In this document: in pieces, positions 1 through 64,000 of the stretch
Numbering within the stretch: the stretch's first letter is position 1
Layout of the letters: the number at the start of each line of letters is the position of its first letter
NCBI RefSeq assembly: GCF_000426665.1
Contig: NZ_AUFU01000002.1
Coordinates: 1-64,000 of the forward strand
Direction of reading: 5' to 3'
DNA length: 64,000 nt
From: Centipeda artemidis DSM 19719
GTDB taxonomy: Bacteria; Bacillota; Negativicutes; Selenomonadales; Selenomonadaceae
Notes under the pieces: generated by a model
What the model was told of the DNA's origin: nothing
Database searches by the model: none
The model's input: the letters and a program-made list of their open reading frames with translations, nothing else
Position numbers and translations under genes: made by a program

Positions 1-82
1 TGCTCCTTTGCTGATGTTTTGTAGCAGAACCATTATAGCACGGGATGTCACTATGGATTTTGTTTTTGTTTAGCTGTTCAAC

Positions 83-110
83 TTCATTTTACAACGAACC
101 GAATTATAAT
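83..110 (+). promoter_or_regulatory. Probable promoter of the cupin gene
   Basis: TTCATT (83-88) and a perfect TATAAT (105-110) are separated by 16 bases, about 40 bases ahead of the cupin start. The -10 box is convincing and the -35 box is moderate. Read by eye only. Confidence 0.5.
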
Positions 111-156
111 AACATGGAATATTTCAACCAATGATTGTACGAGAGGAGAAAACGTG

Positions 157-528
157 ATGAGCAAGGCGATTACAAACGATTTCGAGACACGCCGTTATCG
201 TCTCGCCGAAGTGGCGAAATCGGGCGATGTCGCGACGCGCACACCGATCTACGCGACGGAGTCGACGAGCGGGGTTGTTTGGGTGCTAAAGCCGGGGCAA
301 ACAATCAAGCCGCACGGACACGCCAAAGCGGACGATATCTGGATCTGCATTCAAGGTGAGGGCGTTTTCTATCCAGCAATCGGCGAGGAACGCCCTATCG
401 AAAAGGGGGATGTCATCGTCTCTGCAAAGGGGATGTGCCACGGCATGAAGAACACGGGCACAGAGGACTTCATTTTCGTTGGCATCCTTGCCCCCGTTCC
501 GGCAGACTACTTTCCTATCGAAAAATAG
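157..528 (+). CDS. Small single-domain cupin protein
   Basis: A 123-residue protein that is almost entirely one cupin beta-barrel. Motif 1 is seen as H53-x-H55 followed by D59/D60 and G67-x-G69. Motif 2 is seen as G84 with H95. The usual motif-1 Glu appears to be Asp, but a metal site is still likely. There is no signal peptide, so it is probably cytoplasmic. Stand-alone cupins of this size include sugar isomerases, dioxygenases and metal-binding sensors, and the substrate cannot be told from sequence. The start is the ATG at 157, eight bases after GAGGAG (143-148). The adjacent GTG at 154 is the alternative. The gene is monocistronic, with its own promoter and a terminator some 110 bases downstream. 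Confidence 0.85.
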   Translation: MSKAITNDFETRRYRLAEVAKSGDVATRTPIYATESTSGVVWVLKPGQTIKPHGHAKADDIWICIQGEGVFYPAIGEERPIEKGDVIVSAKGMCHGMKNTGTEDFIFVGILAPVPADYFPIEK

Positions 529-641
529 CTATTATTTTAATCGCTTAATTTTCTGTGGAAAATTCTCCAGTGGGAGTAGTAGAGCGTTCAAATAGCAAGG
601 TTGAACTTTATTATCAGTATTTTACTAAGATTTCTCACCAC
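529..641 (+). other. Structured intergenic stretch, possible regulatory or small RNA
   Basis: No ORF with a ribosome binding site lies between the cupin stop and the terminator at 642. By eye it contains three small hairpins: AATTTTC/GAAAATT (547-553/558-564), CTCC/GGAG (565-568/573-576) and GTTCAA/TTGAAC (586-591/601-606). GTAGAGCG (579-586) is also complementary to CGCTCTAC (654-661) inside the loop of the following terminator. It may be only a long 3' UTR or may be a distinct RNA. Confidence 0.35.
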
Positions 642-687
642 AGAGATTCCATTCGCTCTACCTGGACGTCTGGAATCTCTCTTTTTT
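642..687 (+). terminator. Intrinsic terminator after the cupin region
   Basis: A perfect 10-bp stem, AGAGATTCCA (642-651) with TGGAATCTCT (671-680), followed by CTTTTTT. The 19-base loop is large and can pair with upstream sequence (579-586). Confidence 0.85.
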
Positions 688-726
688 GTTGCAAAGAATC
701 ATTAGCCATCTTCCCCTATCCTGTGT

Positions 727-732
727 TATAAT
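727..732 (+). promoter_or_regulatory. -10 element upstream of comM
   Basis: A perfect TATAAT lies 34 bases ahead of the comM start and just after the upstream terminator. No good -35 hexamer was found at 16-18 bases. Confidence 0.4.
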
Positions 733-765
733 TTTCTTATATTTGAAACGTGGGAGGGAAGGCCG

Positions 766-2295
766 TTGTTTGCAAAGACCTATGGTGCGACGACCCTCGG
801 GATAGATGGACGGATTATCGACGTTGAGGTGGATGTGTCGCCCGGGCTGCCGGGCTTTGAGCTGGTCGGTCTTCCCGATACGTCGGTAAAGGAGTCGAAG
901 GAGCGGGTACGGACTGCGATTCGCAACTCGGGCATTCAACTGCGGCAGGAGCGAGTGACGGTGAATCTTGCACCTGCCGATGTGCGAAAGGACAGCTCGG
1001 GGCTTGATCTGCCAATTGCGGTTGGTCTCCTTGCATCCTACGGTATGGTTCCGGAGATGGCGGTGCAGAGTGCTCTCTTCTCGGCGGAGCTTTCTCTCGA
1101 TGGGAACTGCCGTCCGATCAGCGGGATTCTTCCGATGGCGATTACGGCGCGTGAGCGGGGACTTACGGAGTTTTACGTTGCACCGTCCAATGCAGACGAG
1201 GCACTCCTGATTGACGGACTGAAGGTCTATGCGGTCGAGAATCTGGCGCAGCTTGTGCGTCATTTGACAGGGGCAGAAACACTGACTCCCGCTGAGCCAC
1301 AAGCAACAGAACAGAAAAAGGACGCTGCGTTTACCGATGACTTTGCGGACGTACAGGGGCAGTATCAGGCGAAACGTGCGCTTGAGATTGCGGCAGCAGG
1401 AGGGCACAATGTCCTCATGGTTGGCGTTCCCGGCTCGGGCAAGACGATGCTGGCACGTCGGATGCCTTCGATTCTGCCGGAGCTGACGAAGGAAGAAGCC
1501 ATCGAGATCACGAAGATTTACAGCATCTCGGGGCTGCTCGGAAAGGATACAGGGCTTGTGACCACGCGCCCCTTCCGCAGTCCGCATCATACGTCCTCGA
1601 CGGTGGCGATGATCGGCGGCGGGAGCATTCCGCGTCCGGGCGAGGTGACGCTTGCCCATCACGGCGTGCTCTTTCTCGACGAGCTGCCGGAGTTCAGCAA
1701 GAAGACGCTTGAGGTGCTGCGTGAGCCAATCGAGGATCGTCAGATTACGGTGTCGCGTGCGAACGCAACACTGACCTTTCCCTCTAGTATCATTTTGGTA
1801 GCGGCAATGAATCCGTGTCCATGCGGATATTATGGAGATAAGAACCATGTTTGTGAATGCAGTGCGGGGGAGATCAAGCGGTACACGCGCAAAATCTCGG
1901 GGCCGTTGCTTGACCGCATCGACATTCACATCCGCGTGTCGCGTGTGGATTACAACGACCTGCATACGACGCAGCGCGCGGAGTCCTCGGCGGCGATAAG
2001 AGCCCGCGTCGTTGCCGCGCGGGAAGCGCAGCGTGTGCGGCTGAAGTCATACGATCTGTTTTGCAACGCGCAGATGAATCACAGCATGATCAAAAAATAC
2101 TGCCGGCTGCAATCGGATGCCGAGGGCATTTTAGAAGCGGCGTTTCACCGGATCAATCTTTCGGCACGCTCGCACGACCGTATCATCAAGGTTGCCCGTA
2201 CGATCGCAGATCTAGACGGCGCACAGGAGATCGCGGCGAAACATATTGCCGAGGCGATTCAGTTGCGCAGCGATATCGGTCTCAATATCGACTAA
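766..2295 (+). CDS. comM: YifB/ComM-family AAA+ Mg-chelatase-like ATPase
   Basis: A 509-residue ComM/YifB protein. The N-terminal part (about 1-170) is the S5/Lon-like ChlI fold starting FAKTYGATTLGIDG. The AAA+ core follows, with Walker A GVPGSGKT near residue 220 and a Walker B LFLDELPEF. An arginine- and cysteine-containing segment (NPCPCGYYGD) typical of the family comes next. ComM is a hexameric helicase that promotes branch migration during natural transformation, which fits dprA, comEA and comEC elsewhere in this window. The start is a TTG at 766 after GGGAGGG (752-758). This start gives the family's usual N-terminus and no ATG lies nearby. Length is normal. Confidence 0.95.
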   Translation: MFAKTYGATTLGIDGRIIDVEVDVSPGLPGFELVGLPDTSVKESKERVRTAIRNSGIQLRQERVTVNLAPADVRKDSSGLDLPIAVGLLASYGMVPEMAVQSALFSAELSLDGNCRPISGILPMAITARERGLTEFYVAPSNADEALLIDGLKVYAVENLAQLVRHLTGAETLTPAEPQATEQKKDAAFTDDFADVQGQYQAKRALEIAAAGGHNVLMVGVPGSGKTMLARRMPSILPELTKEEAIEITKIYSISGLLGKDTGLVTTRPFRSPHHTSSTVAMIGGGSIPRPGEVTLAHHGVLFLDELPEFSKKTLEVLREPIEDRQITVSRANATLTFPSSIILVAAMNPCPCGYYGDKNHVCECSAGEIKRYTRKISGPLLDRIDIHIRVSRVDYNDLHTTQRAESSAAIRARVVAAREAQRVRLKSYDLFCNAQMNHSMIKKYCRLQSDAEGILEAAFHRINLSARSHDRIIKVARTIADLDGAQEIAAKHIAEAIQLRSDIGLNID

Positions 2296-2314
2296 AAATA
2301 TCGGAGTGAATAGC

Positions 2315-2647
2315 GTGTGTAATCATTCGGAATATGTCAAACTGGAAATTTTCATTCCCGAGACGCATCTTCCTGCGCTTCGTACGGCTCTGCAGTCCGT
2401 AGATGCCGGGCATATGGGCGATTACGATTCCTGTTTTGCGTATAGCCGCGTGACAGGAACGTGGCGCCCGCTCGAGGGGGCGCACCCGTATGCGGGGACG
2501 GTCGGAGAGATATGCGAAGCGCCCGAGTTGAAGGTGGAACTATGTGTTGCGGCGCAACGCATGGAGGAGACGGTTGCCGTCATCCGTGCCGTACATCCCT
2601 ATGAGATGCCCGCGATCTATGCACTGCCGCTCATCGGTGGAATTTGA
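2315..2647 (+). CDS. Small NIF3/CutA-like (YqfO C-terminal type) protein
   Basis: A 110-residue protein resembling the PII/CutA-like domain inserted in, or standing alone from, NIF3/YqfO proteins. It starts with a beta-strand (VKLEIFIPE) and carries GxxGxYDSCFAYSRVTGTWRP, then ends HPYEMPAIYALPL. Stand-alone members are conserved in Firmicutes but have no assigned reaction. A metal-binding or sensor-like trimer is the usual guess. The start is GTG 2315, eight bases after GGAG (2303-2306). An upstream in-frame ATG inside comM lacks a ribosome site. It follows comM by 19 bases and is probably co-transcribed. Confidence 0.75.
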   Translation: MCNHSEYVKLEIFIPETHLPALRTALQSVDAGHMGDYDSCFAYSRVTGTWRPLEGAHPYAGTVGEICEAPELKVELCVAAQRMEETVAVIRAVHPYEMPAIYALPLIGGI

Positions 2648-2666
2648 GTGTAAATTCCACCAGATA

Positions 2667-2695
2667 TACAACTTCCTTGGAGATTATGGTATAAT
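2667..2695 (+). promoter_or_regulatory. Probable promoter of the glycosyltransferase cluster
   Basis: An extended -10, TGG-TATAAT (TATAAT at 2690-2695), with a weak -35 TACAAC (2667-2672) at 17 bases. It lies about 60 bases before the next gene. Confidence 0.5.
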
Positions 2696-2755
2696 GGGAA
2701 AGTATGTCAATATGACATGTTTTTTTATTTGTCAGTTTAGGAAGGAGATGTGTTT

Positions 2756-3718
2756 GTGGCAGAGAAGATCCGTCCTGAACTTCTCTCGTTCTTACCCCCT
2801 GGCATGATGCCTCTGAAAATTCTTGTCGTGGAGAGTCTCTCTTACTTAATTAAACTAAAAGAGATGTTTCCCCAAGCGGAACTATATGCTGTGACCGCCG
2901 AATTGGATCAAGAAATATCCGTTTTTCCTGAAGGAATTCATTGGGAATTTCTTGACTATCTTTCTGTTCCATTACCATATACACGAAATTATTTTGACTA
3001 CATCATCTCAGATCTCACATTGGAGTGTGCTGCTAATCCTCAGGACATAGCGGCGGGGTTTTCTACATTTTTGAAAGAAACGGGAGCCTTACTCACAAGT
3101 TTTCGCAACATTCGACATTGGTCTGTATTGCAGAAACTCATGGAGGGACATTATTACGGTGTTGTCTCACGTCTTTTTGCACGACCCGAGTTTGAAAATC
3201 TGCTTTACGCGTCCTTTTATAAGAATGTTTGCGTTCGAAGACAGCTTCGTGAGGCTTCCGGCGAATTGATCGATCATCTTGTTGCGGCGGGCTTTGAAAA
3301 TGAACACAAGGATCTTGAGACGGAATTTTACCTTGTTCGTGCTGATCGTTCTATGCCGGAACTCTCCTTGCTTAAATCCATGTATACAGGGGCGGACCGT
3401 CAGGAGTTATCACGGCTGATTCATCGCATCGAGTATGAAGTAGACTGCCCGGAATCTATCCGAACACTGTGGTTCAAGGTAGAGACTTTGAATATTTTTT
3501 CGGATTATCTCGCTTCATTTATTCAAGAAACCGTTATGCATCAGGAGGCGTTCTACCGACGGCTGCTTGTACATTCTTTCGGGCGGCAGGATTTTATCAT
3601 TCGAATGCTTGCATATAGTGCGAGAGAAGCGTTTGATCCTTCGATGCGCAGAGTTTTTGCGGCACTCCAAAAGGAAGCTGAACATGGAAACGAAGGGATT
3701 TTATATGCCCGAACTTGA
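2756..3718 (+). CDS. Rossmann-like protein preceding glycosyltransferases, function unknown
   Basis: A 320-residue protein that I do not recognise as a named family. The first half looks like a class I methyltransferase-type alpha/beta fold: KILVVE strand, then an acidic turn, then NYFDYIISDLTLE followed by FLKETGALLTSF, where a methyltransferase has its beta4-beta5 region. A clear GxGxG SAM loop is missing, so catalysis is uncertain. The second half is helical. The start is GTG 2756, eight bases after AAGGAG (2742-2747). The out-of-place GTG at 2750 is the alternative. The stop overlaps the following glycosyltransferase by about 35 bases, so the two are translationally linked and probably act on the same glycan or glycoprotein. 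Confidence 0.55.
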   Translation: MAEKIRPELLSFLPPGMMPLKILVVESLSYLIKLKEMFPQAELYAVTAELDQEISVFPEGIHWEFLDYLSVPLPYTRNYFDYIISDLTLECAANPQDIAAGFSTFLKETGALLTSFRNIRHWSVLQKLMEGHYYGVVSRLFARPEFENLLYASFYKNVCVRRQLREASGELIDHLVAAGFENEHKDLETEFYLVRADRSMPELSLLKSMYTGADRQELSRLIHRIEYEVDCPESIRTLWFKVETLNIFSDYLASFIQETVMHQEAFYRRLLVHSFGRQDFIIRMLAYSAREAFDPSMRRVFAALQKEAEHGNEGILYART

Positions 3719-4394
3719 TCGCAATAAGGTTGCCTTTATTTCCTGCGTCAACGATGAGGATATGTATGGTGAATGCCTGCTGTACTTAAAATCATTGCAT
3801 GTTCCGCACGGCATATCGGTCGAATATATTCCCGTACGCGGGGCATCATCAATGTGTTCAGGCTATAACGAGGGCGCACGCAAAACAAATGCGCGATATA
3901 AGGTGTACCTGCATCAGGATGTGCTCGTAGTCAATAAGAATCTCATTCAGGATCTTTTTTCCCTCTTCCGGGACGAGGAGACTGCGCTTATCGGCATGAT
4001 CGGGTGCCGTAGTTTGCCGCATTCCGGTGTTTGGTGGGATGGTCTGCGTACCTATGGCAGGGTTTTGCATCATTGTGAATCCGAAAGTGTTGTGGATTCT
4101 CATTGTATGGAACCAGACGGAGACCATATTGAGGTGGAAGCAGTGGATGGGCTTCTCATTGCTATGCAGTATGATATACGTTGGCGGGACGATTTATTTA
4201 CAGGATGGCATTTTTATGATACGTCTATGTGCATGGAAGTTCGTCGGCATGATTTTAAGTCTGTGGTGCCAAATCAAGAACAAAATTTTTGGTGTATCCA
4301 CTGTCCGCAGGAAAAGCCGCTTTCACCTGATTACAAACGCTATCAAAAGATATTCCTCCGAGAATACGGCTCTGAATTGAATCCCGAAGTATAA
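3684..4394 (+). CDS. Glycosyltransferase, GT2-like family (Glyco_tranf_2_5 type)
   Basis: A 236-residue GT-A-like protein. After VAFISCVNDEDMYGECLLYLKSL comes the family's KVYLHQDVLVVN strand, whose HQD replaces the DxD of ordinary GT2 enzymes. GMIGCRSLP, a WWDG motif, and WHFYDTSMC follow near the C-terminus. These features fit the small single-domain glycosyltransferases of the Glyco_tranf_2_5 group often found in protein or lipid glycosylation loci. There is no membrane segment. The start chosen is ATG 3684 after AAGGAAG (3671-3677). ATG 3705 (after AAGGGA) is equally possible. It lies between the Rossmann-like protein and the GT41 protein in one operon. Acceptor and donor are unknown. Confidence 0.75.
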   Translation: METKGFYMPELDRNKVAFISCVNDEDMYGECLLYLKSLHVPHGISVEYIPVRGASSMCSGYNEGARKTNARYKVYLHQDVLVVNKNLIQDLFSLFRDEETALIGMIGCRSLPHSGVWWDGLRTYGRVLHHCESESVVDSHCMEPDGDHIEVEAVDGLLIAMQYDIRWRDDLFTGWHFYDTSMCMEVRRHDFKSVVPNQEQNFWCIHCPQEKPLSPDYKRYQKIFLREYGSELNPEV

Positions 4395-4420
4395 AATCTA
4401 AAGAAAGGAGGGCTTCCTAC

Positions 4421-6190
4421 ATGCAAGAGCAGCCTCCGCAGAATGAACACAAAGCCGAAGAGAAGATGAATTGGCTCAAACTGGCTGCAAAATTTTCCGC
4501 AGACGGCGATTTGAGGGGGATGCGTGCCTGCGCTCAGGAAGTCGACAAACTTGCGGAAGGGGATGTCGATGCTGTGGCGGTCAATGCAGAGGCAGCACTC
4601 TACAGTGGCAGTATTGAAGAGGCACAGCAACTTGCAGAGCAAGTACTCCGCGTGTCACCTCGCCATCCGCGTGCCCGCATGGTATGGGCAGGGCTTGCCG
4701 CACTCGAATTTCGCCTTGGGGATGAGATCTCTCTGCTGGCTGATCTAATTGAAGAGCTTTCCTACAAAGCAAAAATTCTTGGTGAAGACGATCCTGCCTA
4801 CAGCATATATTATCAAATGCTTCGGCGTGCGCGCGGCTGGCTTGCGGATGCGTTCTATCTTGGCGGAGAGGCAAAAGGTGCAGCTCATGAGTTGCTGATG
4901 TCCAGCCGCCTTGCTAAGGAGCCGAGTGAAGAGGCGGAACTCTACAGTAAATACTTGTTTATGCGGAACTATCGTTATCTCGGAGCGCGCGAAGGTCGGC
5001 AAAAAGCAGAGCTCTATAACGATATGGTTGCTGTGACATCTTACACACATGAAAATGCATTGCGTACAGAGCATCGAAAGCTCCGGATAGGCTACATCTC
5101 ACCGGATTTTCGTGAGCATGCGGTCGCATATTTTTTAACGCCGCTGCTGCGCCATTTTGACGGAGAGCAGTTCATGGTTTTTTGCTATGCGACGGGGCGG
5201 AACGATGCAGTTACGGATCGTTTGCGTTCACGGCGCGTGACCTGGCGTGATTTACGCAGCAGATCCCCACGGACAGCCGCACGTCTTATCAATGAAGATA
5301 GAATAGATATCCTTGTTGATCTCTCCGGGCATTCTCAGGATAACGCGCTGCCCATTATGGCCTATCGTCCTGCACCCATCCAGATCTCCGGCATCGGTTA
5401 TACAAATACGACAGGGGTAGATACTATAGACTATTTCTTGTCGGATGAAATTTGTATTCCCTATGGAGACACCACAGCGGAATCAGGTTTTACAGAACAA
5501 ATCCTAAGAATGCCACATTCGCATCTTTGTTATGCGCCGGAGGAAATTCGCCCGATGCCGGAGACAGGCTTTGAAGCTCCTGTGCGCAGAAACGGCTATG
5601 TGACCTTTGGCAGCTTTAACAATTTTGCCAAAGTAACGGATGAAACCTTACTACTATGGCGTGGTATTTTAGAATCTGTTCATGATTCGCGGCTTGTCAT
5701 AAAAGGAAAAATTTGCAGCATTGATGCCGGTAAGGATTTTCTAAAGAAACGGCTGTCACTGCTCAGCTATGATATGACGCGTGTCGAGCTGCGCCCCTAC
5801 AGTCCCGATTATCTCGAACAATATCGCGATATTGATATTGCACTTGATACGGCGCCATACAACGGCGGATTAACCACATGTGAGGCACTCTACATGGGAG
5901 TACCCGTGATCTCAATACGCGGTCGTACACACGGCGCACGTTTTGGCGCGTCTATTTTAACCAATGCCGGTGTGCGTGAACTCGTCGTAGAAAACGATAT
6001 CAATTATGTACGACGCGCCGTTCAACTGGCGGAGTCGCCAAAACTAATTGAGGCATATCACGCGGGGCTTCGGACGAATATGAAGCGATCCCCACTGATG
6101 GATATACAGTCTTATATGCACGCTTTGGAAGATGCATATGTGGAGATTTGGAAGAAATTCTGTGACATAGGGGCAAAACAGTCCATATAG
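4421..6190 (+). CDS. TPR-OGT/SPINDLY-type GT41 glycosyltransferase
   Basis: A 589-residue protein with an N-terminal TPR-like helical region (about 15-180, for example GDLRGMRACAQEVDKLAEG and GSIEEAQQLAEQVLRVSPRHP). A GT41 catalytic region follows: LRIGYISPDFREHAVAYFLTPLLRHFD, then RIDILVDLSGHS with PIQISGIGYTNTTG, and later TFGSFNNFAKV and LDTAPYNGGLTTCEALYMGVPVIS. These are the hallmarks of bacterial O-GlcNAc-transferase/SPINDLY homologues, which glycosylate Ser/Thr of proteins, in several anaerobes flagellin. The start ATG 4421 sits eight bases after AAAGGAGG. No flagellar or surface-protein gene is nearby, so the target is not visible here. Sugar donor unknown. Confidence 0.88.
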   Translation: MQEQPPQNEHKAEEKMNWLKLAAKFSADGDLRGMRACAQEVDKLAEGDVDAVAVNAEAALYSGSIEEAQQLAEQVLRVSPRHPRARMVWAGLAALEFRLGDEISLLADLIEELSYKAKILGEDDPAYSIYYQMLRRARGWLADAFYLGGEAKGAAHELLMSSRLAKEPSEEAELYSKYLFMRNYRYLGAREGRQKAELYNDMVAVTSYTHENALRTEHRKLRIGYISPDFREHAVAYFLTPLLRHFDGEQFMVFCYATGRNDAVTDRLRSRRVTWRDLRSRSPRTAARLINEDRIDILVDLSGHSQDNALPIMAYRPAPIQISGIGYTNTTGVDTIDYFLSDEICIPYGDTTAESGFTEQILRMPHSHLCYAPEEIRPMPETGFEAPVRRNGYVTFGSFNNFAKVTDETLLLWRGILESVHDSRLVIKGKICSIDAGKDFLKKRLSLLSYDMTRVELRPYSPDYLEQYRDIDIALDTAPYNGGLTTCEALYMGVPVISIRGRTHGARFGASILTNAGVRELVVENDINYVRRAVQLAESPKLIEAYHAGLRTNMKRSPLMDIQSYMHALEDAYVEIWKKFCDIGAKQSI

Positions 6191-6224
6191 GAATGGATCC
6201 AAAAGATGAGAGGAGGAAACATAC

Positions 6225-9200
6225 ATGTCGTTTGTCCATCTGCATGTACATACGGAATACAGCTTGCTTGACGGTGCAAGCCGCATCAAGGAGTTGGTGC
6301 AGCGGACGAAAGAACTGGGGATGGACTCTGTTGCCATCACGGATCACGGCGTCATGTATGGAGCCATTGCTTTCTATAAGGAAGCCATGGCACAAGGGAT
6401 TCATCCAATCATTGGTTGCGAAGTCTACGTTGCGCCACAGTCACGACATGAACGTACAGAGGTGGACGGTGTTCGCTATTATCACCTCATCCTGCTTGCG
6501 GAGAATGAAATCGGCTACCGTAATCTCGTTCGCCTTGTATCCCTCGCAAATATCGAGGGATATTATTATAAGCCACGTGTCGATAAAGATTTGCTTCGTC
6601 AATACCATGAAGGAATCATTGCGTTGTCTGCCTGTGTGGCAGGGGAGATTCCGCGATCCATCCTGCTCGGGGATCCGGAGCGTACTGACGAGATTCTTGC
6701 CGAATATGTGGATATATTCGGTCGAGACAATTTTTTTCTAGAGCTACAGGATCATGGGCTCCCTGAGGAAAAGACTGTCAATCATGCCTTACGTGATCTT
6801 TCAAAAAAACACGACATCGGACTTGTTGCGACCAATGATATCCACTATGTGAGAGCAGAGGACAGCGAGTTTCACGATATACTCCTCTGTGTACAGACGG
6901 GGCGAACGATCAACGATCCCAATCGGATGCGGTTCTCGGGACCCGATTACTACCTGAAATCGGAAGCCGAGATGACAGCGCTCTTTCACGATTATCCGGG
7001 CGCTGTTGAAAACACTGCAAAGATTGCCGCGCGGTGCCGTGTAGACTTTACCTTTGGAGAATTGCAGCTGCCGTTTTACCCAATTCCAGAAAAATTTGCT
7101 GATGATGATGCGTATTTACGAACACTCTGTGAAGAACGGCTGCCGGAGCGTTATTCGGAGATTACTAATGAGATTCGTTCGCGTCTGGACTACGAGCTCG
7201 GTGTCATTCACGGGATGGGATATGCCAGTTACTTCTTAATCGTCTGGGATTTTATCAATTATGCACGAGGACACGGTGTTGCCGTAGGTCCGGGGCGCGG
7301 CTCAGCGGCAGGAAGCATCGTCGCGTATTTGCTGGAGATTACGAATATTGATCCGCTCCGATATGCGCTCCTTTTTGAGCGGTTCCTGAATCCTGAACGC
7401 GTGTCCATGCCGGATATCGATATCGATTTTGACGACATCAATCGAGGCAGAGTGATTTCGTATGTCAAAGAGCGCTATGGGGAAGATCATGTCGCACAGA
7501 TTGCTACATTTGGTACGATGGGAGCAAAAGGGGCGATTCGCGATGTTGGGCGTGTTCTGGAAATGTCGTTTTCAGAAGTGTCCAATATTACAAAGCTTGT
7601 GCCGAGCGAACTTAACATTACTATTGACCGCGCACTAAAGGAATCCGCGGATTTTCGCCGTCTCTATGACGAGGATGAATCGGTACGTCGTGTCATTGAT
7701 CTTGCGCGCAAGATTGAGGGACTGCCTCGCAATACGTCCATCCATGCGGCGGGCGTTGTGATCGCGAAGGAGCCGCTGACCAATCACGTTCCCGTATGGA
7801 TATCGGAAGGAACTCTTGTCACCGAATTTGATAAGGACGATGTCGAGGCACTTGGTCTGCTCAAGATGGATTTTTTAGGGCTGCGGACGTTGAGCATCAT
7901 TGAAGATGCACTTAAAAATATCCGCACGTCCCACGGGATCGACATTGATATCGACAATATTCCACTCGAAGATGATCTGACTGCACAAATGCTGTGCGAT
8001 GGCGATACGGGTGCAGTGTTTCAGATGGAATCTGCGGGTATGACGAATCTTGTCAAGGATCTGCAGCCGAAGGGATTCGTCGATCTGATCCCGACGGTCG
8101 CGCTCTATCGCCCGGGACCGCTCGGCAGCGGCATGGTGACGGACTTCATCGACGGACTGCATGGAAAAAAAGAAGTTGTCTACATGCATCCACTTCTCGA
8201 ACCGATCCTAAAGGAGACATTCGGGGTCGTGCTCTATCAAGAGCAGGTCATGCAGATCGTACAGGTGCTCGCGGGATTTACGCTCGGTCAGGCGGATCTC
8301 CTGCGGCGTGCTATGGGCAAGAAAAAGCATGAGCTCCTCATGGCTCAGAAGGAATCTTTTCTTGCTGGTTGTGCGAATAACGGCATCGACGCCCCCCTCG
8401 CGAACCATATCTTTGATTTGCTGACACATTTTGCGGATTATGGGTTTAATAAATCGCACAGTGCATCTTACGGACTCCTTGCATGGCAGACAGCATATCT
8501 CAAAGCACATTACCCCGTAGAGTTCATGGCGGGCGTCCTCACGAGCATTATGGATAAGACGGATAAAATTCCCGTCTATATCCGGCTTTGTCATCAGATG
8601 AAAATCAGGATACTGCCGCCGGACATCAATTCTAGTGCGGCAACATTCAGTATCGAAAGCGGCGCAATACGATTTGGTCTTGCAGCGGTCCGCAATGTTG
8701 GCGAGAATGCGATTGCCGTGCTGGAGCATGTCCGCGAAGAGGGCGGGCCTTTTCGCTCTCTGGTGGATTTCTGCACGCGTGTCGATCTACGAATACTGAA
8801 TAAACGGGCGATCGAGAGTCTCATCAAATGCGGTGCATTTGACAGCCTTGGAATTGATCGCAATCATCTCCTGGCGTCACTTAATGCCGCCGTCACGGAT
8901 GCGGCACGCAGGCAGCGTGATTTACTGAGTGGCCAGATTGGTCTCTTTGGCGACGAGGCCATGGCAGAGATCCAGCAGATCGGTGATTTTGACGATGTTC
9001 CGCTCTGTACGCCGCGCGAGCGTTTGATCTGGGAGAAGGAGGCAACCGGATTTTACATTACGGGGCATCCGCTGGAGGACAATCAAGAGACGCTTTCGCA
9101 TTTGCAGCCAATCGGGCAAATCGCTGCGGCAGTGCGGCGGGATCGCCAGCTCATGCGCGTCGGCGGTATCCTCACGAGCACGAAGCGTTTTACGACGAAG

Positions 9201-9617
9201 AAGGGCGACACGATGCTCTTTGCGGATTTGGAGGATTTCACAGGAACGCTTGAGGTCACGGTATTTCCGCGTGTCTTTTATGCCCATGTATCCGACTTGG
9301 AGCCGGATCAAGTCGTGGTTATTCAGGGACGCGTCGATACGGCAGGTGAGACGCCGAAACTGCTTGCCGACGAGATTTGGCGCATTGACGATTATCGGAC
9401 GTCGTATTATCTGACGCCGCCCCAAGATGCGGATCGCGCCGCACTATGGGAGAAAATGAAGGACGTGTTTGCCGCACACACCGGAGATCATCCCGTCTAT
9501 GTGCAGAGTGACGGGCGATGGCGCAGACTGGACGAGACGTATTGGATTGATGGCACGCCCGAGGTACGGGCGGAGCTCAGTACGCTTTTGGGCGAGACTT
9601 CAGTGCGGATTCGATAG
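6225..9617 (+). CDS. dnaE: DNA polymerase III alpha subunit
   Basis: A 1130-residue replicative polymerase of the DnaE type. It has an N-terminal PHP domain (HVHTEYSLLDG, then ITDHGVMYGAIAFY). The polymerase palm has GPGRGSAAGS and the catalytic acidic cluster PDIDIDFDD near residues 396-404. HhH and beta-clamp-binding regions follow, then a C-terminal OB-fold (VGGILTSTKRFTTKKGDTMLF). Length is normal for a short-form DnaE without a proofreading exonuclease. It extends DNA at the fork in the holoenzyme with the beta clamp. The start ATG 6225 follows GAGGAGG, 34 bases after the GT41 gene, so it may also be read from that operon. Confidence 0.97.
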   Translation: MSFVHLHVHTEYSLLDGASRIKELVQRTKELGMDSVAITDHGVMYGAIAFYKEAMAQGIHPIIGCEVYVAPQSRHERTEVDGVRYYHLILLAENEIGYRNLVRLVSLANIEGYYYKPRVDKDLLRQYHEGIIALSACVAGEIPRSILLGDPERTDEILAEYVDIFGRDNFFLELQDHGLPEEKTVNHALRDLSKKHDIGLVATNDIHYVRAEDSEFHDILLCVQTGRTINDPNRMRFSGPDYYLKSEAEMTALFHDYPGAVENTAKIAARCRVDFTFGELQLPFYPIPEKFADDDAYLRTLCEERLPERYSEITNEIRSRLDYELGVIHGMGYASYFLIVWDFINYARGHGVAVGPGRGSAAGSIVAYLLEITNIDPLRYALLFERFLNPERVSMPDIDIDFDDINRGRVISYVKERYGEDHVAQIATFGTMGAKGAIRDVGRVLEMSFSEVSNITKLVPSELNITIDRALKESADFRRLYDEDESVRRVIDLARKIEGLPRNTSIHAAGVVIAKEPLTNHVPVWISEGTLVTEFDKDDVEALGLLKMDFLGLRTLSIIEDALKNIRTSHGIDIDIDNIPLEDDLTAQMLCDGDTGAVFQMESAGMTNLVKDLQPKGFVDLIPTVALYRPGPLGSGMVTDFIDGLHGKKEVVYMHPLLEPILKETFGVVLYQEQVMQIVQVLAGFTLGQADLLRRAMGKKKHELLMAQKESFLAGCANNGIDAPLANHIFDLLTHFADYGFNKSHSASYGLLAWQTAYLKAHYPVEFMAGVLTSIMDKTDKIPVYIRLCHQMKIRILPPDINSSAATFSIESGAIRFGLAAVRNVGENAIAVLEHVREEGGPFRSLVDFCTRVDLRILNKRAIESLIKCGAFDSLGIDRNHLLASLNAAVTDAARRQRDLLSGQIGLFGDEAMAEIQQIGDFDDVPLCTPRERLIWEKEATGFYITGHPLEDNQETLSHLQPIGQIAAAVRRDRQLMRVGGILTSTKRFTTKKGDTMLFADLEDFTGTLEVTVFPRVFYAHVSDLEPDQVVVIQGRVDTAGETPKLLADEIWRIDDYRTSYYLTPPQDADRAALWEKMKDVFAAHTGDHPVYVQSDGRWRRLDETYWIDGTPEVRAELSTLLGETSVRIR

Positions 9618-9626
9618 AGGAGAATG

Positions 9627-10358
9627 ATGGAAGAGCGTTTGCAAAAAATACTCGCCAATGCGGGGATCGCTTCGCGACGCAGCGCCGAGGAGATGATTCG
9701 CGCAGGGCGCGTGACTGTAGACGGCGTGTGCGTGACGGAGCTCGGGCGTAAATATGACGCCGCGCTGCATGAAATTGCCGTGGACGGGATCCCTGTGCAG
9801 AAAGAAACGGAACGCGTCTATCTCCTGCTCAATAAGCCGGTCGGCTATCTCTCCACGGCACGCGATGACCGCGGACGCAAGACCGTGCTCGACCTCCTGC
9901 CTCACACTTCTGCACGCCTTTACCCCGTAGGGCGCCTTGATGCCGATACGGAGGGACTGCTGCTCATCACGAACGACGGTGCTATGACGCAGGGGCTCCT
10001 GCATCCGCGGTATGAGATTGACAAGGTATACCGCGCGGAGATCGAGGGGGCGTTGACGCCTGAAAAACTGAGGCACCTGCGCGGCGGTATTCTCTTGGAG
10101 GACGGTATCACCGCGCCCGCACGCATGCGTATTCTTTCCGCAGACGACACGGTTACGACCGTTGAAATCGTTATCCATGAGGGACGCAACAGACAGGTGC
10201 GACGCATGTTTGCAGCCGTCGGATGCCGCGTCCTGCGTCTGCGCCGTGTACGGTTTGCAATGCTCACGCTGAAGGATCTCCCGTGTGGTGCGTCACGTCC
10301 GCTGAGTACAGAGGAGATCCGGGAGCTGAAGGTACTGTCCGGAGGTGATGTGCGGTGA
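9627..10358 (+). CDS. rluB: Ribosomal large subunit pseudouridine synthase (RluB/RsuA family)
   Basis: A 243-residue protein with an N-terminal S4 RNA-binding domain (ERLQKILANAGIASRRSAEEMIRAG) and a TruA/RsuA-type catalytic domain. The nucleophile is D105 in GRLDADTEG, and the C-terminal motif is EGRNRQVRRMF. The family converts a specific uridine in rRNA to pseudouridine. For RluB this is U2605 of 23S rRNA (E. coli numbering). Assignment to RluB rather than RsuA rests on general resemblance. The second of two adjacent ATGs (9627) is preferred because GAGGAG (9617-9622) is only one base from the first. Its stop overlaps the start of the next gene by four bases. Confidence 0.9.
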   Translation: MEERLQKILANAGIASRRSAEEMIRAGRVTVDGVCVTELGRKYDAALHEIAVDGIPVQKETERVYLLLNKPVGYLSTARDDRGRKTVLDLLPHTSARLYPVGRLDADTEGLLLITNDGAMTQGLLHPRYEIDKVYRAEIEGALTPEKLRHLRGGILLEDGITAPARMRILSADDTVTTVEIVIHEGRNRQVRRMFAAVGCRVLRLRRVRFAMLTLKDLPCGASRPLSTEEIRELKVLSGGDVR

Positions 10359-11608
10359 AACGGGTTGTCGTCGTAGGGGCGGGACCCGCGGGCATGATGG
10401 CGGCGATCACTGCAGCGGAGCACGAGGGCAGCGTGCTGCTCCTCGAGAAGATGCCGCGCGCCGGGCGCAAGATGATGATCACGGGAAAAGGACGCTGCAA
10501 TGTCACAAGCGCGGATGACCCGGCGGACATCATCAAGAACATTGCGGGCAATGGTCGCTTTCTGAATAGTGTCATCCGTGCGTTTGACAACGCCGCGGTC
10601 ATGGCGTTCTTCGAAAATGTCGGTGTACCGCTCAAGACAGAGCGCGGCAATCGGGTATTCCCTCAGAGCGATCGTGCTGTGGACGTGGTGGATGCCATGA
10701 TGCGCCGTCTGCGCGATCTGCATGTGGAGCTTCGTACGAATACGCACGTGCGGGCGCTTGTTGTTACAGACGGTGCGATTCGCGGCGTTCGTTTAGAGAG
10801 CGGCGATACGGTCGCGGCGGATGCCGTCGTCCTCGCGGTCGGCGGCGCGTCGTACCCGCTGACGGGATCGACGGGCGACGGCTATGCGATGGCACGGGAT
10901 GCAGGGCATCATATCGTCCCCATATTCCCTGCGCTCGTGCCGCTTTGTACGGCGGAAGGATGGGTGAGGGACGTGCAGGGGCTGTCTCTGCGCAACGTCC
11001 GTGCCGCTCTTTACAGTGCGGGGAAAAAACAGGCGGAAGAGTTCGGCGAGATGATGTTCACCCATTTTGGCGTGACGGGGCCGATCATCCTGCGTCTCAG
11101 CAGACGTGCCGCAGAGCTGATGAACGGGGGCGCGGATACGCTGACGCTGAACTTGAATCTCAAGCCCGCCCTGAGCTATGAGGTACTGCATGCGCGCATC
11201 GAACGCGATTTTTCCAAATACGAGCGCAAGCAGGTGCGCAACGGCATGATCGATCTCCTGCCAAAGCGGCTCATCGACATTGTTCTCGGTGCCGCGCAAA
11301 TTTCCCCGGAACGTACGACGGGGCAGGTTTCGGCAAAAGAACGCAATCGGCTCGCGCAAACATTGCAGGCACTGCTACTCACGATCACGGGGACGCGCCC
11401 GCTCGCCGAGGCGATCGTGACGGCGGGCGGTGTAGAGACGCGCGAGATCGATCCGCGTACGATGGCGTCAAAAATCGTGCGCGGGCTCTATTTTGCAGGG
11501 GAAGTCGTCGATGTGGACGGCTTCACGGGCGGCTATAATTTGCAGGCGGCGTTTTCCATGGGCTATGCCGCGGGGAAATACAGTGCCGACGATACGGAAA
11601 GCGAGTGA
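10355..11608 (+). CDS. HI0933/YhiN-type FAD-dependent oxidoreductase
   Basis: A 417-residue flavoprotein. The N-terminal dinucleotide-binding motif is VVVVGAGPAGMMAAI. LEKMPRAGRKMMITGKGRCNVT is the signature of the HI0933/YhiN aminoacetone-oxidase-like family. A C-terminal GFTGGYNLQAAFSMGYAAG closes the FAD site. The physiological reaction is not established. The start is GTG 10355, nine bases after GGAGG, overlapping the rluB stop (GTGA). Its own stop overlaps the aroA start in the same way. Synteny between rluB, this flavoprotein and aroA-cmk is common in Firmicutes. Confidence 0.9.
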   Translation: MKRVVVVGAGPAGMMAAITAAEHEGSVLLLEKMPRAGRKMMITGKGRCNVTSADDPADIIKNIAGNGRFLNSVIRAFDNAAVMAFFENVGVPLKTERGNRVFPQSDRAVDVVDAMMRRLRDLHVELRTNTHVRALVVTDGAIRGVRLESGDTVAADAVVLAVGGASYPLTGSTGDGYAMARDAGHHIVPIFPALVPLCTAEGWVRDVQGLSLRNVRAALYSAGKKQAEEFGEMMFTHFGVTGPIILRLSRRAAELMNGGADTLTLNLNLKPALSYEVLHARIERDFSKYERKQVRNGMIDLLPKRLIDIVLGAAQISPERTTGQVSAKERNRLAQTLQALLLTITGTRPLAEAIVTAGGVETREIDPRTMASKIVRGLYFAGEVVDVDGFTGGYNLQAAFSMGYAAGKYSADDTESE

Positions 11609-12930
11609 AATCTATGTCGGAGATGAAGATCATTGCCCCCGCCGTCCACGGATGGAGGGGAGAACCTGTGATTCCGGGCGATAAATCGATGTCGCACCGC
11701 AGTGTGATGCTCGCGGGTCTTGGAAGCACGCCGGTTCATATCAAGAATTTTCTCCATGCGGCGGACTGTCTGTCGACGGTCGGCGTCATGCGCGCGCTTG
11801 GCGTCCGCGTCGAGTTTCCCGCGGACGGCGAACTCGTTGTGACGGGGCGCGGCCTCCATGGACTCTCCGAACCTGCGTCCGTACTTGATGCCGGGAACTC
11901 GGGAACGACGCTGCGGCTGATGATGGGGTTGCTCGCTCCGCAGCCCTTTTTCTTGACGTTTACGGGAGACGCGTCGCTCTCGCGCCGTCCGATGGGGCGC
12001 GTCCTCTTGCCGCTCGGACAAATGGGCGCGCGGATCTACGGCAGGAACGACAACAATAATCTGCCGCTCAGCATTGTCCCCGCAGGAAAGAAACTGTGCG
12101 GCATTTCGTACGACAGTCCCGTTGCCAGCGCGCAGGTGAAATCCGCGATCCTCCTCGCGGGGCTCTATGCGGATGCGCCCACGTCCGTGACGGAGTCGTT
12201 CGTCTCACGGGATCATACCGAGCGGATGCTCGCGGGATTCGGCGTTCGCGTAGAGCGCGAAGGATGCACGGCACGCGTATATCCGGTCACGCGGGAGGAG
12301 GATTACATAGCGCCCGAGGAAATCACGGTGCCGGGGGACATCAGTTCGGCGGCGTATTTCCTTGTCGGCGGGAGCATCATCAAGGGCAGTCGGCTTCTCC
12401 TCAAAAATGTGGGCATCAACCTGACGCGCACCGGTATTTTGGACGTGCTTGCGCAGATGGGCGCACATATTGCGGTGAAAAATGAGCGTACGAGCGGCGG
12501 CGAAGCCCTTGCCGACATTTCTGTGGAGACGGCGGAGCTGCACGGCGTACGAGTCGGCGCGGAAATCATGCCGCGTCTCGTCGACGAGATCCCCATTCTC
12601 GCCGCCGCGGCATTATTTGCCGAGGGCGATACCGTGATCACCGGCGCGGGAGAACTGCGCGTCAAGGAGACGGATCGTCTGCGTGCGATCGCGGACGAGT
12701 TTGGGAAAATGGCGCCCGGCAGCATCGAGGAGCTGGAGGACGGACTGATCATCCGGGGGAAACGTCCGATTTGCAAAGCACGCGTGCACAGCCGCAGCGA
12801 TCATCGCATGGCAATGTCGCTTGCCGTCCTTGGCACGGCGGCGGACGGTGCGGAGATCGAGGAACCGGACAGCGTTCAGATTTCGTATCCGGCATTTTTT
12901 GAGCAGTTAGACCGGCTCGCCGGAGCATAG
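11605..12930 (+). CDS. aroA: 3-phosphoshikimate 1-carboxyvinyltransferase (EPSP synthase)
   Basis: A 441-residue EPSP synthase, which joins PEP and shikimate-3-phosphate in the chorismate pathway. Visible motifs are IPGDKSMSHRSVMLAGL, the signature DAGNSGTTLRLMMG, SAQVKSAILLAGL, and SDHRMAMSLAVLG near the C-terminus. Length is normal. The start is uncertain. GTG 11605 overlaps the upstream stop, while ATG 11614 is three codons later and neither has a strong ribosome site, so coupled translation is likely. It is the only aromatic-pathway gene in the window. Confidence 0.96.
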   Translation: MKSMSEMKIIAPAVHGWRGEPVIPGDKSMSHRSVMLAGLGSTPVHIKNFLHAADCLSTVGVMRALGVRVEFPADGELVVTGRGLHGLSEPASVLDAGNSGTTLRLMMGLLAPQPFFLTFTGDASLSRRPMGRVLLPLGQMGARIYGRNDNNNLPLSIVPAGKKLCGISYDSPVASAQVKSAILLAGLYADAPTSVTESFVSRDHTERMLAGFGVRVEREGCTARVYPVTREEDYIAPEEITVPGDISSAAYFLVGGSIIKGSRLLLKNVGINLTRTGILDVLAQMGAHIAVKNERTSGGEALADISVETAELHGVRVGAEIMPRLVDEIPILAAAALFAEGDTVITGAGELRVKETDRLRAIADEFGKMAPGSIEELEDGLIIRGKRPICKARVHSRSDHRMAMSLAVLGTAADGAEIEEPDSVQISYPAFFEQLDRLAGA

Positions 12931-12942
12931 GAGGGAAGTTCT

Positions 12943-13596
12943 ATGAAAAGTATTATTGCCATCGACGGACCTGCGGGGGCAGGAAAGAGCACCATCGCCA
13001 AGCGCGTGGCGGAGCAGCTCGGCTATATCTATATCGACACGGGCGCGATGTACCGCGCCGTCGCATGGAAAACGCTCCGCAGCGGCGAGGAGGTTACGGA
13101 CCCGGCGATCCTCCGGGCGGCTGCGGATATTGACGTGCGCCTTTCCTGTACGGACGGCGGGACGCGCGTCACTGTTGACGGCGCCGACGTGACGGGGGAG
13201 ATTCGCACGCCCGAGGTGACGGGGATTGTTTCGCGCGTTGCGGCGCTCGCCCCCGTGCGTGCCAAGATGGTTGACCTCCAGCGCGCGATGGCAGGCGCCG
13301 GAAAGGTCGTCATGGACGGACGCGACATCGCGACGAACGTCCTCCCCAACGCGGACGTTAAGGTGTTCCTCAGCGCATCGGTCGAGGAGCGGGCGCGCCG
13401 CCGCCATAAAGAGATGCAGGAAAAAGGATACGACGTCGACCTCGCCGAACTGCAAAAAGAAATCGCCGCCCGTGACAAACAGGACAGCGAACGCGAAATC
13501 TCCCCGCTGCGTCAAGCCGACGACGCGATCCTCATAGATTCGACCGGGCTGTCGATCGAGGAAGTGACCGCTCGGATTCTTGCGCTCTGCGCATAG
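12943..13596 (+). CDS. cmk: Cytidylate kinase
   Basis: A 217-residue CMP/dCMP kinase. It has Walker A GPAGAGKST at residues 8-16, IDTGAMYRAVA for nucleotide binding, VVMDGRDIATNVLPNA, and a lid rich in arginines (ERARRRHKEM). It makes CDP/dCDP from CMP/dCMP in nucleotide salvage and phospholipid CTP supply. ATG 12943 follows GAGGGAAG. It sits between aroA and plsC, the usual Firmicutes neighbourhood, but the ispH-rpsA genes that often follow plsC are absent here. Confidence 0.97.
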   Translation: MKSIIAIDGPAGAGKSTIAKRVAEQLGYIYIDTGAMYRAVAWKTLRSGEEVTDPAILRAAADIDVRLSCTDGGTRVTVDGADVTGEIRTPEVTGIVSRVAALAPVRAKMVDLQRAMAGAGKVVMDGRDIATNVLPNADVKVFLSASVEERARRRHKEMQEKGYDVDLAELQKEIAARDKQDSEREISPLRQADDAILIDSTGLSIEEVTARILALCA

Positions 13597-13609
13597 ACGA
13601 GGAGGGCAT

Positions 13610-14215
13610 ATGGTATACGGATTTTTCCAATATCTTTTTCGATTTATCTTTTATGTCATTTTTCGAACACGGGTCTATGGGCGTGAGAACATCCCCGCAG
13701 AAGGCGCGGTCATCTTGGCGGCTAACCATGCGAGCAACGCCGATCCGCCGCTCATGGCAAGCCTAATCGAGCGCCCCGTCAGCTACATGGCAAAGATCGA
13801 ACTGTTTGAGAACCCCATTTTTGGCGGCATCATCCGCCGCTGTCATGCGTTTCCGGTCAAACGCGGTGAGTCGGATCGCGGCGCGATCAAAACTGCCGTT
13901 CAGGTGCTCAAGGAAAAGCGCATCCTAGGACTATTCCCCGAGGGCACGCGCAGCAAGACGGGCGAACTCAAAAAGCCGGAGGCAGGCGTCGCTCTGATTG
14001 CCGCAATGACAGGCGCGCCCATCGTCCCCGTCGCGATCCTCAACACGCATCGAATTTTCGCGAACGGCGGAAAAATCCCCGCGCTTCGCATCATGTACGG
14101 AGCGCCGATTTCCTTTCAAGGCGACCGCAAGAGCAAAGAATCTCTGGATGCGTTTTCGAACGAAATTATGGCGCGCATCGCCGCGATGCGGGACGACCTC
14201 AAGAGCATGTCCTAA
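13610..14215 (+). CDS. plsC: 1-acyl-sn-glycerol-3-phosphate acyltransferase
   Basis: A 201-residue lysophosphatidate acyltransferase. The N-terminal hydrophobic segment (FFQYLFRFIFYVIF) anchors it to the membrane. The catalytic NHxxxxD motif is seen as NHASNAD, and the acceptor-site motif as FPEGTRSKTGEL. It acylates lysophosphatidate to phosphatidate. The start ATG 13610 is placed four bases after GGAGGG. The longer reading frame upstream overlaps cmk and lacks a ribosome site. Confidence 0.95.
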   Translation: MVYGFFQYLFRFIFYVIFRTRVYGRENIPAEGAVILAANHASNADPPLMASLIERPVSYMAKIELFENPIFGGIIRRCHAFPVKRGESDRGAIKTAVQVLKEKRILGLFPEGTRSKTGELKKPEAGVALIAAMTGAPIVPVAILNTHRIFANGGKIPALRIMYGAPISFQGDRKSKESLDAFSNEIMARIAAMRDDLKSMS

Positions 14216-14288
14216 ATTTACTCATATGAATTTTGCAGACATTTTACAGGCAAACGGAATATCATGAGCGGGAGAGAGGGGCGGTAGA

Positions 14289-15044
14289 TTGCAGGTATCC
14301 ATACTGGCAAGCGGGAGCAAGGGAAACTCCGTGTACGTCGAGCTCGACGGGACGCGTCTGCTCGTCGATGCCGGCATCTCGGCGGCGCGGATCAAGAAAG
14401 GGCTTGCCCGGCATGGCGTCGATTTACAGTCGATCGATGCGGTGCTTGTCACCCATGAACACATCGATCATGTGCGCGGCCTCAAGACACTGTCCAAGCA
14501 ATACCGCCTGCCTATTCTCGCTACGCAGGGAACGCTGGAGAATATCGACGGAGGAGAGGCATTTGCCGATGAGATGCATGTCGTGACGGGCGATTTTTCC
14601 ATCGGCGGGGTACGCGTTCAGTCGTTTGCGACCTCTCACGATGCCGCGGAACCCTGCGGATTTCGCATTGAAGGCTCTTCCTGCTTTACCCTTGCCACGG
14701 ATCTTGGCGTCGTGACCGACGGCGTACAGGCGGCGATCGAGGGGGCGGATGTGCTCGTCCTTGAGGCGAACCACGATCCGGAGATGCTCAGGCGCGGCGG
14801 CTATCCGTGGACGATCAAGCGAAGAATTCTCTCAGACAGAGGTCATCTTGCCAATAACGAAGCAGCGTGGGCGCTCATGCGCATGAAGAAGCGCCCTCGC
14901 AAAGTCTATCTGGCGCACCTCTCCGAGGAGAACAACCACCCCGCACTCGCGCATGATACTGTGCAGGAAGTTCTCTCCGCCCATGGCGTTCTGATTGATG
15001 TCGAAGCCTGTCTCCCGGAGGGCGGGGTATCGACGATTATATAA
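14289..15044 (+). CDS. walJ: WalJ/YycJ-type metallo-beta-lactamase-fold hydrolase
   Basis: A 251-residue MBL-fold protein. It begins VSILASGSKGNSVYVE (the WalJ signature) and has the metal motif THEHIDHV near residues 55-62. TSHDAAEPCGF and LEANHDPEML supply further ligands. WalJ (YycJ) proteins are putative nucleases linked to the WalRK cell-wall regulon in Bacillus. The start is TTG 14289 after a GAGAGGGG stretch, since no ATG gives this conserved N-terminus. It is followed within 16 bases by htrA and then rlmH, exactly the Bacillus walJ-htrC-rlmH order, but without walRK upstream. Confidence 0.9.
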   Translation: MQVSILASGSKGNSVYVELDGTRLLVDAGISAARIKKGLARHGVDLQSIDAVLVTHEHIDHVRGLKTLSKQYRLPILATQGTLENIDGGEAFADEMHVVTGDFSIGGVRVQSFATSHDAAEPCGFRIEGSSCFTLATDLGVVTDGVQAAIEGADVLVLEANHDPEMLRRGGYPWTIKRRILSDRGHLANNEAAWALMRMKKRPRKVYLAHLSEENNHPALAHDTVQEVLSAHGVLIDVEACLPEGGVSTII

Positions 15045-15060
15045 CAAAGGAGATGCTATT

Positions 15061-16170
15061 ATGAATATCCGTTCTGTCTTGCGGCGCCGAAAGAGCGTGG
15101 CAGTCATAGCTGCGCTTGCCGCGGCGTCCGTCATTGTCTTTGGCGGGTGCTCCATGGGAACGGCAGCCGACAACAGTGTCGGGGGAATGAAGTCGATACA
15201 GGCGGCAGATACCTCTGGACTCTCTGAGGCCCGGAATACGCCTGTCGTGCGTGCAGCAAAGGCAGTTGGCCCCGCCGTGGTCGGGATCACGAACAAAGCG
15301 GTTGCACGAGATTGGTTCAATAATCCCGTAGAGACCGAAGGTGTCGGCTCGGGCGTCATTTTCCGTAAAGACGGCTATATTGTCACCAATAACCATGTTG
15401 TCAGTGGTGCAAAGGAGATTATCGTTTCTCTCTCGGACGGACGCAGTCTCAAAGGCAAGCTCATCGGTAAGGATGAGTTTACAGATCTTGCCGTCGTCAA
15501 GGTAGATGCGAACGATTTGCCGACCGCCGTCTTTGGGAACTCCGACAATATTGTTGTGGGAGAACCTGCCATTGCCATTGGCAACCCGATGGGGCTTGAG
15601 TTCCAAGGAAGTGTCACCGCCGGTGTGATCAGCGCACTGAACCGTACTCTTGACATCAGCGACAAACGCGTGAAGCTGCTCCAAACCGATGCCGCCATCA
15701 GCCCCGGAAACTCCGGCGGCGCACTTGTCAACGCAGACGGCGAAGTCATTGGCATCAACAGTGCAAAGGTAGCGGCAAGCGGAGTCGAAGGGATGGGTTT
15801 CTCCATTCCCATCAACACGGTGCAGACAGTCATCAATGAACTGATCGAAAAAGGCTATGTTGCGCGTCCGTATCTCGGCGTGTCCGTCTTTGATCCTATG
15901 ACGGCAGAGCGTTACGGCTATCAGCTCAACATCGACAAGGGCGTCTACATTTTCCGACTCACACTCGACGGTCCCTGCGGCAAAGCAGGATTCCAACGCG
16001 GTGATATCATCCTTGAGATTAACGGTGAGGAGATCAACAGCGTTGCCGATCTGCGCAACAAAATTGCCTCGTATCAGGTCGGTGACACGATAACGATTAC
16101 CTATGACCGTAACGATACGAAACATAAGGCCGACGTCGTTCTCGAAGAGATGCCGCAGGACGATAAATAA
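15061..16170 (+). CDS. htrA: HtrA/DegP-type trypsin-like serine protease with PDZ domain
   Basis: A 369-residue envelope protease. The N-terminus is basic (RSVLRRRKS), then hydrophobic (VAVIAALAAASVIVFGGC), giving either a membrane anchor or a lipoprotein-like signal ending FGGC-S. The catalytic triad is visible: H112 (TNNHVVSGA), D142 (DEFTDLAVV) and S218 (SPGNSGGAL). One PDZ domain follows from about residue 275, with KAGFQRGDIILEINGEEI. HtrA enzymes degrade or refold damaged exported proteins. The start ATG 15061 follows AAAGGAG (15046-15052). A longer frame exists but has no better site. It lies in the walJ-htrA-rlmH operon, with rlmH starting one base after its stop. Confidence 0.95.
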   Translation: MNIRSVLRRRKSVAVIAALAAASVIVFGGCSMGTAADNSVGGMKSIQAADTSGLSEARNTPVVRAAKAVGPAVVGITNKAVARDWFNNPVETEGVGSGVIFRKDGYIVTNNHVVSGAKEIIVSLSDGRSLKGKLIGKDEFTDLAVVKVDANDLPTAVFGNSDNIVVGEPAIAIGNPMGLEFQGSVTAGVISALNRTLDISDKRVKLLQTDAAISPGNSGGALVNADGEVIGINSAKVAASGVEGMGFSIPINTVQTVINELIEKGYVARPYLGVSVFDPMTAERYGYQLNIDKGVYIFRLTLDGPCGKAGFQRGDIILEINGEEINSVADLRNKIASYQVGDTITITYDRNDTKHKADVVLEEMPQDDK

Positions 16171-16171
16171 A

Positions 16172-16651
16172 ATGCGGGTCACCGTCCTATGCGCAGGGAA
16201 ACTCAAAGAGAAGTACCTGCACGACGGCATCGCCGAATATGCCAAGCGGCTGCGTCCATACGTTGATCTCCGCACGATTGAGATTACTGAGGAACGAATG
16301 AAGGAGACTCCATCTGCGGCGGAGAAACAGGAAACGCTTCGCCGAGAAGGCATGCGTCTCTGTGCACAGATCCCACAAGGGGCATATCTTATCGTGCTGG
16401 ACGTCGGAGGCACGGAACTTTCCTCTGAAGAACTAGCAGCACATGTTGAGCAGATCTGTGTCGCGGGGAAGAGTCATATCGTCTTTCTCATCGGAGGCCC
16501 GTTTGGACTCTCTGACGAAGTACGCCGCGCAGCCGATTTACGGCTTTCATTTTCCCGATTTACACTGCCGCATCAGCTCATTCGGCTTATGCTGATGGAG
16601 CAGATCTATCGCGTCTTTAAGATCAATCGCAGGGAACCATATCACCTATAG
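16172..16651 (+). CDS. rlmH: 23S rRNA (pseudouridine1915-N3)-methyltransferase
   Basis: A 159-residue SPOUT methyltransferase, the family's usual length. It begins MRVTVLCAGKLKEKYLHDGIAEYAKRL and contains YLIVLDVGGTELSSEE. The C-terminal trefoil-knot SAM site is HIVFLIGGPFGLSDEV, ending with QIYRVFKINRREPYHL. It methylates N3 of pseudouridine 1915 in helix 69 of 23S rRNA. The start ATG 16172 is set by the conserved N-terminus and lies one base after the htrA stop. It ends the operon and is followed directly by a terminator. Confidence 0.97.
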   Translation: MRVTVLCAGKLKEKYLHDGIAEYAKRLRPYVDLRTIEITEERMKETPSAAEKQETLRREGMRLCAQIPQGAYLIVLDVGGTELSSEELAAHVEQICVAGKSHIVFLIGGPFGLSDEVRRAADLRLSFSRFTLPHQLIRLMLMEQIYRVFKINRREPYHL

Positions 16652-16657
16652 CCCCGG

Positions 16658-16692
16658 GAGAGGTATCTGCATCCGGCAGAGCCTCTCTTTTT
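16658..16692 (+). terminator. Terminator of the walJ-htrA-rlmH operon
   Basis: A two-part stem: GAGAGG/CCTCTC (16658-16663/16682-16687), with inner TCTGC/GCAGA (16666-16670/16676-16680), followed by TTTTT. Confidence 0.9.
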
Positions 16693-16730
16693 GTATTTTA
16701 TTTGCATATTGTATTCATGCAATGAATCTC

Positions 16731-16759
16731 TATACAAGCTTTTCGCCCTGTGCTATACT
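16731..16759 (+). promoter_or_regulatory. Promoter of gdhA
   Basis: TATACA (16731-16736), a 17-base spacer, and an extended -10 TGC-TATACT (TATACT at 16754-16759). It lies about 50 bases before gdhA. Confidence 0.6.
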
Positions 16760-16811
16760 CAGTCACGTTCGTTGCAGAGTCAATCGAACCACATGAAAAG
16801 GGGGATTTATC

Positions 16812-18161
16812 ATGTCCAACATGAAGCAGTATGTCAACGATATTCTCAATCTCGTATCCAAACGTGACCCGGATCAGGCGCATTTCAAGAACACGGTGGA
16901 AGAGGTTCTGACCTCGGTTGTGCCGCTCCTCGAAAAGCATCCGGAGTACAAGGCGCATAAGATCCTCGAGCGTATGATCGAGCCGGAGCGCGTCATATCG
17001 TTCCGCGTGCCTTGGGTGGACGATAAGGGCGAGATTCAGGTCAACCGCGGCTATCGTGTGCAGATGTCGAGCGCGATGGGACCCTATAAGGGCGGACTGC
17101 GCTTTCATCCAAGCGTATCGCTTGATATTCTGAAATTCCTCGCGTTTGAGCAGGTGTTCAAAAATGCGCTGACGGGACTTCCCATCGGCGGCGGCAAAGG
17201 CGGCTCGGACTTTGATCCGCACGGCAAATCGGACAACGAGGTGATGAAGTTCTGCCAGAGCTTTATGACGGAACTCTACCGCCACATCGGACTGAATGTC
17301 GATGTCCCCGCAGGTGATATTGGCGTCGGCGGTCGTGAGATCGGCTACCTCTTTGGTCAGTACAAGCGTATTCGGGATTCCTATGATGCGGGCGTTTTGA
17401 CCGGAAAACGTGTTGATTTCTGGGGGAGCCTGACGCGTACAGAGGCGACCGGGTACGGTCTTCTCTACTTCGTGAAGAATATGCTCGATGCAAAGGGCAT
17501 TGATCTGAAGGGCAAGACGGTCGTTGTCTCCGGCGCCGGAAATGTTGCGACCTATGCGATTGAAAAGGCACAGGAATACGGCGCGAAAGTAGTCACTTGC
17601 TCGGATTCGAGCGGCTATATTTACGACCCGAACGGCATTGACCTCGCAGCGCTCAAGGACATCAAGGAAGTGCGCCGTGCCCGCATTAAGGAATACATCA
17701 CGACGCATCCAAATGCAGAATATCATGAGGGGTGCCGCGGCGTCTGGTCGATTCCGTGCGATGTTGCTCTGCCGTGCGCAACGCAGGATGAGATCGATCT
17801 TGATTCTGCGAAGCTGCTTGTGGAAAATGGCGTGAAGGCGGTCGGCGAAGGCGCAAATATGCCCTCGACACTCGAGGCGATTGCATACTTTAAGACGCAT
17901 CATGTACTCTTTGCGCCAGCAAAGGCGGCAAATGCGGGCGGTGTTGCGGTTTCGGCACTCGAGATGTCGCAAAACTCTGAGCGCCTGCAATGGACGTTCG
18001 AGGAGGTGGATGGTCGTCTGAAGGGTATCATGGAGAATATCTATAAGAATTCGAAAAAGAATGCGGAACTCTATGCCGATCCGGACGATCTTGTCGCCGG
18101 TGCAAACATTACGGCGTTCGCACAGGTCGCAGACGTGATGCTCGCACAGGGGCTTGTCTAA
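16812..18161 (+). CDS. gdhA: NADP-type glutamate dehydrogenase, hexameric
   Basis: A 449-residue Glu/Leu/Phe/Val dehydrogenase of the about-450-residue hexameric class. The substrate domain has YKGGLRFHPSVS and PIGGGKGGSDFDP (with the catalytic lysine in GGGKGG), followed by VPAGDIGVGGREIGYLFGQY. The Rossmann domain has VVVSGAGNVATYA, and the C-terminal PAKAANAGGVAVSALEMSQNS is typical. It interconverts 2-oxoglutarate plus ammonium and glutamate. Small enzymes of this class are usually NADP-linked and biosynthetic, but coenzyme choice is inferred. It is transcribed alone, between a clear promoter and a terminator. Start ATG 16812. Confidence 0.96.
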   Translation: MSNMKQYVNDILNLVSKRDPDQAHFKNTVEEVLTSVVPLLEKHPEYKAHKILERMIEPERVISFRVPWVDDKGEIQVNRGYRVQMSSAMGPYKGGLRFHPSVSLDILKFLAFEQVFKNALTGLPIGGGKGGSDFDPHGKSDNEVMKFCQSFMTELYRHIGLNVDVPAGDIGVGGREIGYLFGQYKRIRDSYDAGVLTGKRVDFWGSLTRTEATGYGLLYFVKNMLDAKGIDLKGKTVVVSGAGNVATYAIEKAQEYGAKVVTCSDSSGYIYDPNGIDLAALKDIKEVRRARIKEYITTHPNAEYHEGCRGVWSIPCDVALPCATQDEIDLDSAKLLVENGVKAVGEGANMPSTLEAIAYFKTHHVLFAPAKAANAGGVAVSALEMSQNSERLQWTFEEVDGRLKGIMENIYKNSKKNAELYADPDDLVAGANITAFAQVADVMLAQGLV

Positions 18162-18182
18162 AACCATAAATTAGAATTGATG

Positions 18183-18207
18183 AAAGACTGCTTCGGCAGT
18201 CTTTTTT
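18183..18207 (+). terminator. Terminator of gdhA
   Basis: A perfect 9-bp stem AAAGACTGC/GCAGTCTTT (18183-18191/18196-18204) closed by a stable TTCG tetraloop and followed by a T run. Confidence 0.95.
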
Positions 18208-18255
18208 ACATTATTTATAATTCCGGCGGTTCATTATGCAGAAAACCGTGAAATG

Positions 18256-18264
18256 TGATATAAT
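18256..18264 (+). promoter_or_regulatory. Extended -10 promoter of uppP-pth
   Basis: TGA-TATAAT, with TATAAT at 18259-18264, about 44 bases before uppP. No strong -35 hexamer is seen, as is common for extended -10 promoters. Confidence 0.5.
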
Positions 18265-18307
18265 GGGCGGGATTTTACCATTTGAAATTTGAGGGGAGCT
18301 TAGCATT

Positions 18308-19147
18308 TTGGAAATAACACTGATGGAGTTATTGAAGACAGTGATTCTTGGCATTGTAGAAGGGCTGACCGAGTGGCTCCCCATCTCCAGTACGGGGCAT
18401 ATGATTCTCGTGGACGAGTTCATCCAACTAAATGTGACAAAGGCTTTCATGGATATGTTCCTTGTAGTGATCCAGCTCGGTGCCATTCTTGCCGTCGTCG
18501 TGCTGAATGCAGGGAAGCTCAACCCGTTTCTGCGCCGAAAATCAAATGCGGAGCGGCGCGAGACGTTTGATCTTTGGGGAAAGGTCATTTTTGCCTGCAT
18601 TCCCGCAGGGGCGATCGGGCTTGCGCTGAATAAGTATATGGAAGAGCATTTTATGAATGCTCCCGTTGTTGCGTCTATGCTGATTTTATACGGCGTTCTC
18701 TTTATCATTGTCGAGCGTTGGAATCGCGTGCGTACGCCGCGCATCGAGGATCTTTCACAGCTCGATTATCGCACGGCATTTATCATCGGAGTATTTCAGG
18801 TGCTTTCTCTCGTGCCGGGGACAAGCCGGTCGGGGGCGACGATCCTCGGCGGTATCCTGTTCGGCGCGAGCCGCTATGTGGCGACGGAGTTCACGTTCTT
18901 CCTCGCAATTCCTGTGATGTTCGGCGCGAGCTTTCTAAAGCTGGTGAAATTTGGCTTTCATTATACGGGGGCGGAACTTGTCATTCTTGCCGTCGGAATG
19001 GTGACGGCGTTTATCGTGTCCATTCTCTCCATTCGCTTCCTCCTGCGCTACATCAAGCGGAATGATTTCACGGCGTTCGGTTGGTATCGGATTGCGCTCG
19101 GCGTCGTCGTACTCGCGTATCTGTTCGCGGTCGGCGATCCGACCTAA
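18308..19147 (+). CDS. uppP: Undecaprenyl-diphosphatase
   Basis: A 279-residue polytopic membrane protein of the BacA/UppP family, which recycles undecaprenyl pyrophosphate to the carrier lipid for peptidoglycan synthesis and gives background bacitracin resistance. Signature motifs are [17 protein letters not shown] near residues 18-34 and [15 protein letters not shown] near 170-185. About seven to eight hydrophobic segments are visible. The start is TTG 18308 after GAGGGGAG. ATG 18323 is an alternative that loses five residues. The gene begins an apparent two-gene operon with pth, 12 bases downstream. Confidence 0.95.
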
Positions 19148-19159
19148 GGGGGGCGTCCG

Positions 19160-19747
19160 ATGAAAATCATTGCGGGGCTCGGTAATCCCGGCGCGGAATA
19201 CACGCAGACGAAACACAACGTCGGCTTTATGCTCGTGGACGCACTGGCGCAGCGGTTAGGCGTATCCGCATGGAAAGAAGCCTTTTCCTCACTCGTCGCC
19301 GCGGTGCGCATCGGCAGCGAGAAAGTTTTCTTGGTCAAGCCGCAGACCTATATGAATGACAGCGGTTCAGCGCTCGGACCGATGCTGTCGTATTATAAAA
19401 TTGATACGAAAGATCTCATCGTTGTTCACGACGATATGGATATTCCTGCGGGGGCAGTGCGAATACGAACCAAGGGCGGATCGGGCGGTCATAACGGAAT
19501 TAAATCAATCATTTCTCATGTCGGTACAGAGGAATTCCCACGCGTACGCATCGGCATCGGGCGCCCGCCCGTAGGTTGGACGGTCATCAATCATGTCCTC
19601 ACGCCTTTCTCGACCGATGATGCCTCTCTCGTAGGTGAAGCAATTGGGTATCTCCTACCCGCAGTCGAATACCTCGTAACAGACGGGGTGGATATGGCGA
19701 TGAATCGGTTCAATCCGCGAAAGAAAAAGACTACGCGCGACGTTTAG
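19160..19747 (+). CDS. pth: Peptidyl-tRNA hydrolase
   Basis: A 195-residue Pth. It begins MKIIAGLGNPGAEYTQTKHNVGF, containing the catalytic His and substrate Asn. KPQTYMNDSG and VVHDDMDIPAGAVR, followed by GGSGGHNGIKSI, are the other family motifs. It frees tRNA from prematurely released peptidyl-tRNA. It is encoded directly after uppP, and a terminator follows 49 bases after its stop. Confidence 0.97.
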   Translation: MKIIAGLGNPGAEYTQTKHNVGFMLVDALAQRLGVSAWKEAFSSLVAAVRIGSEKVFLVKPQTYMNDSGSALGPMLSYYKIDTKDLIVVHDDMDIPAGAVRIRTKGGSGGHNGIKSIISHVGTEEFPRVRIGIGRPPVGWTVINHVLTPFSTDDASLVGEAIGYLLPAVEYLVTDGVDMAMNRFNPRKKKTTRDV

Positions 19748-19766
19748 GAGATACCGGAACCTGCAA

Positions 19767-19795
19767 TTGACTTCTGTGGCTATTTCGGATAGAAT
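19767..19795 (+). promoter_or_regulatory. Promoter of glmS
   Basis: TTGACT (19767-19772), a 17-base spacer and TAGAAT (19790-19795). The predicted start is near 19802, inside the 5' arm of the hairpin at 19797-19823. Confidence 0.75.
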
Positions 19796-19796
19796 G

Positions 19797-19831
19797 TCCC
19801 TGTGTATCATGGATACATAGGGATTTCTTTT
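19797..19831 (+). terminator. Terminator of uppP-pth overlapping the glmS start region
   Basis: A 12-bp stem, TCCCTGTGTATC with GATACATAGGGA (19797-19808/19812-19823, one G-U pair), a three-base loop, then TTTCTTTTATT. Transcripts entering from pth contain the whole stem. Transcripts from the glmS promoter would start within its 5' arm and form only a shortened hairpin. Confidence 0.75.
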
Positions 19832-19852
19832 ATTGAAAAGAACGAAGTTCTT

Positions 19853-20003
19853 AGCGCCGGTTCTGAAATGGTACGGAATATATTTCAGAAAACGAGGAGA
19901 AGGTTGTCGACCCGTCGGCGGATGCCTTCCGGCACGCTCTGTCGAGAGTCTGCGGTCAAATCATGGGGGCGACTCCGTGGACAAAGCCGCAGACGGAGCG
20001 GAA
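19853..20003 (+). ncRNA. glmS ribozyme (glucosamine-6-phosphate-activated)
   Basis: The 5' UTR of glmS carries the conserved core of the glmS self-cleaving riboswitch. The cleavage site is A/GCGCC between 19853 and 19854. AACGAGGAGAAGG, TCGGCGGATGCCTTCCGGC and GACTCCGTGGACAAAG all match the family core in order. GTCTGCGG pairs with CCGCAGAC around the last of these. The RNA uses GlcN6P as a coenzyme to cut its own mRNA, which is then degraded, giving feedback on hexosamine synthesis. A small AAGAAC/GTTCTT hairpin (19838-19852) lies directly before the cleavage site. Exact ends are approximate, and ORFs overlapping this stretch are not genes. Confidence 0.95.
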
Positions 20004-20049
20004 TCCCTGAGAGATGTTCTATATGTTCTATCAATCGGGAGGTATTTTT

Positions 20050-21879
20050 ATGTGTGGAATTGTCGGGTATGTCGGAAATCGTCAGGCGGCGGAGTTTCTT
20101 TTGGACGGGCTGTCCAAACTGGAATATCGCGGCTATGATTCGGCGGGGATTGCGGTCTATGAGGACGGTGAGATCCACATTGAGAAGAGCGTGGGGCGTC
20201 TCGCGGCGCTGCGCGAGCAGATCAAGGGGCGCGTCCCGGTCGGCACGCTCGGCATCGGTCATACGCGGTGGGCGACGCACGGGCGGCCGTCCGATGTGAA
20301 CGCGCATCCCCATGCGGATTGTCATAAAAATTTTGCGATTGTCCACAACGGCATCATTGAGAACTATCTGTCCCTCAAGGAAGAACTCATCGCGAAGGGA
20401 CACGAGTTCAAGTCCGAGACGGATACGGAGGTCGTTGTCCACCTGCTTGAAGAGGTGTATGCGGGTGATTTCGTTGCGGCAGTGCGTGAGGTACTGCGCC
20501 GCATCGAGGGCTCGTATGCGCTCGCGTTCATGAGCAAGGCGCACCCCGATATGCTCATTTGCACGAAACAGGACAATCCTCTCATCATCGGTCTCGGTGA
20601 GGGGGAAAACTTCATCGCCTCGGATATTCCCGCCATCATTTCGCGCACGCGCCGCACCTATATTCTCGGTGACGGTGAGCTTGCGATTGTCCGCAAGGAC
20701 AGCATCGAGGTCACGAATCGCGCGGGCGAACCTGTGCAAAAGAAAGTCTTTGAAGTGACGTGGAATGCGGAAGCGGCGGAGAAGGGCGGCTATGAGCATT
20801 TCATGCTCAAGGAGATCCACGAGCAGCCCAAAGCTGTGCGCGATACGATGAGTCAGCGCATTACAAGCGATAAGAAGGCGATTTCGTTCGAGGAACTTGC
20901 GTGGGACGCGGCCTACCTCAATTCGTTCAATAAGATTTACATTGTTGCGTGCGGAACGGCGTATCATGCGGGACTTGTCGGCAAATACTATATTGAAAAG
21001 CTGGCGCGTGTCCTCGTAGAGGTCGATGTCGCCTCGGAGTTCCGCTACCGTGATCCGATCGTGGACGATAAGACGCTGCTCGTCGTCGTCTCGCAGTCGG
21101 GTGAGACGAGCGACACGCTCGCTGCACTGAAGGAGTCGAAGCGGCGCGGGGCAAAGACGCTTGCGATCACGAATGTCGTCGGTTCGTCCATCGCGCGCGA
21201 GGCGGATCAGGTGGTCTATACATGGGCGGGACCCGAGATCGCAGTCGCATCGACGAAGGCGTATACGACGCAGCTCGTACTCTTCTTTATGCTTGCGCTC
21301 TATATGGCTGAAATCAAGGGGGCTATCGCACCAGCGCGCACGGCGCAGCTCGTTACGCAACTGCTCGAGATTCCGACGCAGGTCTCGGAGATTCTTTCCG
21401 ATGTGGAACCGATTAAGACGTTTGCGAAGCAGTACGGGTTTAACGAGGATGTGTTCTATATCGGGCGCGGACTGGACTACTCGGTCTCGCTCGAGGGCGC
21501 GCTGAAGCTCAAGGAGATTTCCTACATCCATGCGGAGGCATATGCGGCAGGGGAACTCAAGCACGGCACACTCGCGCTAATCGTAGAGGGCGTTCCCGTG
21601 ATCGCGTTGGCGACGCAGCGCAACGTCTACGAAAAGACGCTCTCCAACATCAAAGAAGTCAAGGCACGTGACGCTATAGTCATCGGCATCGCTGCCGAGG
21701 GCGATACGGAGCTGAAAAAGTATGTGGATCATGTGATCTATGTGCCGGCAACGGACGAATTCATCATGCCGATTCTCTCGGTGATTCCTCTCCAGCTCCT
21801 TTCCTACTATGCCGCTATCACGCGCGGGTGCGATGTGGATAAGCCGCGCAACCTCGCCAAATCGGTTACCGTCGAATAA
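20050..21879 (+). CDS. glmS: Glutamine--fructose-6-phosphate aminotransferase (isomerizing)
   Basis: A 609-residue GlmS. The mature protein begins with the catalytic Cys (MCGIVGYVGNR), which fixes the start at ATG 20050 after GGGAGGT. An upstream in-frame ATG is spurious. The N-terminal glutaminase domain has TRWATHGRPSDVNAHPH, and two SIS domains bind fructose-6-phosphate (ACGTAYHAG, VSQSGETSDTLAAL, STKAYTTQL). The C-terminus ends DVDKPRNLAKSVTVE, as in the family. It makes glucosamine-6-phosphate for peptidoglycan and LPS. The ribozyme in its leader controls it. Confidence 0.98.
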   Translation: MCGIVGYVGNRQAAEFLLDGLSKLEYRGYDSAGIAVYEDGEIHIEKSVGRLAALREQIKGRVPVGTLGIGHTRWATHGRPSDVNAHPHADCHKNFAIVHNGIIENYLSLKEELIAKGHEFKSETDTEVVVHLLEEVYAGDFVAAVREVLRRIEGSYALAFMSKAHPDMLICTKQDNPLIIGLGEGENFIASDIPAIISRTRRTYILGDGELAIVRKDSIEVTNRAGEPVQKKVFEVTWNAEAAEKGGYEHFMLKEIHEQPKAVRDTMSQRITSDKKAISFEELAWDAAYLNSFNKIYIVACGTAYHAGLVGKYYIEKLARVLVEVDVASEFRYRDPIVDDKTLLVVVSQSGETSDTLAALKESKRRGAKTLAITNVVGSSIAREADQVVYTWAGPEIAVASTKAYTTQLVLFFMLALYMAEIKGAIAPARTAQLVTQLLEIPTQVSEILSDVEPIKTFAKQYGFNEDVFYIGRGLDYSVSLEGALKLKEISYIHAEAYAAGELKHGTLALIVEGVPVIALATQRNVYEKTLSNIKEVKARDAIVIGIAAEGDTELKKYVDHVIYVPATDEFIMPILSVIPLQLLSYYAAITRGCDVDKPRNLAKSVTVE

Positions 21880-21898
21880 TATTATCTCTTGGATAGAT

Positions 21899-21926
21899 AC
21901 AGCAGAGCGTTTGCTCTGCTGTTTTT
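21899..21926 (+). terminator. Terminator of glmS
   Basis: CAGCAGAGC/GCTCTGCTG (21900-21908/21913-21921) with a four-base loop, followed by TTTTT. Confidence 0.95.
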
Positions 21927-21937
21927 CTATGAAAGGG

Positions 21938-21966
21938 GTGACAAGCGCGCGCAATCATGTTATAAC
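21938..21966 (+). promoter_or_regulatory. Promoter of the ThrE-like exporter, possibly leaderless
   Basis: GTGACA (21938-21943), a 17-base spacer, and an extended -10 TGT-TATAAC (TATAAC at 21961-21966). The expected start point, about 21973, is only three bases from the ATG at 21976. Confidence 0.6.
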
Positions 21967-21975
21967 TATCTCATT

Positions 21976-23235
21976 ATGATAAATGAGAAACAGCGCATCA
22001 ATATCAACAACATCCTCGAGCGCGCCATCGACATCGGGCAGCGAATGCTGGTCACGGGGGCTGAGGTGAGCCGCGTCGAGCGCACGATTAACTTCATCTG
22101 CCGTGCCTACGGGGTGCGCCATGTCGACGTGATGGTGATTACCTCGAGCATCATCGTGACGATCCGCGGCGCGGACATCGGCATCCTGACGCAGATGCGG
22201 CGCGTTCCGCCGCAGAACTTTGATTTTCAGCGGCTCAAGGCGCTCAATCAGCTTTCGCGGGAGATCTGCGCGCAGCCGCGCACGTCGGATGAGATCAAGG
22301 AACGCATCCGTGCGATCGATACGATGGAGCAGACATCGCTATGGGCGTCCGTATTCTATTGGGCGATGATTGCGGCGAGTTTTTCCGCTTTTTTCGGCGG
22401 GCGGTTTGAGGATGCGGTCTGCGCCGGGCTTGTGGGGGCGCTCCTGCGCCTGATACAATACGCTCTGAGCCGTACGAAGCTGAACGCATACTGCTCGCTC
22501 GTCCTCTTGAGCTTCCTCGGAGGGATGCTTGCCAATTCGTTCCTATGGTTCGGGTTCGATATCCATCCTGCCGCCATCAATATGGGCAATATCATGCCCG
22601 TGATTCCAGGGCTCGCGCTGATGAACTCAATTCGCGATATGTTCAGTCAGGAGACGATCTCGGGGCTGCTCAAGAGTGCGGAGGCGATTATTTTGAGCTT
22701 GCTCATAGCGGCGGGGTTTGCATTCAGCGCGACGGGCACAATCATTGCGTTCGAAACGCTGTGGTGGGTCTATCTGCTCACCTCGCTCGTCGGCGGCTTC
22801 TGTTTCCATATGCTCTTTCACGGGCATATCAAAGACGCGGGGATGGGCGCAGTCGTATGCATGGGTGCGTGGGGCTTTACCATGCTGTTCGTTGCGCTCG
22901 ATTGGAACGAATTTGCCGGGTACTTCGCGGGTGCGGTCTTTGCGACGATCGCGGCGGAGATATTGGCTCGGGTCTATAAATGTCCCGCGACGGTGTTCCT
23001 CATCATCGGCGTGATTGCAATGGTGCCGGGCGGCGCGCTCTACCGAACGATGTTCTATGCAGTATCCGGTGATTGGGGAAAATTCGGGATGCAGGGCATC
23101 AAGACGTTCCTCTATGCCGTCTCCATCGCTGCGGGCATCGTCATCGCAACGGCGATATGGGAGACAGTCAAAGACCGCTTGTTGTCATATAAAAAGAAGG
23201 GCTCGCACATATCGGGGGATGCGTGCGCGCGATAA
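21976..23235 (+). CDS. ThrE-family threonine/serine exporter, YjjP-YjjB fusion
   Basis: A 419-residue protein fusing both halves of the ThrE family. The N-terminal YjjP-like part (DUF1212) has ERAIDIGQRMLVTGAEVSRVERTI and ends with five hydrophobic segments. The C-terminal YjjB-like part (DUF3815) ends in CPATVFLIIGVIAMVPGGALYRTMF. About ten membrane segments in all. Such proteins export Thr/Ser, or in the split form act in succinate export, so the substrate is uncertain. The ATG at 21976 gives the family N-terminus. It has no Shine-Dalgarno and may be read from a leaderless message. An efflux gene follows 22 bases downstream. Confidence 0.85.
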   Translation: MINEKQRININNILERAIDIGQRMLVTGAEVSRVERTINFICRAYGVRHVDVMVITSSIIVTIRGADIGILTQMRRVPPQNFDFQRLKALNQLSREICAQPRTSDEIKERIRAIDTMEQTSLWASVFYWAMIAASFSAFFGGRFEDAVCAGLVGALLRLIQYALSRTKLNAYCSLVLLSFLGGMLANSFLWFGFDIHPAAINMGNIMPVIPGLALMNSIRDMFSQETISGLLKSAEAIILSLLIAAGFAFSATGTIIAFETLWWVYLLTSLVGGFCFHMLFHGHIKDAGMGAVVCMGAWGFTMLFVALDWNEFAGYFAGAVFATIAAEILARVYKCPATVFLIIGVIAMVPGGALYRTMFYAVSGDWGKFGMQGIKTFLYAVSIAAGIVIATAIWETVKDRLLSYKKKGSHISGDACAR

Positions 23236-23257
23236 CGTACGGGGAAGCGGGGATACG

Positions 23258-24448
23258 ATGGCTTTACGCGGGCGCAGCCGCCTTTGGCTTACAGTGTTTT
23301 TAGGAATCATGACGGCGATCGCGCCGCTCTCGACGGATATGTACCTGCCGGCACTGCCGGAGGTGCAGGCGGACTTTGGTGTGTCGACGTCTCTCATCCA
23401 GATGACGCTCACAATGACGACACTCGGGATGGCGCTCGGGCAGATCCTCGCGGGACCGCTCAGTGATTTGTGGGGACGCAAAAAACCGCTGTTCATCGGG
23501 ATGCTTGTCTTTATCGGGGCAACGCTCGGCTGCGTCCTTGCCGAGGACATCGATTATTTTCTGTTCTTTCGTTTTTTCGCGGGTTTTGCGGGGGCAAGCG
23601 GCATCGTGATCGCGCGTGCGATTGCTCGGGACGTGTGCGAGGGCGCGGAGCTCACACGGTTCTTCGCCGTACTCATGATGGTCAACGGTCTCGCCCCAAT
23701 CTTGGCGCCTGTTATCGGCGGGCAGATCCTGCTCTTTGCATCGTGGCGCGCGACGTTCGTCTTGCTGACACTCATCGGCGTGGGGCTTGCCGCCGCGACG
23801 CTCGCTTACAGTGAGACGCTGGCGAAAAAGGCGCGCAGCAGCAATGTGACGGACTCGCTGAAGAAATTTCCGATACTTCTCAAAAACCGCTACTTCTTAG
23901 GGCATTGTCTCGTGCAGTGTTTCGTATTCGGCGCGTTCTTCTGCTATCTTGCAGGCTCATCCTTTATCTTTCAAAATATCTACGCGGTATCGCCACAGGC
24001 GTACAGCTTGATCTTTGGGGCTATTGGACTGGGGCTTCTCGTCACGGGAGTCCTGCCCGCGCGTCTTGCGGGACGCGTGCCGGACGTGCGTCTGCTGAAA
24101 TATGCGGTGCTTGTCCCACTCCTTGGCAGTATTCTGCTTTTGACGGGATTTTATTTTACCGCGCCGCTGCTCGTGATCGTGTTGCTGCTCTTCCTGACAG
24201 TCGTTCCGCTTTCGGTGATGGGCGCCGCGAGCTTTTCCCTCGCGCTCACACGGCAGGGGAAGAACGCGGGGAGCGCATCCGCGCTCATCGGCTGTTCCTC
24301 AATGCTCCTCGGCGCCTGTATGATGCCCGTGGTCGGCATCGCAGGAGATCATACGGCACTGCCGATGGCAATCATCATGGTCACGTTGTATGCGCTCGGG
24401 GCTCTCGTGTTTTTCTCCATGATCGCCCCGGAGCACCGTGCGGTATAA
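23258..24448 (+). CDS. Bcr/CflA-family multidrug efflux MFS transporter
   Basis: A 396-residue, 12-segment MFS protein. LSTDMYLPALPEVQADF in the first segments is the Bcr/CflA signature, and GPLSDLWGRKKPL is the MFS loop 2-3 motif. The family expels bicyclomycin, chloramphenicol, sulfonamides or L-cysteine by proton antiport. The substrate is not predictable here. The start ATG 23258 follows GGGGA. It is probably co-transcribed with the ThrE-like gene. Confidence 0.92.
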   Translation: MALRGRSRLWLTVFLGIMTAIAPLSTDMYLPALPEVQADFGVSTSLIQMTLTMTTLGMALGQILAGPLSDLWGRKKPLFIGMLVFIGATLGCVLAEDIDYFLFFRFFAGFAGASGIVIARAIARDVCEGAELTRFFAVLMMVNGLAPILAPVIGGQILLFASWRATFVLLTLIGVGLAAATLAYSETLAKKARSSNVTDSLKKFPILLKNRYFLGHCLVQCFVFGAFFCYLAGSSFIFQNIYAVSPQAYSLIFGAIGLGLLVTGVLPARLAGRVPDVRLLKYAVLVPLLGSILLLTGFYFTAPLLVIVLLLFLTVVPLSVMGAASFSLALTRQGKNAGSASALIGCSSMLLGACMMPVVGIAGDHTALPMAIIMVTLYALGALVFFSMIAPEHRAV

Positions 24449-24531
24449 GATTTTCAGCTATCTTTCACATCGTTTCCGTATACTTTAGTTGCGGTATACA
24501 TAATGTTTGATATATGCCGGAGGATGATATT

Positions 24532-25209
24532 ATGCGGGTGTTGCTTGCCGAAGACGATCTGCGTCTCGGAAAGTTGATCCAATATATGTTGGAACAAAAC
24601 GACATTACGGTAGAATGGGTCACAAACGGGGACGATATTTATGAGTACGCGACGTATACGGAGTACGATATTCTCATCCTTGATTGGATGATGCCCGGCG
24701 AGAGTGGTGTGGACGCGTGTACGCGTCTGCGCAAGAACGGCTATGACCGTGCCATTCTCATGCTGACGGCGCGCGACTCCGTAGAGGATCGCGTAACGGG
24801 ACTGGATGCGGGTGCGGACGACTATCTCGTGAAGCCGTTCGAGTTCTCAGAGCTTCTTGCACGTCTGCGCGCACTTGGGCGACGGTCGACGCAGAAGATC
24901 CAGCACGAGGTGGACGAGATCGGCGGATTCCGTCTCAACCGCACTGCCAATATCCTTGAAAAAAACGGAAAGATGATTCAGCTCTCTCCGCGCGAGTTCC
25001 AGCTCTTTGACCTGTTGGCGCAGAATATCGGCATCGTCGTTCCGCGCGACATCATATTGGATCGTATTTGGGGGCTGGAGTCCGATGTCAGCTCCAATAA
25101 TATCGACTCCTATATGAAAATGCTGCGCAAAAAACTCGATGCGGCGAGCGAGGGCGAGGCAATCAAGACGATACGCGGCGTCGGTTATAAACTAGAGGCG
25201 TCGCATTGA
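24532..25209 (+). CDS. OmpR/PhoB-family response regulator
   Basis: A 225-residue regulator. The receiver has the acidic pocket E7-D8-D9, phosphoacceptor D51 (LILDWMMPGESG), the T/S switch in MLTARDS, and K in LVKPFEF. A winged-helix DNA-binding domain follows (LSPREFQLFDLLAQN, then SNNIDSYMKMLRKKL and IKTIRGVGYKLE). The start ATG 24532 follows GGAGGAT, and the ATG at 24514 lacks a site. Its stop overlaps the kinase start. The input signal and regulon are unknown. Confidence 0.95.
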   Translation: MRVLLAEDDLRLGKLIQYMLEQNDITVEWVTNGDDIYEYATYTEYDILILDWMMPGESGVDACTRLRKNGYDRAILMLTARDSVEDRVTGLDAGADDYLVKPFEFSELLARLRALGRRSTQKIQHEVDEIGGFRLNRTANILEKNGKMIQLSPREFQLFDLLAQNIGIVVPRDIILDRIWGLESDVSSNNIDSYMKMLRKKLDAASEGEAIKTIRGVGYKLEASH

Positions 25210-26507
25210 GCGAGCAGAATGTCTTTGGCCGCAGCCGCCTGCGGCTCATGCTTCGCTACGCGCTTGTGATGGGAGGATTGGTCATTGTCCTCCTCTTTGC
25301 TATGCATAAAACGATGGAGTGGGCGATTACTTCGGAGCAGGCGCGTGAACTGCTCGAGACGAGCAACGGCATCGCGGAATCGCAGATCTATGCGGAGCTC
25401 CACGCAGAGGGCGACGCTGATGAGGCGCATCTGTACCGCAGTACGAACGATCGCCTGTTTTACTACGTCTTTAACGATCAGGGGCATCTGATTAAATTCT
25501 CACGCGCTTCCTATCGCATTGAGTCCTTCATTCTCGATATTGTCGGGGCGTGGAACGCGCCCGAGGGAGAGGTACGCGTATTTACGAAGACGGACGAGCG
25601 AGGCAACCGGACGAAGGTGATGATGACGGCAAAGGCAGTGCTTGCCCCGCCGCTCCCACCGCAAACCGTGTTCGTCGGCAAGGACGTGACGGCGATGTAT
25701 AACGGAATGGAGAAGGCAACTTCGGCGCTCGCTGTGCTCGGTGTCATCGCGCTCACCTTTGCCGCGGGCATTGGCTATGTGCTCTCGGGCGGTGCGATGA
25801 AACCTGTCCGAGAGGCGTATGAACGCCAGCGTCAATTTGCCGCCGATGCCTCCCATGAGCTGCGCACGCCGCTCGCGGTCGTGCTCGCGTCTGCCGATCT
25901 CCTGCGCAGTGATACGTCCATTACCTCGCCGTTCCTCAAGCAAGTCATCGAGGACGTGCGCGACGAGGTGAAGAAAATGACGAAGCTCGTCGGCGATCTC
26001 CTCACGGTCGCGCGAACGGACGGAAAGGCGAATCAGCTCAAAATCTCGCATATGGACATCGTATCCGCTGCCCGTCAGACAGTGCGCATCATGCGCCCCT
26101 TTGCGGAGAAGAAGGACATTGTCATCGAGGAAGTTCTGCCGAAGAAATTGGAGATCTATGCAGACGAGCAAAAGATACGCCAGCTCATCCTCATTCTTGT
26201 GGACAACGCGGTAAAGTATACGCAGGAACATGGAAAGATCAAGGTATCGCTCATGGCGGAGAAAGGGGAGATACACCTCACCGTTGCTGACAACGGTATC
26301 GGCATCGAGCCGGAGCATCGGGAGCGCATCTTTGACCGATTTTACCGCGTGGACAAGGCACGCTCGCGCCGCATGGGCGGGAATGGACTGGGACTTGCGA
26401 TCGCACGCGGTATTGTGGAGGCGCATCACGGCGAAATTTCTCTCGAAAGTGCTGTGAACGAAGGCACGACGTTCCATGTGCGCCTGAAAGAAAAAACCAA
26501 AAGCTAG
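25206..26507 (+). CDS. Sensor histidine kinase
   Basis: A 433-residue membrane kinase. The first TM segment (MLRYALVMGGLVIVLLFAM) is followed by an extracytoplasmic sensor of about 130 residues. The second TM segment is TSALAVLGVIALTFAAGIGYVL. The HisKA helix has H217 in DASHELRTPL, and the ATPase domain has the N box (ILVDNAVKYT), G1 (VADNGIGIEP) and G2 (GNGLGLAIARGIVEAH). It starts with TTG 25206, overlapping the regulator's stop (TTGA), so the pair is coupled. No HAMP domain is obvious. The signal is unknown. Confidence 0.94.
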   Translation: MSEQNVFGRSRLRLMLRYALVMGGLVIVLLFAMHKTMEWAITSEQARELLETSNGIAESQIYAELHAEGDADEAHLYRSTNDRLFYYVFNDQGHLIKFSRASYRIESFILDIVGAWNAPEGEVRVFTKTDERGNRTKVMMTAKAVLAPPLPPQTVFVGKDVTAMYNGMEKATSALAVLGVIALTFAAGIGYVLSGGAMKPVREAYERQRQFAADASHELRTPLAVVLASADLLRSDTSITSPFLKQVIEDVRDEVKKMTKLVGDLLTVARTDGKANQLKISHMDIVSAARQTVRIMRPFAEKKDIVIEEVLPKKLEIYADEQKIRQLILILVDNAVKYTQEHGKIKVSLMAEKGEIHLTVADNGIGIEPEHRERIFDRFYRVDKARSRRMGGNGLGLAIARGIVEAHHGEISLESAVNEGTTFHVRLKEKTKS

Positions 26508-26560
26508 ATAAAACATATACCATATATACAGGGTAAAAAGTTGTGCTGGGAATTGATACG

Positions 26561-27400
26561 ATGAAGGATGAGACATTGATCCGCCTCGAACATGTGACGC
26601 ATACCTATATGAGAGGAGAGAACGAGGCGCACCACGCACTCAGCGACGTCTCGCTGTCCATAAAGTCAGGAGAATTTGTCGCGGTACTGGGGGCGAACGG
26701 ATCCGGAAAATCAACGCTTGCGCGTCATCTGAACGCGCTGCTTCTCCCGACGGAGGGGGCGTGTTATATTGGGGGACGAGATACGCGCGATCCAAATTTG
26801 TGCATCGATATTCGCCGGGATGTCAGTATGGTATTTCAAAATCCGGACAATCAGCTCGTTGCGGCAACTGTCGAGGACGACGTTGCCTTTGGCCCTGAGA
26901 ATCTCGGTGTTCCGCCCGAGGAAATCCGCAGGCGTGTAAGCGAAGCTCTCTCGCTCGTCGGGATGGAGGCGCGGCGGCAGGATGCGCCGCACCTGCTCTC
27001 GGGCGGGCAAAAGCAGCGCGTTGCGATTGCGGGGGCGCTCGCGATGCAGACACGCGTATTGGTGCTTGATGAGCCGACGGCGATGCTTGATCCGAGGGGG
27101 CGTGCGGAAGTCCTGGACGCGGTACGGATGCTGCACGAACGATACGGAATGACTATCGTCTACATCACACATTTCATGGAGGAATCTGTTGCTGCCGACC
27201 GTATTGTACTGATGAACGCGGGGCAGATCGTGATGGACGGAACCCCGCAGGAAGTGTTTGACGATCCGCAGCGCGTACGATCGCTCGGTCTGGACGTTCC
27301 ACTCGCGGCTGAGCTCGCGGGGCGCCTGCGCTGCGGCGGGATTAACCTCCCGCATGGGATATTACGAGATGAGGAGCTGATCCGTTGTCTATCCGAGTAG
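26561..27400 (+). CDS. ecfA1: ECF transporter energy-coupling ATPase EcfA1
   Basis: A 279-residue ABC ATPase of the group I ECF type. It has Walker A GANGSGKST, the Q-loop region MVFQNPDNQLVAATVEDDVAFGPENLG (diagnostic of EcfA), signature LSGGQKQRVAIAGALAM, and Walker B VLVLDEPTAMLDP. With EcfA2 and EcfT it powers uptake of vitamins or metals by exchangeable S subunits. The start is ambiguous: ATG 26561 (after GGGA) or GTG 26543. It overlaps ecfA2 by 16 bases. The ecfT gene that normally follows is absent. Confidence 0.93.
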   Translation: MKDETLIRLEHVTHTYMRGENEAHHALSDVSLSIKSGEFVAVLGANGSGKSTLARHLNALLLPTEGACYIGGRDTRDPNLCIDIRRDVSMVFQNPDNQLVAATVEDDVAFGPENLGVPPEEIRRRVSEALSLVGMEARRQDAPHLLSGGQKQRVAIAGALAMQTRVLVLDEPTAMLDPRGRAEVLDAVRMLHERYGMTIVYITHFMEESVAADRIVLMNAGQIVMDGTPQEVFDDPQRVRSLGLDVPLAAELAGRLRCGGINLPHGILRDEELIRCLSE

Positions 27401-28245
27401 AATCCGTTTCCTATACCTATATGGAGGATACGCCGCTCTCGCATACAGCGCTCCATGAGCTCTCGCTGACCATCCCCGACGGCTCCTTTACGGCGATTGC
27501 GGGGGAGACGGGCGCGGGCAAGTCCACACTGATGCAGATCATGGGGGGGCTCGTCACGCCGACGAAGGGCAACGTGTTTGTTGACGATACGGCTCTGTTC
27601 GGTGCGTCCGGCAAGGAGCGCAAGCCGGCGTTAGCAGCGCGTCTGCGCGTCGGCATGGTGTTCCAATATCCGGAGCATCAGCTCTTTGAAGAGACGGTGT
27701 ACGAAGACATCAGGTTTGGATCTAAAAATCAAGGACTCGCAGAGGAAGAGATTGATGCGCGCGTTAAGGATGCGATGCGGCTCGTGGGACTTGACGAAAG
27801 TTACGGAGCGCGTTCTCCATTTGCACTCTCGGGCGGGGAACAACGGCGTGCCGCCATCGCGGGTGTGCTGGCGCTCGCGCCCCGGTATCTCATCCTGGAC
27901 GAGCCTGCGGCGGGGCTTGATCCCTGCGGCAGAGAATCGCTGCTGTCCCTGCTCACTATGCTGCATCGTGAACGGGGCATGACCGTCATCCTCGTTTCTC
28001 ATAGTATGGAGGATATATTGCGCGTGGCGGATCATCTTGTGTTGCTGGCAGCGGGACAAGTGATTGGTACAGGTGCGCCGCAAGAGCTCTTTCTCAACGA
28101 TGCACTTCTGGAACGTACGTCGCTGCGTGCGCCACATATCCTGACGCTCGGGAAAAAACTTGCGTCAGCGGGATACGATACCGCCGGATGCACGTCCGTG
28201 GAGGAGATGGCAGCTCGCATCCTCGCGCGGAAAAAAAATAAATGA
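27385..28245 (+). CDS. ecfA2: ECF transporter energy-coupling ATPase EcfA2
   Basis: A 286-residue partner ATPase. It has Walker A GETGAGKST, MVFQYPEHQLFEETVYEDIRFG (the EcfA2 pattern), signature LSGGEQRRAAIAGVLAL, and Walker B YLILDEPAAGLDP. It forms the EcfA1-A2 heterodimer on the cytoplasmic side of the membrane. The start TTG 27385 lies after GAGGAGC within the end of ecfA1. The gene ends at a bidirectional terminator, so no EcfT is encoded downstream. Confidence 0.93.
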   Translation: MSIRVESVSYTYMEDTPLSHTALHELSLTIPDGSFTAIAGETGAGKSTLMQIMGGLVTPTKGNVFVDDTALFGASGKERKPALAARLRVGMVFQYPEHQLFEETVYEDIRFGSKNQGLAEEEIDARVKDAMRLVGLDESYGARSPFALSGGEQRRAAIAGVLALAPRYLILDEPAAGLDPCGRESLLSLLTMLHRERGMTVILVSHSMEDILRVADHLVLLAAGQVIGTGAPQELFLNDALLERTSLRAPHILTLGKKLASAGYDTAGCTSVEEMAARILARKKNK

Positions 28246-28275
28246 AAAAGCCGGATCATCGCTGTCCGGCTTTTT
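28245..28275. terminator. Bidirectional terminator between ecfA2 and the HD-GYP gene
   Basis: An 11-bp stem, AAAAAGCCGGA with TCCGGCTTTTT (28245-28255/28265-28275). It provides a T run on either strand, so it can end both convergent units. Confidence 0.92.
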
Positions 28276-28304
28276 GTATGCACATTTTATTTTTATGCAG
28301 TTGA

Positions 28305-29510
28305 TTAATTGATGCGCGGTGGAGCCTTTATGCCCGAGGAGACGATTCCTGCCTCTTTATCCTTTGCACGCGCCTCTTCCAAATAATAGGAGGGATCGAC
28401 GCCGAGCTCATGGATGAAATGATAGAGTTCGTTGCCCGTTGGAACGACTTGAATGGATTCTGCTCCATGATCTACTTCTGAAAGATCGATTTCCGTGCGT
28501 TCATTCAATAATTTTCCATTCGTATCGGCGAATCGGATGATGATCGGCGTCTTGGTTCGTCCAAACCGACTCTCCTTCACGACGGCAAATCCAAAAGTCG
28601 TTTTTAGAACGACCCCTTCCGGATAGAGAGCTACATTGTTAAAGAACTTATCAATCAGTTTCTGGTCAAACTGTCCTTTATTGATGTTATGCATAATGTT
28701 ATAGGCGATATTTGGCATATATGCTTTTTTGTAAGGGCGTTCACTTGTTAATGCGTCATAGACATCAGCGATTGCCGTTATCTTTGCAAAGCGGTGAATC
28801 TCATCCCCCTTGATACCGCGCGGATAACCCGTCCCGTCGATATGCTCGTGATGCTGTCCTGCGATTGCCGCTAAAATACTCGTCTTTGGAAGATTATGCA
28901 TCTTAACGATGCGGCGTGCACCTGCACTTGGATGCTGCCGAATCATCTCGAATTCTGTCTGTGTAAGACTACGATCCTTATTGAGTATTTCGTACTCCAC
29001 ATCGATTTTCCCAAGATCATGCAGCAGCCCCCCCAATGTAATAAGAGAAAGCTCCTCTTTCGGCAGATGACAGAGCATTCCCATCATTGCCGAGAGAACA
29101 GCGACATTGACGCTGTGCGCAAACGTATATGCATCGTGCATACGAATATCAGTCAACTGCACGAGGTTTTCACGATTATTGAAAAGATCAAAGACAATGG
29201 CATCAGCAACTTTTTCGAGTGGTGCGGCATCGAGTGTCCCGTTTTCTGTGACCGATTGAAAGGTATCATAAACGGCACTGATCGCCTTGACACGTGTCTT
29301 TTCCTCAATGACGTCCGGCGGCGGTGCGACACGGTGGCGCGGATCCATCGACGTGACAGTCACGGTCTGTATACCAAGCTGTCGAAGTTTACGAATATAT
29401 TCAATAGTCACGGGTCGTCCCTTGACAAGATAGCTTCCGCCGGCAGTATTAAAGAGACTTTGCCCAAGAATCATGCCGTCCTCAAGTTTCGATATGGGAA
29501 GTCGCAGCAT
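28305..29510 (-). CDS. HD-GYP domain cyclic-di-GMP phosphodiesterase-like protein
   Basis: A 401-residue protein. An N-terminal DUF3391-like segment (LPISKLEDGMILGQSLFN, linker with RHRVAPP) precedes an HD-GYP domain from about residue 130. The domain has LGGLLHDLGKIDVE, the GYP region HHEHIDGTGYPRGIKGDEI, and AKITAIADVYDALTSERPYKKA. Family members hydrolyse c-di-GMP (or cGAMP) with a di- or tri-iron site. All key His/Asp positions seem present, so it is probably active. The ATG at 29510 follows GGGAGAGG, and the GTG at 29525 is the alternative. It is transcribed away from the LCP gene. Confidence 0.9.
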   Translation of the reverse strand: MLRLPISKLEDGMILGQSLFNTAGGSYLVKGRPVTIEYIRKLRQLGIQTVTVTSMDPRHRVAPPPDVIEEKTRVKAISAVYDTFQSVTENGTLDAAPLEKVADAIVFDLFNNRENLVQLTDIRMHDAYTFAHSVNVAVLSAMMGMLCHLPKEELSLITLGGLLHDLGKIDVEYEILNKDRSLTQTEFEMIRQHPSAGARRIVKMHNLPKTSILAAIAGQHHEHIDGTGYPRGIKGDEIHRFAKITAIADVYDALTSERPYKKAYMPNIAYNIMHNINKGQFDQKLIDKFFNNVALYPEGVVLKTTFGFAVVKESRFGRTKTPIIIRFADTNGKLLNERTEIDLSEVDHGAESIQVVPTGNELYHFIHELGVDPSYYLEEARAKDKEAGIVSSGIKAPPRIN

Positions 29511-29676
29511 AGTCCTCTCCCTCACCCTTGTGCCATCGATACAATGCTCTTACCGGACATTCCCTAGAGCATCTATATTCGCACATATAACTTAATAAGT
29601 ATATCAAACTAATATTTATAATAAGTTTACATGAATTGCTCTCATTTGTAAAGTGCCTTTCATGTAAGAGGACAAT

Positions 29677-29705
29677 TTGCATAGAACGCCCGTTTTTGCT
29701 ATACT
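29677..29705 (+). promoter_or_regulatory. Promoter of the LCP gene
   Basis: TTGCAT (29677-29682), a 17-base spacer, and an extended -10 TGC-TATACT (TATACT at 29700-29705). The rest of the 29526-29747 gap is AT-rich with no ORF. No convincing minus-strand promoter was found for the HD-GYP gene. Confidence 0.75.
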
Positions 29706-29747
29706 GAAGCATAATTTCTTTACGATGAAGGGACGCCGTACGCCGTT

Positions 29748-31223
29748 ATGAAAAAATCTGATACAACCGACCAAGAAGAAAAAGGAAACCATATACTTTT
29801 TATAAAATATGCGGGTGTTGTATTCGCATTTTCCTTTGTTGTTGTATGTTCACTTTATTATATGGGGGGGGATTATCTTTCGGAGTCGCTGGGCGATACG
29901 ACGGTATTCCGATATGGTGAAAAAGATCAATTGTCATATGTCTTATTGATGGGCGTCGACCGCAGGGAGGGTGATGCAGGGCGCAGTGATACGCTGATGC
30001 TCGCTGCCATCGATGAAGCGCATGGACACGCGTCTCTGCTCTCGATCCCGCGCGATACACGCATAAAGGTGGGGAATTACGGTTACGATAAGATCAATCA
30101 TGCCTACGCATATGGTGGGCATGAGCTGACACTCTCGTCGGTCAGTGCACTGCTCGGCGTACCTGTGACACATTATATTCTCGTGGATACTTCTGCGTTT
30201 GAACGTATTGTAGATGCCGTTGGCGGCGTCGATATCGACGTTGAAAAGCGGATGCATTATGAAGATCCGTGGGATGATAACGGAGGGCTCGTCATTGATC
30301 TCTATCCGGGACTACAGCATATGGACGGTGCTCATGCGATTCAATATGTGCGTTATCGGGACGGTACGGGGGACATTGGGCGCATCGCGCGTCAGCAGGC
30401 ATTTATGCGTGCGTTTTTCGCGCAGCTCATCTCGCCGCAGGTGTTCCCGCGGCTCGCCGCGCTGATGGACGAGCTGACACATGCGGTCGAGACGGATTTG
30501 TCGCCGCGTCAGCTCATAACGGCTGTCAGGCGGTTTCAAGACGTTGGCACGGAAGGGCTGAAGATGCAGACGGTGGAGGGGACGCCCGCTTACCTAGGAG
30601 ATGTCAGCTACTGGATTCCGGATATTGAGGAAACGCGCAAAACGTTGTTTGAAGAAAATGGACTCGATTTTCCGGAGGATATGAGGGCGCAGGCAGCGCT
30701 TGACGCTGCGGCGTACCGTTCGGATATGCCGGAGCGTTTACGCATAATGACGGAACCATCGGGCAAGGACGTACTTCCGTCCTCCGACGAACTCCTTGCC
30801 GAAGGTGATCGTGAAATCGAAGCTCGCCGCGCGGCAGAGCAGAAATCAAACCGGGAAAAATCAGCACAGAAGAATGAGGCAAAAGAGACGCAGGAAACGA
30901 AAGTATCTGCTACGGAAGATCAGCAGAACGATATTTCCGTTATGGTCATCAATTCTAGCGGTATCGACGGTGCGGGGGCGGCGGTTGCCGATGTACTGCG
31001 CGCGAAAGGATTTCAGATTTCAAGCGTAGAGACGGGACGATCCTCGGATCGTCCAAAGACTGCGATTATGACGGCGCAGGCGCATGTTGATCTGTTTTAC
31101 GGCATGCCGTTTCCGTGCGTTATTATGCCGGTGGACGGCGCGGGTGACCGGCAGGCGATTGTCATCATAGGGAAAGATTACGGCGGAGATCCATCCAAGA
31201 AAAAGGGGCGTATGGAAGAATAA
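29748..31223 (+). CDS. LytR-CpsA-Psr (LCP) family protein with LytR C-terminal domain
   Basis: A 491-residue membrane-anchored protein with one TM helix near residues 17-42. The LCP catalytic domain has LLMGVDRREGDAGRSDTLML and LLSIPRDTRIKV (Arg/Asp that bind the polyprenyl phosphate), VDTSAFERIVDAVGGVDIDV, and QYVRYRDGTGDIGR. A low-complexity, charged linker (about 345-395) leads to a LytR_C domain (SVMVINSSGIDGAGAAVADVLRAKGF). LCP enzymes transfer glycopolymers from lipid carriers to the cell wall. The ATG at 29748 lies an unusually long 14 bases or so after GAAGGGA. The next gene starts one base after its stop. Confidence 0.92.
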   Translation: MKKSDTTDQEEKGNHILFIKYAGVVFAFSFVVVCSLYYMGGDYLSESLGDTTVFRYGEKDQLSYVLLMGVDRREGDAGRSDTLMLAAIDEAHGHASLLSIPRDTRIKVGNYGYDKINHAYAYGGHELTLSSVSALLGVPVTHYILVDTSAFERIVDAVGGVDIDVEKRMHYEDPWDDNGGLVIDLYPGLQHMDGAHAIQYVRYRDGTGDIGRIARQQAFMRAFFAQLISPQVFPRLAALMDELTHAVETDLSPRQLITAVRRFQDVGTEGLKMQTVEGTPAYLGDVSYWIPDIEETRKTLFEENGLDFPEDMRAQAALDAAAYRSDMPERLRIMTEPSGKDVLPSSDELLAEGDREIEARRAAEQKSNREKSAQKNEAKETQETKVSATEDQQNDISVMVINSSGIDGAGAAVADVLRAKGFQISSVETGRSSDRPKTAIMTAQAHVDLFYGMPFPCVIMPVDGAGDRQAIVIIGKDYGGDPSKKKGRMEE

Positions 31224-31224
31224 T

Positions 31225-33141
31225 ATGGGACGGCTAAAGGTTATCGGTCTTGAAAAATCATACGGCATCCGTACGCTGTTCTCACAGGTGAATTTCGAAG
31301 TGATGCCCGGCGACAAGGTCGGTCTGGTCGGCGCGAACGGATCAGGAAAAACAACGCTGATGCGCATCCTGCTCGGGCGTGAAGAGTCCGATGCGGGGCA
31401 GGTGCTCATCGACCGTGCGGATACGGTCGGCTATGTGGAGCAGCAGGCAGAGTTCGCGGACGGCACGCTGTATGAGGAATTTCGGCGCGCGTTTTCGGAC
31501 ATTATCGCGCTCGGCGCACAAAAAGAGGAGATGGAACGGCACATCGCAGCGGGAGCGACGGAAGAAGAGCTGAGCGCCTACGGAAACCTCGTCGCACGGT
31601 TTGAGGCGCTGGACGGTTATGAATTCGAGAGCCGCATCCGGCGTGTAGCGTTTGGACTGGGATTTTCCGAGGAGGATCTTACAAAGAACGTCCGCTATTT
31701 TTCCGGCGGGCAGACGACGCGCATCTGTCTTGCCAAGGCACTCCTTCGGGAGCCGGATTTCCTGTTTTTGGACGAGCCGACGAATCATCTCGACATCGGC
31801 ATGATCGAATGGCTGGAAAAGTTTTTGCAGAACTATCGCGGCGGCGTGCTTCTCATATCGCATGATCGTTATTTTCTCGACCGCGTGACGACGCGCATCC
31901 TCGAACTTGATCACAGGGAAGTGACGGCATATACGGGTAATTATACGCATTTTATGCGCGTCAAGACGGAGCGGCGCGCGGCGCTGCAAAGCGCTTATGA
32001 AAAGCAGCAGGCACATATCAAAAAAACGGAGGAATACATTAGACGCTATAAGGCTGGAATCAAGGCGAAACAGGCGCGCGGACGGCAAAGCCAACTAAAC
32101 CGTCTGGAACGCATCGTCCTGCCGCCTGCAGCCGCGGCGTTCAACTACTTCGCGTTCAGTCCGCCGCCGGAATGTGCGCAGCGTGTGGCGGAGATGGAGG
32201 ATATTTCGTTCTCCTATCAAAATCATCCCGTGTTGAACCGCATCTCCCTCCTCATCCGCAAAGGAGACGGCGTTGCGCTCATCGGCGAAAACGGCGCGGG
32301 GAAGACGACGCTCCTGCAAATCCTCATTGGAGAGCTGGAAGCAAGCGGCAGAATCAAAATTGGCAGCCGCGTTAAAATCGGATATTTCTCTCAGCAGCAC
32401 GAGGGGCTTGATCCAGCGAAAACGGTGTTGGACGAAATCTGCTACACGTTCGGTATCGACGAGGAACATGCACGCGGGTATCTCGGCGCGTTTTTGTTCC
32501 GCGGCGACGATGTACTGCGGCTCGTCGGCGCGCTTTCCGGCGGAGAACAGGCGCGTGTGGCATTTTTGAAGCTCATGCTGACGGGAGCAAATTTCCTCGT
32601 GCTGGACGAGCCGACCAACCATCTCGACATCCCCGCGCGCGAGGCGGTGGAAGAAGCGCTGATGGCGTTTCCGGGGACGTTCATCGCCGTTTCGCACGAC
32701 CGCTACTTCCTCGATAAGGTCGCCAACTGCACACTAGAGCTCGCGAACGGAAAAATTACCGAGTATCTAGGCAACTATAGCTACTATCTGATGAAGAAAG
32801 AAGCGGAGGCGGAAGCCGCATCCGCCGATGAGGAAAAGGACGAAAAAAAGGCGGTTCAGCCGCCGACCGCTGCAAAATCCGAAAAAGCGAGTACCGCTAC
32901 GAAATCAAACGCATCGTATCCGACGCGTATGAGCGACGCCAAACGCAGGGAACTAACGGATCGTGCGGAAGCGGAGATCGCCATGGCAGAGGCAGAGCTC
33001 AAAGGACTGGAATACGAGATGAATAGACCTGAAACGCAGGCAGATCCTGTGCGGAGCGGTGCGATTGCCGAGGAATATGCGGCGAAGGAACGAGAGATTG
33101 CCGAGCGTTATGCGCGATGGGAACGATTGATGGAGGAATAA
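31225..33141 (+). CDS. ABC-F family ATPase
   Basis: A 638-residue soluble protein with two ABC domains and no membrane segment. Walker A motifs are GANGSGKTT and GENGAGKTT. Signatures are FSGGQTTRICLAKAL and LSGGEQARVAFLKLM. Both Walker B motifs read LDEPTNHLDI, the ABC-F hallmark. A basic linker between them (KQQAHIKKTEEYIRRYKAGIKAKQARGRQSQ) is the P-site tRNA-interaction motif. A C-terminal charged, coiled-coil domain follows. ABC-F factors act on stalled ribosomes, and some protect against antibiotics. Subgroup not assignable by eye (Uup/YdiF-like). It is co-directional and one base from both neighbours. Confidence 0.93.
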   Translation: MGRLKVIGLEKSYGIRTLFSQVNFEVMPGDKVGLVGANGSGKTTLMRILLGREESDAGQVLIDRADTVGYVEQQAEFADGTLYEEFRRAFSDIIALGAQKEEMERHIAAGATEEELSAYGNLVARFEALDGYEFESRIRRVAFGLGFSEEDLTKNVRYFSGGQTTRICLAKALLREPDFLFLDEPTNHLDIGMIEWLEKFLQNYRGGVLLISHDRYFLDRVTTRILELDHREVTAYTGNYTHFMRVKTERRAALQSAYEKQQAHIKKTEEYIRRYKAGIKAKQARGRQSQLNRLERIVLPPAAAAFNYFAFSPPPECAQRVAEMEDISFSYQNHPVLNRISLLIRKGDGVALIGENGAGKTTLLQILIGELEASGRIKIGSRVKIGYFSQQHEGLDPAKTVLDEICYTFGIDEEHARGYLGAFLFRGDDVLRLVGALSGGEQARVAFLKLMLTGANFLVLDEPTNHLDIPAREAVEEALMAFPGTFIAVSHDRYFLDKVANCTLELANGKITEYLGNYSYYLMKKEAEAEAASADEEKDEKKAVQPPTAAKSEKASTATKSNASYPTRMSDAKRRELTDRAEAEIAMAEAELKGLEYEMNRPETQADPVRSGAIAEEYAAKEREIAERYARWERLMEE

Positions 33142-33142
33142 C

Positions 33143-35368
33143 ATGGACACCGGGCAAAACCTTGGATTTCGTTCCGAAGAAGACGAGCTGACGGGAACCG
33201 TCGACCATATTGTTTTTTCATCGAATGACGGCGCGTTCTCTGTGTTTCGTCTGCGTTTGGACAATAAGGGAAAATGCACCGCCACGACCAAGGGCGCCGC
33301 GCCGCTGGTTGGGCAGGAGGTGCGGCTCATAGGATTTTGGGTAACGCATCCGCGTTTTGGACGCCAGTTTCAGGCACTGCGGATGCGCGTCGCCGCGCCG
33401 ACCAATGCGGCGGGGATGGAGCGTTTTTTGGCGTCCGGCGTCATCGACGGCGTGGGCCCCGCCATGGCACGGCGCATCGTGGACAGATTTGGCGCGAAAT
33501 CTTTTGCCATCATCGAGACGGCGCCGCATCGGCTCAAGGAAGTCCCCGGCATCGGCGCCAAGACGCTGGAAAAAATCGTGTCGTCCTATATGCGCCAATC
33601 TGAACTGCGCGATATTATGCTGTGGCTTGGGGATCACGGTATTACGGGCGGCTATGCGGCGCGCATCTTCAAGGCGTACGGCTCTCTCGCCGTGCAGGTG
33701 CTGGAAAAATCTCCCTATCGGCTTGCGCAGGATATTGACGGCATCGGCTTCATGACGGCGGACGCTATCGCCGTCGCCGCCGGATGGGAAAAAAATGCGG
33801 CGGAGCGGATTGCTGCCGGTATTACCTATGAGCTGTCCATGATTTCATCCGGCGGACACTGTTGTATTCCTGAGCGTATTTTGACCGATAAAGCCGCGCA
33901 GCGTCTTGGTGTATCGCGCTCAGAAGTGATGGATGTCCTCGCGTGCGAGGTAAAGGCGGGACGTCTTCATGCGGTGGATGAGATGGGCGAGCGTCTAATT
34001 TACCCGACGCCCCTCTACCAAGCCGAGGAACGCACCGCACGGATGCTGCTGACACTTCAGCGGGAAGCGGAGTATATCCACATGGATGACGCCAAGGCAC
34101 GTGTTGCTGCGTGGGAAGAAGTGCATGAGGTACATCTCGCCGCGGCGCAGAGAGAGGCAGTGATCGCCTCCCTCTCGAACGGAATCCTTGTGCTGACAGG
34201 AGGCCCCGGGACGGGGAAGACAACGGTCATCCGGAGCATCATAGATATTTTGGAAGAGCAGGGACTGGAGATTCTGCTCGGTGCGCCGACCGGGCGCGCG
34301 GCAAAGCGGCTCTCGGAGGCGACGGGAAAACCAGCGGCGACCATTCATAGAATGCTCGAGGCACAGGGCGGCGAGGAGGGCGCTACGCACTTTGGGCGTG
34401 ATGCCGAGACGCGGCTCGAGGCAGATGTCATCATTATCGACGAGGTGTCGATGATGGATATTGTGCTGATGTTCCATTTTCTCTCTGCCGTTCTCCCCGG
34501 GACACATATCATCTTTGTAGGCGATGTGGATCAGTTGCCGGCGGTGGGCCCCGGATCCGTTCTCAAGGATATTCTGCGTGCGGGTGTCATTCCGAGCGTA
34601 CGCCTAACCGAAATTTTCCGGCAGAACAGTGCGGGAACGATCGTGCTCAACGCACATGCCATCAACGCCGGGCGCATCCCAACATTTTCCGCGGCGGACT
34701 TCTCCTTTCTTCCCTCGGTCTCAAGCGAAGATGCGGCGGCGCAAATCGTTCGACTTTCGGAACAGTTGCTGCGCAAGCGCGGCGGCTCCTCTATCATGGA
34801 TATACAAGTTCTTTCCCCCATGCGCCGAGAGGCGTGCGGCGTGGATATGCTTAACGGGCGTCTCCAAGCCGCACTGAATCCGCCCGCGCCGGACAAGGCG
34901 GAAATCGGATGGCTGCGCATGGGCGATAAAGTGATGCAGACGCGCAACGACTATACGAAAGGCGTGTTCAACGGAGACATTGGAACGGTCTCATGGATAG
35001 ACAGTGAGCATGTTGTCGTCCGGTTCGCAGAGGACATGGATGTCTCCTATACGCGTGACGAACTTTCGTCTCTCACTCTCGCCTACGCGATGAGCGTTCA
35101 CAAGAGTCAGGGGAGCGAGTACGCGGTCGTCATTCTGCCGCTCGTGCGCGCCCATCATGTGATGCTCCAGCGCAATCTGCTCTATACCGCAGTAACCCGT
35201 GCCAAGGAAAGAGTGATCATCGTCGGCGACCGTGCCGCACTCTATACCGCCGTCAGTAACGACCGGACGCGGCGCCGCTATACGTTGCTGGCGGAACGGC
35301 TTACAGAAAAATTTGAATTGACATCGCGCATAGAGTTGATTTTTCATCTGCAAAAACGTATAATATGA
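33143..35368 (+). CDS. recD2: RecD2-type ATP-dependent DNA helicase
   Basis: A 741-residue SF1B helicase. The N-terminal OB-like region and tandem HhH (EVPGIGAKTLEKIV and AQDIDGIGFMTADAIA) mark RecD2 rather than RecBCD RecD. Walker A is GGPGTGKTT near residue 353. DEVSMMD (motif II), GDVDQLPAVGPG (motif III), and the UvrD-like C-terminal LAYAMSVHKSQGSEY and YTAVTRAKERV follow. It is a 5'-3' helicase with roles in DNA repair. ATG 33143 follows GGAGGAA. The pyr promoter lies inside the last codons and stop of this gene. Confidence 0.95.
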   Translation: MDTGQNLGFRSEEDELTGTVDHIVFSSNDGAFSVFRLRLDNKGKCTATTKGAAPLVGQEVRLIGFWVTHPRFGRQFQALRMRVAAPTNAAGMERFLASGVIDGVGPAMARRIVDRFGAKSFAIIETAPHRLKEVPGIGAKTLEKIVSSYMRQSELRDIMLWLGDHGITGGYAARIFKAYGSLAVQVLEKSPYRLAQDIDGIGFMTADAIAVAAGWEKNAAERIAAGITYELSMISSGGHCCIPERILTDKAAQRLGVSRSEVMDVLACEVKAGRLHAVDEMGERLIYPTPLYQAEERTARMLLTLQREAEYIHMDDAKARVAAWEEVHEVHLAAAQREAVIASLSNGILVLTGGPGTGKTTVIRSIIDILEEQGLEILLGAPTGRAAKRLSEATGKPAATIHRMLEAQGGEEGATHFGRDAETRLEADVIIIDEVSMMDIVLMFHFLSAVLPGTHIIFVGDVDQLPAVGPGSVLKDILRAGVIPSVRLTEIFRQNSAGTIVLNAHAINAGRIPTFSAADFSFLPSVSSEDAAAQIVRLSEQLLRKRGGSSIMDIQVLSPMRREACGVDMLNGRLQAALNPPAPDKAEIGWLRMGDKVMQTRNDYTKGVFNGDIGTVSWIDSEHVVVRFAEDMDVSYTRDELSSLTLAYAMSVHKSQGSEYAVVILPLVRAHHVMLQRNLLYTAVTRAKERVIIVGDRAALYTAVSNDRTRRRYTLLAERLTEKFELTSRIELIFHLQKRII
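35336..35364 (+). promoter_or_regulatory. Promoter of the pyr operon
   Basis: TTGATT (35336-35341), a 17-base spacer and a perfect TATAAT (35359-35364), placed over the 3' end of recD2. The expected start is about 35371, ten bases ahead of the PyrR-type hairpin. Confidence 0.85.
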
Positions 35369-35380
35369 AGAACGATATTA

Positions 35381-35411
35381 CCTTTTAAGAGGTCCCGTGA
35401 GGCCTTAAAGG
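35381..35411 (+). promoter_or_regulatory. PyrR-binding RNA hairpin of the pyr leader
   Basis: The loop-side sequence GGTCCCGTGAGGCC (35391-35404) fits the PyrR-binding consensus ARUCCNGNGAGGYU. The consensus outer A-U pair is replaced by G-C (35391/35404), a compensatory change. The lower stem is CCTTTTAAG with CTTAAAGG (35381-35389/35404-35411), with one bulged T. PyrR binds this element when UMP/UTP is high. The 3' arm contains AAAGG of the leader ORF's Shine-Dalgarno (35407-35413), so binding should also hide that site. No pyrR gene is in the window. Confidence 0.85.
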
Positions 35412-35419
35412 AGTTTTCA

Positions 35420-35521
35420 ATGACATGCAAGACACAATCCGTTTATCCATTTTTAGAATACAGGCTTTTCTATGCATTTGCGTGGAAGAGCTTTTTTATT
35501 GCTGAAGGAGGGCGAATATGA
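35420..35521 (+). CDS. pyr operon leader peptide (PyrL-like), 33 codons
   Basis: A 33-codon ORF starting at ATG 35420, six bases after a strong AAAGGAG (35407-35413). It begins MTCKTQSVYPFLEY and ends FFIAEGGRI. It is rich in Phe and Tyr because the RNA is U-rich. It runs through the whole terminator at 35464-35497, and its TGA (35519-35521) overlaps the pyrB ATG (35518). This arrangement matches the E. coli pyrBI leader peptide, where translation of the leader prevents termination and depends on UTP-sensitive RNA polymerase pausing. The peptide itself probably has no function. Not a known family, inferred from architecture. Confidence 0.7.
   Translation: MTCKTQSVYPFLEYRLFYAFAWKSFFIAEGGRI
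35464..35497 (+). terminator. Attenuator terminator of the pyr operon
   Basis: GCTTTTC (35464-35470) pairs with GAAGAGC (35485-35491), including one G-U, followed by six T. It lies within the leader ORF and 20 bases before pyrB, so it must be bypassed for operon expression. Confidence 0.8.
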
Positions 35522-36462
35522 GTCGGGAGCTATCGCTGAAAGGGCGCGATATTCTTGCGCTGGAGGATTTTTCCGCAGACGAGATCCGTTTGATTCTAAG
35601 CACGGCGCGGGAGATGAAGAACATCGTCGGGCGCGATATTAAAAAAGTGCCCGCACTGCGCGGGAAATCCATCGTCACGCTGTTCTACGAGCCGAGCACA
35701 CGGACGCGCACGTCCTTCGAGCTTGCGGGGAAATATCTCGGCGCCGACGTCGTGAATATTACGTCGGGAACCTCCAGCATCGTCAAGGGAGAGAGTCTGC
35801 GCGACACACTCTATACGATCGAGGCGATGGGCGTGGATGCCATCGTCATGCGGCACAAGGCGGAAGGCGCCGCCGCCTATGCGGCATCCGTTGTTTCACC
35901 GGTTATCGTCAATGCGGGAGACGGAGCACATGCACACCCTTCGCAAGGGCTCCTCAATCTCTATACGATCGAAGAATATGCAGGAAAACTCGCGGGGCTC
36001 AAGGTCGCAATCCTTGGCGATGTCCTGCACAGCCGCGTGGCGCGTTCCGATATACAGGGGATGCGCAAGATGGGGATGGACGTCCACATCGCGGGACCAA
36101 GGCCTCTCCTGCCGCGATTCCTGCACGAAGAAGAGGGGATTACCGTGCACGACCGGGTAGAGGACGCACTGGAAGGTGCGGATGTCGTCGAGGTGCTCCG
36201 CATCCAGTTGGAGCGCATGAAGGGCGGACTCTTCCCGTCGACACGCGAATATGCGCGCATCTACGGGCTGAATGAAGCTCGACTGGGGCTTGCGAACAAG
36301 GACGCCATCGTGCTCCACCCGGGACCGATGAACAAGGGCTGGGAAATCTCGGAGTCCGTTGCCTATCATGTCCAGTCTCGGATTCAAGAAGAAGTGAGGA
36401 ACGGAGTCGCCGTCCGTATGGCGCTCTTTACGCTGACGTTGATGGGAGGAAAACACGAATGA
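35518..36462 (+). CDS. pyrB: Aspartate carbamoyltransferase, catalytic subunit
   Basis: A 314-residue ATCase catalytic chain. The carbamoyl-phosphate loop is FYEPSTRTRTSFELAGKYLGADVVNI, followed by SSIVKGESLRDTLYTI. NAGDGAHAHPSQGLLNLYTI and VLHPGPMNKGWEI are the family's other signatures. It condenses carbamoyl phosphate and aspartate, the first committed pyrimidine step. No pyrI regulatory subunit follows, as is usual in Firmicutes. ATG 35518 follows GAAGGAGGG, and its first bases overlap the leader peptide stop. It overlaps pyrC by four bases. Confidence 0.98.
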   Translation: MSRELSLKGRDILALEDFSADEIRLILSTAREMKNIVGRDIKKVPALRGKSIVTLFYEPSTRTRTSFELAGKYLGADVVNITSGTSSIVKGESLRDTLYTIEAMGVDAIVMRHKAEGAAAYAASVVSPVIVNAGDGAHAHPSQGLLNLYTIEEYAGKLAGLKVAILGDVLHSRVARSDIQGMRKMGMDVHIAGPRPLLPRFLHEEEGITVHDRVEDALEGADVVEVLRIQLERMKGGLFPSTREYARIYGLNEARLGLANKDAIVLHPGPMNKGWEISESVAYHVQSRIQEEVRNGVAVRMALFTLTLMGGKHE

Positions 36463-37751
36463 GTACGCTGCTCTTAAAAGGCGGAACAGTGATTGATCCC
36501 GGCTCAAAACGAAACGAAGTATCCGATGTTCTCATCGAAAACGGCATCATTCAAAAAGTCGGTAAAAACCTGAAATCTCCTGATGCCGAGGTCTACGACG
36601 CCACGGGGAAAATCGTCACCCCGGGGCTCATCGATATGCATGTCCATTTCCGCGAGCCGGGACAGGAGGCAAAGGAGGATTTTGCCTCCGGATCGCGCGC
36701 AGGCGCGGCGGGCGGCTATACCACGGTTGCCACGATGCCGAATACGAGTCCCGTGGTTGATACTGCCGCGCTCGTGCGAAGTCTGCAAAAGCGCGCCGAG
36801 GATGTGTCGGTGATCCATATCCACATCATCGGCGCCGTGACGAAGAATCAAGAGGGCAGGGAGCTTGCGGAACTGGGCGATATGGTGGAAGCGGGCGCTG
36901 TCGCGTTCTCCGACGACGGACATTTTGACCCGTCGGCAAAGGTGCTCCTCAGCGCCTATGATTATCTCGTCCCGTTTGATAAGGCGATCATCAACCATGA
37001 GGAGGACAATTCCCTCGTGGAGGACGGTGCGATGAATGAGGGACATCGGAGCGCGATGCTCGGGATTAAGGGGCGTCCGACGGTCGCCGAGGATATTGCC
37101 GTCGCGCGCGACGTCATGCTTGCGGAGTACGCGGGTGCGCACGTCCATGTGGCGCATATCAGCTCCGCGCGTGCCGTTCAGATCGTGCGTGAGGCAAAGG
37201 CGCGCGGTGTGCGCGTGACGACCGAGGTCACGCCGCATCATCTGACCATGACGGACGAATGCGTCAATCCCGTCGACAGCTCTACGAAGGTCAATCCGCC
37301 GCTGCGTACGCAGAAGGATGTCGATGCGATGGTGGCAGGGCTTGCGGACGGAACGATCGATATGATTGTCACGGATCACTCGCCCCACGAGCGCGAGGAT
37401 AAGGATCGCGAGTATGTCTATGCGCCGAGCGGCTTTCCGGGGCTTGAGACCGCACTCGGCGTCGTCCTGACCGATCTCGTTCATACGGGAAAAATGGATA
37501 TGGAGACAGTGATCGAGCGCATGAGCTATGCACCGGCACGCGTCTTCCGGCTGAATGCCGGCACGTTGAACGAGGGCGCTCCCGCCGATGTCGTCGTCAT
37601 CGATCCGCAGCGCCTTTGGACGGTGGAGGCGGAAAAGTTTTATACGCGAGGAAGCCATTCCCCCTTTGTCGGAAGGAAGCTCAAGGGGAAAGCTGTGCTC
37701 ACTGTTGTCGACGGTGAGATCGTTATGAAGGACGGTGTGGTCGTTAAATGA
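36459..37751 (+). CDS. pyrC: Dihydroorotase
   Basis: A 430-residue type I dihydroorotase (B. subtilis-like). The metal ligands and substrate Arg are in DMHVHFREPGQEAKEDFASG. MPNTSPV, further His ligands in INHEED and VHVAHISSARAV, and TDHSPHERED (catalytic Asp) follow. It cyclises carbamoyl aspartate to dihydroorotate. It overlaps pyrB and carA by four bases each (ATGA), indicating coupled translation. Confidence 0.98.
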   Translation: MSTLLLKGGTVIDPGSKRNEVSDVLIENGIIQKVGKNLKSPDAEVYDATGKIVTPGLIDMHVHFREPGQEAKEDFASGSRAGAAGGYTTVATMPNTSPVVDTAALVRSLQKRAEDVSVIHIHIIGAVTKNQEGRELAELGDMVEAGAVAFSDDGHFDPSAKVLLSAYDYLVPFDKAIINHEEDNSLVEDGAMNEGHRSAMLGIKGRPTVAEDIAVARDVMLAEYAGAHVHVAHISSARAVQIVREAKARGVRVTTEVTPHHLTMTDECVNPVDSSTKVNPPLRTQKDVDAMVAGLADGTIDMIVTDHSPHEREDKDREYVYAPSGFPGLETALGVVLTDLVHTGKMDMETVIERMSYAPARVFRLNAGTLNEGAPADVVVIDPQRLWTVEAEKFYTRGSHSPFVGRKLKGKAVLTVVDGEIVMKDGVVVK

Positions 37752-38821
37752 AAGGAAACCTGATCCTAGAAGACGGCGCAATTTTTCCCGGGACATTGCT
37801 CCAAGGCAGTGCGGCATCGGTGGGAGAAGTCGTCTTTACCACTTGTATGACGGGCTATCAGGAGTGCCTTACCGACCCGTCTTTTTGCGGGCAAATCCTG
37901 ACGATGACCTATCCGCTCATCGGGAATTACGGTGTCGCGGAGAAATTCATGCAGGCTCCGCAGCCCTTTGTGCGCGGTTTTGTCATTGGCGAACTCTGCG
38001 ATCTTCCGAATAATTGGCAGTCCGAGGGGACACTTGTAGATTTTTTACACAAATACCACATTCCATGTCTATATGATGTAGATACAAGAGCTGTTGCACG
38101 GCATATTCGTTCTGCAGGCGCGATGAAGGGCGTTCTTGTTCCGTCCGATACTTCCGATGAAGAGGTTCGTCGGCTCCTAGCCATCGAGCTGCCGGACGAT
38201 CATGTGGATACGGTAACGACGCGCGAAGTCTATGTGCTTGAGACCGACGTTTCAAATGCTCCGCATATTGTCGCTATGGATTTTGGCGTTAAGCGCAGTA
38301 TTTTGCAAAATATCAATCGTATCGGCGCAAAGGTGACTGTCGTTCCCGCTCATACCACTGCCGAGGAAGTCCTCGCGCTAGATCCGGACGGCGTGTTTCT
38401 CTCCAACGGCCCGGGAGATCCGCAGGATGTTCCGGAGATCGTGGCGGAGATTCAAAAACTTGTCGGCAAGAAGCCCATCTTCGGTATTTGCCTTGGGCAT
38501 CAACTGCTCGCGCTGACGTTCGGTGCAAAGACATACAAGATGAAATTCGGTCATCGCGGCGGCAATCAACCCGTAAAGACGCTAACAACGGGACAGGTAC
38601 ATATCTCCGCGCAGAACCACGGCTATGCGGTCGACCCCGCCTCTCTTGCCGGAACGCCTCTCGAGGTAACCCATATCAACGTCAACGACGAGACGATTGA
38701 GGGACTGCGGCATACGTCGCTCCCGATATTTTCCGTACAGTACCATCCGGAGGCGGCGCCGGGTCCCGACGACAATATGTACCTCTTTGATACGTTTTGG
38801 GATTTGATGAAGGGAGTGTAA
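37748..38821 (+). CDS. carA: Carbamoyl-phosphate synthase, small (glutaminase) subunit
   Basis: A 357-residue CarA. The N-terminal domain has GEVVFTTCMTGYQECLTDPSF. The class I glutaminase domain has nucleophile C248 in FGICLGHQLLA and the His/Glu pair in QYHPEAAPGP. It supplies ammonia from glutamine to CarB. It overlaps pyrC by four bases and is three bases from carB. Because it lies in the pyr operon, this enzyme is presumably the pyrimidine-regulated one. Confidence 0.98.
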   Translation: MKGNLILEDGAIFPGTLLQGSAASVGEVVFTTCMTGYQECLTDPSFCGQILTMTYPLIGNYGVAEKFMQAPQPFVRGFVIGELCDLPNNWQSEGTLVDFLHKYHIPCLYDVDTRAVARHIRSAGAMKGVLVPSDTSDEEVRRLLAIELPDDHVDTVTTREVYVLETDVSNAPHIVAMDFGVKRSILQNINRIGAKVTVVPAHTTAEEVLALDPDGVFLSNGPGDPQDVPEIVAEIQKLVGKKPIFGICLGHQLLALTFGAKTYKMKFGHRGGNQPVKTLTTGQVHISAQNHGYAVDPASLAGTPLEVTHINVNDETIEGLRHTSLPIFSVQYHPEAAPGPDDNMYLFDTFWDLMKGV

Positions 38822-38824
38822 ACG

Positions 38825-41800
38825 ATGCCGCGCAAGGAAAATTTGAAGAAGGTTATGGTCATCGGCTCGGGGCCGATCATCATCGGACAGGCGGCAGAGT
38901 TCGACTACGCCGGCTCCCAAGCCTGCCGTTCTCTCAAGGAGGACGGTCTTGAGGTCGTGCTCGTCAACAGCAATCCCGCGACCATCATGACGGATACGAA
39001 TATTGCGGATCGCGTCTATATCGAACCGCTCACCGTCGATTTTTTGGCGGAGATTATCGCAAAGGAAAAGCCCGAGGGTCTCCTTGCGACCCTCGGCGGG
39101 CAGGCGGGGCTGAACCTCGCCGTTCAGCTTGCCGAGAGGGGGATATTGGAGCAACACGGTGTGGAACTCCTCGGCACCTCGCTCGACGCCATCGAAAAGG
39201 CGGAGGATCGGGAGCGGTTCAAGGAGACGATGGAAAAGCTCGGTGAGCCGATCCCGGAAAGCACCATCGTGGAGGATGTGCATTCCGCCGTCGAGTTTGC
39301 CAATAAGATCGGCTATCCCGTTATCGTCCGCCCCGCCTACACGATGGGCGGCACCGGCGGTGGTATCGCGGAAAACGAAGAAGAGCTCATTGCTATCGTT
39401 ATCAAGGGACTTAACTACTCCATGATCGGGCAGGTGCTCATCGAGCGCAGCGTTGCGGGATGGAAGGAAATCGAGTTCGAGGTGATCCGCGACGGGCGTG
39501 ACAACTGCATCACCGTATGCAGTATGGAGAATTTTGATCCCGTCGGTGTCCATACAGGAGACAGCATTGTCGTAGCTCCCGCACAGACGCTGACGGATCA
39601 CGAGTATCAGATGCTGCGGAGCTCCAGTCTGCGCATCATCAGGGAGCTCGGCATCGAGGGAGGCTGCAACGCACAGTATGCGCTCGATACGCAGAGCGAT
39701 CGCTACTATGTCATCGAGGTCAATCCGCGCGTCAGCAGATCGTCCGCGCTCGCTTCGAAGGCGACCGGATATCCCATCGCGAAAGTATCCTCGAAGATTG
39801 CCATCGGCTATACGCTCGACGAGATCGTGAACTCCGTCACACAAAAGACAAAGGCTTGCTTTGAGCCGACGATCGACTATTGCGTGGTCAAGTTCCCGCG
39901 CTGGCCGTTCGATAAATTCATCTACGCCGATCATACGCTTGGGACGCAGATGAAGGCGACCGGCGAGGTCATGTCGATTGACCGCAGCTTTGAGGGGGCA
40001 ATCCTGAAGGCGGTACGATCGCTCGAGATCGGCGTCCATCGGCTGCACATGGAGCGGTTTGACGCATGGGACGACGAGCTCATAAAAAAACACCTCTCGT
40101 TCGTCAATGACGAGCGGATTTTTCTCATTGCCGAAGCACTGCGCCGCGGCAAATTATCGGTTGAGGACATTTCGTCGATCACGAAGATCGATCAATGGTT
40201 CGTCCATAAGCTGAAGCATATCGCCGATATGGAGAATGAGCTTGCCTCGTCTCCGCTAACGCCGAAGCTGCTTGCCGCGGCAAAATGGACCGGACTTGCC
40301 GACGTTTCGATTGCGGAACTCACGCACAAGACGGTCGATGAGATTCGCAGTATGCGCCGTTCGAACAACATTGTGCCGTGCTACAAAATGGTCGACACAT
40401 GTGCCGCCGAGTTTGAAGCCGCGACCCCGTACTACTATTCTACCTTTCGCGGTACCGAGGACGAGGTCGCCGTATCGCATCAAAAGAAGGTCATTGTGCT
40501 CGGCTCGGGGCCGATCCGCATCGGGCAGGGCGTGGAGTTCGATTACTGCTCGGTACATTCCGTTTGGGCGCTCCGCAGTATGGGCATCGAAGCCATCATC
40601 ATCAACAACAATCCGGAGACAGTCAGTACGGACTTTGACATCTCCGACCGGCTCTACTTTGAGCCGCTGACGGTCGAGGATGTGCTGAACATCGTCGATA
40701 AGGAAAAGCCGGACGGCGTTATCGTACAGTTCGGCGGGCAGACGGCGATCAACCTCGCCGCCGCTTTGGAGCGCGCGGGGCTTCGTGTCTATGGAACGTC
40801 GGTCGACGACATCGACCGCTCCGAGGATCGCGAGCGGTTCGACGAGGTGCTGACGCAGACTGGGATTTCCCGCCCCGAGGGAATCAGCGTCACAAACCTC
40901 GAGGATGCCGTTGCAGGGGCAAAGCGCATCGGCTATCCGGTGATGGTGCGCCCCTCCTATGTGCTCGGCGGCCGTGCGATGGAGATTGTCTACAATGAGG
41001 ACGAGCTGCGCGACTACATGCAGCGCGCTGTAAAGGTCACGCCGGATCACCCCGTCCTCGTGGATCGCTATATGCAGGGGACGGAGGTGGAGGTCGATGC
41101 GATCTCCGACGGCGTCGACGTCGTTATTCCCGGCATCATGGAACACATCGAGCGCGCGGGGGTTCACTCGGGCGACAGCATCGCCGTCTATCCGCCGCAG
41201 ACGCTTCCCGCCCGTGTCATCTATACCATCATCGACTATACAAAGCGGCTTGCCGTCGCGCTCCATGTCAAGGGGCTGCTGAACATCCAATTCGTCGTCG
41301 CGCACGACGAGGTGTTCATCATCGAGGTGAATCCGCGATCGAGCCGCACCGTGCCGTTCCTTTCGAAAATTACAAACGTCAATATGGTCAGTGTGGCGAC
41401 GCAGGTTGCGATGGGCGCTTCACTGAAAGAACTCGGTTTCCATTCCGGGCTGATTCCGCCGCGTCCCTACGTTGCGGTAAAGGCTCCCGTATTCTCGTTT
41501 GCAAAGATGACGGACGTCGATATTTCTCTCGGACCCGAGATGAAGTCCACGGGCGAAGTCATGGGCATCGATTATCACTATGCCCGCGCGCTGTACAAGG
41601 CGATCGTCGGCTCGGGACTCAATATCCCGACGAAGGGGCGACTGCTCTTTACCGTCGCGGATAAGGACAAGGAGGAGATGAAACAGCTCGCGAAGGCGTT
41701 CTCCGAATTTGATTTTGAAATCGTTGCGACCGAGGGGACGGCAAAGGCGATCGCCGCGCTCGGCATCGACGTCGATGTGGTCGGCAAAGTACATGAGCGC

Positions 41801-42052
41801 AGTTCGGACATCATCGAGATGATCAAGAGCGGACGGATCAACATGGTCATCAATACACTCACGCAGGGCAAGCATTCTGCGCGCGACGGGTTTAAGATCC
41901 GCCGTGCGACGGTCGAACACGGCATCGCCTGTCTGACTTCGCTCGATACGGCGTGGGAGGTTCTGCGGGTGCTGGAATTTATGCGCAAGCGGCGTCTCGT
42001 CTATGCGCTTGCGCTTCAAGACTATGTAGGCGGAGGGGATGACCTTGCCTAA
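38825..42052 (+). CDS. carB: Carbamoyl-phosphate synthase, large subunit
   Basis: A 1075-residue CarB made of two homologous ATP-grasp halves. The first is introduced by [22 protein letters not shown], the second by [22 protein letters not shown]. Each has an [23 protein letters not shown] or [15 protein letters not shown] signature. The C-terminal MGS-like allosteric domain (from about 935) has [19 protein letters not shown] and ends near the stop. It makes carbamoyl phosphate. The gene overlaps pyrK by 14 bases. Confidence 0.98.
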
Positions 42053-42812
42053 GTTCGTCGAGGAAGCCCGCATTGCGGCGCATGAGAGTCCCGGTGCGGG
42101 GGTATATATCATGACGCTGACGTCGCCCGCCGTTGCGGCAGAGGCGCTTCCGGGGCAGTTCGTCGATGTATCCGTTCCTCTTGGCACGAGCATTCTGCGC
42201 CGTCCGCTCGGTATTGCCGAGGTGTCGCGCGCGGAGGGATGGATTCGGCTCATTTACCGCGTAGTGGGGCAGGGAACCCAGGCGCTTGCCGCAGCGCGTC
42301 CCGGCGCACGGGTCTCCGTGCTGGGACCTCTCGGGAAGGGTTTTCGAACGCAGCTGCGCCGCCCCCTGCTCGTCGGCGGCGGTATGGGATTGTCACCACT
42401 CCTCTTTTTTGCAGCGGAGAGCCGGGGAACGGCAAGTGTGCTGATGGGCGGGCGTACGAAAGACGAACTCTTTTGGGAGCATATTTACGCCCCCTATGTT
42501 CATGAGGTGTTTATAACGACGGACGACGGCTCCTATGGCACGAAAGGATTCGTGACAACACTCCTGCCGGAGCTGCTCGCAAAGGAGAGTTATGACGGCA
42601 TCGCCGTCTGCGGGCCGCCCGTCATGATGCAGCGCGTCGCCGCGCTTGCGGCATCGTACGATGTCCCCTGCGAGGTCTCACTGGAGCGGCATATGGCGTG
42701 CGGACTCGGTGCATGCCTGTCCTGTGCCGTTGATACGAAATACGGACGGCGCAAGGTCTGCAAGGACGGCCCCGTATTTTCCGCCGACGAGGTATACTAT
42801 GACGCATCATGA
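42039..42812 (+). CDS. pyrK: Dihydroorotate dehydrogenase B, electron transfer subunit
   Basis: A 257-residue ferredoxin-reductase-like protein. The FAD-binding motif is [10 protein letters not shown], and the NAD-binding region is [16 protein letters not shown]. The [2Fe-2S] cluster lies in [21 protein letters not shown] near the C-terminus (four Cys). It passes electrons from dihydroorotate, through PyrD-1B, to NAD+. The start ATG 42039 comes directly after a GGCGGAGG site inside the end of carB, and TTG 42045 is an alternative. It overlaps pyrD by 14 bases. Confidence 0.95.
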
Positions 42813-43728
42813 ACGGGATAAACGCCTGCATACGACGCTTGCGGGCATTGATATGTGCACACCGGTGCTCGCGGCATCCGGCACCTTCGGGTTCGGCGAG
42901 GAGTTCGCGGATTTTGTTGACCTTTCGCGTCTCGGCGGCGTGATGGTCAAGGGGACGACACTGCACCCGCGGCGTGGGAACGACGGCGTCCGTATCGCGG
43001 AGACGCCGCAGGGAATGCTGAACTGCATCGGTCTTGAAAATCCGGGCGTCGATGTGTTCCTGCAGGAAATCCTGCCGCGCATTCGCCACTACGGCATGAA
43101 CGTGATCGTCAATATATCAGGCGGTTCCGTCGAGGATTATGCGGCGGTTGCAGAACGGCTGAATGTGCCGGATGTCGCCGCGCTCGAGATCAATATCTCC
43201 TGTCCCAATGTGAAGGAGGGGGGGATTGTGTTCGGCACGGATCCCCATGCCGCGGCGTCTGTCGTCCGGGCAGTGCGGCGCGCTACGCGAAAGCCCGTCA
43301 TTGCGAAACTGTCCCCGAATGTCACGAGCATTACGGAGATGGCGCGCGCGGTCGAGGCGGCGGGTGCCGATATGATTTCTCTCATCAACACGCTCATCGG
43401 TATGCGCATCGACATAGAAACAGGAAAGCCGGTGCTCGGCAACCGCACAGGGGGGCTCTCGGGTCCCGCCGTGAAACCCGTTGCCGTGCGGATGGTCTAT
43501 GACGTGGCGCGTGCCGTACGCGTGCCGATCATCGGAATGGGCGGCATCGCTTCATGGGAGGATGCCGTGGAGTTTTTCCTCGCGGGGGCTTCCGCCGTTG
43601 CCGTTGGAACCGCGAATTTCACCGATCCTGCAATCATGATGAAGATCTGCGACGGACTTCTCCATTATATGGAAGAGCATGACATTTCTCACATCAACGA
43701 GATTGTCGGCGTGGCACATATGGAGTAA
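42799..43728 (+). CDS. pyrD: Dihydroorotate dehydrogenase B, catalytic subunit (class 1B)
   Basis: A 309-residue FMN TIM-barrel enzyme. It has [42 protein letters not shown] (catalytic Cys in SCPN), [18 protein letters not shown], and [29 protein letters not shown] (FMN phosphate site). It forms the heterotetramer with PyrK. ATG 42799 is chosen by the conserved start and GAGGT. The far longer upstream frame is inside pyrK. It is the last gene of the operon; pyrF and pyrE are not in the window. Confidence 0.97.
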
Positions 43729-43768
43729 GCTGCTCAGATGAAGGTCTCATGTCATATGGGAAAATAAT

Positions 43769-43790
43769 TTTCTAAAATATTTTTTAGAAA
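43769..43790. repeat. AT-rich perfect inverted repeat after pyrD
   Basis: TTTCTAAAA (43769-43777) and TTTTAGAAA (43782-43790) with a four-base TATT loop. No T run follows on either strand, so it is a poor terminator. It could be a protein-binding palindrome or a weak stop for the pyr operon. Nothing else is recognised between 43729 and 43851. Confidence 0.5.
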
Positions 43791-43851
43791 TATGGACAAC
43801 ATGTTCGGTGATTTCTGAATTCTCTATATTATACAAGGGCTAGGGGAACTT

Positions 43852-43881
43852 TTGACACCTGACAGCCATATGTGGTATAAT
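43852..43881 (+). promoter_or_regulatory. Strong promoter of rnpB
   Basis: A perfect TTGACA (43852-43857), an 18-base spacer, and an extended -10 TGG-TATAAT (TATAAT at 43876-43881). Its start should be near 43888, exactly where RNase P RNA begins. Confidence 0.93.
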
Positions 43882-43888
43882 CTCTGCG

Positions 43889-44255
43889 TTGGTATGAGAA
43901 ACCGAGACAATCGCCTGTATCGTTTTTGCGATGCATGAGGAAAGTCCGAGCTCCACAGGGCAGTGTGCCGGATAACATCCGGCGAGGGTGACCTTAGGGA
44001 CAGTGCCATAGAAATTTAAACCGCCGGCTTTGCCGGTAAGGGTGGAAAGGTGCGGTAAGAGCGCACCGGCGATCGGGTAACCGGTCGGCCTTGGTAAACC
44101 CCACATGGAGCAAGACCAAATAGGGAAGGATAAAGGCGGCCCGTCGACCTTCCGGGTAGAGTCGCTTGAGCCTGCGGGCAACCGTCGGCCTAGATAAATG
44201 ATTGTCGCCGCCGCAAGGCGGAACAGAACTCGGCTTATTGGTTTCTCGTAGCCAA
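43889..44255 (+). ncRNA. rnpB: RNase P RNA, bacterial type A
   Basis: The catalytic RNA that trims tRNA 5' leaders. Conserved blocks appear in order: GAGGAAAGTCCGAGCTCC, AAACCGCC, AAGGGTGGAAAGGTGCGGTAAGAG, a CAAATAGGGA segment, TAGAGTCGCTTGAG, GGCCTAGATAAATGATTGTCGCC and ACAGAACTCGGCTTA. Helix P1 is formed by TATGAGAAACC at the 5' end and GGTTTCTCGTA at the 3' end. The layout is type A (ancestral, E. coli-like) rather than Bacillus type B. Ends are placed by the P1 pairing TTGG/CCAA and agree with the promoter. Overlapping ORFs on both strands are artefacts. Confidence 0.97.
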
Positions 44256-44289
44256 TATCATAATGCATCTAGTGGAAGGAAGTGTTTGC

Positions 44290-44952
44290 TTGCAAAAGAA
44301 AATTAAGATTCTTGCATTATCCGCAATGCTTCTCTGCTCCGCATCCATTGCGAGTGCAGAGTCATTCCAAATTGGAGATCAAGGAACGGACGTTGCCGAG
44401 ATTCAGGGGCAGCTTTCGAGCGTAGGATATGATGTTGTCGCCGACGGTGATTTTGGCCCCGCGACGGCAGAGGCGGTCAAGGAGTTCCAAGCAGCACACG
44501 GTCTTACCGTAGACGGCATGGTCGGTCCTTCGACCTATGAGGCTCTTCTTGGAAAAACGATGCCGCAGGTCAGCCGCGGATCAAACTATATCGTTCGCCG
44601 CGTAATTTCGGATTCGATGCAGTATTTGGGCGTTCCATATTCCTTCGGTGGAACAACGCCCTCCGGATTTGACTGCTCCGGTTTTGTCCGCTACGTCTTT
44701 GCAAACGCGGGCATCTACCTGCCGCGTACGGCGGATGCACAGTATGACGTCGGCTATCCGGTTTCCTCCGCGGAGATGGTTCCCGGTGATCTCGTGTTCT
44801 TCTCGACTTATGAATACGGACCTTCACATGTGGGCATCTATCTCGGCGACGGCAACTTCATCAACGCTTCGTCGAGTCGCGGGGTTGCGATTGACAATCT
44901 GCGCGGCGGCTACTGGGGCGCATGTTATATCGGCGCACGCCGCATTATGTGA
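44290..44952 (+). CDS. Secreted NlpC/P60 peptidoglycan hydrolase with PG-binding domain
   Basis: A 220-residue exported protein. A signal peptide is evident (QKKIKILALSAMLLCSASIASA-ES). A PG_binding_1 domain (GDQGTDVAEIQGQLSSVGYDVVADGDFGP) is followed by an NlpC/P60 domain, with catalytic Cys in PSGFDCSGFVRYVF and His in SHVGIYLGDG. It probably cleaves D-Glu/meso-DAP stem peptides during wall turnover. The start is TTG 44290, seven bases after AAGGAAG. An upstream ATG at 44263 would extend the signal peptide oddly and has no site. A terminator follows. Confidence 0.93.
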   Translation: MQKKIKILALSAMLLCSASIASAESFQIGDQGTDVAEIQGQLSSVGYDVVADGDFGPATAEAVKEFQAAHGLTVDGMVGPSTYEALLGKTMPQVSRGSNYIVRRVISDSMQYLGVPYSFGGTTPSGFDCSGFVRYVFANAGIYLPRTADAQYDVGYPVSSAEMVPGDLVFFSTYEYGPSHVGIYLGDGNFINASSSRGVAIDNLRGGYWGACYIGARRIM

Positions 44953-44968
44953 TGATGCAAAATCTTGG

Positions 44969-44991
44969 GAGGGGCATAGCCCCTCTTTTTT
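44969..44991 (+). terminator. Terminator after the NlpC/P60 gene
   Basis: GAGGGGC/GCCCCTC (44969-44975/44979-44985) with an ATA loop, followed by six T. Confidence 0.95.
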
Positions 44992-45006
44992 CATAGGAGA
45001 AATACG

Positions 45007-45084
45007 ATGGCAGATCTCTTTCTCATCCTGCTGATTTTCCTAATGGTCTATTACGTTTTTGGAGACGAACTGTTCCCGCGATAA
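45007..45084 (+). CDS. 25-residue single-pass membrane micropeptide
   Basis: A very short ORF starting at ATG 45007, six bases after a clear AGGAGA (44995-45000). The product begins MADLFLILLIFLMVYYV and ends FGDELFPR, so it is one hydrophobic helix of about 15 residues flanked by acidic ends. No family is recognised. It lies between the NlpC/P60 terminator and the dprA promoter. No promoter of its own was seen, so it may need read-through. Small size makes chance occurrence possible, but the ribosome site and TM composition argue for a gene. Confidence 0.55.
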   Translation: MADLFLILLIFLMVYYVFGDELFPR

Positions 45085-45115
45085 AATATTATTCCTATAA
45101 AATCAATGCTTTCGG

Positions 45116-45144
45116 TTGCATTCCCGTATGTTTTTCGGTAATAT
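45116..45144 (+). promoter_or_regulatory. Promoter of the dprA-topA-trmFO-hslVU operon
   Basis: TTGCAT (45116-45121), a 17-base spacer and TAATAT (45139-45144), about 19 bases before the dprA start. Confidence 0.6.
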
Positions 45145-45162
45145 GAGGAGCGTGTAAATCGC

Positions 45163-46254
45163 ATGGAAGAACGGTGGTACCTAGCGGCGCTGATGCAGTG
45201 TCATAATATCGGGAGCGTGCGCATGTGCCGCCTGCGTACGAGAGTCTCCTCATCGGAGGAGATTTGGTCGATGAATGCGGCGGCCCTGCAAAACATCGGA
45301 GGACTTTCCTCTCTATTAGCTGAAAAACTTGCGCATCACACACACGAGCACCCCGATCTTCCGCAGCAGCTCGAGGAGCAGTGCGAAAAGCGCGGCATTT
45401 GTCTGGTGACGATAGACGAGGAACTTTATCCGATCATCCTCAAGGAAATCTTCGATCCGCCGATCGTGCTGTATTATCGCGGTATGCTGCTTGCCGATGC
45501 GCGACGCGTCGGCATCGTCGGCGCACGGAAGTTTACGCCGTATGGAGAAGCCGCCGCAATGGAGTTTGGAGATAAGCTCGCTGCGGCGGGGGTGACGGTA
45601 GTCAGCGGCGCCGCGCGCGGGATCGACAGTTGTGCGCACCGCGGGGCGCTGCGTGCGGGCAGGACGGCGGCGGTACTCGGCTGCGGCGTGGATATTGCAT
45701 ATCCGCCGGAAAATCGGCGGTTGATTGCACAAATCATCGACGCAGGCGGCGCCGTCCTTTCGGAGTATGCACCGGGAACGCAGCCGCTCCCCGCATTTTT
45801 CCCCGCGCGAAACCGCATTATCAGCGGACTCTCTGAGGGCGTTTTGGTCGTTGAAGCCGCGCGGCGCAGCGGTTCCCTCATCACGGCGGAAATGGCGCTC
45901 AGCGAAGGGCGCGACGTATATGCGATTCCCGGCAGCATATACTCTCCGCAGAGCGGCGGCTGTCACAATCTCATCCGCGCCGGAGCGCGTCTCGTAGAAT
46001 CTCCTCATGAGATCCTCGAAGATATGAATATCGTCCCTTTGCCCAAACGCCCTGTGAAAGACCGCCTGACTCCGGAAGAAGCTCGTATTTATAAGGTGCT
46101 CTCCTGCGATCATCCGCTGACAATGGACGAGATACTGGAGAGCCTGCCCGATGCCGTAACGGCAAATATTCCGCTGCTCCTCCTTCAGATGCAGCTCAAG
46201 GGAATTATTACAGAAAATGAAATGCACGCCTATCGGCGCCTCGAAAGGAACTGA
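45163..46254 (+). CDS. dprA: DNA-processing protein DprA
   Basis: A 363-residue DprA/Smf. An N-terminal HhH-like region precedes the extended Rossmann domain: GIVGARKFTPYGEAAAMEFGDKLA, VVSGAARGIDSCAHRGAL, VLGCGVDIAYPPENRRL, FFPARNRIISGLS and AARRSGSLITAEMALSEGRDVYAIPGSI. The C-terminal winged helix follows (residues about 300-363). It loads RecA onto incoming single-stranded DNA during transformation. The start ATG 45163 lies 11 bases after GAGGAGC. Four bases separate it from topA. Confidence 0.96.
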   Translation: MEERWYLAALMQCHNIGSVRMCRLRTRVSSSEEIWSMNAAALQNIGGLSSLLAEKLAHHTHEHPDLPQQLEEQCEKRGICLVTIDEELYPIILKEIFDPPIVLYYRGMLLADARRVGIVGARKFTPYGEAAAMEFGDKLAAAGVTVVSGAARGIDSCAHRGALRAGRTAAVLGCGVDIAYPPENRRLIAQIIDAGGAVLSEYAPGTQPLPAFFPARNRIISGLSEGVLVVEAARRSGSLITAEMALSEGRDVYAIPGSIYSPQSGGCHNLIRAGARLVESPHEILEDMNIVPLPKRPVKDRLTPEEARIYKVLSCDHPLTMDEILESLPDAVTANIPLLLLQMQLKGIITENEMHAYRRLERN

Positions 46255-46258
46255 CAGA

Positions 46259-48532
46259 TTGGCTACGACATCATCTGTACGCAAGACAAAAGCAGTCAAT
46301 GAAAAGACGAACAAAAAAAAGTCGGCGGGAAAAACGCTTGTTATTGTGGAGTCGCCCGCGAAGGCAAAGACCATTGAGCGATATTTAGGAAAGAACTATA
46401 TCGTCAGGGCTTCGATGGGGCATTTGCGCGATCTCCCGAAGAGTCAATTCGGCATCGACGTGGAGGATGCGTTCACGCCGAAGTACATCAATGTGCGCGG
46501 AAAAGGAGATCTCATTCGTGCGCTCAAAAAAGAGGCAAAAGAAGCGGATAAGATCTATCTGGCAAGCGATCCCGACCGCGAAGGCGAAGCGATCGCTTGG
46601 CATCTTTCATTTATCCTAGGCGTCGATCCAAAGGAGAACTGCCGCATCGTTTTCCATGAGATCACAAAGCCCGCCATTGCCGAAGCGATCCATCATCCGC
46701 GCCCCATCAACATGGAGCAGGTGGACGCACAGCAGGCACGCCGTATGCTCGACCGCATCGTCGGATATAAACTCTCTCCTCTGCTCTGGCGCAAAGTCCG
46801 CAAGGGGTTGTCGGCAGGGCGCGTGCAGTCCGTGACGGTACGCCTCATATGCGACCGAGAGAAAGAGATTGAAGCCTTTCACTCCGAAGAATATTGGACG
46901 GTCAAGGCAAAGGTCAAAAAAGATAAGAGCTCATTCATTGCCGAACTAACGCACATCCGTGGAGAAAAGGCGTCTCTGCACAGCGAAGAGGAGACCACAA
47001 AGGTCACGGACGATCTCGCCGCGCAGGAATTTAAGATCAAGGAAGTCAAGCAGAGCGAACGCCGCAAGAAACCGGCGGCGCCGTTTACGACGAGTTCCCT
47101 CCAACAGGATGCCGCACGAAAGCTCGGCTTTACGTCCGGGCGCACAATGATGATTGCACAGCAGCTCTATGAGGGCGTTGTGCTGGGACGTCAAGGTGCG
47201 ACCGGTCTCATCACCTATATGCGTACCGATTCGACGCGTCTCTCAAATCTTGCGATCGAGGAGGCGCGCGGCTATATTGGCGAGGAGTACGGGCAGGACT
47301 ATGTGCCGGCAAAGCCCAACATCTACGCCGGCGGGAAAAAAGCACAGGACGCCCATGAGGCGATCCGACCGACGAGCATCCTGCGCCTGCCGTCCGAGGT
47401 GGAGCCGTATCTCAACCGGGATCAGCAGCGACTCTATACGCTTATCTGGCAGCGTTTTGCCGCATGTCAAATGACGGCGGCAGTCTACGATACCGTATCC
47501 GCTCAAATCGAGGCGGGCGACTACCAGCTGCGCGCACATGGATCGAAGATTAAATTCAAAGGATATACCGTTGTCTATGCGGGTGCAGAGAGCTCTAAAA
47601 AGGAAAAGGATACGATCCTTCCGGAGCTGTCCGCAGGGGATATGCTCTCCCTCACCGCGCTCGACCCGGAGCAGCATTTTACGGAACCGCCGCCGCGCTA
47701 TAACGACGCGTCCTTGGTAAAAGCGCTCGAGGATATGGAGATCGGACGTCCGAGCACCTATGCGCCCATCATCGAGACAATACAAAAACGAGGATATGTG
47801 GAACGCCGTGAAAAGCAGTTTCGCCCGACAGAGCTCGGCTTCATCGTTACGGATATGCTGGGCGAATATTTTAAGGATATTGTCGATGCGAAGTTCACCG
47901 CGAACCTCGAGGGCGAACTGGACGAGGTTGCCGACGGTTCGCTTAACAAGAACGAACTGCTACAAAAATTTTATACACCCTTTGACGAAACTCTCAAAAA
48001 GGCGGAAGAGATCATCGGCACCGTCGATCTGCCCGAGGAAATCACCGACATTCCCTGCGATAAATGCGGGAGAATGATGGTTGTTAAACAGGGACGGTTC
48101 GGTAAATTTTTGGCATGCCCCGGCTTCCCCGAATGCCGCAATGCGAAGCCCCTGCTGCGCGATACGGGCGTACAGTGCCCCAAATGCGGCGGTAAAATCG
48201 TCGAACGCAAGAGTCGCCGCGGACGTGCATTCTACGGCTGCGGCCGCTATCCTGACTGCGACTATACGACATGGGACGAGCCGCAGCAGGAGACCTGCAA
48301 GGTCTGCGGTTCGTTCATGCAAAAGCATCGCTACCGCACGGGGCGTACCATTCTCTATTGTAGCAACGAACAATGTGAATCCCGCATCGGCAGCCCGATT
48401 GAAAAAGAACTCGCGCGCCAGAAAGAGCGTGCCAACGCCAAGACAAACAAAGATGCCGATGTAAGTGCGGACACGAATACAAAGACGCGTGCAAAGCGTA
48501 CCGCCTCCCGTAAAAAAGGATCAAATACATGA
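46259..48532 (+). CDS. topA: DNA topoisomerase I
   Basis: A 757-residue type IA topoisomerase. The TOPRIM domain has [18 protein letters not shown] and [15 protein letters not shown]. The active-site Tyr is Y320 in [14 protein letters not shown] (E. coli Y319). Three C-terminal Zn ribbons (CDKCG...CPGFPEC, CPKCGG...CGRYPDC, CKVCG...CSNEQC) are followed by a Lys-rich tail. It relaxes negative supercoils. The start is TTG 46259 after AAAGGAA. The upstream ATG at 46217 lies inside dprA and has no site. Confidence 0.96.
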
Positions 48533-49860
48533 AGAAGGTCATCGTTGTCGGCGCAGGGCTTGCAGGCAGTGAAGCCGCGTGGCAGGCAGCACGTCGGGGC
48601 GCAGAGGTGACGCTCTTCGAGATGCGCCCCGGACGTACCTCTCCCGCACACAAGACGGATGATTTTGCGGAACTGGTATGCAGCAACTCTCTGCGCGGCG
48701 CGGGACTTGAAAATGCCGTCGGCGTACTGAAAGAAGAAATGCGCCGGATGGATTCACTGATCATCCGAGCGGCGGACGCAACCGCAGTTCCTGCCGGCGG
48801 CGCTCTTGCCGTAGACCGCAGGGGGTTCAGCCGATATATTACGGAGCAAATCACCGCGCATCCCAACATCAGCATCCGGCGAGAAGAGATCAAGACCGTT
48901 CCGCGTGACGAAGACGCCGTTGTTATTATCGCCTCGGGACCGCTCACGTCCGGTGCGCTTGCCGATGAAATTCATGCCTTGCTCGGCGACGACGCACTGT
49001 ACTTTTACGACGCGGCGGCGCCGCTTGTGGATGCTGCGAGCATCGATATGACACAGGCATATCGAGCATCCCGCTACGGGAAAGGCGAACCCTCCTATCT
49101 GAACTGTCCCATGAACGATAGGGAATACGAAGCGTTTTGGCAGGCACTCACAGCAGCTGAAAAAGCGGATGTGCATGATTTTGAAAAAGAGATTTTCTTT
49201 GAGGGATGTATGCCCGTTGAAGTTATGGCATCGCGCGGCAAAGACACGCTCCTCTTTGGACCTCTCAAACCGATGGGGCTGGAGCATCCGGAGACGGGAG
49301 AGCGTCCGTATGCCGTCGTTCAGCTCCGACAAGACAATGCGGAGGGGACGATTTACAATATCGTCGGATTCCAAACGCGCCTTAAATGGGCGGAACAGCG
49401 CCGCGTATTCCGGATGATATCGGGACTCTCTCATGCGGAATTCCTGCGTTACGGCGTAATGCATCGAAACACCTTTATCAACGCACCGCGGCATCTGCGC
49501 CCGACTTTTCAGCTGCGCTCGGAGAATACACTATTCTTCGCCGGACAGATGACGGGCGTCGAGGGGTATGTCGAGTCGGCGGCTTCCGGCCTTACGGCGG
49601 GGATCAACGCCGCACGCATCGCGGCGGATCGGACACCTGTCGTATTTCCGCAGACAACGTGTCACGGCGCGCTCGCGCATTATATTACGACCTGTGACCC
49701 GGCACATTTCCAACCGATGAATATCAATTTCGGACTCTTGCCACCGCTCGAAGATCTGCCGCGCCGTACGCGGAAACCGGAAAAAAAGCTGCTGACCGCG
49801 CGCCGCGCGCTTGCCGCATTAGATGATTTCCTGCAAGAAAACGGAAAGGAATCGCCATGA
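48529..49860 (+). CDS. trmFO: tRNA (uracil-54-C5)-methyltransferase, folate-dependent
   Basis: A 443-residue TrmFO (Gid) flavoprotein. The FAD motif is [24 protein letters not shown], followed by family blocks [66 protein letters not shown] and [17 protein letters not shown]. It makes ribothymidine at tRNA position 54 using methylene-tetrahydrofolate. ATGA overlaps link it to topA and hslV. In Bacillus the codV (xerC) gene lies between trmFO and hslV, but not here. Confidence 0.97.
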
Positions 49861-50396
49861 CATTTCATGCGACCACAATCGTCGCCGTAAAGAAGGGGAA
49901 TAAGGTCGCGATTGCCGGAGACGGACAGGTGACCTTTGGAGAGCGCGCCATTATGAAGGCGACCGCACGCAAAGTACGTCGGCTCTATCACGGAAAGATC
50001 CTTGCGGGATTCGCGGGATCGGTGGCGGACGCATTTACCCTGTTTGAAAAATTTGAGGCAAAGCTCGAATCCTACAGCGGAAACCTCCAGCGGGCGGCTG
50101 TAGAATTGGCAAAGGATTGGCGTACGGACAAGGTGCTGCGCAAACTTGAGGCGCTCCTGCTCGTCGCGGACAAGGACGGCATCCTCATGATCTCGGGCAA
50201 CGGCGAAGTGATCGAGCCGGACGGCGACTGCACTGCCATCGGATCGGGCGGCTTCTTCGCTCTTGCCGCAGCGCGTGCCCTCACACTGCACAGCGACATG
50301 GACGCTCCTGCCGTCGCGAAGGAATCACTCTCCATCGCGGCGGACATATGTGTCTATACGAATCATAACATTACGGTGGAGGTGCTGGAATCATGA
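49857..50396 (+). CDS. hslV: HslV/ClpQ peptidase subunit
   Basis: A 179-residue proteasome-like peptidase. The N-terminus is [29 protein letters not shown]. In E. coli the mature enzyme begins with the catalytic Thr of TTIVSV, so here a five-residue prosegment (MTFHA) would be removed, as in Thermotoga-type proteins. Bacillus CodW instead uses an N-terminal Ser in a similar extension, and which nucleophile applies is uncertain. [14 protein letters not shown] and the C-terminal [14 protein letters not shown] are typical. It forms the protease core with HslU. ATGA overlaps join it to trmFO and hslU. Confidence 0.96.
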
Positions 50397-51787
50397 GTTC
50401 TATCGGCGTGAACGAACAGACACCGCGCGAGATTGTTACAGAACTGGATAAATATATTGTCGGCCAGCAGGAAGCGAAGCGCGCCGTCGCCATCGCCCTG
50501 CGCAACCGCTGGCGCAGCCGGCAGCTCGATACCGATATGCGCGAGGACATCATTCCGAAGAACATCCTCATGATCGGCTCTACGGGTGTCGGCAAAACGG
50601 AGATCGCCCGCCGCCTTGCCCGTCTCGTCCGTGCGCCCTTTCTCAAGGTCGAGGCGACGAAGTTCACAGAGGTCGGATATGTCGGACGCGACGTTGAATC
50701 CATCGTGCGGGATCTCGTAGAGACAGCCGTGCGTATGGTGCGCCGGGAGAAACTGGAAGAGGTCAAGGAAAAGGCGGCGGAAAACGCAGAGGAACGCCTG
50801 ATCGACGTCTTTGTTCCCACGCCAAAGAAATCGGTGAACCCGCTCGGCAAACTCTTTGGCGCAGAGGAAGAACCCGCCGAAGAGAAGCAGGAACCGCCGA
50901 AGTATCAAGCCGGACGCGACTGGGTGCGCAAGCGTCTGCACGCGGGAGAACTCGAAGACGAGATGATTGAGATCGATGTGGAGGAATCCTCCCGTCCCAT
51001 GGCAGGAATGTTCGCCGGATCATCGCTCGAGGGAGTCGGCGATAATTTACAGTCGATGATCGGTTCTCTTGTTCCAAAGCGCCGCCGCAGGAGAAAGGTT
51101 TCCATCCGTCAGGCGCGTAAATTATTTACCGCCGAAGAGGCGGATAAACTTGTCGATATGGATGTCGTTGCAGACGAGGCGGTATATGCCGCGGAATACA
51201 GCGGTATCGTGTTTCTTGATGAGATCGATAAGATCGCCGTCGGCAACGGACACAGTTCGGGTGCGGACGTATCGCGCGAGGGTGTGCAGCGGGATATTCT
51301 TCCGATCGTGGAGGGATCGACCGTTGTTACGAAGTACGGTCCTGTCAAGACGGATCATATCCTCTTTATCGCCGCGGGAGCGTTCCATATTGCAAAGCCG
51401 TCCGATCTCATTCCTGAGCTGCAGGGGCGTTTTCCGATTCGCGTCGAGCTGAAATCACTTGTCAAAGAGGATTTTGAGCGCATTCTCACAGAGCCAAAGA
51501 ACGCGCTCATCAAGCAGTATGCTGCGCTCCTCGGGGCAGAGGGCGTTACGCTGACCTTTGGAGACGATGCGATCGGGCGTTTGGCAGAGCTTGCCGAGAC
51601 GGTTAACGAACAGACGGAGGATATTGGCGCACGCCGTCTCTATACGCTCCTTGAAAAACTCCTTGAGGATCTGTCGTTCGATGCACCCGATCTGACCGAA
51701 AAAGACATCGTCATCGATACGGCGTATGTGGATCGTTACCTTGCCGACATCGCGCGAGATCATGACATGTCGCGGTTTATTCTGTAA
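50393..51787 (+). CDS. hslU: HslU/ClpY unfoldase ATPase
   Basis: A 464-residue AAA+ ATPase. It begins [30 protein letters not shown] and has Walker [19 protein letters not shown] near residues 61-78. The I-domain spans about 110-230. Walker B is [11 protein letters not shown], with sensor [12 protein letters not shown] and the C-terminal peptide [11 protein letters not shown] that docks in HslV. It unfolds substrates for HslV. It ends the operon at a strong terminator. No codY follows, unlike Bacillus. Confidence 0.97.
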
Positions 51788-51802
51788 CGCCTGCGAAACG
51801 AT

Positions 51803-51839
51803 AAAAACGATTCGGAGAATTTTTTCCGAATCGTTTTTT
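51803..51839 (+). terminator. Terminator of the dprA-hslU operon
   Basis: A perfect 14-bp stem, AAAAACGATTCGGA with TCCGAATCGTTTTT (51803-51816/51825-51838), ending in a T run. Confidence 0.96.
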
Positions 51840-51908
51840 CTATTGCCTAAGACTTAATTTTATGCGATAATTCAACATGAGATATACTGTGCTTGGAGGA
51901 TGAGGCAA

Positions 51909-53243
51909 ATGGATGAACAGCAGGGGCTTTTTGAACAAGCTCTGCACCGACCGCTTGCGGAACGTGTTCGTCCACATACGCTGGAGGATTTTGTCGGACA
52001 GGAGCACCTTCTGGGGAAAGGAAAAATTCTGCGTCGCCTCATCGAAAGCGATCAAATTACTTCAATGATCTTTTGGGGACCTCCGGGCGTTGGAAAAACC
52101 ACGCTGGCGCAGATCATTGCGGCGCGGACAAAGGCGGAGTTTATTACGTTTTCCGCAGTATCCGGCGGCATCAAGGACATTCGAACCGTCATGCAGGAAG
52201 CCGAACGAAAGCGTGCCTACGGTCAGCGTGTCATCATTTTCGTCGATGAGATTCATCGTTTTAACAAAGCACAGCAGGATGCCTTTTTGCCCTTTGTGGA
52301 AAAAGGGAGTATCGTCCTCATCGGCGCGACGACGGAAAATCCGTCGTTTGAAATCAACGGCGCGCTTTTGTCTCGCTGCCGCGTATTCGTACTGCAAGGA
52401 TTGAAAACGGAGGACATTCGAAAGCTCCTATTGCGCGCGGCGGCACTTCCGAGCGGGCTCGGCGGTCAAAAGATAGACATATCGGAGGACGCCGTACTCG
52501 CGGTTGCACGCTTTGCCAACGGAGATGCACGCAGCGCACTCTCCACATTTGAGATGCTGATCCTCAATGCGGAGGAAAAAGACGGCATTGTTACGGTGAC
52601 GGAAGAAAATCTCGCACAATGCATTTCCCGCAAGTCACTCCTCTATGATAAGACGGGGGAGGAACATTATAATCTGATCTCGGCGCTCCATAAGTCGATG
52701 CGCAATTCCGATCCCGATGCCGCCGTGTACTGGCTCGCGCGCATGCTCGAAGCAGGGGAAGATCCCCTTTATGTTGCGCGGCGGGTTACGCGTTTTGCGG
52801 CGGAGGATGTCGGTCTTGCCGACCCGCGTGCGCTTGAGATCGCCGTCGCGGCATATCAGGCATGCCGGTATATCGGTGTTCCCGAGTGCAACGTACATCT
52901 CACCGAGGCAGTGATCTACCTCTCGCTTGCCCCGAAATCGAATGCGATGGAAGTTGCCTACTTATCTGCTGCAGCGGATGCACGCACGATGCTTGCCGAA
53001 CCGGTACCGCTTGTCATTCGAAATGCCCCGACCAAACTCATGAAGGAGCTAGACTACGGCAAAGGCTATCAATATGCGCATGAGGCGGCGGAACATATCA
53101 CAAATATGCAGTGTATGCCCGATGCACTTGCGGATCGAACATATTACCACCCGACGGATCAAGGCGTCGAAGGACGATTCCGCGAGCGTCTGGACGCGAT
53201 TAAGAAATGGAGAGCAGACCATGCGCCGCATCGTAAAAACTAG
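51909..53243 (+). CDS. rarA: Replication-associated recombination protein A (RarA/MgsA)
   Basis: A 444-residue AAA+ ATPase. It has QEHLLGKGKILRRLIESDQITSMIFWGPPGVGKTTLA (Walker A about residue 60), FVDEIHRFNKAQQDAFLPFVE (Walker B), and GATTENPSFEINGALLSRCRVF (sensor 1 and Arg finger). The RarA-specific C-terminal tetramerisation domain starts with LISALHKSMRNSDPDAAVYWLARMLEAGEDP. It acts at stalled replication forks. The ATG at 51909 follows GGAGG by nine bases and is preferred over ATG 51900. A TATACT at 51883-51888 may be its -10 box. Confidence 0.95.
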   Translation: MDEQQGLFEQALHRPLAERVRPHTLEDFVGQEHLLGKGKILRRLIESDQITSMIFWGPPGVGKTTLAQIIAARTKAEFITFSAVSGGIKDIRTVMQEAERKRAYGQRVIIFVDEIHRFNKAQQDAFLPFVEKGSIVLIGATTENPSFEINGALLSRCRVFVLQGLKTEDIRKLLLRAAALPSGLGGQKIDISEDAVLAVARFANGDARSALSTFEMLILNAEEKDGIVTVTEENLAQCISRKSLLYDKTGEEHYNLISALHKSMRNSDPDAAVYWLARMLEAGEDPLYVARRVTRFAAEDVGLADPRALEIAVAAYQACRYIGVPECNVHLTEAVIYLSLAPKSNAMEVAYLSAAADARTMLAEPVPLVIRNAPTKLMKELDYGKGYQYAHEAAEHITNMQCMPDALADRTYYHPTDQGVEGRFRERLDAIKKWRADHAPHRKN

Positions 53244-53331
53244 ATGATGCAGACGTATGCCACTATATCAAAATATATTGTTACAGTCGATGTGTATTAT
53301 TTTTTGAACAGGAAAGGCAGGAATCCCGGCG

Positions 53332-54126
53332 TTGGATGGAAAGCTGAAACTATATGGATTTAACAATCTCACGAAAGCGCTGAGTTTCAATATTTATGAT
53401 ATTTGCTATGCAAAATCTGCGCGAGAACAGCGGGACTATATCAAATATATTGACGAACAGTATAATTCCGACCGACTTACCAAGATACTTTCTCAAGTGA
53501 CGGATATGATTGGGGCGCGTATTCTCAATATTGCAAAGCAGGACTATGAGCCGCAGGGGGCGAGCGTGACGATGCTGGTTGCGGAAGAAGCCGCCGTCAT
53601 ATCCGGTAGTAAGAAACCCGTCAACAGAGCCGCCTCAGCGCCCGAAACGATACTGGCGCATCTTGACAAGAGCCATGTGACCGTTCACACATATCCGGAG
53701 TTCCATCCGGATACGAGCATCGCGACGTTCCGCGTCGATATCGATGTTGCGACTTGCGGAGAGATCACGCCGCTGCAAACACTCGATTACCTCATTAGCC
53801 AGTTTGATTCGGATATCATTACGATGGACTATCGTGTGCGCGGATTTACGAGAGATCTGCAGGGGCGCAAGCTGTTCATGGATTCGAAAATGACCTCGAT
53901 CCAAGAGTTTATCAAGCAAGAAACCCTGGACGAATACGATGCGGTGGACATCAATCTCTATCAGGCCAGCCTTTTTCATACGCGTATGCTCATCAAGGAG
54001 CCGCAATTACAAAATTATCTCTTTAATACGGATGTCGATGAAATCCCGCCAAAGACACGACTGCTGATCAGTACCAGTCTTCGGCGCGAGATGATAGAGA
54101 TCTTCAGCGGACGCAACGTCTATTAG
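53332..54126 (+). CDS. speD: S-adenosylmethionine decarboxylase proenzyme, E. coli type
   Basis: A 264-residue SpeD of the long (gamma-proteobacterial) class. The autocleavage site is seen as AHLDK113-S114HVTVHTYPE, which generates the pyruvoyl cofactor from Ser114. [23 protein letters not shown], with the catalytic Cys, and [22 protein letters not shown] follow. It normally gives decarboxylated SAM for spermidine synthesis, although some SpeD homologues are known to be arginine or ornithine decarboxylases. No speE is nearby, so the role is not settled. The start is TTG 53332 after AGGAA. The 88-base gap before it holds no clear terminator or promoter. Confidence 0.92.
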
Positions 54127-54137
54127 GAGATGTTCGT

Positions 54138-54698
54138 ATGCCCATGTTCAAAAAGTCCCTTGCCGTATTGCTCATTCTCGTTGCCGCCGCTATAGGCGGC
54201 ACAATGTACGGCTACTATTCGGAACAGGAAACATTGGCGCTTGACGCGGGGACGAACATGCCGCCGGAACCGCCGCGTTCCGTGACCGTATATGTTTCGG
54301 GAGAGGTGAAAAAACCGGGACTCGTTATACTCCCCGAAGGAAAACGTGTCGGCGATGCCGTGAACGAAGTCGGCGGCGTGATAGAAACGGCAGACATTGA
54401 CCGCGTGAATATGGCGGCGCTGCTTGAAGACGGAATGCATATACGCGTACCGGAAAATCAAAAATTCGGCAGTAAGACCGCCGTGCCCGCGGGGAACGAT
54501 ACAGACGGGCGGATCAACATCAACACAGCAAACGAGAAGGAACTGCAGGAGCTTCCCGGCATCGGTCCCGCGATGTCGGCACGTATTGTGGAGTATCGTG
54601 AAGCAAACGGGAACTTCAAGAAGATTGAAGATATAAAAAAGATACGCGGAATCGGCAACGCAAAATTTGAAAAACTAAAGGACAAGGTGACCATATGA
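54138..54698 (+). CDS. comEA: ComEA-type competence DNA receptor
   Basis: A 186-residue protein with an N-terminal membrane anchor (KSLAVLLILVAAAIGGTMYGYY). An SLBB domain (TVYVSGEVKKPGLVILPEGKRVGDAVNEVGG) and a C-terminal helix-hairpin-helix DNA-binding domain (INTANEKELQELPGIGPAMSARIVEYRE) follow. It binds double-stranded DNA outside the cytoplasmic membrane and hands it to ComEC. Start ATG 54138 after AGGAGATG. It overlaps comEC by four bases. Confidence 0.94.
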   Translation: MPMFKKSLAVLLILVAAAIGGTMYGYYSEQETLALDAGTNMPPEPPRSVTVYVSGEVKKPGLVILPEGKRVGDAVNEVGGVIETADIDRVNMAALLEDGMHIRVPENQKFGSKTAVPAGNDTDGRININTANEKELQELPGIGPAMSARIVEYREANGNFKKIEDIKKIRGIGNAKFEKLKDKVTI

Positions 54699-57127
54699 AA
54701 ACAGGGCAGTATCAGCTCACGTTTCTTATCGCCCTGTTATTTTCCCTTTGTCTCGGTATTTTCTGCAGCGCATATTTTGATATTTCTTTTTCTGCCGCGC
54801 TGCCGTATTTTTTATCCGTACTGCTGATTGGAAGCGGCGCGGCGATATTCCTGATATATCGGCAAAGCCCAAAGACATGGATTGTCTTCGTCGGGCTTTT
54901 TTTCGTATTGGGGATGCTTCGATTCGCGGCGGTCTATGATCTTCCGGCTTCCGATATTTCGAATTACGCGGGACAAGATGCCAAGGTCGAAGGTGTCGTT
55001 ACAGAACCGCCTCGTATTACCGCAGATCCGGATGGGGGTGTTCATCTGCGTTATACGGCACAGGTAACATCTATATTTTCCAAAGGAGAAGAACATGTCG
55101 GAGAAGGGAATATACTTATTTATTCCCGCGCGCGTGCCGGAGACGACCTGCCTGAAGTGCATATCGGGGATCATATTTCTGCCGAAGGAACAGTGCGCCG
55201 ACCGCACAGTTATCAAAACCCAGGGCAGATAGATACGGCGTTCCTTTTGCGCAGCCAAGGAATTACAGCGCGGCTTCACACAAGCCAAGATTCTCTTTCT
55301 TTTCAGCGTGCAGAAAAATATTCGTTATTTCAGAATATCATCCAATTTGCGGCAGATGTGCGTACACACTATATCAATCGCATGTCGGAGGTGATGCCGC
55401 ACAGCGATGCAGCGGCGATTTTTGCAATGCTGTTTGGAGGATACGAAGGCATACGACCGGAACTATTAGAAGCCTTTACCACAACGGGAATTATACATAT
55501 TTTATCTGTTTCCGGCTCCCATATCAGCTTGATTGCCGCCGTGACGGCATGGTTCTCTATAATTCTGAAATTTCCCAAATGGGCGCGGGCAATCTCTGTG
55601 ATTTTTGTCATTTCAGCCTATGTCGTATTGGCAGGATTCGTGCCGCCTGCCGTACGTTCTGGCATTATGGGCGGAATTGCTTTTGTCGGACTTGTTCTAG
55701 GGCAGGAACGGGACGCGCAGCGTATCTTGATTGTGACGGGGATCTTGATGCTCCTCGTCTCTCCGCTGCTGTTTTTCCATATCAGCTTTCAATTGTCCTT
55801 TCTTGCAACGGCGGGGCTACTTTTTATTGCGCCCATACTGTTTCAACGTATGAAAGGGATATCCGTATTTGCCGCAGGCAGTTTATCCATAACAATGTCA
55901 GCGCAACTCGCGACGCTCCCCATGCTCGCATGGTATTTCAATCAGGTGTCGCTGTCGTCTTTATTATCGAATTTTATTGTCGTTCCGATTGTGGACATCA
56001 TCATTATCGTCGGGCTTTTGGGCGGGATTACGGCGTGGATCATCCCTCTAGCGGGGAAAGTTGTATTTGCGTTTGACAGCATATTGCTTGGCATATCGTT
56101 TGAATTGACACGCTTTATGGCGGCGCTGCCGGCTTCTAAAATTTTTGTTCCGACGCCGGAGATTGGTGTCGGATGTGCCTATTACACCTTGCTGCTGCTC
56201 ATATTTGCACCGCAAGAACTGCGTGACCACTTGATAGAATTTATCAAGGGAAAGCAAAAGGCTATTGGTGTCTCCCTCGGCGTACTGCTTATTTTTTTCA
56301 TCTTTCGCTATATTGCACAGCCTGCCGAACTATCGGTTCACTTTATTGATGTAGGGCAGGGGGACTCGGTTCTTCTAATTACGCCGCATGGTCATGCGAT
56401 GATGTTTGATACCGGCGGAACGAGAGACGATGCGTTTGACATTGGCGCACGGGTAGATGTTCCGTATCTGCTGCACTATGGCGTGCGCGAGCTCGACTAT
56501 ATATTTCTCTCACACGCACATGCGGATCATGCCGCGGGCGCACATGCGATTCTTGCAAAAATGCCGGTCAAGCACGTGTTCATTGCGGATGAGGGGGTTA
56601 CAGAATATGCGAGAAGTATGCATATGGGAGACAGCGATCCACTGCTGTTAAAATTTAGCAAGTCGGAAGAGGGAAGGCGAATCACAGTGGACGGCGTCAC
56701 TATCGATACCGTCTACGCGCCGCCCTATGATCCGTCGGACAGCGCAACCGGCAACGAGGTGTCGAATGTCTATCGTGTGCACTATGGCAGCGCGAGCTTT
56801 TTGTTTACCGGCGATTTGGTCAAAGAACACGAGGCGAAGCTGCTTGCACTTCATAAGGACATACAGAGCACAGTCCTAGAAGTTCCGCATCACGGTTCAA
56901 ATACATCGAGTTCAGAGGAATTTATCGCCGCCGTACATCCCGTATACGCCGTATACTCGGTGGGGAGAGATAATACATTTGGGCATCCGAAACAGGAGGT
57001 GGCGGATCGATACGAAAAACAAGGCATAAAAACGCTGCGAACGGATTATGACGGGGCAATCGTATTTCGCACCGACGGCAGCCGTCTTAAGGTGGAAACC
57101 TATACGGCGCACAAAATCCTGCACTAA
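54695..57127 (+). CDS. comEC: ComEC/Rec2 DNA uptake channel
   Basis: An 810-residue polytopic protein. Two or three N-terminal TM helices precede an OB-fold (EGVVTEPPRITADPDGG). The competence domain (about 230-520) has AMLFGGYEGIRPELLEAFTTTGIIHILSVSGSHISLIAA. The C-terminal metallo-beta-lactamase domain is in DVGQGDSVLLITP, LSHAHADHAAG and VPHHGSNTSS. It imports single-stranded DNA, and its hydrolase domain may degrade the other strand. Together with comEA, dprA and comM this suggests the organism can be transformed. Confidence 0.95.
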   Translation: MKTGQYQLTFLIALLFSLCLGIFCSAYFDISFSAALPYFLSVLLIGSGAAIFLIYRQSPKTWIVFVGLFFVLGMLRFAAVYDLPASDISNYAGQDAKVEGVVTEPPRITADPDGGVHLRYTAQVTSIFSKGEEHVGEGNILIYSRARAGDDLPEVHIGDHISAEGTVRRPHSYQNPGQIDTAFLLRSQGITARLHTSQDSLSFQRAEKYSLFQNIIQFAADVRTHYINRMSEVMPHSDAAAIFAMLFGGYEGIRPELLEAFTTTGIIHILSVSGSHISLIAAVTAWFSIILKFPKWARAISVIFVISAYVVLAGFVPPAVRSGIMGGIAFVGLVLGQERDAQRILIVTGILMLLVSPLLFFHISFQLSFLATAGLLFIAPILFQRMKGISVFAAGSLSITMSAQLATLPMLAWYFNQVSLSSLLSNFIVVPIVDIIIIVGLLGGITAWIIPLAGKVVFAFDSILLGISFELTRFMAALPASKIFVPTPEIGVGCAYYTLLLLIFAPQELRDHLIEFIKGKQKAIGVSLGVLLIFFIFRYIAQPAELSVHFIDVGQGDSVLLITPHGHAMMFDTGGTRDDAFDIGARVDVPYLLHYGVRELDYIFLSHAHADHAAGAHAILAKMPVKHVFIADEGVTEYARSMHMGDSDPLLLKFSKSEEGRRITVDGVTIDTVYAPPYDPSDSATGNEVSNVYRVHYGSASFLFTGDLVKEHEAKLLALHKDIQSTVLEVPHHGSNTSSSEEFIAAVHPVYAVYSVGRDNTFGHPKQEVADRYEKQGIKTLRTDYDGAIVFRTDGSRLKVETYTAHKILH

Positions 57128-57131
57128 CGCA

Positions 57132-57160
57132 TTGCGCGGGGGCATAATTTTATTTATAAT
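57132..57160 (+). promoter_or_regulatory. Promoter of the HAD hydrolase gene
   Basis: TTGCGC (57132-57137), a 17-base spacer and a perfect TATAAT (57155-57160), starting just after the comEC stop. Confidence 0.75.
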
Positions 57161-57194
57161 AGCGATAGACTCTTCAATACAAAGCGAGGATATG

Positions 57195-57917
57195 ATGAAA
57201 AACTATGGCGTAGTTTTTGATGTTGACGATACGTTATACGATATGTCTATTCCCTTTTTGGGTGCCTACCAATCCCTCTATGGCACGCGGTATCGGTTTC
57301 CAACGAACGATCTGTTCCTCTTATTTCGTCGCTACAGTGACGAACGCTTTGACGATACGCAAACCGGGAAGATGTCGATGGAGGCACTTTATGCCTATCG
57401 TCTTCGCATGACTATGCAGGAATACGGGGTCTCCGTCACTGATGAGGAGGTGTTGGAGTTTCAGCGCCGTTATGTGGAATTTCAATACCGGATTCGTCTC
57501 ACCGATACGATGAAGCATATTCTTGATACATTACGGGAAAAGAATGTAAAAATGGGTGTTATCACGAATGGCAACTCCGTACATCAGCGTGAAAAAATCA
57601 AATCGTTGAATCTTGCACACTGGATTCCCGCAGAACATGTCATCGTCTCCGGCGATCATGATTTTCGCAAGCCCGATGTACGTATATTTCGAGAGATGGA
57701 GCGTCGGCTGGATCTTCCCGCAGAGCGTCTCCTCTACGTTGGAGACGCATTTGCCCTCGATATGCCGGGTGCCTGTCATGCCGGATGGCATACACTGTGG
57801 TTCAACCATCGACACCGCATCAAACCGGACGATACAAAAATTACAGCGGATATTGAAGTTCATAGCGAGGAAGAGCTTTCTATGCGGCTTTTAGCATATA
57901 TAACAACGGTATCATAA
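57195..57917 (+). CDS. HAD-superfamily hydrolase (YjjG/PGP-like)
   Basis: A 240-residue phosphatase with all four HAD motifs: DVDDTLYD near residues 9-16, T in ITNGN, K in KPDVRIF and GDAFALDM near the C-terminal third. A helical cap (about 18-90) makes it subfamily I. Similar proteins hydrolyse phosphoglycolate, pyrimidine 5'-nucleotides or pyrophosphate. The substrate is unknown. Of two adjacent ATGs, 57195 has the better distance (4 bases) from AGGA. It has its own promoter. Confidence 0.88.
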   Translation: MKNYGVVFDVDDTLYDMSIPFLGAYQSLYGTRYRFPTNDLFLLFRRYSDERFDDTQTGKMSMEALYAYRLRMTMQEYGVSVTDEEVLEFQRRYVEFQYRIRLTDTMKHILDTLREKNVKMGVITNGNSVHQREKIKSLNLAHWIPAEHVIVSGDHDFRKPDVRIFREMERRLDLPAERLLYVGDAFALDMPGACHAGWHTLWFNHRHRIKPDDTKITADIEVHSEEELSMRLLAYITTVS

Positions 57918-57965
57918 ATCCTAATTTCAATATCAAATCGAATGCCGCGGAACTTGAATTTTGTC

Positions 57966-57994
57966 TTGCTGTCAATCCTAAATAATGATATTAT
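57966..57994 (+). promoter_or_regulatory. Promoter of the DUF47-PiT operon
   Basis: TTGCTG (57966-57971), a 17-base spacer and an extended -10 TGA-TATTAT (TATTAT at 57989-57994). A small CACCG/CGGTG hairpin lies in the 5' UTR. Confidence 0.65.
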
Positions 57995-58057
57995 TACACC
58001 GTAGACTTTCGAGCGGTGTGACTCCAAACTCGTATATTTTAGGGAGGGTCATGATAT

Positions 58058-58684
58058 ATGTTCAATTTCAAACAGAAAGACGATGAGTTTTTCTGTCTCT
58101 TCCTAGAGAGTGCTAAGTTTTTTCACACTGGGGTATTGGTTCTTAATGACGTAATGAAGGACTATACCTGTGTCGGTGAGAAAGTCAAAGAAATTGACCG
58201 CATTGAACATGAAGCGGATAACGTCAACGATCGTATCATCGATAAGCTGAACCTTACGTTTATCACCCCCATTGACCGTGAGGACATCTATGCCCTTGCA
58301 AATAATTTAGACGACGGGGTAGACCTGCTGCAGGGAACTTTACAGCGCTATCATATGTACCATGTCGGTGAGCCGATGCCCGGCGCGGTCAAACTGACGG
58401 AGCTGCTTATCGTGGCGACTGAAGAAGTTGTGCGCGCGTTTTCCTTTTTGGATAATATCCGAAAGAATCAAGTTCAAATCCTCGATGCGTCTCATAAGAT
58501 AGAACGCTATGAAAGTGAAGGGGACTCCATCTATCGGCAGGAAGTCGCGTATTTATTCGAGCACGAAACGAATGCAATCGAACTCATACGCTGGAAGGAC
58601 GTCTTAGAGCAACTGGAGGATACGCTTGATCACTGCGAGCTCATTGCCGACATGCTGCGGGGAGTGGTAATGAAATATGCCTGA
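58058..58684 (+). CDS. DUF47/PhoU-like phosphate transport regulator
   Basis: A 208-residue all-helical protein of the DUF47 (PhoU_div, YkaA) family. It has FFHTGVLVLNDVMKDYTCVGEKVKEIDRIEHEADNVNDRIIDKLNLTFITPIDREDIYALANNLDDGVD, the metal-binding E/D repeats of this group, and an IERYESEGDSIYRQEV repeat. It is thought to gate or regulate the adjacent PiT carrier, whose gene it overlaps by eight bases. Start ATG 58058 after AGGGAGGG. Confidence 0.92.
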   Translation: MFNFKQKDDEFFCLFLESAKFFHTGVLVLNDVMKDYTCVGEKVKEIDRIEHEADNVNDRIIDKLNLTFITPIDREDIYALANNLDDGVDLLQGTLQRYHMYHVGEPMPGAVKLTELLIVATEEVVRAFSFLDNIRKNQVQILDASHKIERYESEGDSIYRQEVAYLFEHETNAIELIRWKDVLEQLEDTLDHCELIADMLRGVVMKYA

Positions 58685-59675
58685 TTTGCAGCTTTTGATT
58701 TTCTTAGTGATCCTGTTGGCGCTCATTTTTGATTTTATCAACGGCTTTCATGACACGGCGAACGCAATCGCCACTTCTGTATCGACGCGGGCAATTCATC
58801 CGCAGCACGCCATCATCATGGCTGCCGTTCTGAATTTCCTCGGGGCAATGTATAGCACGGGCGTTGCCAAAACCATCGGCTCTGACATTGTGAAATCTGC
58901 GGGACATGTGGACGAGCATGTCCTGATTGCCGCACTCTTCGGCTCTATTATATGGAATATTATCACATGGCGGTTCTCTATGCCGTCCAGCAGCTCGCAC
59001 GCGCTCATCGGCGGGGTAATCGGCGCCGTTCTCATGTCCTCGGTCGGTTCGGACGGATTGAACTTCTACGGCATTGGCAAAATTATACTATCTCTCATTC
59101 TATCGCCGCTCGTCGGTCTTGTATCCGGCTGCATCATTATGTCGGCGCTCTTTCGCTTCTTTGGTCATTTTCGACCGACTTCCATCAATGGAAAATTCAA
59201 GAAGATGCAAATATTATCAGCCGCGACAATGGCGTTTTCTCACGGTTCAAATGATGCGCAGAAGTCTATGGGCATTATTACCCTTGCGTTATTGTCCGGC
59301 GGCTATATCGATGTCTTTGAGGTACCGACTTATGTTAAGGTACTGGCGGCGACGGCAATGGCGTGCGGAACGGCGGCAGGGGGATGGCGCATCATAAAAA
59401 CCATCGGCGGAAAAATATTTAAGCTCCAGCCGATCTCAGGTTTTGCAGCAGATCTCAATTCATCCATAATCATATTCGGAGCGACGCTTCTCCATTTACC
59501 GGTGAGCACGACACATGTCGTCTCAGGTTCTATCATGGGTGTCGGCGCTGCCAAGCGTATTAATGCAGTTCGTTGGGGTGTCGCACAGCAAATGGTTATC
59601 GCATGGGTTCTAACTATCCCTTGTACCGCCGTTATGGGTGCACTGACATATAAACTAGTTACCGCATTAGTTTAG
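58677..59675 (+). CDS. pit: PiT-family inorganic phosphate transporter
   Basis: A 332-residue membrane carrier with about ten TM helices. The two PiT signatures are FINGFHDTANAIATSVSTRAI (N-terminal) and FSHGSNDAQKSMGIITLALL (C-terminal), with duplicated GxxSSSHALIGG and PVSTTHVVSGSIMG motifs. Members carry metal phosphate with protons or sodium. It forms an operon with the DUF47 gene and ends at a terminator. Confidence 0.95.
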   Translation: MPDLQLLIFLVILLALIFDFINGFHDTANAIATSVSTRAIHPQHAIIMAAVLNFLGAMYSTGVAKTIGSDIVKSAGHVDEHVLIAALFGSIIWNIITWRFSMPSSSSHALIGGVIGAVLMSSVGSDGLNFYGIGKIILSLILSPLVGLVSGCIIMSALFRFFGHFRPTSINGKFKKMQILSAATMAFSHGSNDAQKSMGIITLALLSGGYIDVFEVPTYVKVLAATAMACGTAAGGWRIIKTIGGKIFKLQPISGFAADLNSSIIIFGATLLHLPVSTTHVVSGSIMGVGAAKRINAVRWGVAQQMVIAWVLTIPCTAVMGALTYKLVTALV

Positions 59676-59687
59676 TCATATACAAAT

Positions 59688-59719
59688 AAAATCCTGCACT
59701 ACTGATGGGCAGGATTTTT
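59688..59719 (+). terminator. Terminator of the DUF47-PiT operon
   Basis: AAAATCCTGC/GCAGGATTTT (59688-59697/59709-59718) with an 11-base loop, then TTTTG. Confidence 0.93.
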
Positions 59720-59789
59720 GTATATCTAAACATAGAGCAGAAAACTAAACGCTATCTACTATCATATGTAAATAAAGGAGCATGTAAGA

Positions 59790-61406
59790 ATGGAAAAAAG
59801 TCTGCTGGAAATCGCCCGGGAACATAGTCATGAATACGCTAGCCCCATCGTTGCCGCTGTTGTCGACGGAGAGGTGCACGATCTGCAGTCGTTATATCAT
59901 GAGAGCAACGATATAAAGTTTATAGAACTAAATTCCCGCCTTGGTTGGAGAGTCTATCGGCGCTCCGTATTGTTTCTTTTAATTGTTGCCGTAAACGAAT
60001 TGGATAAAGATGCGGAAGTCATTGCAAAATTTACAGTGAACAAGGGGCTGTTTTGCGAGATACAGCATCCCGACAAGAGCATTGATGTGCATTTTGTCAA
60101 GGAAATCGAGGCCGTCATGCGGCAAATGATTTCCGAGAATATAGCCTTTTGCAAACGCTCCGTTGCGAGAGAAGAAGCGATCGAGCTCTTCCGCAAGGAA
60201 GGGCGCTATGGAAAGGTGAATTTGATATCGGAGCTGACACAGCCGTATATTAGCCTCTATACATGTAAATCGTATGCAGACTACCTATATGGTCCGATGC
60301 TGCACGAAACAAAAGAGCTGAATCAATTCGAGCTTGACCATGAAAAAACCGGCGTACTGATCCGTACGCCGGACGAGATGACAAACGGTAAAATACGAAA
60401 GCGCATCAACCAGCCAAAATTCGAGCTTATCCTGTCCGAATCGAAAACATGGGCGGATATTTTAGATTGTCGATACATCTCCGATCTGAACAGGATCAAT
60501 AAAAATCATGAGATCGGGGAGCTGATCCGGGTTTCGGAAGGGCTGCAGGAAAAGAAGATCGCTCAGATTGCGGATCATATCTCTTCCAATAGTGACGATA
60601 CACGCATCATTTTGATTGCCGGCCCTTCTTCCTCCGGAAAGACGTCTTTTGCACAGCGTCTGCGCATACAACTGCGTGTCAATGGCCTGCATCCGATCAT
60701 GCTGTCCCTAGACGATTATTTCCTCAATCGTGAGGATACGCCGCGCAACGAGCGCGGAGAATATGACTACGAGTGTCTGGAAGCCCTCGATACAGAGCTT
60801 TTCAATCAAAATATGGTCGATCTTCTTGCCGGAAAAGAAGTTGTTCTGCCGCACTTTAATTTCGTTAGCGGAAAAAGAGAATGGGGCAAGAGCAAACCTA
60901 TATCGATTCGCTCGGATCAGCCGATCATCATAGAGGGGATTCACGGGCTAAACGAGGCGCTGACAAAGGAAATCCCGCGCAAGAATAAATACAAGATCTA
61001 TATCAGCGCATTAACTCAGCTCAATATTGATGCACACAATAGGATTCCAACGACGGATATACGATTTTTGCGCCGATTGGTACGAGACCATCAATTTCGC
61101 GGCTCAAAAGCCATCAAGAGCATCAAACAGTGGCCGGACGTCAGGGCTGGGGAAGAAAAATACATATTCCCGTTTCAAGAGGATGCCGATGTCCTTTTCA
61201 ACTCGGCGCTGATTTATGAGGTCGGCGTACTAAAGAAATATGCGATTCCTCTTCTAAAGGAAATAAAAAAAGGGGAGGACGGATATACAGAAGCTGCCTT
61301 AATTCTCCGATTCTTACAGTATGTGAACGAGATAACAGCGGTGGACGAGATACCGAACAATTCGATTTTGCGCGAGTTTATCGGGAAATCAGTGTTTTTC
61401 TCTTGA
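59790..61406 (+). CDS. TGS/ThrRS-like domain plus uridine-kinase-type nucleoside kinase
   Basis: A 538-residue fusion. The first about 220 residues resemble the ThrRS N-terminal and editing-like region (VHFVKEIEAVMRQMISENIAFCKRSVAREEAIELFRKEGR). A Udk-like P-loop kinase follows: GPSSSGKTSFAQRLRIQL near residue 275, LDDYFLNREDTPRNERGEYDYECLEALD, and IIIEGIHGLN. This architecture is the nucleoside kinase family of Clostridia and Thermotoga, thought to phosphorylate uridine or related substrates. The role of the N-terminal part is unclear. The ATG at 59790 follows AAAGGAG by nine bases. It has no obvious operon partners. Confidence 0.88.
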   Translation: MEKSLLEIAREHSHEYASPIVAAVVDGEVHDLQSLYHESNDIKFIELNSRLGWRVYRRSVLFLLIVAVNELDKDAEVIAKFTVNKGLFCEIQHPDKSIDVHFVKEIEAVMRQMISENIAFCKRSVAREEAIELFRKEGRYGKVNLISELTQPYISLYTCKSYADYLYGPMLHETKELNQFELDHEKTGVLIRTPDEMTNGKIRKRINQPKFELILSESKTWADILDCRYISDLNRINKNHEIGELIRVSEGLQEKKIAQIADHISSNSDDTRIILIAGPSSSGKTSFAQRLRIQLRVNGLHPIMLSLDDYFLNREDTPRNERGEYDYECLEALDTELFNQNMVDLLAGKEVVLPHFNFVSGKREWGKSKPISIRSDQPIIIEGIHGLNEALTKEIPRKNKYKIYISALTQLNIDAHNRIPTTDIRFLRRLVRDHQFRGSKAIKSIKQWPDVRAGEEKYIFPFQEDADVLFNSALIYEVGVLKKYAIPLLKEIKKGEDGYTEAALILRFLQYVNEITAVDEIPNNSILREFIGKSVFFS

Positions 61407-61410
61407 ATAC

Positions 61411-61444
61411 GAAAAGGAGACGGACTGCAAAGCAATCCGTCCCC
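61411..61444 (-). terminator. Terminator of oadA (minus strand)
   Basis: Minus-strand RNA forms a 13-bp stem (61444-61432 with 61428-61416, two G-U pairs, UUU loop), followed by UUUUC. The plus-strand RNA would have two A-C mismatches in the same stem and lacks a T run, so the element serves oadA. Confidence 0.85.
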
Positions 61445-61467
61445 TCGAATGATTCTAGGAAGCGTTA

Positions 61468-62856
61468 TTATTCTTTGACATACGCCGTGATGGGCTTGTA
61501 GTGCGCCTTGAAGAACTCTTCTGCGACCTGCGGGAAAAGCGCATAGGACAGAACGTCCTCATCGGAAGGATTCAGATAGCCTTTTGTTTTGAGCTCTTCC
61601 TTAAACTCTGCAAACGTCTTAGCCTTGGCATCCTCGATGGAGCAGTCATCGATGATATCCTTGGGATCTATCTTCAAGGTGTCCGTCAGGAATGCACGAT
61701 CGATTTCAACCGGCGTCTTGCCGAATTTTCCGCGTGCAAGATCCTTAAACTCGTTTGGAACCATCTTATAGCGCTCGCCTGTCATGACGTTAAACGTTGC
61801 CATCGTGCCGACGATCTGCGAAGACGGCGTGACAAGAGGAGGATAACCGATATCCTTGCGAACGCGCGGCATCTCATCAAGGAGATCTTGATAGCGGTCT
61901 TCCATGCCGGCTTCTTTGAGCTGATTTGCAAGGTTGGAGAGCATACCGCCCGGGATCTGGAAGTCCAGAACATTGGGGTTGATGTCGAAGTATCCTTTGA
62001 GGTTAAAGGTCTTGATCAGATCCTGCTTGACCTTGAGGAAATGTTTGGAGATCGGCGTCATCGCCTGACGATCGAGCCCCGTGTCGCGCTCCGTCCCCTC
62101 GAGCATAGCAACCATCGTCTCTGTGCACGGCTGCGACGTATCGCTCGAGAAGGGGGCAAGAGCCGTATCAATGATGTCGACGCCGGCTTCAACCGCCTTG
62201 ATGTACGTTGCATGACCAAATCCGGACGTGCAGTGCGTATGCAGGTCAATGGGAATCTTGACGGCGGCTTTGAGCTTCGTGATAAGATCCTCAGCGACAT
62301 ATGGCTTCAGAAGTCCCGACATATCCTTGATACAGACGGAATGGCATCCCATCTTTTCGAGTTCGACCGCCAGCTCAACGAACATTTCGTTGGTGTGCAC
62401 AGGGCTGATCGTGTATACGAGACAGCCTTGGACATGCGGCTTTTCGGGACATTTGAGCGCGGCGCTAATCGCCACTTTCAGGTTGCGAATGTCGTTGAGC
62501 GCATCGAAGATGCGGAAGACGCCGATACCGTGTGCAGAGGCTTTTTGAACGAACTTTTCTACAACATCGTTGGAATAATGATTATAGCCGAGCAGGTTCT
62601 GACCGCGCAAGAGCATCTGGATCGGGGTCTTGAGGTGCTTCTTCAGAGTGTCCAAACGTTCCCACGGATCTTCATCAAGGAAACGCAGGCAAGAATCAAA
62701 TGTTGCTCCGCCCCAAGCTTCAAGGGAGTTGTACCCGATGGCATCAAGCGCCTCAAGCTGCGGAAGCATATCCGAAATTCTCATGCGGGTTGCCAGCAGT
62801 GACTGATGTCCATCGCGGAGCACAGTCTCAGTGATTTTTACAGGATTCTTTGACAT
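61468..62856 (-). CDS. oadA: OadA/5S-type biotin-dependent carboxyltransferase subunit
   Basis: A 462-residue carboxyltransferase of the oxaloacetate decarboxylase alpha, pyruvate carboxylase subunit B and transcarboxylase 5S family. It has TVLRDGHQSLLATRMR (metal and substrate site from D15), GGATFDSCLRFL, VCIKDMSGLL (the modified lysine), and DLHTHCTSGFGHATY (metal-binding His pair). QIPGGMLSNLANQL and TPSSQIVGTMATFNV follow. The protein stops before any biotinyl (MKM) domain, so a separate carrier protein must be encoded elsewhere. It interconverts oxaloacetate and pyruvate by moving CO2 to and from biotin. The ATG at 62856 follows AAGGAG by 11 bases. A further in-frame start upstream is not needed. 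Confidence 0.9.
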   Translation of the reverse strand: MSKNPVKITETVLRDGHQSLLATRMRISDMLPQLEALDAIGYNSLEAWGGATFDSCLRFLDEDPWERLDTLKKHLKTPIQMLLRGQNLLGYNHYSNDVVEKFVQKASAHGIGVFRIFDALNDIRNLKVAISAALKCPEKPHVQGCLVYTISPVHTNEMFVELAVELEKMGCHSVCIKDMSGLLKPYVAEDLITKLKAAVKIPIDLHTHCTSGFGHATYIKAVEAGVDIIDTALAPFSSDTSQPCTETMVAMLEGTERDTGLDRQAMTPISKHFLKVKQDLIKTFNLKGYFDINPNVLDFQIPGGMLSNLANQLKEAGMEDRYQDLLDEMPRVRKDIGYPPLVTPSSQIVGTMATFNVMTGERYKMVPNEFKDLARGKFGKTPVEIDRAFLTDTLKIDPKDIIDDCSIEDAKAKTFAEFKEELKTKGYLNPSDEDVLSYALFPQVAEEFFKAHYKPITAYVKE

Positions 62857-62915
62857 AAAAGAACACTCTCCTTGACTAAAAATCATAATCAAAAATTATA
62901 TAACCCAACATCTAA

Positions 62916-62944
62916 ATTATAGGATTAAACGGGAGCGTTGTCAA
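62916..62944 (-). promoter_or_regulatory. Consensus promoter of oadA
   Basis: On the minus strand, a perfect TTGACA (62944-62939), a 17-base spacer and a perfect TATAAT (62921-62916). The start should be near 62909, giving a leader of about 53 bases. Confidence 0.95.
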
Positions 62945-62986
62945 TCATAAGTTATAAAATTCACATATCTTTATTCTATTTTTACG

Positions 62987-63022
62987 CTTAACTATCCATA
63001 ATGGTAATTATGGATAGTTAAG
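62987..63022. repeat. Perfect 16-bp inverted repeat between oadA and the dehydrogenase
   Basis: CTTAACTATCCATAAT (62987-63002) and its exact complement ATTATGGATAGTTAAG (63007-63022) flank GGTA. Neither strand has a T run after it, so it is not a standard terminator. It is about 45 bases upstream of the oadA -35 box and about 100 bases before the dehydrogenase gene, and may be an operator. Confidence 0.85.
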
Positions 63023-63048
63023 AAGGAAGAACTTTAGAAAAGGATTTT

Positions 63049-63077
63049 TTGTCATTTTAGCGAATAGTTACTATTTA
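63049..63077 (+). promoter_or_regulatory. Possible promoter of the 2-hydroxyacid dehydrogenase
   Basis: TTGTCA (63049-63054), a 17-base spacer and TATTTA (63072-63077), about 45 bases before the start codon. Confidence 0.5.
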
Positions 63078-63122
63078 ATGAACGGTATACGAATTTACTG
63101 CATATCGGAAAGGATTTATCAT

Positions 63123-64000
63123 ATGGAACTGCATCTTCTATCGTTTGTGCGATTGAATGACGAACAGATCGATCTTCTGCATCACGCGTCGCCCGGCTGC
63201 ACTGTCGTATGCGGGCGTCCGGAACAAACTGCTTCTGTGATGCCTGATGTCGATATACTGCTGGGATATGATTCCCAAATGGATATCGATACATTCCTCC
63301 AGCAGATGCCAAAGCTAAAATGGATTCATACCTTTAGCGCGGGTGTTGAGAAACTGATGGCCAACGAGGATTTTTGCCGATCGGATATTTTACTTACAAA
63401 TTCGCGCGGTATCCACGGGATCCCTATGGCAGAGCATATTCTTGGCACTATGCTCGCGTCGAGCCGCCGACTGATCGAGGCATGGGAAAATCAAAAAAAT
63501 CACCAATGGAAGCGTTTAACCTCTCCCGACGAACTCTACGGTAAAACAGCGGCAGTTATCGGACTTGGCAGCATCGGACGCGAGGTTGCAAAACATCTGA
63601 AAAATATGGGGATGCACGTCGTCGCCGTAAAACAAAAAGAAACAACCGAACCGTTTGTCGATCAGCTGCTTCCGATAGCACAGATTTCCGAGGCGCTCTC
63701 CTGTGCGGATTATGTTATTGTCACACTGCCGTTGACGCCTGAAACAACCAATATGTTTAATCAGGATGCATTCCGTCTCATGAAGAAAGATGCGTTTTTT
63801 ATCAATGTATCAAGAGGCGCCGTGGTAAACGAGAACGACCTTGTGGCAGCTCTTTCCTCCGGGATGATTTGCGGCGCTTCTCTCGATGTTTTCGCGGTAG
63901 AACCGCTGCCGGAGGATTCTCCGCTATGGGACGTTCCAAATCTATATATTACGCCGCATTATTCATCCGTTTCCCCAATGTATCTAGAGCGCTCTCTCAA
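63123..64000 (+). CDS. D-2-hydroxyacid dehydrogenase, 3' end beyond the window
   Basis: An open frame of 292 codons without a stop. It begins MELHLLSFVRLNDEQIDLL at ATG 63123, after AAGGAT. It contains the NAD(P)-binding GLGSIGREVAKHLK. The catalytic Arg is in NVSRGAVVNE, the Glu in DVFAVEPLPEDSPLWD, and the His in ITPHYSS. These are the hallmarks of the D-isomer-specific 2-hydroxyacid dehydrogenase family (glyoxylate/hydroxypyruvate reductase-like). About 20-30 residues are missing at the C-terminus, judged by family length. It is transcribed divergently from oadA, so a role in oxo-acid metabolism is likely but the substrate is unknown. Confidence 0.9.
   Translation, partial: MELHLLSFVRLNDEQIDLLHHASPGCTVVCGRPEQTASVMPDVDILLGYDSQMDIDTFLQQMPKLKWIHTFSAGVEKLMANEDFCRSDILLTNSRGIHGIPMAEHILGTMLASSRRLIEAWENQKNHQWKRLTSPDELYGKTAAVIGLGSIGREVAKHLKNMGMHVVAVKQKETTEPFVDQLLPIAQISEALSCADYVIVTLPLTPETTNMFNQDAFRLMKKDAFFINVSRGAVVNENDLVAALSSGMICGASLDVFAVEPLPEDSPLWDVPNLYITPHYSSVSPMYLERSL

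Follow-up and report, generated by a model that had tools for sequence, protein, structure and literature searches.

A pseudo-methyltransferase gene coupled to two glycosyltransferase genes in Centipeda artemidis: a candidate module for flagellin glycosylation

In METTL3-METTL14 and in GtfA-GtfB, a catalytically dead homologue partners an active transferase; those are unrelated proteins with unrelated clients, whereas at the locus described here a dead methyltransferase fold stands beside glycosyltransferases. Closer in content are the flagellin glycosylation islands of enterobacteria, which are described as containing GT41 enzymes with AdoMet methyltransferase domains (PMC4875605). The likeness lies in a GT41 enzyme with a methyltransferase-fold partner in a flagellin context; however, in these islands the domain is described as a methyltransferase and belongs to the GT41 polypeptide itself (PMC4875605), while at our locus it forms a protein of its own (or a GT2_5 fusion) and has a shortened SAM loop. 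Comparable to the third protein of our locus is FlmG of Caulobacter crescentus, a cytoplasmic flagellin O-glycosyltransferase built from a TPR part, reported to bind flagellins, and a GT-B part. It differs in being described as sufficient for flagellin modification once pseudaminic acid is made (PMC7591256); the main text of that paper contains neither the term “methyltransferase” nor “family 41”. Searching the literature, we found no paper on a pseudomethyltransferase with a glycosyltransferase, nor on an inactive methyltransferase in a complex with a glycosyltransferase in bacteria, the absence being claimed for these two pairings only. A dead-methyltransferase partner of sugar transferases looks new.

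The window, i.e., the whole stretch of 64,000 nucleotides analyzed here (C. artemidis DSM 19719, contig NZ_AUFU01000002.1, positions 1 to 64,000), contains three genes on the + strand, named A (2756–3718), B (3684–4394) and C (4421–6190). Gene A starts with GTG at 2756, has a GGAAGGAG stretch approximately 8 nt 5′ of the start and ends with its stop codon at 3718; this start was chosen rather than the mechanical GTG at 2750 due to the upstream stretch and to orthologues starting with MAEKI. Gene B, with an ATG at 3684 and AGGAAG upstream, overlaps A, as already described in the first-pass annotation, by 35 nt, and gene C, with an ATG at 4421 and AGGAGG upstream, follows after a gap of 26 nt. 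The tight coupling which the same annotation claimed is thus evident from the coordinates, and the order A-B-C is common to all 14 genomes of the genus, so the arrangement is not due to chance. Downstream of C, the gene of DNA polymerase III alpha (Pfam; dnaE) begins at 6225. Upstream of A are a CutA-like ORF and a Mg-chelatase/ComM-type ATPase gene (Pfam), which we take to be yifB. In the annotated genus loci L041 and L042, the cluster is located between a YifB-like ATPase region and dnaE, as in the window. No flagellin gene adjoining the cluster was found in the window, and with these neighbors the statement that no target protein gene is adjacent is correct for the window. A promoter and terminator scan of positions 2200–6300 gave fewer sites than shuffled sequences (3 vs. 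5.5; 1 vs. 3.3).

Protein A (320 aa) had been regarded as unrecognized, a view which does not hold. Its AlphaFold model (pLDDT 90) shows a class I methyltransferase-fold domain at residues 4–200 (2765–3355, + strand), with the Rossmann-like fold characteristic of class I SAM-dependent methyltransferases. Comparison with known folds, a check suggested earlier, identified the putative methyltransferase 3cc8 as the closest solved structure (Foldseek E 4.4e-11; VIA-align Z 19.7 for residues 4–199, 189 residues aligned at 3.1 Å), and a novel fold is ruled out for the first 200 residues by the model and the structure matches. Residues 201–320 (3356–3715, + strand) form a C-terminal helical domain according to DSSP of the model, which is barely covered by the structural alignments. 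Using hhalign, A was found to be homologous to six intact methyltransferase domains of relatives (E 6.6e-19, 196 columns). Pfam cut-offs were not reached by A of the window (Methyltransf_31, 16.8 bits vs. 27; Methyltransf_11, 14.7 vs. 21.2), and other members of the A family match methyltransferase models weakly (best Methyltransf_11 E 1.1e-5; 56 of 64 at E ≤0.1), although a few of them may exceed the cut-offs.

The SAM site was compared between 81 A sequences (the window and 80 loci, the best 80 of 148 confirmed relatives), 22 sequences of the paralogue A′ and the six intact domains. The A′-type rows were chosen by similarity to a second copy in this genome (C8) and include L076 and L078, though these are nearer A by position. 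Motif I is degenerate in A (residues 22–30; 2819–2845, + strand): the glycine loop is two residues shorter in 81/81 A and 22/22 A′ sequences, and its first glycine is replaced in 80/81 and 22/22, respectively. The pattern G.[GA].G within the first 70 aa occurs in none of the 80 best-matching loci and in none of the 17 rows of alignment A1. The ribose-binding acid at the end of strand 2 is replaced, mostly by T or A, in 80 of 81 A and 21 of 22 A′ sequences, one of each keeping E, while E or D is found in all six intact domains, which also keep GCACG. Further, every A sequence has L in place of the D of the DVLEH motif, and the D-R of the DRTH segment is absent from all A and all A′ sequences. 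Conserved only in the pseudo-methyltransferases is R120 (81/81 A, 21/22 A′; M, T or K in the intact domains), part of N-I-R at residues 118–120 (3107–3115, + strand) and invariant in the 17 rows of A1. Based on these results, A is a recognizable pseudo-methyltransferase, with a confident class I methyltransferase fold whose SAM-loop residues are lost; judging from the sequence, SAM binding has probably been lost as well.

A decaying pseudogene is ruled out by dN/dS values of 0.025–0.123, indicating purifying selection, and by alignment A1, in which 32 columns are invariant across all 17 rows. The dN/dS values stem from 14 pairs with dS <1.5 in all three genes, taken from 17 sequences (the window and 16 loci hand-chosen from the 81). 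A phage protein was rejected as well, as no match at E 0.01 was found among 50,697 phage records. Hints of an origin come from fusion proteins detected with Pfam, namely GT2-MTase in L055, L058 and one L057 protein, GT2-MTase-GT2_5 in L056 and another L057 protein, and GT2-MTase-GT2-MTase in L046. The hosts of L055, L056 and L058 belong to other families of the class, those of L057 and L046 to the same family. In these fusions, homologs of A lie within a larger polypeptide, which in L056 and one L057 protein also includes a homolog of B; in contrast to A, their methyltransferase domains retain both GCACG and the acid (6/6). A probably descended from the methyltransferase domain of such a multi-domain GT2-methyltransferase(-GT2_5) glycosyltransferase, the SAM loop then being lost.

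The assignments of the two remaining proteins, GT2-like for B and GT41 for C, were both confirmed. B (236 aa) matches PF13712 (Glyco_tranf_2_5) over the full length of the profile (1–210 of 210, E 1.2e-78) and has a GT-A fold with majastridin (2nxv and 2qgi, the latter a UDP complex) as closest structures. HxD and GWHxYD motifs are conserved and may be catalytic. In alignment A5 (B of the window and 46 of 67 adjacent B proteins), H77 and D79 are invariant in the 47 sequences, and residues 77–79 (H-Q-D; 3912–3920, + strand) are a candidate DXD-like site. C (589 aa) matches PF13844 with E 9.9e-41 and 140 bits (cut-off 25) in both catalytic segments, at 5024–5524 (profile positions 62–228) and 5600–6127 (profile positions 369–543), both on the + strand. 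The N-terminal match to TPR_16 is weak (E 2.5e-4, 21.9 bits, cut-off 32.7). In PDB, C is closest to SPINDLY and the TPR repeat protein 5djs (GT41; 7y4i, 5djs), and its catalytic domain (residues 207–582) aligns with SPINDLY; to our knowledge, SPINDLY and bacterial OGT have no accessory pair like A-B. An N-glucosyltransferase of the HMW1C/NGT type was rejected for C, the score for NCBIfam NF049992 (26.7 bits) being far under the cut-off of 1000.

To what extent the cluster is a unit was examined in the best 80 of the 148 relatives. B is found within 600 bp of A on the same strand in 67 of these 80 loci (43 in the order A-B, 24 in the order B-A), and at least 20 of 151 family genomes, from four genera, have the two in a single open frame. 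A C-like GT41 gene is present within 3 kb of A in 46 of the 80 loci and lacking there in 34, some of which end at contig edges. Conservation as a unit, which the first-pass annotation had proposed to check, therefore applies to the A-B pair but not to C, which is missing nearby in some lineages. The unit proper is the A-B pair, joined in many loci, though not in all, by a C-like GT41, and a second pairing exists of A′ and GT41 without B: A′ is located directly behind a GT41 gene, without B, in 19 of 20 loci (L076 and L078 excluded), among them the second copy in this genome. In L045, L046, L047, L050 and L076, A comes after GT41 genes and a homolog of the TPR protein which ends the flagellin-side GT41 array of this genome; in all of these except L076, B adjoins or is fused to A. 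The earlier suggestion of a small set of coupled glycosylation genes, one of them encoding a partner not described before, is supported. Strong matches to the A family have so far been found in one family only (Selenomonadaceae and kin). Some A matches of other genomes contain an in-frame stop.

Flagella of S. sputigena are reported to be heavily O-glycosylated (PMC13339959; PMC7142665), and flagellin is the presumed target of A-B-C. All six of the 151 family genomes which lack flagellin also lack A, B and GT41 (Fisher p 1.2e-7, 8.3e-7 and 4.7e-10, respectively), a co-absence resting on few independent events, as flagellin is missing in 3 of 30 genera. In the same tally, which is complete by genome, seven of the 145 flagellated genomes are without A, 11 without B and one without GT41; A-B is thus dispensable for flagella as such. 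Other GT41 genes of the genus are located 5.9–8.1 kb from a flagellin gene in 14/14 genomes (among the matches listed). However, of the best 80 of 148 A loci, only four have flagellin in the examined flank, compared to a rough chance expectation of 2–3 (assuming 5–7 flagellins per 2.5 Mb genome), which does not support tight linkage of A and flagellin. The flagellar link drawn before is supported, though indirectly. The same module could have a client other than flagellin, be it a different protein of the surface or the cytoplasm or a non-protein glycan, which we consider rather unlikely. Consistent with such a client are the missing enrichment of A beside flagellin, the position of the clusters in the window, L041 and L042 between the YifB-like ATPase region and dnaE, and the lipooligosaccharide loci with which two papers naming PF13712 are concerned (PMC10327509, PMC4172580). 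Beyond the family, the presence of GT41 does not follow that of flagellin, with G048 having GT41 without flagellin and several genomes showing the reverse. On the other hand, the complete co-absence in the six flagellin-less genomes, the position of A after GT41 genes in other genera, and several genomes with A and flagellin on one contig (among the matches listed, G033, approx. 8 kb; G030, approx. 4 kb; G027, approx. 13 kb; G032, approx. 18 kb; further L072, approx. 2 kb) argue for flagellin.

On balance, and with some reserve, we favor a reading in which A-B-C is a module that O-glycosylates protein in the cytoplasm as part of the flagellin machinery, with a pseudo-methyltransferase as its non-catalytic subunit. 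The GT41 enzyme C would attach the first sugar to Ser/Thr of flagellin, and the GT-A enzyme B would most likely add the sugar that follows, or a different one within the glycan. A would be a non-catalytic subunit binding B and positioning it on its acceptor, and A′ would play the same part for the GT41 enzyme. The physical complex, the scaffold or aiming role of A and the order of sugar addition are what we infer from this arrangement. In a wider and more tentative version, which we regard as about even or slightly less, A founds a pseudo-methyltransferase family whose members would be obligate non-catalytic subunits of two glycosyltransferases (A with GT2_5, A′ with the GT41 OGT), aiming both at flagellin as a heteromeric, dead-subunit-guided protein O-glycosyltransferase.

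Several charged or polar residues are invariant both in A1 (17 rows) and in alignment A2 (64 rows; the window and 63 of the 80 A loci, near-identical ones removed), including N118, R120, K156, D186, K207, R215, R224 and E226. They suggest a ligand or an interface and fit equally well to A as a sensor or regulator, whose old cofactor pocket would bind a nucleotide sugar or glycan and control B or C without a stable scaffold; yet the joining of A and B in one frame in at least 20 genomes and the order-independent pairing point to a stoichiometric assembly, which makes this regulatory role improbable. That A has kept its activity through a rebuilt SAM site and methylates the sugar added by B or C is highly improbable given the changes in motif I, the ribose acid, DVLEH and DRTH detailed above. 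In its favor are the retained overall fold, the weak Pfam matches of many family members and the reports that flagellin glycosylation islands commonly contain methyltransferases and that an AdoMet methyltransferase domain is part of most enterobacterial GT41s (PMC4875605).

How bacteria choose the acceptors for protein O-glycosylation is poorly understood. A methyltransferase which is dead yet strongly selected, and which is repeatedly found beside glycosyltransferases or fused to them, offers a direct and testable candidate for a subunit with an aiming or assembly role, and the gene set offers candidates for the unusual glycans that have been described on flagellin of oral Selenomonas.

The first-pass annotation had placed three genes at 2756-6190 of the window, and this layout was borne out with the same coordinates. 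A (2756-3718, +) overlaps B (3684-4394, +) by 35 nt, C (4421-6190, +) follows after a gap of 26 nt, and all three have a plausible ribosome site; a DNA polymerase III alpha gene starts at 6225, downstream of C. The order A-B-C is kept in 14/14 genus genomes. Just above the cluster lies a short CutA1-like ORF (2246-2647) covering positions 43-86 of the 99 in the profile, i.e., the second half only. The window also holds RNase P RNA (43895-44252) and a glmS ribozyme (Rfam RF00234; 19842-20004) directly upstream of a 621-aa ORF resembling glmS.

The first protein had been called unrecognised. Window A reaches the cut-off of no Pfam family, but it is recognisable by structure prediction, which gives a class I methyltransferase fold. 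The AlphaFold model (pLDDT 90, pTM 0.73; 64 sequences in the input alignment) shows this class I domain in residues 1-200, followed by a helical domain in 201-309. The putative methyltransferase 3cc8 was the sole phmmer match below E 0.1 (1.4e-4), was found by the A family profile at 7e-8, and was the best match of the model in Foldseek (4.4e-11) and VIA-align (Z 19.7, 189 residues, 3.1 Å). Methyltransf_11 was matched by 56 of 64 family members at E up to 0.1 (best 1.1e-5). In relatives, a homologous domain stands behind a GT2 domain (Pfam); one L057 protein and that of L056 additionally have a GT2_5 domain after it (Pfam). Profile comparison of A with six methyltransferase domains from such proteins gave E 6.6e-19 over 196 columns; among these loci, L055, L056 and L058 are from other families of the class, and L057 and L046 from the family of the source genome. 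The proteins uniting GT2, an intact methyltransferase and GT2_5 (L056 6945-9005; L057 7366-9489) look ancestral to the A-B pair. L046 (6384-8885, G027) encodes an 834-aa GT2-methyltransferase-GT2-methyltransferase protein in the neighbourhood of GT41 genes and of a fused A-B.

GCACG and, after strand 2, an acidic residue are present in each of the six intact domains. The loop has lost two residues in 81/81 A (window plus the best 80 of 148 relatives) and in 22/22 of A', a diverged paralogue; the first glycine of the loop is replaced by E in 80/81 A and by D, E or N in 22/22 A'. The strand-2 acidic residue is kept in only one of 81 A and one of 22 A', and no sequence of either set retains the D-R of the DRTH segment. 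G.[GA].G was found neither in the first 70 residues of the best 80 of 148 relatives (0/80) nor in the first 75 of a 17-row alignment of A (0/17). R120 is fixed (81/81 A, 21/22 A', 17/17 alignment rows); R117 and D86 are fixed in 81/81 A, though not in the more divergent alignment rows. Because of the loop deletion and the replaced or missing SAM-site residues, we infer that A cannot bind SAM and is, judged from its sequence, a pseudo-methyltransferase. It is maintained, since dN/dS is low (0.025-0.123, 14 close pairs).

A-containing loci were counted in the best 80 of 148 relatives. A same-strand B lies within 600 bp of A in 67/80, ordered A-B in 43 and B-A in 24; a C-like GT41 lies within 3 kb in 46/80, and both are near A in 45/80. 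Adjacent B is missing from 13 loci. In three of them (L151, L153, L161) it lies further upstream, at about 0.9-2.7 kb, in four (L150, L160, L165, L171) the contig stops near A, and the others have no B in the flanking DNA examined; for instance, about 8 kb on each side of A in L148 and L175 gave no match to B or a C-like GT41. A and B stand in a single open frame of 549-629 codons, defined by both matches at the same place with the same frame length, in at least 20 of the 151 family genomes (Selenomonadaceae and kin); these fall in genera g5, g13, g15 and g21 among the matches listed. The order reversal and the fusion argue that the pairing of A and B is functional and probably also physical. 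A' is paired differently, directly behind a GT41 gene in 19/20 loci and with no B in the flanking DNA examined for the 20. The source genome has this arrangement on contig C8 (L040 8026-10304), where a second GT41 gene overlaps A' by 4 nt, without B.

Named relatives of A are mainly from Selenomonas, but also from Centipeda, Mitsuokella, Quinella and other Selenomonadaceae, so that the window most likely stems from an oral bacterium of Selenomonas type. Its profile matched 138/151 family genomes and, at E <= 1e-10, 6/299 genomes sampled across the phylum, of which five belong to the family (G018 by a fused domain only) and one, G390 (2e-12, 608-codon frame), to another.

B and C both appear to be functional enzymes, given their profile matches, the conservation of B and the likeness of its model to GT-A enzymes. 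C is a GT41 protein (PF13844, 140 bits vs. a cut-off of 25) whose nearest solved relatives are SPINDLY (E 4.6e-81), the TPR repeat protein 5djs (1.2e-58) and human OGT (~1e-35); its TPR match scores under the Pfam cut-off. B spans the whole PF13712 profile (E 1.2e-78), with 77% mean column identity and invariant H77, D79, H176 and D179 in 47 sequences. Its model (pLDDT 88) is GT-A-like, matching majastridin best (2nxv/2qgi, ~2e-11), followed by several polypeptide, collagen and other glycosyltransferases.

A, B and GT41 are absent from all six flagellin-less genomes among the 151 (three genera), while the 145 flagellin-bearing ones have A in 138, B in 134 (133 above cut-off) and GT41 in 144. 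Fisher tests of co-absence with flagellin gave 1.2e-7 (A), 8.3e-7 (B) and 4.7e-10 (GT41), with genomes that are not independent; tested by genus, p for A is 0.001. GT41 lies 5.9-8.1 kb from flagellin in 14/14 genus genomes among the matches listed. On contig C5 of the source genome, GT41 genes span 14.7-21.5 kb and a flagellin gene 28.1-29.4 kb; this array is the genome's main candidate for a flagellin glycosylation island. Tandem GT41 genes, a GT2 protein (L039 14113-15588) and a TPR protein were seen about 7 kb from flagellin in L039 (G000:C5:8001-28000) and L098. In L045, L046, L047, L050 and L076, A is downstream of GT41 genes and a TPR protein, a homologue of which terminates the source genome's own GT41 array; B adjoins or is fused to A in the first four. 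Flagella of S. sputigena are reported to carry heavy O-glycosylation (PMC13339959, PMC7142665). The source genome also has rmlD, a common gene. Counting against the flagellin link, seven flagellated family genomes miss A, and GT41 and flagellin occurrence do not track outside the family; flagellin is near A in only 4/80 loci (best 80 of 148), close to the rough chance expectation of 2-3. Elsewhere on C5, in what by eye seems a sugar-nucleotide gene region, L096 7949-12283 (G000:C5:65949-70283) encodes two neighbouring proteins (726 and 715 aa) that begin almost identically and each have a divergent PF13712 domain.

The enzymes belong to known families. The nearest described case is that of GT41 proteins from enterobacteria that contain an AdoMet methyltransferase domain of their own, the available text on which does not mention loss of the SAM site (PMC4875605), and a literature search for an inactive or pseudo-methyltransferase joined with a glycosyltransferase found no paper. 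The novelty lies in the partner, a dead methyltransferase that occurs in two separate pairings and also fused to B. Most likely, C would glycosylate Ser/Thr of flagellin, B would extend the glycan or add a sugar, and A, released from methylation, would be a structural or aiming subunit, a scaffold role that we infer. According to the available text on FlmG, flagellin is bound by its TPR part (PMC7591256); recognition may gain a second layer through A.
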